IMG/VR virus record: IMGVR_UViG_3300021957_000289
Span: 1-24,708 of that record
DNA: 24,708 bases
Reading direction: 5' to 3' (one strand)
Source of the DNA: a virus
The first letter of the stretch is position 1; each line of letters begins with the position of its first letter. Below, piece after piece: positions 1-24,708 of this stretch. Under the pieces are notes generated by a model. The model was not told where the DNA came from, ran no database searches, and saw only the letters and a list, made by a program, of their open reading frames with translations. The position numbers and the translations under genes were made by a program.

Positions 1-900
1 GATGTTGGCGTATTCTATGGTGATAGAAAAGAGTTTGGGCATAAGCATACAATATGCACATGGCAAAGTCTAAATGTGTTGCTAAAGAACACAAAGAACC
101 AAACAGTTGATATTACAATACATGAGTTTTTAGAAGACGTAGTTGCAGTGATAGTTGATGAAGTACATATGGCTAAAGCAGATGCACTTAAAACATTGCT
201 CACTGGAGTAATGGCACGTGTACCATTGCGTTGGGGACTAACAGGAACAGTGCCAAAAGAGCCATATGAGTTTCAAGCATTGCATTGTAGTTTAGGGCCA
301 GTGATAAATCAACTTGCTGCAAGTGAGCTACAGGAAAAAGGTGTACTTGCAAACTGTCACGTAAATTGTGTACAGTTAAGTGATCATGCTGAATTTACAA
401 ACTATCAGAGTGAATTAAAGTATCTATTTGAAGAAAAAGGCAGACTTGATACCATTGCAGGCTTGGTTATTGAAGTAAATAAAACTGGTAACACATTGGT
501 ATTGGTTGATAGAATAAGTGCTGGCACAGAGTTACTAAACAGAATGGGCGATGATGCAGTATTTGTAAGTGGTGCAACCAAAGCAAAAGCAAGACAGGAT
601 GAGTACGATGAAGTGGCTACTGCGACAGGTAAAATTATTATTGCTACATATGGTGTCGCGGCCGTGGGCATTAATCTGCCACGTATCTTCAATCTTGTCC
701 TTCTTGAGCCTGGTAAAAGTTTTGTACGGGTTATACAAAGTATTGGCAGGGGTATTCGTAAAGCGGAAGACAAAGACCACGTCCAAATCTGGGACATAAC
801 ATCTACTTGCAGATTTGCAAAAAGACATCTAACCAAACGTAAAGCATTCTATAGAGAAGCGAACTATCCGTACAGTGTAGAAAAACTGGAGTGGAACTAA
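1..900 (+). CDS. uvsW: UvsW-like superfamily 2 DNA/RNA helicase, 5' end missing
   Basis: The reading frame is open from base 1, so the N-terminus (Walker A part) lies outside the window; 299 residues are visible. Seen: motif II DEVH (nt 157-168), motif III-like GLTGT (about nt 238), and a C-terminal RecA lobe ending in motif VI QSIGRGIRK (nt 736-762), with TYGVAAVGINLPR just before it. This order and the C-terminal text fit T4 UvsW, which unwinds branched DNA and R-loops and helps switch replication from origin-dependent to recombination-dependent initiation. Its last codons hold the GGAG ribosome binding site for the next gene, whose ATG overlaps the stop (TAATG). A related RecG/RAD25-type phage helicase is the only real alternative. 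Confidence 0.88.
   Translation, partial: DVGVFYGDRKEFGHKHTICTWQSLNVLLKNTKNQTVDITIHEFLEDVVAVIVDEVHMAKADALKTLLTGVMARVPLRWGLTGTVPKEPYEFQALHCSLGPVINQLAASELQEKGVLANCHVNCVQLSDHAEFTNYQSELKYLFEEKGRLDTIAGLVIEVNKTGNTLVLVDRISAGTELLNRMGDDAVFVSGATKAKARQDEYDEVATATGKIIIATYGVAAVGINLPRIFNLVLLEPGKSFVRVIQSIGRGIRKAEDKDHVQIWDITSTCRFAKRHLTKRKAFYREANYPYSVEKLEWN
878..897 (+). repeat. uvsW 3'-end / ribosome-binding-site repeat, copy 1
   Basis: These 20 bases include the Shine-Dalgarno GGAG for the next gene. They recur at 1521-1540 with one mismatch, again directly before the ATG of an accessory gene. The copy here encodes EKLEWN of UvsW; the other encodes EKLDWN of a 13-codon leader ORF. Confidence 0.85.
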
Positions 901-1493
901 TGGGCGACGCATTTAAACATACGGAACAGTACTTAGGTGAAACAAATAACACAATGTTTTTAGAAATAGGCAGTGATAGACACGAAGGCAGTACAGAATA
1001 CTTTTCACGATTAGCACAAAAGCATGGTGCTGAAATGCACACTGTAGATATTATTGATGAACCAAAAAGACGTCTTCCAGATCTACCAGCAACATGGCAT
1101 ATTGGATGGGGCAGTGATTGGTGCGTGAATCAATTGCCAAAATTAGATAAAAAAATTAGTTGTCTATATCTAGACAATTTTGATTATATATGGGATATCG
1201 ACCTTATATTAGATGATAGTGATATAAAACAAAGACGTTTCTATAGAGAAGAACTAGGCATACCATTGGCAAATCAAACCTGCCAGGTAGAACACATGAA
1301 ACAAATGATTGCTATATTTCCTTATCTTACTGACGATGCAGTAGTCGTGTTTGATGATACTCATACCTTGAATGACTGTTGGGTAGGAAAATGTGGAGCA
1401 AATGTTATTTGGCTTTTAGCACAAGGGTTTGAAATAGTCCGACAAGACTTTTTTGAATACGGCGTAATAATGAAAAGACACAAGATAAAATAA
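900..1493 (+). CDS. class I SAM-dependent methyltransferase-like protein
   Basis: A 197 aa protein starting at ATG 900, which overlaps the uvsW stop (TAATG) with GGAG 8 nt upstream. A GTG at 891 would also open the frame but lies inside the ribosome binding site. Seen: a motif I-like glycine loop LEIGSDRHEGST (residues 21-32), an acidic end of strand 2 (HTVD, D50), then LDNFDYIWD (91-99), and a motif near VVVFDDTH (148-155) after EHMKQMIAIFPYL. This is the order of a Rossmann methyltransferase of the Methyltransf_24/TylF-like kind, in which the FDD aspartates may bind metal. The substrate is unknown: a small molecule, sugar or nucleotide is more likely than DNA because no DPPY/NPPY or PC motif is visible. 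It ends 11 nt before a leader ORF. Confidence 0.6.
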   Translation: MGDAFKHTEQYLGETNNTMFLEIGSDRHEGSTEYFSRLAQKHGAEMHTVDIIDEPKRRLPDLPATWHIGWGSDWCVNQLPKLDKKISCLYLDNFDYIWDIDLILDDSDIKQRRFYREELGIPLANQTCQVEHMKQMIAIFPYLTDDAVVVFDDTHTLNDCWVGKCGANVIWLLAQGFEIVRQDFFEYGVIMKRHKIK

Positions 1494-1501
1494 TTGGAGA
1501 A

Positions 1502-1540
1502 ATTATGAGAATACTGACACTAGAAAAACTGGATTGGAAC
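1502..1540 (+). repeat. chimeric repeat joining the copied start of gene 2259 to the copied end of uvsW
   Basis: Bases 1502-1527 match 2256-2281 (25 of 26), the start of the gene at 2259. Bases 1521-1540 match 878-897 (19 of 20), the end of uvsW. The two copies meet in the shared TAGAAAA. The segment therefore looks like the junction left when an accessory gene cassette was inserted. Confidence 0.85.
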
Positions 1541-1546
1541 AAATGA
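1505..1546 (+). CDS. 13-codon leader ORF coupled to the SGNH gene
   Basis: ATG 1505 has a GGAG 5 nt upstream (1496-1499) and reads MRILTLEKLDWNK, then TGA 1544-1546, which overlaps the ATG at 1543 (ATGA). The first seven residues equal the start of the protein at 2259; the rest equals the UvsW C-terminus. It may be translated and deliver ribosomes to the next gene, or it may just be a scar of gene insertion. No function is claimed for the peptide. Confidence 0.4.
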   Translation: MRILTLEKLDWNK

Positions 1547-2262
1547 TACTTTATTCAAATAGTTGTAGTTTTGGTGTACCTACTAAGAGTCATCCAGTAT
1601 ATTCTGAAATCATTGCAAAAACTCTTAAAGCACAACTAATTAATAAAGCTATACCTGGTTCTTGCAATAGACGTATAATCAGAACCACGTTACGTGATGT
1701 AAATGAAATTGCAGATGATGTATTAGTTCTTATAGGATTGACTTTTATAAGTCGCAGCGAAATATGGAGACCAGACTTGCCAGCAGTCGACAACGATGGG
1801 CATTTTTATCAAATTAAGCCAACGCAAAACGTATCTTGGACTAATGGACTAATGGATTCAATAGTACCAAATATACATGAAAAAGTTGATCCAGTAGTTA
1901 GTGAATACTATAAGGAATGGTTAATGCATTATAATCGAGAATCACAAATGACCGAACTATGTACTGATTTAGTTATGCTAATAGGTTGGTTACGTAGTAA
2001 AGGTATTAAGTATAAGATATTTTCAAATGTTGATAAACTTGAAGGTAGCGAATACGTTGGATACAATAGTCCTTTTATTAGTAGTCTACAAGACACAATA
2101 CTAAAGGATGAAGGAGTTATAGACCCTTGGAAATTTAGTTTTGGAACCTTTGCACGAGAACAAGGATTGCAACCAAAGGACGAACATTTGTATGGAATAC
2201 ACGGACACCCTGGAGCACGAGCTCATGAACTATTTGCAAAATACTTGATGGAGACATTATGA
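1543..2262 (+). CDS. SGNH/GDSL-hydrolase-like protein (first of two)
   Basis: A 239 aa protein. ATG 1543 is preferred over the TTG at 1534 because GGATTGGA lies just upstream and the ATG overlaps the leader ORF stop. Seen: an N-terminal block I variant YSNSCSFG (4-11) where GDS is usual, block II-like AIPGSCNRR (37-45), block III-like strand VLVLIG (60-65), and C-terminal block V-like YGIHGHPGARAHELF. This layout matches small phage SGNH-fold proteins (the DUF6071 kind, as I recall them). SGNH enzymes hydrolyse esters, often acetyl groups on glycans; the substrate here is unknown. The aspartate of GDS is replaced by asparagine (SNS), so activity needs testing. It overlaps the next gene by 4 nt. 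Confidence 0.6.
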   Translation: MILYSNSCSFGVPTKSHPVYSEIIAKTLKAQLINKAIPGSCNRRIIRTTLRDVNEIADDVLVLIGLTFISRSEIWRPDLPAVDNDGHFYQIKPTQNVSWTNGLMDSIVPNIHEKVDPVVSEYYKEWLMHYNRESQMTELCTDLVMLIGWLRSKGIKYKIFSNVDKLEGSEYVGYNSPFISSLQDTILKDEGVIDPWKFSFGTFAREQGLQPKDEHLYGIHGHPGARAHELFAKYLMETL

Positions 2263-2281
2263 GAATACTAACACTAGAAAA
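2256..2281 (+). repeat. gene-start repeat, copy 2
   Basis: A 26-base segment covering the ATG and first codons of the gene at 2259. It matches 1502-1527 with one mismatch (G/A). The full-length gene follows this copy, so the upstream copy is probably the duplicated fragment. Confidence 0.85.
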
Positions 2282-2759
2282 TACTGTGTTTGAATTAGAT
2301 ACATTGCCTGAAGAGATAGATGACTTACGTTTTGCTATTTTTGACAACAGTGATCCAACCAATCCAGATCACATCTATATTCCATTAATATTTTTAGAAA
2401 CATTTAACTCGCCAGCATTGGTATTGCGTATTGGTGAAACACAGATGAAAATGCCAATTGATTGGCAGGTACTGATTGGTGAACCAGAAGTTGGTGATCT
2501 TGAGATGTTACCTTTAACTAGTATCAATGATAGAGGTTTTAAAACTTTCCAATTCAATCCACACACAAGTTTTACACCAACCTATCTGGATATAGAAATA
2601 ATTGATGTTTATCAAGACGTAACTTGGTATGTTCCTAAACTTAAAAATGGACAGATGTTGGCAGTACCGGTTGAAAACAAAAATGATCCAAGATGTGTTT
2701 ATTTTGTAAAAGATATCAGTCGTAACTGCGAAATTGTAGACTATAACAAAGCATGGTGA
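2259..2759 (+). CDS. conserved hypothetical phage protein, 166 aa
   Basis: ATG 2259 overlaps the stop of the SGNH gene (ATGA), with a GGAG 5 nt upstream. The protein is acidic and beta-rich, without signal peptide, membrane segment or a motif I recognise. Visible landmarks are IPLIFLETFNSPALVLRIG near residues 42-60 and a second half rich in aromatic strands (FKTFQFNPHTSFTPTYLDIEI). A soluble all-beta fold is plausible. The start of this gene has been copied to 1502-1527, so a truncated version of its N-terminus exists upstream. Position among replication and recombination genes suggests early or middle expression. I cannot name a function. Confidence 0.8.
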   Translation: MRILTLENTVFELDTLPEEIDDLRFAIFDNSDPTNPDHIYIPLIFLETFNSPALVLRIGETQMKMPIDWQVLIGEPEVGDLEMLPLTSINDRGFKTFQFNPHTSFTPTYLDIEIIDVYQDVTWYVPKLKNGQMLAVPVENKNDPRCVYFVKDISRNCEIVDYNKAW

Positions 2760-2763
2760 TCGT

Positions 2764-3012
2764 ATGGAATTTACTAGAGGAATATTTACTGTTGTAAAAG
2801 AAAAAGTAGATGATAGTATTGCATTGGCATTGATTTATACTGTTGGTCATGTTATAATAGCAATGAATGTTGTTTACTGGATGACTGGTTCAAGTTTATG
2901 GGAAGCAGGTGCAGTTGCATTAGTTGAACCTTGTATCAACGGATTTTGGTTTTACATACTGCACAAGATATGGAAAAAACACAATGAGCGAAAAACTAAA
3001 CATAGCAAATGA
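2764..3012 (+). CDS. DUF2061-like small membrane protein
   Basis: 82 aa with a GGTGA 5 nt before the ATG. Two hydrophobic helices are visible, about residues 19-40 (ALALIYTVGHVIIAMNVVYW) and 48-66 (AGAVALVEPCINGFWFYIL), joined by MTGSSLWEAG and followed by a basic HKIWKKHNERK tail. The loop TGS, the ALVE motif and the final YxLHxxxW pattern are those of DUF2061 proteins, which are inner-membrane proteins of unknown role found in bacteria and in marine phages. Its last 29 bases overlap the following gene in another frame. Confidence 0.7.
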   Translation: MEFTRGIFTVVKEKVDDSIALALIYTVGHVIIAMNVVYWMTGSSLWEAGAVALVEPCINGFWFYILHKIWKKHNERKTKHSK

Positions 3013-3433
3013 GATGCGTTGTCTTGACAGTAAAAGCAGAGACTTTTACGATAGTCTGACAGATGAAGAACGCAAAAAGTTTTCCAACTTTCTCATGATA
3101 CGTTGGGGATCAAGTGTGCAAGGTCCTAATGAACTTCAAGAATACTATTTGATAGCCTGTAATGAACGTTTGAATAAACATTTCTTTGACATAAACAAGC
3201 ATCCTAAACTACAATGGTTATGTGCTACTGCTATTTCACCTGGTATGGGCAATCACAGACATCAGTGGATACCACCAAAGAAGAAAGAAAAAGGCAATAA
3301 TGAAGCAAAGAAGATGTTGATGGAGTTGTATCCTGCAATGAAAGCAGATGAAATAGATATGCTCAGTAAACTTGTAACAAATAAAGAACTGAAGGAACAC
3401 ATGCGTGACAGCGGAGTCGCAGACAAAAAGTGA
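2984..3433 (+). CDS. 62: probable clamp-loader small subunit (T4 gp62-like)
   Basis: 149 aa from ATG 2984; a longer frame from 2924 is unlikely because it would lie inside the membrane-protein gene. Visible segments that line up with my memory of cyanophage gp62: FLMIRWGSSV (36-45), then HPKLQWLCATAI (73-84) followed by HRHQWI (91-96), a basic linker, and a C-terminal LYPAMKADEIDMLSKLV with KELKEHMRDSG. T4 gp62 partners the gp44 ATPase to load the gp45 sliding clamp. It has no ATPase motif itself, as here. Neither gp44 nor gp45 is in the window. The match is from pattern, not alignment, so an unrelated conserved protein remains possible. Confidence 0.55.
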   Translation: MSEKLNIANEMRCLDSKSRDFYDSLTDEERKKFSNFLMIRWGSSVQGPNELQEYYLIACNERLNKHFFDINKHPKLQWLCATAISPGMGNHRHQWIPPKKKEKGNNEAKKMLMELYPAMKADEIDMLSKLVTNKELKEHMRDSGVADKK

Positions 3434-4106
3434 AACCTATCGATGCAAGTACTGCGAACGTGAGTTTAGAAAAGAAAGCACACTAGCAGTACATCTCTGT
3501 GAACAAAAACGCAGATTCCAAGAAGAAAAAGAAGTTGGTGTGCAAATTGGTTTGCAAAGTTATTTGAAGTTTTACACCATGACACAGGGCAGTGCAAAAC
3601 TAAAAAGCTATGCAGATTTTGCAACATCACCATACTACAAAGCATTTGTAAAATTTGGTAGACATTGTGTTGGTATAAATGCTATCAATGTACCCAAGTT
3701 TGTTGAATGGGTGATCAAACAAAACAAAAAACTAGATCACTGGTGCAAAGAAGCAGTATATGATGAATACCTTCATGAATATATTAGACGGGAAGCACTA
3801 ACAGATGCACTTGAACGTGGCATTGAATATAGTATAAAGTGGAGTGAACGTACTGGACATCCTGCACAGGACTTTTTGCGTTATGGAAATGATAATGCAG
3901 TTGCGTTTGCAATAAGTACTGGACGCATATCACCTTGGTTGGTGTTTAACTGTGAGTCAGGACAACGATATCTAGCAGATATGAATCCTGATCAAACAAA
4001 AATTGTATGGCCTTGGATTGATCCAGACTTTTGGCAAAAGAAGTTTCGTGACTATCCAGCAGATCAGGCATATTGTGAAGAAATACTTAAACAGGCAGGA
4101 TGGTAG
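3405..4106 (+). CDS. C2HC zinc-finger phage protein
   Basis: 233 aa using GTG 3405 as start: AGGA at 3393-3396 gives 8 nt spacing, and no ATG occurs before the zinc finger. It overlaps the gp62-like gene by 29 nt. Residues 14-32 form a finger, C14-x2-C17 then H30-x-C32, followed by a basic stretch QKRRFQEEKE; this is likely a nucleic-acid contact. The remaining 190 residues are helical and aromatic (SYADFATSPYYKAFVKFGRH, DPDFWQKKF) and match no family I can name, although I recall similar proteins in T4-like cyanophages. Position beside replication genes suggests a role in DNA metabolism or transcription control, but that is inference. Confidence 0.75.
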   Translation: MTAESQTKSETYRCKYCEREFRKESTLAVHLCEQKRRFQEEKEVGVQIGLQSYLKFYTMTQGSAKLKSYADFATSPYYKAFVKFGRHCVGINAINVPKFVEWVIKQNKKLDHWCKEAVYDEYLHEYIRREALTDALERGIEYSIKWSERTGHPAQDFLRYGNDNAVAFAISTGRISPWLVFNCESGQRYLADMNPDQTKIVWPWIDPDFWQKKFRDYPADQAYCEEILKQAGW

Positions 4107-4107
4107 C

Positions 4108-4359
4108 ATGCCGTTTTACACAGAAAAAATAAGTTTTACATTACCTGCAGAGGAGAAGAAAATGGGATTGACTAGACCAAAAATCCAACAAATGGAAAAA
4201 GTAAACAAATCCAAAGATCCACAATTCTATATGTTGCTGATAAAAAGTGCGATAAGAATTGGCGGATGCTATGCATTGTTAACTGGTGATTTAGTTATGG
4301 CTGCAATAGTATTTGCGATTGCTGAATTTGCTAACATAGGACACTACATTAGTAAATGA
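4108..4359 (+). CDS. small membrane protein
   Basis: 83 aa from ATG 4108, two bases after the previous stop, with AGGA 7 nt upstream. A second good start is ATG 4162, with AGGAG 6 nt upstream, which would give 65 aa; the sequence does not decide between them. The C-terminal half is hydrophobic (LLIKSAIRIGGCYALLTGDL then VMAAIVFAIAEFANIG), enough for one long or two short membrane helices with few charges. The N-terminal half is basic and polar. Function is unknown. Its stop overlaps the next gene by ATGA. Confidence 0.65.
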   Translation: MPFYTEKISFTLPAEEKKMGLTRPKIQQMEKVNKSKDPQFYMLLIKSAIRIGGCYALLTGDLVMAAIVFAIAEFANIGHYISK

Positions 4360-4916
4360 GTGCTGATGTTGACATAGATTTTGCTGATAGGCAACAGATA
4401 ATTGATTTGATTCAATGTACACCGGCAAGAATGAACGCAGAAGGAAAAAAGCACAATAGTGGTGTTTATGTTACTCCTGTACCATTTGATGCAATAAACA
4501 GTTGTGCAAGCATAGACTATGAGTATGCAGAACAACGTGGGTATTTTAAATTAGACTTACTTAATCAAAGTGTGTACACACTGATACGTGACCAAGCACA
4601 CTATGATGCTATGTTGGCAAAAGAAACAGACTGGACACGTTTACAAGACAAAGATTTTTGCGAACAGATAGTGCATATTGGGAACTATCATGACCTAATA
4701 GTTGCAATGCAACCAGACAACATACAACGCATGGCAGCATTTATCAGTATAATACGTCCAGGTAAATCTCACCTACAACGTAAGAGTTGGACTGATGTAT
4801 TTGCTACTGTGTGGGATGGAGATAATAGTGCTGGTTTTGTATTTAAAAAATCACATGCAATCAGTTATGCACGTCTTGTTGCACTACACATTAATCTACT
4901 TTGCGAACCAGTGTAA
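4356..4916 (+). CDS. miniature family C DNA polymerase-like protein (DnaE palm signatures)
   Basis: Only 186 aa, yet it carries the catalytic landmarks of DnaE/PolC in order. DVDIDF (4-9, matching PDIDIDF with the two metal-binding aspartates) stands at the very N-terminus. HNSGVYVTPVPF follows at 33-44 (DnaE HxxGVxI region), then GYFKLDLL at 62-69 (third aspartate D67), IIRPGK at 132-137, and FKKSHAISYARLVAL at 162-176 (DnaE NKSHAxAYA fingers motif). Missing are the PHP domain, the upstream RGSxxGS nucleotide-binding motif and room for full thumb and fingers. It may be an accessory or regulatory protein, a degenerate paralogue, or one part of a split enzyme. ATG overlaps the previous stop (ATGA). 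The 3' end overlaps the opposing gene by 26 nt. Confidence 0.7.
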   Translation: MSADVDIDFADRQQIIDLIQCTPARMNAEGKKHNSGVYVTPVPFDAINSCASIDYEYAEQRGYFKLDLLNQSVYTLIRDQAHYDAMLAKETDWTRLQDKDFCEQIVHIGNYHDLIVAMQPDNIQRMAAFISIIRPGKSHLQRKSWTDVFATVWDGDNSAGFVFKKSHAISYARLVALHINLLCEPV

Positions 4917-5268
4917 TACTTCTTCGTTTTATTTTTTTACGACTAAGTTCTGCTAGGCTTGTGCTTGGCCCTAGTAAAATTTGTAGATCTTTGTTTATGA
5001 AAGTTTTTAAATAAGGTTTAAACTTTTCCCAATCTTGTTTTAAAAAAATGTTAATTGGTATACTGCGATTAGATTCCCACCACCATTGATTGGCTAGTTC
5101 TAGAAAATCACGTTTGATATCATCTTCGACGATACTTCCAAAGTCATAGATAGTAGTGATTTGATCATCGCGGTTTTGGATTACACCAACATATTCATTA
5201 CCTGCATAGGTACAGAAAGTGATAAACGGATATCGTCCTGCAATCTTTTCGAACAGCTCTACGCCCAT
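4891..5268 (-). CDS. conserved T4-like cyanophage-type hypothetical protein, 125 aa
   Basis: Read right to left, the protein is full of conserved-looking aromatic and charged motifs: GRYPFITFCTYAGNEYVGVI near residues 11-30, WWWESNRSIPINIFLKQDW near 62-80, and a basic end KKIKRRSITLVRKVD. I recall near-identical patterns in marine T4-like phage hypothetical proteins, so the gene is real although no role is known. It converges on the miniature polymerase gene and shares 26 nt with its 3' end. Its start codon sits inside the late promoter motif that serves the divergent gene at 5295. Confidence 0.85.
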   Translation of the reverse strand: MGVELFEKIAGRYPFITFCTYAGNEYVGVIQNRDDQITTIYDFGSIVEDDIKRDFLELANQWWWESNRSIPINIFLKQDWEKFKPYLKTFINKDLQILLGPSTSLAELSRKKIKRRSITLVRKVD

Positions 5269-5274
5269 AAATAC
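5267..5274 (+). promoter_or_regulatory. late promoter motif ATAAATAC
   Basis: Close to the T4 late consensus TATAAATA. It lies 20 nt before the structural gene at 5295, with GGAG (5284-5287) between. It overlaps the start codon of the minus-strand gene, so late transcription here could interfere with that gene's own initiation. Confidence 0.6.
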
Positions 5275-5294
5275 CTTATAATTGGAGTTAATTT

Positions 5295-6287
5295 ATGTAT
5301 TCTACACCCGTATATTTATATCAGCAGAAGCAGCAGGTGTTATTACCTGATACGAGTGGCGCATACTTTCAAAGGAGATGGCAACCAGTGTATGCTAAGA
5401 AATTAAAAGTCAACCGCGGTGTTGACAATGTCATATTATTTGAATTTATAAATCAAGATCAAAAACCAGTGAATATTAGTGGTAGCACTATTACCTATAG
5501 AATGATGTCTACAGACGGAGAAGAACAGTTAATAGCCAAAGATTTAGAAACATTGAGTGCAACATTTGGAAGAGCAAAGGTTACACTTACTAGTGAAGAA
5601 CTGGATCTTATTGAAGAGCAAACTGCAAGCTGGAGTTTAGAACGTGCTAGTGGCAATCTCTATGAAGCAGTCTTTACAGATGCATATAGTTCAGGACGTG
5701 GACAAGTTGAAATAGTAGACAGTGTATATCCTAATTTTGTTGAAAGCAGGTTACTTGAAATTCCTAAACCAGATGAATATGGAATAAAAACTGAATCTGG
5801 TGATAGAAGATATACTAGCATAGCATATACTGCGAATAATACACTCACAACATTTCAATTTGACTTTGACAACTTCTCAGGTAATGTAAAAGCACAAGGC
5901 AGTGACACACAGATAGGTCCAGATTGGTATGATATAGGGAGTCAAACAGTCTATACCAATCAAACTAAAAGAGCATTTGTGAATGTTGAGGGAAGACACA
6001 ACTGGGTACGTTTTGAAATCAATCAATATGGTGTGGCTGCTACTGGCAGTGCCACTGTACAGAACGGCGTAATAACTGAGATTAGTGCAACGGGTGGTAG
6101 TGAGTACTATGGTCCTGGTACACCAAATGTTGAAATCACAGGACTAGGCACCGGAGCCACTGCAACTGCAACCATAAGCGGAAATGTAGTTACAGAAATT
6201 TCTGTTACTAATGGTGGGCAAGGCTATGAAGCAACTCCTACTGTGGAAATTAATAACGGTACTATTAGCCAAATCACCTATCGATAA
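5295..6287 (+). CDS. virion structural protein, fibre/baseplate-like
   Basis: 330 aa; ATG 5295 follows GGAGTTAAT. The N-terminal third (about 36-140) looks like an Ig-like beta domain of the BppU N-terminal kind: NRGVDNVILFEF, then PVNISGSTITYRMMS, then SSGRGQVEIVDS. A second beta domain (about 175-245) has FQFDFDNFSG and HNWVRFEI. The C-terminus has two imperfect repeats, GVITEISATGGSEYYGPGTP (258-277) and NVVTEISVTNGGQGYEATP (297-315), a glycine-rich pattern common in phage fibres. No enzyme motif is seen. The late promoter and strong ribosome binding site fit a virion protein. Which structure it belongs to cannot be told. Confidence 0.7.
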   Translation: MYSTPVYLYQQKQQVLLPDTSGAYFQRRWQPVYAKKLKVNRGVDNVILFEFINQDQKPVNISGSTITYRMMSTDGEEQLIAKDLETLSATFGRAKVTLTSEELDLIEEQTASWSLERASGNLYEAVFTDAYSSGRGQVEIVDSVYPNFVESRLLEIPKPDEYGIKTESGDRRYTSIAYTANNTLTTFQFDFDNFSGNVKAQGSDTQIGPDWYDIGSQTVYTNQTKRAFVNVEGRHNWVRFEINQYGVAATGSATVQNGVITEISATGGSEYYGPGTPNVEITGLGTGATATATISGNVVTEISVTNGGQGYEATPTVEINNGTISQITYR

Positions 6288-6296
6288 TCAAAACAC

Positions 6297-6325
6297 TTGC
6301 ATAAAGCACTAGGTTATGTTACTAT
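6297..6325 (+). promoter_or_regulatory. putative host-type promoter before primase, leaderless layout
   Basis: TTGCAT (6297-6302), a 17 nt spacer and TACTAT (6320-6325) stand 6 nt before the primase ATG, so transcription would start at or next to the ATG. No Shine-Dalgarno is visible. The exonuclease gene at 22321 has the same geometry. Confidence 0.5.
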
Positions 6326-6331
6326 TACATA

Positions 6332-7303
6332 ATGATCGATCTATTGAGTTACATTCCGCAAAAGCGAAAACATACCAGTTCTGGATGGGTAAGTTTCAAT
6401 GCACCTTGTTGTGTTCATCAAGGTGAATCAAAAGACAAGCGTCTTCGTGGTGGAATCAAACAACAGGATGACGATTGGAGTTATCATTGCTTTAACTGTG
6501 GTTTTACAGCAAGTTTTGTTGCTGGACGCAACGTTGGTTACAAAACACGTAAACTATTAGAATGGCTAGGTGTTGATCCAACTGATATTGAAAGGCTCAA
6601 CTTAGAAAGTTTGAAACGTAAAAATTTATTAGATTTAACTGCTGAACGCAATACCATTAAACAAAAACAAATAGACTTTGAAGAACAAGAAATACCCACA
6701 GGTGTTGAACGAATAGATGAGAACAATCGTGGTCACTTTCATTATGTTGAATACCTGCGTAATCGTGGTATAGTGTTTGGTTATCCATTTTTAGTAGATA
6801 AAAAACGTGGACCAAGAGACAGGATTGTTATACCATACACTTACAAAAACAGGATAGTAGGATATACATCACGTTACTTGGATAATCGTACACCAAAGTT
6901 TATAAACAATCAACAACCTGGGTATGTGTTTGGTTACGATTTACAAAAGTCTGACTGGACTAGTGCAATAGTTGTTGAGGGTATATTTGATGCACTAAGT
7001 ATATCCGGATTAGCATGTATGCATGAGACCATTAGCAAAGATCAAGCACAGTTGTTGAAGCAGTTACAACGTAGAATTATAGTAGTACCAGATCAGGACC
7101 GTGCAGGATTAAGTATAATTGATGCCGCAGTAGAACACAAGTTTGAAGTTAGTATACCCGAATGGCCCAAAGATGTAAAAGATGTAAATGATGCAGTGGT
7201 GCGTTTTGGTGTAGCCGAAACACTACATCAAATTCATCAACATGCAGAACGTAGTAAGATAAAAATTGAAATGGCACGTAAACGCCTAGCGAGGATAGTA
7301 TGA
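6332..7303 (+). CDS. 61: DNA primase (T4 gp61-like, zinc finger plus Toprim)
   Basis: 323 aa, close to T4 gp61 (about 340). The N-terminal zinc-binding region has CCVH (26-29) and CFNC (53-56). The Toprim core shows IVVEGIFDA (213-221, catalytic E216), IIVVPDQDRAG (249-259, D254 and D256) and KDVNDA (283-288). It makes the RNA primers for lagging-strand synthesis and works with the gp41-type helicase, whose gene follows with a 4-nt ATGA overlap. Upstream is a 44 bp gap with a promoter-like sequence and no ribosome binding site, which suggests a new leaderless transcription unit starting here and reading into helicase and radical SAM genes. Confidence 0.92.
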   Translation: MIDLLSYIPQKRKHTSSGWVSFNAPCCVHQGESKDKRLRGGIKQQDDDWSYHCFNCGFTASFVAGRNVGYKTRKLLEWLGVDPTDIERLNLESLKRKNLLDLTAERNTIKQKQIDFEEQEIPTGVERIDENNRGHFHYVEYLRNRGIVFGYPFLVDKKRGPRDRIVIPYTYKNRIVGYTSRYLDNRTPKFINNQQPGYVFGYDLQKSDWTSAIVVEGIFDALSISGLACMHETISKDQAQLLKQLQRRIIVVPDQDRAGLSIIDAAVEHKFEVSIPEWPKDVKDVNDAVVRFGVAETLHQIHQHAERSKIKIEMARKRLARIV

Positions 7304-8703
7304 CAGATTATAACTATGATGTACAAAAGTTATTTTTAGAAATGATGATGCATGATGCACAAAGTTTTTTGAGAGTACAAAATATATTCAATACAGAAAA
7401 TTTTGACAGAGACTTGCGTGAAACTGCAAAGTTTATCTATGACCATGCAAACGAACATAAAACACTTCCTGACAGAGCACAGATAAAAGCAGTGACAAAC
7501 GTTGAACTATTGGAGATTCCAGATCTCAATAGTGGACATACAGATTGGTTTTTGAACGAATTTGAAGCATTTACCAGACGTACTGAACTAGAACGTGCCA
7601 TACTTAAAAGTGCAGACCTGTTAGAAAAGGGAGAGTATTCACCAGTTGAGAAACTAATCAAGGATGCAGTACAGATAAGTTTAACAAAGGATCTGGGTAC
7701 AGATTACTTTGAAGATCCTCGTGCAAGACTTGCGGCACTGAAAGACAACAACGGACAGAATTCAACAGGTTGGGCAAACTTAGACAAATTATTGTATGGT
7801 GGGTTTAACAGAGGAGAACTACAGATATTTGCAGGCGGGTCAGGATCAGGTAAAAGTTTGTTCATGCAAAACTTGGCAGTGAACTGGATGGAAGCAGGAC
7901 TCAGCGGAGTATACATTACACTCGAATTGAGTGAAGGGTTGACAGCTATGCGTATTGACAGTATGTTAACAAACACTCCTAGTAAACAGTTGTTCAAAGA
8001 CATTGAAACTGTTGAAATGAAAGTTAAAATGATGGGCAAGAAGTCAGGAAAACTTCAAATAAAATACATGCCTGCACAGAGCACAGTTAACGACATAAGA
8101 GCATTTGTAAAAGAACTAAGCATCAAACAAGGAAAAGAAATAGACTTTATGTGTGTTGACTATTTGGATTTGCTTATGCCAGTAAGTGCAAAAGTATCGC
8201 CAAATGATCTGTTTGTTAAGGACAAGTATGTATCTGAAGAACTGCGTAACCTTGCAAGGGAACTTAACATATTGTTTGTAACTGCTTCACAGTTGAATAG
8301 AAGTGCAGTTGAAGAAATAGAGTTTGATCATTCGCATATATCAGGTGGTATCAGTAAGATCAATACTGCTGACAATGTGTTTGGTATCTTTACAAGCCGT
8401 GCAATGAGAGAACGTGGCAGATATCAGATACAGGCTATGAAGACTAGAAGTAGTTCAGGTGTTGGACAGAAAGTAGACTTGGAGTTTGACATAGAAAGTT
8501 TGCGTATACGTGACTTAGGAGATGATGAAGAATATCAACAGTTTAAGAAACAGAGTTCAAGTATCTATGATCAAATAAAAGCCAAGACACTCACAACTGA
8601 CACTGTAAACGATGCAACTGTGGCAGACGAACCAGGTAAGATTGTTGCTGATGTACAAAGCACAAAACTTAAACAGATGTTAGCAGGTATCAAACAAAAA
8701 TGA
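7300..8703 (+). CDS. 41: replicative DNA helicase (T4 gp41/DnaB family)
   Basis: 467 aa, similar to T4 gp41 (about 475). The N-terminal helical domain spans about 1-150. The RecA-like domain has Walker A GGSGSGKS (179-186), a likely catalytic glutamate in TLELSEG (207-213), Walker B MCVDYLDLL (284-292), motif H3 TASQLNR (328-334) and a C-terminal KTRSSS (381-386) for the arginine-finger/H4 region. It forms the hexameric 5'-3' helicase at the fork and loads primase. The start overlaps the primase stop (ATGA) and the stop overlaps the radical SAM start (ATGA). The C-terminal 60 residues are polar and variable. Confidence 0.95.
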   Translation: MTDYNYDVQKLFLEMMMHDAQSFLRVQNIFNTENFDRDLRETAKFIYDHANEHKTLPDRAQIKAVTNVELLEIPDLNSGHTDWFLNEFEAFTRRTELERAILKSADLLEKGEYSPVEKLIKDAVQISLTKDLGTDYFEDPRARLAALKDNNGQNSTGWANLDKLLYGGFNRGELQIFAGGSGSGKSLFMQNLAVNWMEAGLSGVYITLELSEGLTAMRIDSMLTNTPSKQLFKDIETVEMKVKMMGKKSGKLQIKYMPAQSTVNDIRAFVKELSIKQGKEIDFMCVDYLDLLMPVSAKVSPNDLFVKDKYVSEELRNLARELNILFVTASQLNRSAVEEIEFDHSHISGGISKINTADNVFGIFTSRAMRERGRYQIQAMKTRSSSGVGQKVDLEFDIESLRIRDLGDDEEYQQFKKQSSSIYDQIKAKTLTTDTVNDATVADEPGKIVADVQSTKLKQMLAGIKQK

Positions 8704-9707
8704 TATCTTACAATGAAATTCGTGATGTTCATTTAGAAATTGCATCTTTGTGTAATGCGAGATGTCCTTGGTGTCCTCGAAACTTCTGGGGGTATCCTTA
8801 TAATGGAGGTTATCCTGAAACGTATTTGACATTAGAGCAAACAAAAAAAATATTTTCAAAAAAATTTCTGCTACAATTGAAATCAATTCGTGTTAATGGA
8901 AATTTTGGCGATATTGTGATGAATCCCGAAGGTCAAGATATTATAAAATACTTTAGAGATAATAATCCAAAAATGAATATTTCGATTAACACCAACGGCG
9001 GAGCTAGAAAAGAAGATTTTTGGAAAAGCCTTGCCAGCAGTAGTGCCACGGTTAATTTTGCAATTGATGGATTAGAAGACACCCACAGTTTATATCGTCA
9101 AGATACTTCTTGGAAAACTGTGATTAAAAATGCTAAAACTTTTATTTCAAACGGAGGAAATGCAATTTGGCAGTTTATAGAATTTGATCATAATCGTCAT
9201 CAAATCGAAGAATGTAAACAACTGAGCATTCAACTGGAATTTTCAAAATTTAAAATAGTTGACGAAGGAAGAAACACTGCTCCTGTATTTGACAAGAAAG
9301 GTAACCTGGCTCATACATTAGGATCATACTCAGGAGAAACCAATTTTGAAAAACTTCTTGACAGTAAAAAAACTGATGATATTTTATTAGAAGATATTAT
9401 TCCAGGAAGAAAACCTTGCGCCAGTGTAATCTGTGAAACAAAAAAACTTAAAAGCATTTATATCTCTGCCAATGGAGATGTGTATCCTTGTTGTTACACT
9501 GGGTTTTACCCTAAGACATACGGGAAAGGGCAGTATCATCAAGCTGCCAACAGTCAATTAATTCCAATGATTGAAAAAAATAATGCATTAGTTTACACTT
9601 TGGAACAATGTATTGAATGGTTTGGCAAAGTGGAACAAAGTTGGATACTTAAAGATTATGAAAATGGACGGTTAGTCATTTGCGATGATAACTGTGGTAC
9701 CTGTTAG
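8700..9707 (+). CDS. radical SAM protein with SPASM-like C-terminal cluster domain
   Basis: 335 aa. The radical SAM cluster motif is C18-x3-C22-x2-C25 within LCNARCPWCPR, followed by a TIM-barrel-like part (RVNGNFGD at 64-71, SINTNGG at 95-101, FAIDGLEDTH at 120-129). The C-terminal part has C240, C245, NGDVYPCC (258-265), C304 and a terminal C328/C332/C335 group, the layout of SPASM/twitch domains that bind extra iron-sulfur clusters. Such enzymes modify peptides, proteins or small molecules; no precursor peptide or partner is visible nearby. The gene is coupled to helicase by ATGA. By eye it has more long A and T runs than its neighbours, hinting at separate acquisition. Its 3' end overlaps the opposing polymerase gene by 4 nt. 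Confidence 0.85.
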   Translation: MISYNEIRDVHLEIASLCNARCPWCPRNFWGYPYNGGYPETYLTLEQTKKIFSKKFLLQLKSIRVNGNFGDIVMNPEGQDIIKYFRDNNPKMNISINTNGGARKEDFWKSLASSSATVNFAIDGLEDTHSLYRQDTSWKTVIKNAKTFISNGGNAIWQFIEFDHNRHQIEECKQLSIQLEFSKFKIVDEGRNTAPVFDKKGNLAHTLGSYSGETNFEKLLDSKKTDDILLEDIIPGRKPCASVICETKKLKSIYISANGDVYPCCYTGFYPKTYGKGQYHQAANSQLIPMIEKNNALVYTLEQCIEWFGKVEQSWILKDYENGRLVICDDNCGTC

Positions 9708-11404
9708 CTCTGAACATAGTCGTCAATTGACATCACTTTTACTGATTTGCGTTTTACTTTGAGATACTCGCTGTTGTCTCTGCTGTGTAGTTCTCCTTCT
9801 CCTAAGACTACAGTTCCTTTACCGTATTTCACTGGTTTGTCAACAACAAGATCCACATAGCGACCTTCACCAACACCTAGTGTGATGAAGTGTATATAAC
9901 TTTTTATATCACTTTTAAACACTCTGCTGGCGGCAATTATACCTGCAAACTGAAACTTGTCTAAGAATAAATTTTGCAATCCCATGTTTGGCAAAAAGCC
10001 AGGACTATTCCATGCACCATGTTGTTTGAAACTCTCAACTGGATCTTCTGTAATCCAGTTGTCAAAACCTAGTTCACGCAGATCCCAACCAGCACGTTTT
10101 GCTTCGTTACGATATACCCAACGTGCATATGATCCTTGGCAGTGTTTTAAACAAGCACGCCAAAACTCTTTTGGATTGTATACTTTGTGATATGCTAATG
10201 CCCATATAAGTCTGCCTAAATTAACTGCGTGTGCTCTACACAAGCCAAACCCACTTAGTGATTGCATTTGTTCATAGATATCATGCTTGTCTGGATGATC
10301 ACCTAAGCGTGCCATAAACTGCATCATCTTTTCTTCATTCTTTTTTGCAAAAGCACGACGATACATATCTGCTTCGTATGGTGATATGCCAATCAATTTC
10401 ATTATTTTATGTATGGCATCATCTTCATATACTATTGCATTCTTTTGTATGCCTTTTTCACTCCAGTCACGGAACCAACTGGCCTTGCGTCTGCCTTCCA
10501 TAGCAACTGGACGCACTAATGCACTGGCAAACACACAGTCCTCAACTCCGGTTGGTTGCAATGCACGAAACAGTCTCTTCATAGTTGGCGACTCACCTTG
10601 TGTTACACCAAGTACATCACCTCTACACAACAAATCAGCAACACGTTCATCCTGTTTTGGATATGCATCCAGTCTTGTGTGAGGATCTATTTCTAGTAAC
10701 TGTGATAATCCTCTGTTTGCAAGTATGTCTACTTTTAGATGTTCCAAATCCTCTACTTCGTTTTTGTCAAGCAAGATAAGATTGTCATCACGGAACAGGC
10801 TTTTAGGTAGTGGACGATCAAAAACCAGCACACCACCACAGTGTTTGCTGATACAACGTTTTTTGCCCATGAGTTTGCGTTCAATACGACGTGCTTCTTG
10901 TTCGTCAACGCCTAGTTTTGCGTAGTCTATATCTTTTGGCAGTCTGCCTTTTGCTCCAAGGCGTTTGGCAGCTTCGCGTTTTGCACTCTTCTCTCTGTAA
11001 AGCACATAGTTTGATATCCTAGCACTCTGTGTTGGCCATTTGTCAAACACACGTTGCATTGCAAGTTCTTGTTTGTGATGAGGTATATCAATATCCACAT
11101 CAGGCAAGTCATCTCTGTATGGATTTAAAAATCTTGCTAGTGGTATGTTCCATTCAATTGGATCAACATCAGTTATGCCCATGAGATAGCAAACCAAACT
11201 GCTACCAGCACTGCCTCTGGTCATGTGTGGTATGTCTTCGTTGAGATCAAGTATGAGTCTTATTTTGAGAAAGTAATCTGTAAAACGTTGCTGAAGTATA
11301 ATTTCAAATTCTTCTGCTAGTCTGTTTTGATATTCTTCGCCTTCGGGAGTTGGTCTTCTAAATTGTTCTAATAATAATTGTATCTGTTCTATTTCTGTTT
11401 TCAT
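9704..11404 (-). CDS. family C DNA polymerase core (DnaE/PolC-like, no PHP domain)
   Basis: 566 aa, about half the length of bacterial DnaE. It begins close to the palm. Seen: TRGSAGSSLVCYLMGITDVD (62-81), ARFLNPYRDDLPDVDIDIP (90-108) with catalytic D104 and D106, HCGGVLVF (188-195), LKVDIL with third aspartate D226 (223-228), VTQGESPTMKRL (267-278), IVYEDDAIHKIMKLIG (324-339), YRRAFAKKN (348-356), and a fingers motif GLCRAHAVNLGRLIWALAYH (387-406). The C-terminus looks like an OB-fold (YVDLVVDKP, GTVVLGEGEL). The PHP domain, beta-binding tail and tau-binding region of DnaE are absent or unrecognisable. It probably is a functional phage replicase or repair polymerase. T4-like phages normally use family B gp43, which is not in this window. 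It is the only long gene on this strand here. Confidence 0.9.
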   Translation of the reverse strand: MKTEIEQIQLLLEQFRRPTPEGEEYQNRLAEEFEIILQQRFTDYFLKIRLILDLNEDIPHMTRGSAGSSLVCYLMGITDVDPIEWNIPLARFLNPYRDDLPDVDIDIPHHKQELAMQRVFDKWPTQSARISNYVLYREKSAKREAAKRLGAKGRLPKDIDYAKLGVDEQEARRIERKLMGKKRCISKHCGGVLVFDRPLPKSLFRDDNLILLDKNEVEDLEHLKVDILANRGLSQLLEIDPHTRLDAYPKQDERVADLLCRGDVLGVTQGESPTMKRLFRALQPTGVEDCVFASALVRPVAMEGRRKASWFRDWSEKGIQKNAIVYEDDAIHKIMKLIGISPYEADMYRRAFAKKNEEKMMQFMARLGDHPDKHDIYEQMQSLSGFGLCRAHAVNLGRLIWALAYHKVYNPKEFWRACLKHCQGSYARWVYRNEAKRAGWDLRELGFDNWITEDPVESFKQHGAWNSPGFLPNMGLQNLFLDKFQFAGIIAASRVFKSDIKSYIHFITLGVGEGRYVDLVVDKPVKYGKGTVVLGEGELHSRDNSEYLKVKRKSVKVMSIDDYVQS

Positions 11405-11422
11405 GTTTGCCTATGTTTGCCT
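11403..11422. repeat. tandem 10-bp repeat over the polymerase start
   Basis: Two exact copies of ATGTTTGCCT (plus strand) lie side by side, with a weaker third (AAAGATGCCT, 11423-11432). On the minus strand each reads AGGCAAACAT, and the polymerase ATG is formed by the end of the last copy. Each copy supplies an AGG, so the repeat may place or duplicate the ribosome binding site. Confidence 0.75.
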
Positions 11423-11465
11423 AAAGATGCCTTAATAGGTATATTTACTACAGAATCTATGCTAC

Positions 11466-11473
11466 TATAAATA
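11466..11473 (+). promoter_or_regulatory. late promoter motif TATAAATA
   Basis: An exact T4 late consensus octamer in the divergent intergenic region between the polymerase gene and the late operon that begins at 11517. A second motif lies 27 nt downstream at 11493. Confidence 0.7.
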
Positions 11474-11492
11474 TTTGAATCAGCAAAAACTG

Positions 11493-11500
11493 CTAAATAC
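11493..11500 (+). promoter_or_regulatory. late promoter motif CTAAATAC
   Basis: Lies 16 nt before ATG 11517, with AAAAGGA (11504-11510) between. The context TGCTAAATACTG is identical to that at 20254-20265, before another late gene. Together with 11466 it makes a tandem late promoter for the six-gene operon 11517-18326. Confidence 0.6.
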
Positions 11501-11516
11501 TGCAAAAGGAACAAAA

Positions 11517-11777
11517 ATGCAAAAAAAGACTCGTAGCATCTTTGAAGAATTAGACGGCATCTACGTAGAACGCTATGCTAAACGTCAAGAGCGTGGATAC
11601 ATCGTAGAAAGTCGTGCCAGCAATGTGATTGCCAGTGCTATCCGTTTAATGGAACAGATCGACGAGTTATATGATGCAGAGCAAAGTGAAAATCTACAAC
11701 GCAAACTACTGAATGCTATTCGTTTGCGTGATCCGAGTAAGTTTGCAAGATCAGTGAAAAGAGCCAATGACAAATAG
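11517..11777 (+). CDS. small conserved T4-like phage protein, 86 aa
   Basis: Starts at ATG 11517 behind AAAAGGA; an upstream TTG at 11475 would lie inside the promoter region. The protein is highly charged and helical: KKTRSIFEELDGIYVER, ESRASNVIASAIRLMEQIDE, then LQRKLLNAIRLRDPSKFARS. I recall proteins with the same TRSI-EEL and SRA-NVIASAI signatures in T4-like cyanophages, where the role is unknown. It opens the late operon, suggesting a virion or morphogenesis role. The next gene begins 11 nt before its stop. Confidence 0.8.
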   Translation: MQKKTRSIFEELDGIYVERYAKRQERGYIVESRASNVIASAIRLMEQIDELYDAEQSENLQRKLLNAIRLRDPSKFARSVKRANDK

Positions 11778-12774
11778 ATTAACAGAACAACAACTACAAG
11801 AAGAGCTCTTAGACGAAATTGGTGATTTCTCTAAAGCCATCACTAAAAAAATTGGCCAAGGCCTTGGTGCGGTTCAAGGAGCAGGACAAAAGATCAAAGG
11901 TGTTACTAAGCGTAGTGCTGATGCATTAGGCAAGTCATTCCAACAAGGCAAACAACAAACACAAAAAGCAGTTGCTGGAAAAGATTATAAAGCACCTACT
12001 GCAAAAGCACAAGCACAAGGTCCAGGGTTTCTAAAAAGAGCCGCTGGTGCAGTACAAACTGGAATTGGCAAAGCAGATGCACTTGCACAAAAAACACTGG
12101 ACAAAGTTGACGATGTAACCAGTTATAATTGGCAAAGTGGTCTTCCTGATCGCAGTCAACAAACCTACACCGGTGTTGGGGGTGCAAGTATTGGAAAAAA
12201 CGCTCAAAGTGGTAGTATTACACAACGTAATAAGGCTGCTGGATTGGCTGCAAAGTTACAAAAAACCGATGCCGAAGCACAAAGAAAAGCAGAACTAGAA
12301 AAAAAACTAGGAACAACAGGTGCACAAGCCTCTGCTGCTAACCAGGATCAAAAAGCAATACAGAAAAGCATTGCACGTAATCAAAACAAGCAAGGTCAAG
12401 GAACTGATCCAATTTCGCAAGCAATGAACAAGGGCAAAACAAGTGCAGTGAAGCAAGGCATGGATCAAGCCAATGATGATTGGAAAAAACGCAAACCAAG
12501 TTACATGACCAATGTTCCTAAAAGTCAACAAGCTAAACAGTCAACCGCACCGCAAAGAGACAGTACAGGTAAGATAGTATCAACCACTGCAAAAGACGTT
12601 GCTCAAAAAACAAAAGTTCCTACTGCTAAGATTGGTGGACAAAAAATTGATCTCAATGATCCAAAGATGGCAGGACTACGTGCGGCTATCGAAAAAGCAT
12701 CCCCCGGTACGATAGGTGCAATAGATAAATTAGATGCTCCGAGCAAACAGAAATTGAAGAAAGCAATAGCATGA
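11767..12774 (+). CDS. Lys/Gln/Ala-rich basic protein, 335 aa, late operon
   Basis: ATG 11767 overlaps the previous gene by 11 nt. The protein is low in complexity and dominated by K, Q, A, G and T, with little hydrophobic core: GLGAVQGAGQKIKGVTKRSA (residues 32-51), many QKA/KAQ steps, and a C-terminal part IGGQKIDLNDPKMAGLRAAI that looks more folded. No enzyme motif is visible. Strong positive charge and late context suggest a DNA-associated internal or ejected virion protein, but that is inference. It is followed by ATGA coupling to the 630 aa gene. Confidence 0.7.
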   Translation: MTNRLTEQQLQEELLDEIGDFSKAITKKIGQGLGAVQGAGQKIKGVTKRSADALGKSFQQGKQQTQKAVAGKDYKAPTAKAQAQGPGFLKRAAGAVQTGIGKADALAQKTLDKVDDVTSYNWQSGLPDRSQQTYTGVGGASIGKNAQSGSITQRNKAAGLAAKLQKTDAEAQRKAELEKKLGTTGAQASAANQDQKAIQKSIARNQNKQGQGTDPISQAMNKGKTSAVKQGMDQANDDWKKRKPSYMTNVPKSQQAKQSTAPQRDSTGKIVSTTAKDVAQKTKVPTAKIGGQKIDLNDPKMAGLRAAIEKASPGTIGAIDKLDAPSKQKLKKAIA

Positions 12775-14663
12775 GGATCACCGAATTAAAAAAACATGAA
12801 TCAAGACATGCATTACTAGAAAGTCTTAACCGAACCAATCTCGATACCTATCTTGTTTGGGAAAACGTGGGATATCAACTTCGTGAAGCTGCACTTTCAC
12901 CACAACAGATACAAGGTTTGTTTGCAGAAATAGAAAAAACTGCAACTGAGGCTGGATCAAACCGTACGGCAGTTGGTAAAGGATTAGACAAAGTTAATCA
13001 AGCAATTGTTAAACCTTGGAATGATCTAAAGGCAAAAGTTTACAATTCTGGACCTATGCAAGGCTTTGCACAAAAATATGATGCCGCCGCCGAACAACTG
13101 AAGCAAAGTGCAGGTGGCGACGAAGGTCGTGTAATGCAAGCTGTTAAAAAATATCGTCAGTTTGCAGAGAAACATCCTATTATGCAAGGTTTTATCTATG
13201 CCGCATTGATTGCAGCCGCTGGTGTAAGTGGTGCAGGTTTAGGTGGTGCTGCCGCATTAGGTTTGTTTAAACTTACAGATCAACTGTTACAAGGTAAAGA
13301 CATAAGAAGTGCGTTATACAGTGCAGGTAAAACTGGTGCGTTGGCGGCCGGTGCAAGTACACTTGGCGATCTAGTGCGTGGTGGCGGAGATGCTGTTGGA
13401 GCAACTGCTGATACTGCACAATCAACACAAGGAGGATTTGCTGGTGGAGGAAATAGCCTCGACGGAATCACCGATGTTGACGCCGGAACGGCCGCAGATA
13501 TGCGAGCTGCCGGCATACAAGATATAGCAGGTGCTACTAGTATAGATGATATTGTTGCAGACTTTGATGGTAAACTATCAACTGCTGAAATGAACATGAT
13601 ACAGGATTTGCCAAATCAAGACGGTATACCGCAGAATGTAATTGATCAATACAATGCACAACTAGGACCTATGTATGATGAAAATGGACTGAATCTTGCA
13701 TCATATCAACCAGGACAACCTTTAACACCAGAACAAATGGATGGGTTGATTGACCTTCCAAATCAAGACAATATTCCTGACGATATAATAGATCAATACA
13801 ATAAACAACTACAAAGTCATTTAGACGGTACAACTGGTGGTGATGTTGTTGACCCTGATGAAGTAAGTGGTGGAACAGGTGCTGATAGAACTGCAACTGC
13901 TCAAAGTGGTAGTGTAGGGGATAAAGTTGCACAAGGCAGAGCGGACCTACAAGCAAAAGCTGATCTAGTTGCACCAGGCGGCACAGGCGAAGGTATTGTC
14001 GTACGTGGTGATATACCAATTACAGACCCAGAACTAATAGATCAATTCAACTCACAATTTCCAGGAACACAGGCTATGAGTCCAGAGGCTACACAATGGC
14101 TAAAAGATAACGTACCCGGTGCCGCTGAAAATTTAGATGCAAAAGCCGCTGCTCAAGCAGAAAGACTTAAGAACCTATCTCCAGAGCAACTAGCAAAACG
14201 AAGATCATTGTTGCAGAGCGGACACAGTACTGCGAATGCACTCACAGAAGATCAAATTACAAAACTTTTTGTTGCAGTTGCCTACAAGCAAGATCTTATG
14301 GAAGCACCAGGCGGTATGCTTTCAAACTTAAAACAACAAATTGGTAAAGGTGTTACCAAACTTGGACAAAAAGCTCGTCAAGTCGGTACAAATATCACAA
14401 CTAAAGTAACTGCTGATAAACTTATGAAAGCATGGACAAAAGCCGGCAAACCAACTGACAGTGTACAAATTGCACAATGGCTTACAACTCAAGGCATAGA
14501 CGGAGCAGTGATGCAACAAGCATTTCAAACTGCTGGTATAAAGATGCCTGATCTAAAGAAAATTGCCAGTGATGATCCTGTAATAACACTGGCTCAACAA
14601 ATCAATAGCAATCCTGGAATTAAAAAACAAATACTACAGTATTTAGATGCGGTTACAACATGA
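12771..14663 (+). CDS. large late protein with Gly/Ala-rich hydrophobic segment and internal repeats
   Basis: 630 aa, coupled at both ends by ATGA. The N-terminus (1-130) is helical with a motif MRITELKKHESRHALLESLN. A long small-residue hydrophobic stretch at 137-168 (GFIYAALIAAAGVSGAGLGG) could insert in a membrane. The acidic middle holds a repeat, DLPNQDGIPQNVIDQYNAQL (279-298) and DLPNQDNIPDDIIDQYNKQL (328-347), with a weaker third at 412-430. The C-terminus (545-630) has AWTKAGKPTDSVQIAQWLTT (554-573), a compact helical segment. A membrane-inserting, DNA-ejection or internal virion protein would fit, but no family is recognised. Neighbours in the operon are equally unusual. Confidence 0.7.
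   Translation: MRITELKKHESRHALLESLNRTNLDTYLVWENVGYQLREAALSPQQIQGLFAEIEKTATEAGSNRTAVGKGLDKVNQAIVKPWNDLKAKVYNSGPMQGFAQKYDAAAEQLKQSAGGDEGRVMQAVKKYRQFAEKHPIMQGFIYAALIAAAGVSGAGLGGAAALGLFKLTDQLLQGKDIRSALYSAGKTGALAAGASTLGDLVRGGGDAVGATADTAQSTQGGFAGGGNSLDGITDVDAGTAADMRAAGIQDIAGATSIDDIVADFDGKLSTAEMNMIQDLPNQDGIPQNVIDQYNAQLGPMYDENGLNLASYQPGQPLTPEQMDGLIDLPNQDNIPDDIIDQYNKQLQSHLDGTTGGDVVDPDEVSGGTGADRTATAQSGSVGDKVAQGRADLQAKADLVAPGGTGEGIVVRGDIPITDPELIDQFNSQFPGTQAMSPEATQWLKDNVPGAAENLDAKAAAQAERLKNLSPEQLAKRRSLLQSGHSTANALTEDQITKLFVAVAYKQDLMEAPGGMLSNLKQQIGKGVTKLGQKARQVGTNITTKVTADKLMKAWTKAGKPTDSVQIAQWLTTQGIDGAVMQQAFQTAGIKMPDLKKIASDDPVITLAQQINSNPGIKKQILQYLDAVTT
13599..13817 (+). repeat. protein-level repeat of about 50 codons
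   Basis: Codons at 13599-13667 and 13749-13817 encode near-identical 23-residue blocks (DLPNQD-IP--IIDQYN-QL), each after an acidic EM/EQM helix. Bases are similar but diverged, so the duplication is old. A weaker third unit is at about 14004-14060. Confidence 0.75.
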
Positions 14664-16540
14664 AACTAAAAGAGGGTGGCAACGTCTTCAAAGATGCTGA
14701 TGGTGCTATACAAACTAAGCGTATTAATCAAACAGATGTAAAGCCTACTGTACTTTGGTTAGAGCAACTCACTGGATTGTCTCTCATGGATAACATGCTT
14801 GGTAGCACAGGACAAAAACCAACATCAGGTGATTTAGATCTAGCAGTTGACCCTAAAACGATAAGCAAACAAGAACTTGAAAACAAACTAACTCAGTGGG
14901 CTGAATCTCACGGCTTTGATCCTAGAGAATGGGTGCGTAAGAGTGGAATAAGTGTTCATTTCAAAGCACCAATCACAGGCAGAGAAGATCAAGGCTATAT
15001 ACAGACTGACTTTATGTTTGTTCAGAAGCCAGACTTTTCAAAGTTTCTAATGCGTGCTGATCCAGCTAGTGATTACAAAGGTGTTACACGTAATGTACTG
15101 ATGAATTCAATTGCAAAAGCTGCCGGATATAAACTTTCACCAAATCAAGGATTGGTTAGTAGATCAACAAACGAATTTGTAACAGATCTACCAGCAGACA
15201 TTGCAAGAGTAATACTTAACAAAGGTGCTACTGAAAAAGATTTGTTCAGTGTAGAAGCAATACTAGGTGCGTTACAAAATGATCCACAACGTGATCAAAA
15301 ACTTGAAGACTTCCGTGGTTATGCTGAAAGAGAAGGATTTACCTTTGAATCAGTTGTAGAAGGCGGCAGTGATTGGTTGGCAAGACTACGTGATAGAATC
15401 ATCAATCAAGGCATGGAAGTAGTCTCAGACAACCCTGCTCATTACAAACCATATTTGGCTGAAGGTGCTAGGATTGAACATCCTGAAGATCTAGTTTTTG
15501 ACATGGGATCCAAAGGAATTAAACAAGCAATTGATGCAATAAGACGCAGTGCAGAAGAACCAGCAAAAGTTAACACTATCAAATGGGATGGCAAACCTGC
15601 TATAGTATTCGGCAGAGATAACAATGGACAGTTTATTCTTACAGACAAAGGCGGATTTGTAGCCACAGGATATAATGGTTTGGCTACTAGTGCAAAAGAT
15701 ATGGCAAGAGTGTTTAGTAATCGTAAGGGTGATTACACAGATTTAATCGGTGTATATCAAAAGTTATTTCCGTTATTAAGCAGAGCTGTGCCGCAGCATT
15801 TTAGAGGTTTCGTTCAAGCAGATCTGTTGTACAGTGCAACACCACCTGTAGAAGACAACTCATATGTGTTTACACCTAACCAAGTAACCTACAGAGTAAG
15901 TGCTGATACGCCACTTGGAAAACAAATAGGAAACAGTAACGTAGGTATTGCAGTTCATACAGAAATAGACAAGCCTAAAGGAACAGTGCGTCCAGTAACA
16001 ACTCGGGTTCTCGACAAGGTTCCAGGTGTATTAGCATTAGACAGTACAATGAAAGATACTGGAAGTGCAATAGAATTAGACAAAGGACTGTTAATTAAAA
16101 TACAAGACACCTTTAACGAATATGCACCTGCAATTGATGCATTTTTAAATCCATCAGAGCTAAGAAATAGGAAAATTACCAGCACTCCAAAGTTGATGAA
16201 GCAATACATAAATTTTAAGGTACGTCAAGGTGGTTTTACAAACATGGTAAAAGATTTTGGTCCTTGGGTAACACAAAAAATGCCTACACAAGCACCAAGA
16301 ATAATTGAATGGATGAACGAAAATCAAGGTGCAGTGAGTGCGTTGTTTAGTTCTTTTGTAAATATAGCACTGCTAAAAGATAAATTGATTAAAGATCTTG
16401 ACGATCAAGATCAAGATGTAAAAGCAGATATTAAAGGCGTAAGCGGACATGAGGGCTATGTCGGAGACGGCATAAAACTTGTTGATAGAGATAAATTCAG
16501 CCGTGTAAACTTTGCGGCTAATAACCCAGGAGTAGCATAA
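14660..16540 (+). CDS. fusion of Pol-beta-type nucleotidyltransferase and ligase-like adenylyltransferase domains
   Basis: 626 aa, start coupled by ATGA. The N-terminal domain (about 25-165) has GS at 48-49, SGDLDL (56-61, D58 and D60) and QTDFMF (115-120, D117), the hG[GS]-x-DhD-hDh pattern of Pol-beta nucleotidyltransferases. The C-terminal domain (about 270-620) has KWDGKPAIVFGRD (308-320, the KxDG nucleotide-binding lysine of ATP-dependent ligases), FRGFVQADLLY (381-391, motif III-like), and HEGYVGDGIKLVDRDKF (597-613, motif IV E-G and motif V K-like). I believe the second part matches DUF6267-like proteins of marine phages. It may repair or tail nucleic acid, or adenylylate a protein. 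It lies in the late operon, not with replication genes, so packaging in the virion is possible. Confidence 0.65.
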   Translation: MKLKEGGNVFKDADGAIQTKRINQTDVKPTVLWLEQLTGLSLMDNMLGSTGQKPTSGDLDLAVDPKTISKQELENKLTQWAESHGFDPREWVRKSGISVHFKAPITGREDQGYIQTDFMFVQKPDFSKFLMRADPASDYKGVTRNVLMNSIAKAAGYKLSPNQGLVSRSTNEFVTDLPADIARVILNKGATEKDLFSVEAILGALQNDPQRDQKLEDFRGYAEREGFTFESVVEGGSDWLARLRDRIINQGMEVVSDNPAHYKPYLAEGARIEHPEDLVFDMGSKGIKQAIDAIRRSAEEPAKVNTIKWDGKPAIVFGRDNNGQFILTDKGGFVATGYNGLATSAKDMARVFSNRKGDYTDLIGVYQKLFPLLSRAVPQHFRGFVQADLLYSATPPVEDNSYVFTPNQVTYRVSADTPLGKQIGNSNVGIAVHTEIDKPKGTVRPVTTRVLDKVPGVLALDSTMKDTGSAIELDKGLLIKIQDTFNEYAPAIDAFLNPSELRNRKITSTPKLMKQYINFKVRQGGFTNMVKDFGPWVTQKMPTQAPRIIEWMNENQGAVSALFSSFVNIALLKDKLIKDLDDQDQDVKADIKGVSGHEGYVGDGIKLVDRDKFSRVNFAANNPGVA

Positions 16541-16680
16541 TGGCAAAAATGTATGCAACAAGTTCAACACACGAACCTACATTTGTAAAAACCAGCATAG
16601 GAAGAAAGCCGTCTTTATGTAAAATGAACAAACACAAAAGACGATCCTACAAAATGTATAGAGGACAAGGCAAAAGATAA
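16540..16680 (+). CDS. small very basic protein, 46 aa
   Basis: A short gene filling the gap between two large ones exactly: its ATG overlaps the upstream stop (TAATG at 16538-16542) and its own TAA overlaps the next ATG in the same way (16678-16682). The protein begins MAKMYATSSTHEPTFVKTSI and ends in a strongly basic CKMNKHKRRSYKMYRGQGKR. That ending, with NKHKRR and YRGQG, recurs in small proteins of T4-like cyanophages as I remember them. Nucleic-acid binding is likely from charge alone. The double stop/start overlap strongly supports translation. Confidence 0.8.
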   Translation: MAKMYATSSTHEPTFVKTSIGRKPSLCKMNKHKRRSYKMYRGQGKR

Positions 16681-18326
16681 TGCCAGTAACCGCAGTCGAT
16701 ATGAAGCAACTAGAAACATTCGCAGATAGAATATTTGCTGATGTAGGTATCGATGTGGAGTTTACAAAACACTTTATGGATAGAGTAAACAGTGAACGTA
16801 ATGAAAAACCAATAGTGCCAGCAGAGCTTACAAGACTGTTTAAACAAGAACGCAAACGTTATGGCAAACCTATTGCACAGATGGGTCCTGACAGTGAAGC
16901 GGTCATGCGTGATTTACAGACAGACATAAATGTGCCTTTTGCATTAGTGTTAGACAAAGACAATGACGAACTAGATTTAATTGCTAAAACTGTAATGCGT
17001 AAGAAAAATTTTGACACACCAAACAGAGTATTCACAGTTGAAGACTCGCCATTCAGAATTGGCACACGTTATGAAATGCCACGTAGCACAGTTAGAGAAG
17101 AAGTTGATGTAAGCACAGAAAGAGGAAGACTAGAGTACTATCTGAAAAAACCAACTGAAGGCAAAGTTGTGCATTTACAAAAACTAGGCAAGTTCCATGA
17201 TGGAGATGATGAATTAGTAGACTATGTGCCACAACGCAATGGTCGTTATGCACTTCATCCAGACAAATGGGAAAGCACGTTTTATAGTTTAACCAATAAA
17301 GATCTAAAAAAAGTAAATCTATATCGCCCTACATTTATTGACCCTCCTGCGGGCACAGTAGTTGCAGACATGGCAATTGCTAACCAGTTTTATCGCACTG
17401 ATGATGAAGAAGAAAAAATAGATCTAGCACGTAGGTACGAAAAAAGTATCGTACCATTTGGTAGTAATATTTCACATATGAAAATGCCAGAAGTAATTAT
17501 GAAAACTACTGTCAGCGAAGGAGCAACTAAAAAGCATCCTAAAGAGCCAGGTGCATATTTGATGACGCACAATGGATTAGAATACAAAATATCAAGACAC
17601 CTAGATGATAACGATATACACAGAGGCGAATGGGATATATTTGTAAAAGGCGTAAGTGCATTTACAGGCGACAAATGGGAATGGGTAGACACTGTAAGTC
17701 AAAGATGGAATGCTATTGCACGTGTCAAAGGACTGACAGAAAGCAAAGAGAAAGAAAAAATTGCTTTTGATTGGTTGACAGAAAGTCGTGCATATAGAAC
17801 ACCAAGACATCTAAATGGATTGACATTGAAACAACTAGGTGAGCAACTGTTTGAACAACTGTTAGCATTGCAAATATTTGTAAACAGTGATCCTGCGTAT
17901 GCTGCCCGAATAGCAGAAGAAATAATGAATTTACAGAACTGGCCTGGATTTAGAACTTCTCAACCAGATCTCTACAATGTAATTGCTATACTGATGAAGC
18001 CAGAAAAGTTCAAAGACAGAGTTGTACAAAACGCACAAATTACAATACCTGAACTTAGACTGAAACGTAATCTACGACAGATAATGAAAAGAGAATTCAA
18101 CAATAGTGATTACAGCTACATGATGTTGATGTTACAACGCCAGATGGAAGATTTTCTGCCTGCGCCACTGATACAAATGCGTAGACAAATCTCAAACTGG
18201 GAAAGACAAACACCAAGAGACAAAAACACAATTCGTCAAAGACTTATGCTACAGATGCGTAAAACCGGTTTGCAGAACGAATTCTATGAGTTTATGCGTA
18301 GGTCATTAATGAGGGTAAAAAGGTAA
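16680..18326 (+). CDS. 548 aa late protein with N-terminal nuclease/toxin-like domain
   Basis: TAATG overlap with the previous gene. Residues 27-111 hold EFTKHFMDRVNSERNEKP then ELTRLFKQERKRYG, and end in DLIAKTVMRKKNF. The H31/R35/R40 start and final KTxxRK are reminiscent of small RelE/BECR-fold nuclease domains that phages carry in virion proteins; this is a weak pattern match. The rest is long, charged and helical: YEKSIVPFGSNISHMKMPEV near 257-276, IHRGEWDIFVKGVSAFTGDKW near 311, and an Arg/Met-rich tail (MRRSLMRVKR). It is the last gene of the operon. A structural or ejected virion protein is the best guess. Confidence 0.7.
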   Translation: MPVTAVDMKQLETFADRIFADVGIDVEFTKHFMDRVNSERNEKPIVPAELTRLFKQERKRYGKPIAQMGPDSEAVMRDLQTDINVPFALVLDKDNDELDLIAKTVMRKKNFDTPNRVFTVEDSPFRIGTRYEMPRSTVREEVDVSTERGRLEYYLKKPTEGKVVHLQKLGKFHDGDDELVDYVPQRNGRYALHPDKWESTFYSLTNKDLKKVNLYRPTFIDPPAGTVVADMAIANQFYRTDDEEEKIDLARRYEKSIVPFGSNISHMKMPEVIMKTTVSEGATKKHPKEPGAYLMTHNGLEYKISRHLDDNDIHRGEWDIFVKGVSAFTGDKWEWVDTVSQRWNAIARVKGLTESKEKEKIAFDWLTESRAYRTPRHLNGLTLKQLGEQLFEQLLALQIFVNSDPAYAARIAEEIMNLQNWPGFRTSQPDLYNVIAILMKPEKFKDRVVQNAQITIPELRLKRNLRQIMKREFNNSDYSYMMLMLQRQMEDFLPAPLIQMRRQISNWERQTPRDKNTIRQRLMLQMRKTGLQNEFYEFMRRSLMRVKR

Positions 18327-18330
18327 ATAA
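18323..18330 (+). promoter_or_regulatory. putative late promoter GTAAATAA
   Basis: Overlaps the stop codon of the preceding gene and lies 47 nt before ATG 18378, further than the other late motifs. It is the only TAAATA in this gap and could drive the monocistronic virion gene. Confidence 0.4.
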
Positions 18331-18377
18331 AAGTAGGAACTGATTACGGATTCCACCATTAGATATAGGAGATTAAA

Positions 18378-18791
18378 ATGGCAGAATTTACAAGAACCCA
18401 TGGTAATGCACAACAGGTATTCCATATTGACACAAACAACGGTGCACTTTCAGGTGCTTTAGCTGAATCAGCTCCAGTTAACCTACAAGGTCCAAAACTA
18501 GACTTCTTCAAACTTTTAATTGATGATGGTTCAGCCGTAGACTTACAAGCAGAAGTTGGAACAGGATTAGCAGTAGAAGCAATTTTAGAAAACATCCAGC
18601 AGACATCTACAGTGGCTGTATACCAAGTTGAAGATGACACAAGTGGACAGATTTCAGTTGGTATCTACCCAACAGGTGCATACACAGCATCAACATTACA
18701 AACATCAATTAGAACATTAACAGCCGCTGGTTCAAACAGCGTAGACTGTTCAAGTTCAACTGTAACAACAGGTGGTTTCAAGTTAGCATAA
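18378..18791 (+). CDS. probable abundant virion protein, 137 aa
   Basis: A strong ribosome binding site AGGAG (18367-18371), a 50-nt gap that carries a late-type motif, and a rho-independent terminator 25 nt downstream make this a small separate transcription unit, as expected for a highly expressed structural protein. The protein is beta-rich and small-residue-rich with no signal peptide: GNAQQVFHIDTNNG near 9-22, LDFFKLLIDDGSAVDLQAEV near 41-60, and a Ser/Thr-rich end SSSTVTTGGFKLA. A capsid decoration protein or small tail component is possible. I do not recognise a named family. Confidence 0.75.
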   Translation: MAEFTRTHGNAQQVFHIDTNNGALSGALAESAPVNLQGPKLDFFKLLIDDGSAVDLQAEVGTGLAVEAILENIQQTSTVAVYQVEDDTSGQISVGIYPTGAYTASTLQTSIRTLTAAGSNSVDCSSSTVTTGGFKLA

Positions 18792-18816
18792 TTTTAATTT
18801 GCTATAACCAAATACT

Positions 18817-18848
18817 AAACCCTAGTTTTTATTAACTAGGGTTTTTTT
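18817..18848 (+). terminator. rho-independent terminator
   Basis: An 11-bp perfect stem, AAACCCTAGTT (18817-18827) and AACTAGGGTTT (18834-18844), with a 6-nt loop and a run of seven T (18842-18848). It stands 25 nt after the virion protein stop codon and is the only clear terminator I found in the window. The A-rich 5' arm could also let it work in part on the other strand. Confidence 0.92.
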
Positions 18849-18852
18849 GTGG

Positions 18853-18860
18853 CTAAATAT
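18853..18860 (+). promoter_or_regulatory. late promoter motif CTAAATAT touching a start codon
   Basis: Ends only 4 nt before ATG 18865, directly after the terminator. By T4 spacing the transcript would begin at or within the start codon, so the mRNA would be leaderless. Confidence 0.5.
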
Positions 18861-18864
18861 TCGC

Positions 18865-19089
18865 ATGCAAAAGACTGAATGGATATATGAAAGTCCGGAT
18901 CGAGGCGACACAGTTTACCGTAGGCGTGCAAATAGCACCAAACGTGAACTTGTGTTAAAAAAAGAAAAAGACCATCCTATTGCAGACCAAATAGATAACA
19001 TTGTAGCTGAATCTCCTTTTGATCCTGCTCTCAAAGAAATGCTTGATAAACTACAGGTATACTGGAGCCTGCGTAATGCAAACAATTAG
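18865..19089 (+). CDS. conserved hypothetical protein, 74 aa
   Basis: Starts at ATG 18865, the first start after the terminator. No Shine-Dalgarno is present because the late promoter motif occupies that position. The N-terminus reads KTEWIYESPDRGDTVYRRR, a pattern I recall from T4-like marine phage proteins, followed by a basic stretch (KRELVLKKEKD) and an acidic helix (DQIDNIVAES). The end, LDKLQVYWSLRNANN, overlaps the next gene by 14 nt. Function is unknown. Confidence 0.75.
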   Translation: MQKTEWIYESPDRGDTVYRRRANSTKRELVLKKEKDHPIADQIDNIVAESPFDPALKEMLDKLQVYWSLRNANN

Positions 19090-19522
19090 TGTAATGACAT
19101 ACTTTGACTGCACTCCAACTGGAACTAAAAGTTACAGAAAACTACAACATGGCTATGCCGACAACACAGGCAAACAAATAAAAACCATCGACGAATGGAA
19201 CTATAGTCGTAATCAACAACGCAATTGGGAAACAATTCTACAGTGCGTTAGTCTACAAACCCAACCACTGAATGTATCTGATCCACAAATTATAAAAAAA
19301 CATTCACATACCATGTGGACTTTTAGTTTTGGTATAGAACACACTGATATTTTCAGTGATGGAAACGATCCACTTGGTTTGCTAAAACAAGAAGTTCATG
19401 GTGTACCAATGATAGTTGGTTTATCAGAAACCTATACCGAAGGTTTTTTAATGCCTTATCTTATCGCAAAGGGCGAAAAAAAGAATATTAGCTTTGATAT
19501 TATTGATAATTTTGAACAGTAA
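19076..19522 (+). CDS. conserved hypothetical protein, 148 aa
   Basis: ATG 19076 is preferred over an upstream in-frame start at 19019 because GGAG (19064-19067) is 8 nt away and the longer form would lie within the previous gene. The protein is soluble and aromatic: MQTISVMTYFDCTPTGTKSY (1-20), IKTIDEWNYSRNQQRNWETI near 39-58, MWTFSFGIEHTDIF near 86-99, VPMIVGLSETYTEGFLMPYL near 115-134. The spacing of strands and the late setting suggest a structural or assembly role. I do not recognise the family. Confidence 0.75.
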   Translation: MQTISVMTYFDCTPTGTKSYRKLQHGYADNTGKQIKTIDEWNYSRNQQRNWETILQCVSLQTQPLNVSDPQIIKKHSHTMWTFSFGIEHTDIFSDGNDPLGLLKQEVHGVPMIVGLSETYTEGFLMPYLIAKGEKKNISFDIIDNFEQ

Positions 19523-19537
19523 AAATCAATGAGATTT

Positions 19538-19545
19538 TATAAATA
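19538..19545 (+). promoter_or_regulatory. late promoter motif TATAAATA
   Basis: An exact T4 late consensus, 26 nt before ATG 19572, in the 49-nt gap after the previous gene. Confidence 0.7.
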
Positions 19546-19571
19546 CTTGCAACAAGAATTTAGAGATACCG

Positions 19572-19835
19572 ATGGCTGACACAACACCAATCGAAAAAAA
19601 GAGTTTAGAAGCACATGTTGATTTATGTGCAGAGCGATATAAATCTATGGCCTCAAATATAGAAGGCTTAGATAAAAAAGTAGATCGCTTGGAAATGATG
19701 ATTAATGAAGTCCATACTATGGTTGAGAAAATGACTCAACGTAGGACTGACCAGTTGATAGGCTGGGGAACAGGAATTATTGCAGCTCTTTTAGGAACAG
19801 TTGGATGGTTAGTGATCACTTACGTAGTCGGGTAA
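19572..19835 (+). CDS. small coiled-coil membrane protein (XhlA-like)
   Basis: 87 aa. Residues 8-56 form a coiled coil with regular hydrophobic spacing (IEGLDKKVDRLEMMINEVHT at 30-49). A polar RRTDQ then leads into one C-terminal membrane helix, about 62-86 (LIGWGTGIIAALLGTVGWLV). This coil-plus-C-tail-anchor plan is that of XhlA/haemolysin-type phage proteins often linked to lysis, and of similar small proteins in T4-like marine phages. The charged coil probably faces the cytoplasm. An exact late promoter upstream fits a lysis-phase gene. Membrane-anchored structural helpers are the alternative. Confidence 0.75.
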   Translation: MADTTPIEKKSLEAHVDLCAERYKSMASNIEGLDKKVDRLEMMINEVHTMVEKMTQRRTDQLIGWGTGIIAALLGTVGWLVITYVVG

Positions 19836-20299
19836 CAGAAAAAGCCTCAAGATTATTAAACAAAATTGCAGATGAACTTCTGAACTCAAATCCCAATGCA
19901 ATTTTTCGCAACGGCGATAGCATTATGGCTTTTGCTGAATATGAAATAGAAAAAGTTACTCCAAACGAGTATAAAATTTACAAAAACGAATTGTACGTAA
20001 CAAGTTGTAGTACTATTAGAATTGCACTTAGTTACTGTATTTTAGATAAAAATAAAATGCAAATGGATGCAAAACATTTAGTTGCTCTTGAAGACAAATT
20101 ACTGCACAGACAAAATGAAATGATGCACTACAGGCATGTAATAACTAGTCCACGCACAGACAATTTTCGTAAAGAAGTTGTATTACATAGACTATCAAGT
20201 GCAAAATATGAATACAATATCATACAAAAACAATTGACCAAAAGTATAAATGTTGCTAAATACTGTCAGCAAAAAGGATTCGACAATGAAATTATTTGA
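19805..20299 (+). CDS. conserved hypothetical helical protein, 164 aa
   Basis: ATG 19805 overlaps the 3' end of the membrane-protein gene by 31 nt. The next Met (MAFAEYEIEK) would remove KASRLLNKIADELL, which looks like genuine protein. The domain then reads DSIMAFAEYEIEKVTPNEYK (38-57), followed by helices with many charged residues and a QLTKSINVAKYCQQKGFDNE end. I recall proteins of the same plan, an N-terminal beta hairpin then a helical bundle, in T4-like marine phages. There are no catalytic or binding motifs. Its last codons contain the late promoter and ribosome binding site for the next gene. Confidence 0.75.
   Translation: MVSDHLRSRVTEKASRLLNKIADELLNSNPNAIFRNGDSIMAFAEYEIEKVTPNEYKIYKNELYVTSCSTIRIALSYCILDKNKMQMDAKHLVALEDKLLHRQNEMMHYRHVITSPRTDNFRKEVVLHRLSSAKYEYNIIQKQLTKSINVAKYCQQKGFDNEII
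20256..20263 (+). promoter_or_regulatory. late promoter motif CTAAATAC
   Basis: Lies inside the end of the previous gene, 22 nt before ATG 20286, with AAGGA (20274-20278) between. A near-match TATAAATG lies just upstream (20245-20252), repeating the tandem arrangement seen at 11466/11493. Confidence 0.6.
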
Positions 20300-21317
20300 C
20301 TTAGATTCACCTCAGACCAAAAAGTCTCAGCAAGTGCTTGAGAGTTTTTTTGGTAACCGTGTTGATTTTACAAAAATGCCTAGTAAAAAGGCCAGTGACA
20401 TGCTCACTAAAGTACGTGGATTAATCTACGAACATCGTTCTACTAACCCACTTGCAGGCAGTGAAAAAGATCCATCTTATCTAAAATTATTGGTTATGGA
20501 AAGAGGATTGGCCGCAAGAGTTCGTGAAGCAGATGTAAAACTTGAACCACAAACTGGTGCAACAAAAATTAGTGCTAATGGACAAAGCATCGGAACTGCA
20601 GATATGGCTACTGCAACACAATTTAAAAGTGATGTCGAGTCTGGAAAAATAAATCTTGATGATATGGACGAAGCCAAAGAAGATTACAGTGCAAAAAAAG
20701 CTCGTGCTGGTAAAGACATAGGAAAACCAGGAAAGAACTTTAAAAAGATTGCCAAGGATGCCTCTAAAAGATACGGAAGCAAAGCGGCCGGTGATCGAGT
20801 TGCTGGTGCTATACTTGCAAAAATGCGTGAAGGCGCAAAACTTAGAACCAAGTCAGGACGTTATCTAACTGAAAGTGAAGTACAACAAGCACAGGTTGTG
20901 TTGGCTGCACAGGACATGGTAGACAGAATGCAGAAGATGTTAGAAGATGTAACATCAATGCAGTTTAAAGATTTACCTGCATTGAGTAGTTCAATACAAA
21001 CAACCATAGGCACTACAGAAGCACAAGCATTTAATGATGCTGCCGGTCAAAGTTTAGCAGTCCTAGTTGATTCAATACAGGCTGCAAAAGTTGAAATGGA
21101 AACTGCACAAGGAACACTAACAGGTGTTGCTCCTGTAGTACCAGGACAAGAAGAAGTTGCAGGCACTCCAGCAATAGATGAGCCAGTAGCAGATCCACTA
21201 GCGGCAGATCCAATTGATGCAGTTGCAGATGTAAACGTTGATGCAGAAGCAGGCGGTGAAGCAGTTGATGTAAATGTTGATGTACAAGATGGAGCTCTTG
21301 GTAGAGCAAGAAGATAA
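20286..21317 (+). CDS. late structural/scaffold-like protein with acidic C-terminal tail
   Basis: 343 aa from ATG 20286 with AAGGA 7 nt upstream. The N-terminal part (MKLFDLDSPQTKKSQQVLES) and the following SEKDPSYLKLLVMERGLAAR are conserved-looking helices that I recall from T4-like cyanophage proteins. A lysine/glycine-rich segment (AGKDIGKPGKNFKKIAKDAS) is followed by helical AAQDMVDRMQKMLEDVTSMQ. The final 60 residues are an acidic, proline- and valine-rich tail (DVNVDAEAGGEAVDVNVDVQ). Charge separation and low complexity fit a prohead core or scaffold-type protein, but no direct homologue is claimed. The next gene starts immediately at the stop. Confidence 0.7.
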   Translation: MKLFDLDSPQTKKSQQVLESFFGNRVDFTKMPSKKASDMLTKVRGLIYEHRSTNPLAGSEKDPSYLKLLVMERGLAARVREADVKLEPQTGATKISANGQSIGTADMATATQFKSDVESGKINLDDMDEAKEDYSAKKARAGKDIGKPGKNFKKIAKDASKRYGSKAAGDRVAGAILAKMREGAKLRTKSGRYLTESEVQQAQVVLAAQDMVDRMQKMLEDVTSMQFKDLPALSSSIQTTIGTTEAQAFNDAAGQSLAVLVDSIQAAKVEMETAQGTLTGVAPVVPGQEEVAGTPAIDEPVADPLAADPIDAVADVNVDAEAGGEAVDVNVDVQDGALGRARR

Positions 21318-21668
21318 ATGCGTATACTTGAGTTCACAAGTAGATCAGATAAACCATCTGCACAACAACTAACTGCACTCGCAGAATATCTGCTGGGCAG
21401 AGCTGATGACGAAGATACACAACACACAGTACCAATAGATGTTTTTCTAAGCATGGCACACAACATGGGTGTGAACATCACTGATCAACAACTACGTACT
21501 TTAGCAACGCAAGATCCTCTAAAGAACATTATTCAAAATGTAGATGCAGATAACATTGTACTTGTTGGAGCTGGCATCACTGGTGAAGAAGGTTCTGACA
21601 CCATGACAGTTGACCAAGCACAAGATACTGTTGCCGGCATGGCAGATGCAGCAAACCCACTTACATAA
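21318..21668 (+). CDS. small late conserved protein, 116 aa
   Basis: ATG 21318 follows the previous TAA directly. Residues 14-85 form a compact all-helical domain (SAQQLTALAEYLLGRADDED, VPIDVFLSMAHNMGVNITDQ), and the end is an acidic, flexible tail (EEGSDTMTVDQAQDTVAGMA). No motif is known to me. Tight coupling to the scaffold-like gene suggests that the two proteins act together in head or tail assembly. Its 3' end overlaps the SGNH gene by 23 nt. Confidence 0.7.
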   Translation: MRILEFTSRSDKPSAQQLTALAEYLLGRADDEDTQHTVPIDVFLSMAHNMGVNITDQQLRTLATQDPLKNIIQNVDADNIVLVGAGITGEEGSDTMTVDQAQDTVAGMADAANPLT

Positions 21669-22308
21669 AACACTAGTTACTTTTGGCGACAGTTGGCCAC
21701 AGGGCGGAGAACTAAAAGAAGATTTAGGTCAATATCCTTATGGACGTCAACTTGCAGAACAATATGGATATAAGTTTATAAACTACGGGTCAGCAGGTGC
21801 AAGTATTGAAGATATGGTACTGCAACTAATACAATCAAAGTTAGAAAATGTTACTGCAATTTTTTTCCTAACAAATCCAGCACGAAGTATGCACTGGCCA
21901 TTGAGTACGAGTTGGAATGCTTTAAGCAATGAAAGAAAACACTGGCCTGGTGATGCTAAAGATTTTGTTAAAGAACTAAAGTTACACTTTCATAATGGTA
22001 ATCGAGATATAATTAGGGCTAACATGGCAGTACTTACACTTCAACAGATGTGTAAATCACTTGATATTGACGATTATTATTTTGCAGGATGGATCAGGCA
22101 AACTGAATGGTTACCAGGTGTAGATATTAACAAAATCTACAAAGGTGGTGCTGAAACTGCTGCTGACTGGCTTGGAGCAACTGATCACAATGGCGAGCAT
22201 CTGTTAGGAGTACAAGACAATGAATATATACGTCCAAACTTTGCCCATCCTAATCATAATGGACATGCTGTTATTGCAAAAAAACTTGCAGAATGGATCA
22301 AACTATAG
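21646..22308 (+). CDS. SGNH/GDSL hydrolase (second of two)
   Basis: 220 aa from ATG 21646, the only plausible Met before the catalytic motif; a TTG at 21610 is less likely. Seen: block I TFGDSWPQG (12-20) with the GDS nucleophile S16, block II NYGSAGASIED (47-57), block III strand AIFFLTNPAR (71-80), and block V NFAHPNHNGHAVIAKKLAEW (198-217). The usual DxxH is NxxH (N198, H201). The fold is that of acetyl-ester hydrolases, acting on glycans or lipids. This copy keeps GDS, unlike the one at 1543. In a late cluster it could trim host surface polysaccharide, or modify phage glycans. It overlaps the preceding gene by 23 nt with no strong ribosome binding site. Confidence 0.75.
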   Translation: MQQTHLHKTLVTFGDSWPQGGELKEDLGQYPYGRQLAEQYGYKFINYGSAGASIEDMVLQLIQSKLENVTAIFFLTNPARSMHWPLSTSWNALSNERKHWPGDAKDFVKELKLHFHNGNRDIIRANMAVLTLQQMCKSLDIDDYYFAGWIRQTEWLPGVDINKIYKGGAETAADWLGATDHNGEHLLGVQDNEYIRPNFAHPNHNGHAVIAKKLAEWIKL

Positions 22309-22314
22309 TATAAT
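22286..22314 (+). promoter_or_regulatory. host sigma70-type promoter before exonuclease, leaderless layout
   Basis: TTGCAG (22286-22291), a 17 nt spacer and a perfect TATAAT (22309-22314) end 6 nt before ATG 22321. The expected transcription start is the ATG itself and no Shine-Dalgarno is visible. The -35 part lies inside the end of the SGNH gene. Confidence 0.65.
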
Positions 22315-22320
22315 AGATAG

Positions 22321-23034
22321 ATGCTTATAGAAAAATTTCAATACAAAAATCTCTCACGAAAACAGGTTGACGGCAAGCGCCTGTATTCTACTCCCGATGG
22401 CAATGCCGTGCCCAGTGTTACTACTATACTTGGTGCTACACAATCAAAAGAAAAGCAAGAAGGACTAGCACGTTGGCGTAAACGTGTAGGAACTGATCAA
22501 GCACAAAAGATAGTTACTGAAGCTGCCAACAGAGGCACACGAATGCATACCTATTTAGAAAACTACTGTATTGATGGAACTATTAAAGAGCGTGGCAACA
22601 ATCCATTTAGTTGGCAATCACATGCTATGGCACAAGCAGTGATCAAACAAGGTATGTGTAATGTAGACGAAGTATGGGGAGTCGAAGTACCTATGTACTT
22701 TCCAAATATATATGCTGGAACAACAGATTGTGTTGGTGTGCATAAAGGCGAACATGCTATAATGGATTTTAAGCAGTCAAACAAACCAAAAAAAGTTGAA
22801 TGGATTGAGGACTATAAACTACAACTTTGTGCATATGCTGAAGCACACAATGAAGTTTATGGAACTAAAATACGTAAAGGGATAGTATTAATGGCAGTAA
22901 AGCCGGCAGTTGATGAAATGGGACATCTTAAAGAAGATCCACTATACCAAGAATTTATTGTTGAGGGAGATGATTTTGAGCACTGGCGCCAACAATGGTG
23001 GAAGAGGGTTGAGCAATACTATATCTCAAGCTAA
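22321..23034 (+). CDS. PD-(D/E)XK exonuclease (RecB/MGME1-like)
   Basis: 237 aa. Motifs in order: PSVTTILG (31-38), ANRGTRMHTYLE (69-80, H76), EVWGVEVPMY (117-126), YAGTTDCVGV (131-140, metal-binding D136), AIMDFKQSNKPKK (146-158, D149 and K151) and YKLQLCAYAEAHN (165-177, the QxxxY motif). This is the Cas4/RecB-like exonuclease core, found in marine T4-like phages and resembling mitochondrial MGME1. It would degrade host DNA or process ends for recombination. It stands alone among late genes behind a TATAAT-type promoter, so it is likely expressed earlier than its neighbours. Confidence 0.88.
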   Translation: MLIEKFQYKNLSRKQVDGKRLYSTPDGNAVPSVTTILGATQSKEKQEGLARWRKRVGTDQAQKIVTEAANRGTRMHTYLENYCIDGTIKERGNNPFSWQSHAMAQAVIKQGMCNVDEVWGVEVPMYFPNIYAGTTDCVGVHKGEHAIMDFKQSNKPKKVEWIEDYKLQLCAYAEAHNEVYGTKIRKGIVLMAVKPAVDEMGHLKEDPLYQEFIVEGDDFEHWRQQWWKRVEQYYISS

Positions 23035-23038
23035 ATAC
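23031..23038 (+). promoter_or_regulatory. late promoter motif CTAAATAC
   Basis: Overlaps the stop of the exonuclease gene, 19 nt before ATG 23058, with GGAGTTAAT (23047-23055) between. That ribosome binding site is the same as in front of the structural gene at 5295. Confidence 0.65.
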
Positions 23039-23057
23039 ACGTAATCGGAGTTAATAA

Positions 23058-24653
23058 ATGGCAATAGTACAAGTATCACGGATTACCAACCGAAAAGGAT
23101 TAGCTGATAACTTACCGCAGTTAGCAGCAGCTGAATTTGGATGGGTAATCGATGAAAGAAGATTATACATTGGAAATGGAACACTTGCTGAAGGTGCACC
23201 GGCAGTTGGCAATACTGAAATCCTAACACAATACAGTGATATCCTAAATATTGCAACCGCCTATACTTACAAAGGCGAACATGCTGGGTATACTGCACAA
23301 ACTGGTCCAACTACAAATGATCCTATCGAACAAACATTACAGGCAAAATTAGATAACTTTGCAAGTGTCCTTGATTTTGGTGCAACTGGTGATGGAGTTA
23401 CTGATGATACTGATGCTATAAATCGAGCCTTATTTCAATTGTTTTGTGTACAAACAAATACAACTATAAGACGCAGTCTTTATTTCCCTGCAGGGACTTA
23501 TAGAATTACCCAGTCAATTTTAGTACCATCTTATGCTAAACTTTGGGGTGATGGGCCGGATAGTTCAATCTTAGAAATGGATGTAGGATCAGACAGTTCT
23601 TTTGGTGCATATGTAATACAAACTGCTGATAGTTTACAACAAACTGGTGCGAACATTGGGAACAATAGTGCCCAGCATCCTATAGATATTGTTATTACTG
23701 GAATGAGCTTTACCAGCTTAGAAGCTGGTGTTGATATGATGCTTATTGATAGAGCTCATGGTGTGAATGTAAGCAATTGTAACTTCAAAGGTAACCTAAG
23801 TGCAAATCCTGTAGACGCAAGTGCAGACATTGCTGGAGTACGTTTTGATAGTACTCCAAGTTTTACATGTAAAGCAATTGAATTTGAGAATTGTAAATTT
23901 AGTTATTTAACTTACGGACTGATCACTGATGAAAACATACAAGGTGTTACAATACAAAATTGTGATCTTAGACACCTTTATCAAGGTGTAATGTTAGGCA
24001 CAGGCACTCCAGACAATGGTGGGCCTGAAGGTGTACGTATTGTACAAAACTTATTTGATAATATTGGCAAGCAAGGTATAAGCATAGGTGCAGTTGCATT
24101 CAATGTGAGTGCATATAATATATTCTTAGATGTCGGCAATGACTACTTAGGAGCAGGTAATGCATCATCTCCAGTAATCGAAATCAACGGAGATGATAAT
24201 GTAAGCATTGGCGATATGTTTGAACGAAGCGACGCTGATAATCTTACACAACCAAGAGTAGAACTTAACAACAAAGCCTGTTATGCACTTATAAGCGGTA
24301 ACGAAATTGAGTTCGGAACCTACCATAGACTAGCTGGAGTCAGTACAGACCTATCAGTGGAAGGTAGTGCAACTACAATTTTTACTGTTAATACTGGTAA
24401 TGCAACTGCATTTAATGTAAATTACCAAATGAAAGAATCATCAACCAATGTAGTACGTTTTGGCACACTAAGAGTTGTCGGTCAAGACACAGATGATAGT
24501 GCTGGAACACTTGCTTACGTTGACGACTATAGTGAAGACAATCCAAACAACTTTGTATTAAGTGCAATACAAAGTGGCTCAACAATTAGTATTCAATATA
24601 CCAGCACAATTGCAAATACTTTTCAATATTCCATAGAACACTTTAGTGTGTAA
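23058..24653 (+). CDS. tailspike/tail fibre with pectate-lyase (right-handed beta-helix) fold
   Basis: 531 aa. Residues 1-60 form a virion-attachment-like domain of marine T4-like phage fibres: ITNRKGLADNLPQLAAAEFG (9-28), DERRLYIGNGTLAEGAP (32-48), GNTEILTQYSDIL (51-63). The helix begins with the Pectate_lyase_3 signature SVLDFGATGDGVTDDTDAIN (103-122) and LYFPAGTYRI (141-150). Rungs rich in N and G follow (VNVSNCNFKG, KAIEFENCKFSYL, VTIQNCDLRHL). The end is a beta domain. It probably binds or cleaves host surface polysaccharide; whether it is catalytic cannot be told. It has its own late promoter. Confidence 0.88.
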   Translation: MAIVQVSRITNRKGLADNLPQLAAAEFGWVIDERRLYIGNGTLAEGAPAVGNTEILTQYSDILNIATAYTYKGEHAGYTAQTGPTTNDPIEQTLQAKLDNFASVLDFGATGDGVTDDTDAINRALFQLFCVQTNTTIRRSLYFPAGTYRITQSILVPSYAKLWGDGPDSSILEMDVGSDSSFGAYVIQTADSLQQTGANIGNNSAQHPIDIVITGMSFTSLEAGVDMMLIDRAHGVNVSNCNFKGNLSANPVDASADIAGVRFDSTPSFTCKAIEFENCKFSYLTYGLITDENIQGVTIQNCDLRHLYQGVMLGTGTPDNGGPEGVRIVQNLFDNIGKQGISIGAVAFNVSAYNIFLDVGNDYLGAGNASSPVIEINGDDNVSIGDMFERSDADNLTQPRVELNNKACYALISGNEIEFGTYHRLAGVSTDLSVEGSATTIFTVNTGNATAFNVNYQMKESSTNVVRFGTLRVVGQDTDDSAGTLAYVDDYSEDNPNNFVLSAIQSGSTISIQYTSTIANTFQYSIEHFSV

Positions 24654-24656
24654 ATT

Positions 24657-24708
24657 ATGTGGCAAAGCCATCCTGAACAGCGTTTAATCGCATGGGCTAA
24701 CCTGCGTA
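24657..24708 (+). CDS. start of a further gene, cut by the window end
   Basis: ATG 24657, three bases after the fibre stop, opens a frame that runs to the last base: MWQSHPEQRLIAWANLR. The HPxQRLIxWxxLR start resembles a small conserved protein of T4-like cyanophages, but 17 residues are too few to identify it. There is no clear ribosome binding site; reinitiation after the fibre gene is likely. Confidence 0.5.
   Translation, partial: MWQSHPEQRLIAWANLR

What the first reader, a model, noticed from the sequence alone, without database searches (positions are those of the whole stretch)
4356..4916. A 186-residue protein with all three family C polymerase catalytic aspartates
Seen: DVDIDF at residues 4-9, HNSGVYV at 33-39, KLDLL at 65-69, RPGK at 134-137 and FKKSHAISYARLVAL at 162-176, in the same order as in DnaE and in the polymerase at 9704-11404. 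Known: DnaE needs about 1,100 residues, and its RGSxxGS loop, thumb and fingers lie outside what fits here. Inference: this is a stripped-down palm-like module that could be an accessory subunit, a regulator, a split-polymerase partner or a decoy. I am not aware of a described function for such a protein.
Basis: partly seen in the sequence, partly recalled or inferred. Interest (0 to 1): 0.85.

Follow-up and report, generated by a model that had tools for sequence, protein, structure and literature searches.

The report
Half of a split DNA polymerase
This small phage gene encodes one half of a stripped-down bacterial-type DNA polymerase whose other half sits far away in the same virus genome; the split was predicted in print in 2021 and these data support it in detail, but I found no experiment that shows what the enzyme does.

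Summary
Window 4356-4916 (+) encodes 186 residues with the three family C polymerase aspartates (D6, D8, D67), unvaried in the 140-141 homologue clusters examined. It is neither a free-standing palm module nor a partner of the 566-aa polymerase nearby. It fits the C-terminal half of the two-gene minimal Pol III alpha subunit that Iyer et al. 2021 (PMC7824862) predicted for 'group 2.2' jumbo phages. The other half, 157 aa with the RGSSxxS loop, lies about 91 kb away in a 328-kb contig 99.97% identical to the window over 14.9 kb. Predicted structures place the halves end to end on DnaE: E. coli 279-393 and 399-780. Most likely the halves join to rebuild one active site, a thumbless polymerase used beside a family B replicase; assembly and activity are inferred. 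Added here: the conserved split point, the catalytic invariance, presence in a 141-kb phage, and coexistence with an intact family C polymerase in some genomes. New member of a known kind.

The parts
4356..4916 (+). C-terminal half of a split minimal Pol III alpha subunit (186 aa, PHROG 11778)
   Evidence: predicted structure pLDDT 93.4; best structural match Z 9.6 over 184 residues, a Pol III alpha chain
4365..4379 (+). codons of residues 4-8, DVDID: first metal-binding strand (D6, D8)
   Evidence: D4, D6, D8 invariant in 140 of 140 clusters that cover them; strand 5-9 in the model
4452..4463 (+). codons of residues 33-36, HNSG, equivalent to HxGG of DnaE
   Evidence: H33 and G36 invariant in 141 of 141 clusters; aligned with HCGG of the 566-aa polymerase
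4548..4556 (+). codons of residues 65-67, KLD: third catalytic aspartate D67 and K65
   Evidence: K65 and D67 invariant in 141 of 141 clusters; aligned with KVDIL of the 566-aa polymerase
4755..4766 (+). codons of residues 134-137, RPGK, fingers motif
   Evidence: R134, P135, K137 invariant in 141 of 141 clusters; aligned with the DnaE RPG motif
4842..4868 (+). codons of residues 163-171, FKKSHAISY, fingers helix
   Evidence: H167 141 of 141, K164 137 of 141, Y171 135 of 141 clusters; aligned with the FNKSH motif of DnaE
4891..5268 (-). convergent small gene overlapping the 3' end (125 aa, PHROG 11637, unknown function); conserved neighbour, role unknown
   Evidence: homologue on the opposite strand in 192 of 216 loci with at least 800 nt downstream, 176 of them within 300 nt of the C-half end, median overlap of the open frames 10 nt
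76..900 (+). UvsW-like helicase (context; no domain search was run on it)
   Evidence: named after the UvsW / DEAD-DEAH helicase at the same place in RaK2, GAP32 and PBECO4; blastp homologue upstream on the same strand in 156 loci
6332..7303 (+). DNA primase (context)
   Evidence: downstream, same strand in 179 loci
7300..8703 (+). DnaB-type replicative helicase (context)
   Evidence: downstream, same strand in 157 loci
9704..11404 (-). second, intact family C polymerase, 566 aa, with RGSAGSS, DVDIDI, HCGG, KVDIL and a thumb-length spacer; a separate enzyme, not the partner
   Evidence: Pfam DNA_pol3_alpha 3e-41 and DNA_pol3_finger 9.7e-17

Best explanation
The 186-aa protein is the C-terminal subunit of a two-subunit, minimal family C (Pol III alpha / DnaE type) DNA polymerase of large tailed phages. 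The partner gene, far away in the genome, ends just after the helix that follows the RGSSxxS nucleotide-binding loop; this gene starts just before the DxD metal-binding strand. The two chains would fold together without being ligated: the N-half supplies the loop that holds the triphosphate of the incoming nucleotide, the C-half supplies the three metal-binding aspartates, the HxxG strand and a shortened fingers domain. A thumb is absent; PHP, OB and clamp-binding domains have no room in the two short chains. The joint enzyme would add nucleotides to a primer, probably distributively, in repair, gap filling or part of replication beside the phage's family B replicase. Shown: sequence and fold homology, split point, invariance of the catalytic residues, co-occurrence, purifying selection. 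Inferred: assembly into one active site, polymerase activity, and the role in the cell. The role of each motif is taken from knowledge of DnaE (recalled).
For: Family match PHROG 11778 'DNA polymerase'. N-half found in G001, a contig 99.97% identical to the window over 14,913 nt: PHROG 11127 'DNA polymerase' E 1.2e-39. Fold: C-half model pLDDT 93.4; its 10 best VIA-align rows are eight Pol III alpha chains and two chains titled only 'DNA polymerase with inhibitor' that I take to be PolC (3e0d Z 9.6, 3.9 A over 184 residues), the next row is Z 3.1. N-half model pLDDT 86.8; its 16 best rows are DnaE or PolC chains, three of them of that same inhibitor series (5lew Z 12.5, 2.2 A over 98 residues, model residues 57-157), the next is Z 2.5. 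On E. coli DnaE the N-half covers 279-393 and the C-half 399-780. Profiles against PDB sequences: best hits Pol III alpha, but weak (E 0.008 and 0.047). Catalytic positions invariant in 140-141 of 141 C-half clusters; GxGRGS and S132 invariant in 104 of 104 N-half clusters. All 126 N-half frames stop 2-4 residues after the F that closes the helix. Co-occurrence: 59 phage records hold both, of 62 listed with the C-half and 60 with the N-half; 24 of 29 large records hold both. N and C distances correlate over 28 genomes, r 0.85, highest of 5000 permutations 0.43. dN/dS of the C-half 0.08-0.12 in 10 of 12 pairs compared; dS saturated in the other 2.
Against: No experiment; no complex could be modelled here. 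Without a thumb it is unclear how primer-template would be held. Foldseek alone gave only borderline scores in the PDB (best E 9e-4 for the C-half, 0.041 for the N-half; 1.4e-4 for the C-half in the viral library). VIA-align's own note says that Z under 8, or under about 13 for mostly helical models such as the N-half, may mean only a common arrangement; I rely on the gap to the next rows. The first 56 residues of the N-half match nothing in those rows. Five of 29 large records had only one half: C only in G009, G010, G012; N only in G023, G024; they are contigs of 199-292 kb of unknown completeness. The N/C distance correlation is also what shared descent alone would give; no control gene was tested. 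No fused N-C gene was found (0 frames with both among 247 C and 126 N frames). An RNase_T-type exonuclease, a possible epsilon partner, was found in only 5 of 10 records and not in G001 or G002.
Confidence: 0.8

Rival explanations
1. It is an accessory or regulatory subunit of the 566-aa polymerase at 9704-11404.
For: The two genes lie about 5 kb apart in this window; 15 of 20 close relatives with at least 9.5 kb of sequence downstream have both.
Against: A full-length relative of the 566-aa protein was found in only 5 of 32 large records that carry a split half, and in 4 of 59 more distant loci with 9.5 kb downstream. In G006 and G022 it lies about 76-77 kb from the C-half, in G007 about 9.6 kb. 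The 566-aa protein has its own aspartates and GS loop.
Confidence: 0.05
2. It is a catalytically dead decoy or regulator of a host or phage polymerase.
For: Very small; no thumb; lacks the nucleotide-binding loop on its own chain.
Against: All three aspartates, H33, K65, R134, K137 and H167 invariant across the clusters that cover them; omega near 0.1 even where the second polymerase is present; the missing loop is conserved in a co-occurring gene.
Confidence: 0.05
3. The two halves are joined after translation by a split intein, as cyanobacterial DnaE is.
For: Split polymerase genes with inteins exist: cyanobacterial DnaE (recalled; paper titles) and a family B polymerase in phage MIJ3 (passages), a phage that carries both half-genes.
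Against: All 126 N-half frames stop 2-4 residues after the F at the split point, and in 208 of 244 C-half frames a Met lies 2-6 residues before DxDxD, leaving no room for intein halves.
Confidence: 0.01
4. The split enzyme forms, but acts as a template-independent or special nucleotidyltransferase (end tailing, primer making, RNA or base modification) rather than as a DNA polymerase.
For: Absence of the thumb and of about 60 residues of fingers relative to the 566-aa polymerase; a family B replicase is already present (30 of 32 split-carrying records of 141 kb or more).
Against: The fingers motifs RPxK and KxSHAxxYA, which sit near the nascent pair in DnaE (recalled), are kept; the gene sits among UvsW-like, primase and DnaB helicase genes.
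Confidence: 0.12

Closest known systems
Split minimal DNA polymerase III alpha of group 2.2 jumbo phages (Iyer et al. 2021, PMC7824862; section 3.4.1 read whole)
   Same: [quoted passage not shown] family B polymerase in the same genome. Atu_ph07, which the paper names in group 2.2, carries both of our half-genes
   Different: This member is from an uncultured phage whose genome also holds an intact 566-aa family C polymerase. The system is also found here in a 141-kb phage (Alishewanella phage Slicko01), below jumbo size. The paper's figure with accessions was not visible, so identity with its proteins rests on the description
PHROG 11778 (C-half) and PHROG 11127 (N-half), both annotated 'DNA polymerase'
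   Same: Near whole-length matches, E 1.2e-52 and 1.2e-39
   Different: The annotation names no split and no mechanism
Bacterial DnaE / PolC (family C replicative polymerases)
   Same: Palm and fingers motifs in the same order and fold
   Different: Two chains; no thumb; no room for PHP, OB or clamp-binding parts; about 340 residues in both chains together
566-aa DnaE-like polymerase of the same window (open frames of 564-603 codons in relatives)
   Same: Same core motifs; spacing HxxG to KxD 32 vs 36, KxD to RP 68 vs 73 residues
   Different: Single chain; about 55 more residues between DxD and HxxG (31 vs 86, the thumb position) and about 60 more between RP and the H motif (31 vs 92-93)
Cyanobacterial split DnaE (trans-spliced by inteins)
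   Same: DnaE encoded by two distant genes (recalled)
   Different: No room for an intein at either end here; split at a different place (recalled)

Membership tests
Split minimal Pol III alpha of jumbo phages (Iyer et al. 2021) | Stand-alone C-terminal protein with the metal-binding aspartates and the template-binding part | tested here: met
Split minimal Pol III alpha of jumbo phages (Iyer et al. 2021) | Separate, distantly located gene for the N-terminal NTP-binding part | tested here: met
   In G001 (99.97% identical to the window over 14.9 kb): N-half match 141686-142156, C-half match 232737-233282. The window itself does not hold it; the only N-profile match there is the 566-aa polymerase, E 8e-4
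Split minimal Pol III alpha of jumbo phages (Iyer et al. 2021) | Accompanied by a family B DNA polymerase | tested here: met
   PF00136 in G001, E 1.7e-31; 30 of 32 split-carrying records of 141 kb or more that were searched (not found in G010 and G018; G023 not searched)
Split minimal Pol III alpha of jumbo phages (Iyer et al. 2021) | No other Pol III domains in the phage (the paper's observation on its set) | tested here: inconclusive
   The half-genes show none. The genome also encodes an intact 566-aa family C polymerase, itself with only the core Pfam domains. The whole genome was not searched for PHP or other Pol III domains
Split minimal Pol III alpha of jumbo phages (Iyer et al. 2021) | The halves form one active enzyme | not testable with these tools
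   Proposed, not shown, in the passages seen; the structure tool takes single chains only
Complete DnaE / PolC alpha subunit | Three catalytic aspartates in a palm of the family C fold | tested here: met
Complete DnaE / PolC alpha subunit | RGSxxGS loop in the same chain | tested here: not met
   absent from the 186 residues; in a separate gene
Complete DnaE / PolC alpha subunit | Thumb between the DxD strand and the HxxG strand | tested here: not met
   31 residues (range 27-33 in 122 of 141 clusters measured) against 86 in the intact relative
Intein-joined split DnaE | Intein N and C parts at the junction | tested here: not met
   gene ends

The most novel reading that the evidence does not exclude
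A two-chain DNA polymerase with no thumb works in the same phage cell as a family B replicase and an intact mini-DnaE: three polymerases with divided labour. The split pair could preserve an early form of the Pol III core from before thumb, PHP and clamp-binding parts were added (Iyer et al. propose that such minimal forms model the ancestral versions), rather than being a degraded DnaE.
Probability: 0.12. Interest if true: 0.85.

Novelty: new member of a known kind. Interest (0 to 1): 0.5.

Why it matters
If the halves assemble, this would be an unusually small family C polymerase core (about 340 residues in two chains; I did not search for a smaller one) and a natural test of which parts of a replicative polymerase are dispensable. 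The split pair is widespread in large phages infecting Pseudomonas, Klebsiella, Escherichia, Salmonella, Erwinia, Vibrio, Agrobacterium and others and in metagenome contigs, yet the C-half is often deposited as 'hypothetical' or 'putative membrane protein'. The two genes of one cultured phage are small enough to express and test together.

Tried and rejected
Single-sequence searches were too weak: no Pfam match, no PDB match by phmmer, and only chance-level BLASTP segments against the 566-aa polymerase. Profiles and structure were needed.

Accessory subunit of the 566-aa polymerase: rejected on distribution. Decoy: rejected on invariance and dN/dS. Intein: rejected on gene ends. A fused N-C gene as proof of pairing: not found. 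Cellular homologues: the genome-contig scan gave 12 loci, all in records titled MAG from unrelated groups, several of them short contigs, which look like binned phage DNA; not followed further. A dedicated epsilon exonuclease partner: not general (5 of 10 records). Lateral exchange of the 566-aa gene: its dS is lower than that of the C-half in most pairs but it is not a clear outlier among neighbours. The distance correlation is reported, but shared descent would give it too.

Rows dropped or limited before counts: C-half clusters were made at 90% identity from 213 unique of 247 sequences, N-half clusters from 114 unique of 126. Spacing was measured on 122 of 141 clusters whose motifs my patterns matched; that script printed 9 of 10 reference rows and stopped with an error on the last. 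The last spacing is measured to slightly different points in the two families, so its difference is about 60. Co-occurrence in INPHARED uses 62 of 63 C records (one not listed). For the C-half structure job I gave 108 rows (the window plus 107 of 130 eligible representatives), for the N-half 90 rows (L095 plus 89 of 91). Some N-half rows begin upstream of the likely start codon. Loci counts include several loci from one contig; the '166 others' include the window itself. The 30 large records were chosen because they held a half-gene (LR756508: the 566-aa type). I call no habitat for the window: no call gives one.

Papers: Iyer et al. 2021 PMC7824862 (section 3.4.1 whole, abstract end, other passages and part of the Figure 3 legend); PMC6892783 (MIJ3), PMC9123017 and PMC6102473 (passages only); search listings only for the rest. 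My statement that I found no biochemical test of the split enzyme rests on those five searches of one open-access library.

Full report
What is there. Its start codon overlaps the stop of the ORF before it (ATGA). The protein belongs to PHROG 11778, 'DNA polymerase', over nearly its whole length (E 1.2e-52). Relatives are common: 518 in IMG/VR and 63 records in INPHARED at E <= 1e-5. The listed INPHARED records are mainly large phages of the RaK2, 121Q/PBECO4, GAP32, CBB, PA5oct, Atu_ph07, Phosso, SCTP-2 and XacN1 kinds, at 28-43% identity, plus two 141-kb Alishewanella phages.

Catalytic residues. In 22 diverse members (28-94% identity to the window) D6, D8 and D67 are invariant. In 141 clusters at 90% identity, D4, D6 and D8 are kept in 140 of 140 that cover them, and H33, G36, K65, D67, W93, R134, P135, K137 and H167 in 141 of 141. 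In 10 of 12 pairs of relatives that also carry the 566-aa polymerase, dN/dS of this gene is 0.08-0.12; in the other two dS was saturated.

Fold. AlphaFold2 with 108 family sequences gives pLDDT 93.4. Of the ten best VIA-align rows, eight are Pol III alpha chains and two are titled only 'DNA polymerase with inhibitor', which I take to be PolC (Z 9.6 to 6.2, 176-185 residues aligned); the next row is Z 3.1 over 43 residues. The aligned range on E. coli DnaE is 399-780: the palm from the DxD strand on, plus fingers (domain names recalled). What is absent was measured by motif spacing: DxD to HxxG is 31 residues (median of 122 of 141 clusters) against 86 in the intact 566-aa polymerase; HxxG to KxD 32 against 36; KxD to RP 68 against 73; RP to the H motif 31 against 92-93. 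Two stretches of about 55 and 60 residues are absent, the first at the thumb position; the rest of the frame is almost unchanged.

The partner. In the PHROG scan the front of the 566-aa polymerase matched families that end right after the GS loop (PHROGs 11127, 7513, 13169). Searching with one of them led to a short protein in the same genomes. In G001, a 328-kb contig 99.97% identical to the window over 14,913 nt, it is a 157-aa protein at 141686-142156 (-), about 91 kb from the C-half match at 232737-233282 (-). It ends ...GVGRGSSVASYVLYLLGVHKIDSMYYDLDPGEFLR and belongs to PHROG 11127 'DNA polymerase' (E 1.2e-39). GxGRGS and S132 are invariant in 104 of 104 clusters. Its model (pLDDT 86.8) matches DnaE and PolC chains in its first 16 rows (Z 12.5 to 7.7; next 2.5), E. 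coli 279-393, with model residues from about 57 on; the first 56 or so residues match nothing in those rows. So the two genes cover 279-393 and 399-780 of one DnaE chain, with nothing repeated and almost nothing lost at the joint.

The joint is conserved. All 126 N-half frames stop 2-4 residues after the F that closes the helix: 112 one residue after FL, 3 two after, 9 with FI, FF or FS endings, and two whose true ends (EFFR, EFFHD) were read separately. Among those fetched later, the Alishewanella N-half ends differently (AELSKEM). A Met lies 2-6 residues before DxDxD in 208 of 244 C-half frames with that motif; 14 have it next to the motif, 11 further away and 11 have none in the frame; three more frames, two of them cut by a contig end, lack the motif. 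This leaves no room for inteins. No frame carries both halves. In 8 loci the two genes lie within 10 kb of each other.

Co-occurrence. At E <= 1e-8 for the N-half and 1e-5 for the C-half, 59 phage records have both, of 62 listed C records and 60 N records. The exceptions are the two Alishewanella phages, one 109-kb record, and one N record whose C-half may be the one unlisted row. A profile search then found the N-half in the one Alishewanella phage searched (E 1.3e-13). Of 30 large records searched with both profiles, one (LR756508) matches only through an intact polymerase; of the other 29, 24 have both halves, 3 only C and 2 only N, these five being contigs of unknown completeness. The records were chosen because they held a half-gene, so this measures pairing, not prevalence. 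N and C distances correlate over 28 genomes (r 0.85; 0 of 5000 permutations reached it), which shared descent alone could also give.

Setting. The gene lies after a UvsW-type helicase and before primase and DnaB-type helicase genes, in the same order and strand in every locus where blastp found them (156, 179 and 157 loci). A family B polymerase was found in 30 of 32 split-carrying records of at least 141 kb. A full-length relative of the 566-aa polymerase was found in 5 of 32. The split enzyme is thus neither the only polymerase nor tied to the 566-aa one.

Known or new. Iyer et al. [quoted passage not shown] They suggested cooperation with the family B enzyme in synthesis of one strand or in repair, and discussed such minimal forms as models of ancestral versions. 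I could not see the figure with their accessions; the match rests on the description and on Atu_ph07, which they place in group 2.2 and which carries both half-genes found here. The Atu_ph07 paper (PMC6102473, passages) had noted a Pol III alpha gene and an epsilon gene. I found no experimental test in five literature searches. What these data add: the exact joint and its conservation, numbers for invariance and co-occurrence, the absent thumb, structural placement of both halves, presence in a 141-kb phage, and coexistence with a second intact family C polymerase.

How it probably works. Shown: homology, fold, joint, conservation, co-occurrence. Inferred: the chains assemble so that the RGSSxxS loop of the N-half and the aspartates of the C-half face each other and, with two metal ions, add nucleotides to a primer. 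Not known: how primer-template is held without a thumb, whether another protein (for example the conserved convergent gene product) helps, and whether the job is replication, gap filling or repair. I put 0.8 on an active split family C polymerase; the 0.12 for an enzyme that forms but is not template-directed was judged on its own, and the rivals' odds are not meant to sum exactly to one.

Noticed in passing
4891-5268 (-): A small convergent gene (PHROG 11637, unknown) overlaps the 3' end of the polymerase half-gene; a homologue is on the opposite strand in 192 of 216 loci, within 300 nt of the half-gene's end in 176. Its constancy is unexplained.
   Followed up: partly
9704-11404 (-): An intact 566-aa family C polymerase with only the core Pfam domains. 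Full-length relatives at 88-100% identity lie near the half-gene in close loci, others at 62-63% in five further loci; G006 and G022 carry one about 76-77 kb away, and the 484-kb LR756508 has one but no split pair.
   Followed up: partly
3405-4106 (+): A 233-aa protein with a zinc-finger-like start (recalled motif; PHROG 11058, unknown), upstream and on the same strand in 217 loci.
   Followed up: no
891-1493 and 1534-2262 (+): Genes found mainly in the closest relatives (17 and 10 of 80 close loci; 2 and 3 of 166 others, the window among these).
   Followed up: no
8700-9707 (+): A radical-SAM-like protein (by its cysteine motif, recalled; no domain search run) between the helicase and the 566-aa polymerase; homologue in 20 of 246 loci, the window counted.
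   Followed up: no
L376-L387: The half-gene occurs in contigs binned as archaeal and bacterial genomes of unrelated groups, probably phage contigs binned with cells.
   Followed up: no
L407: The N-half of the 141-kb Alishewanella phage is divergent: E 1.3e-13 by profile, not found by tblastn at 1e-8, and its end reads AELSKEM instead of EFL(R/K).
   Followed up: partly
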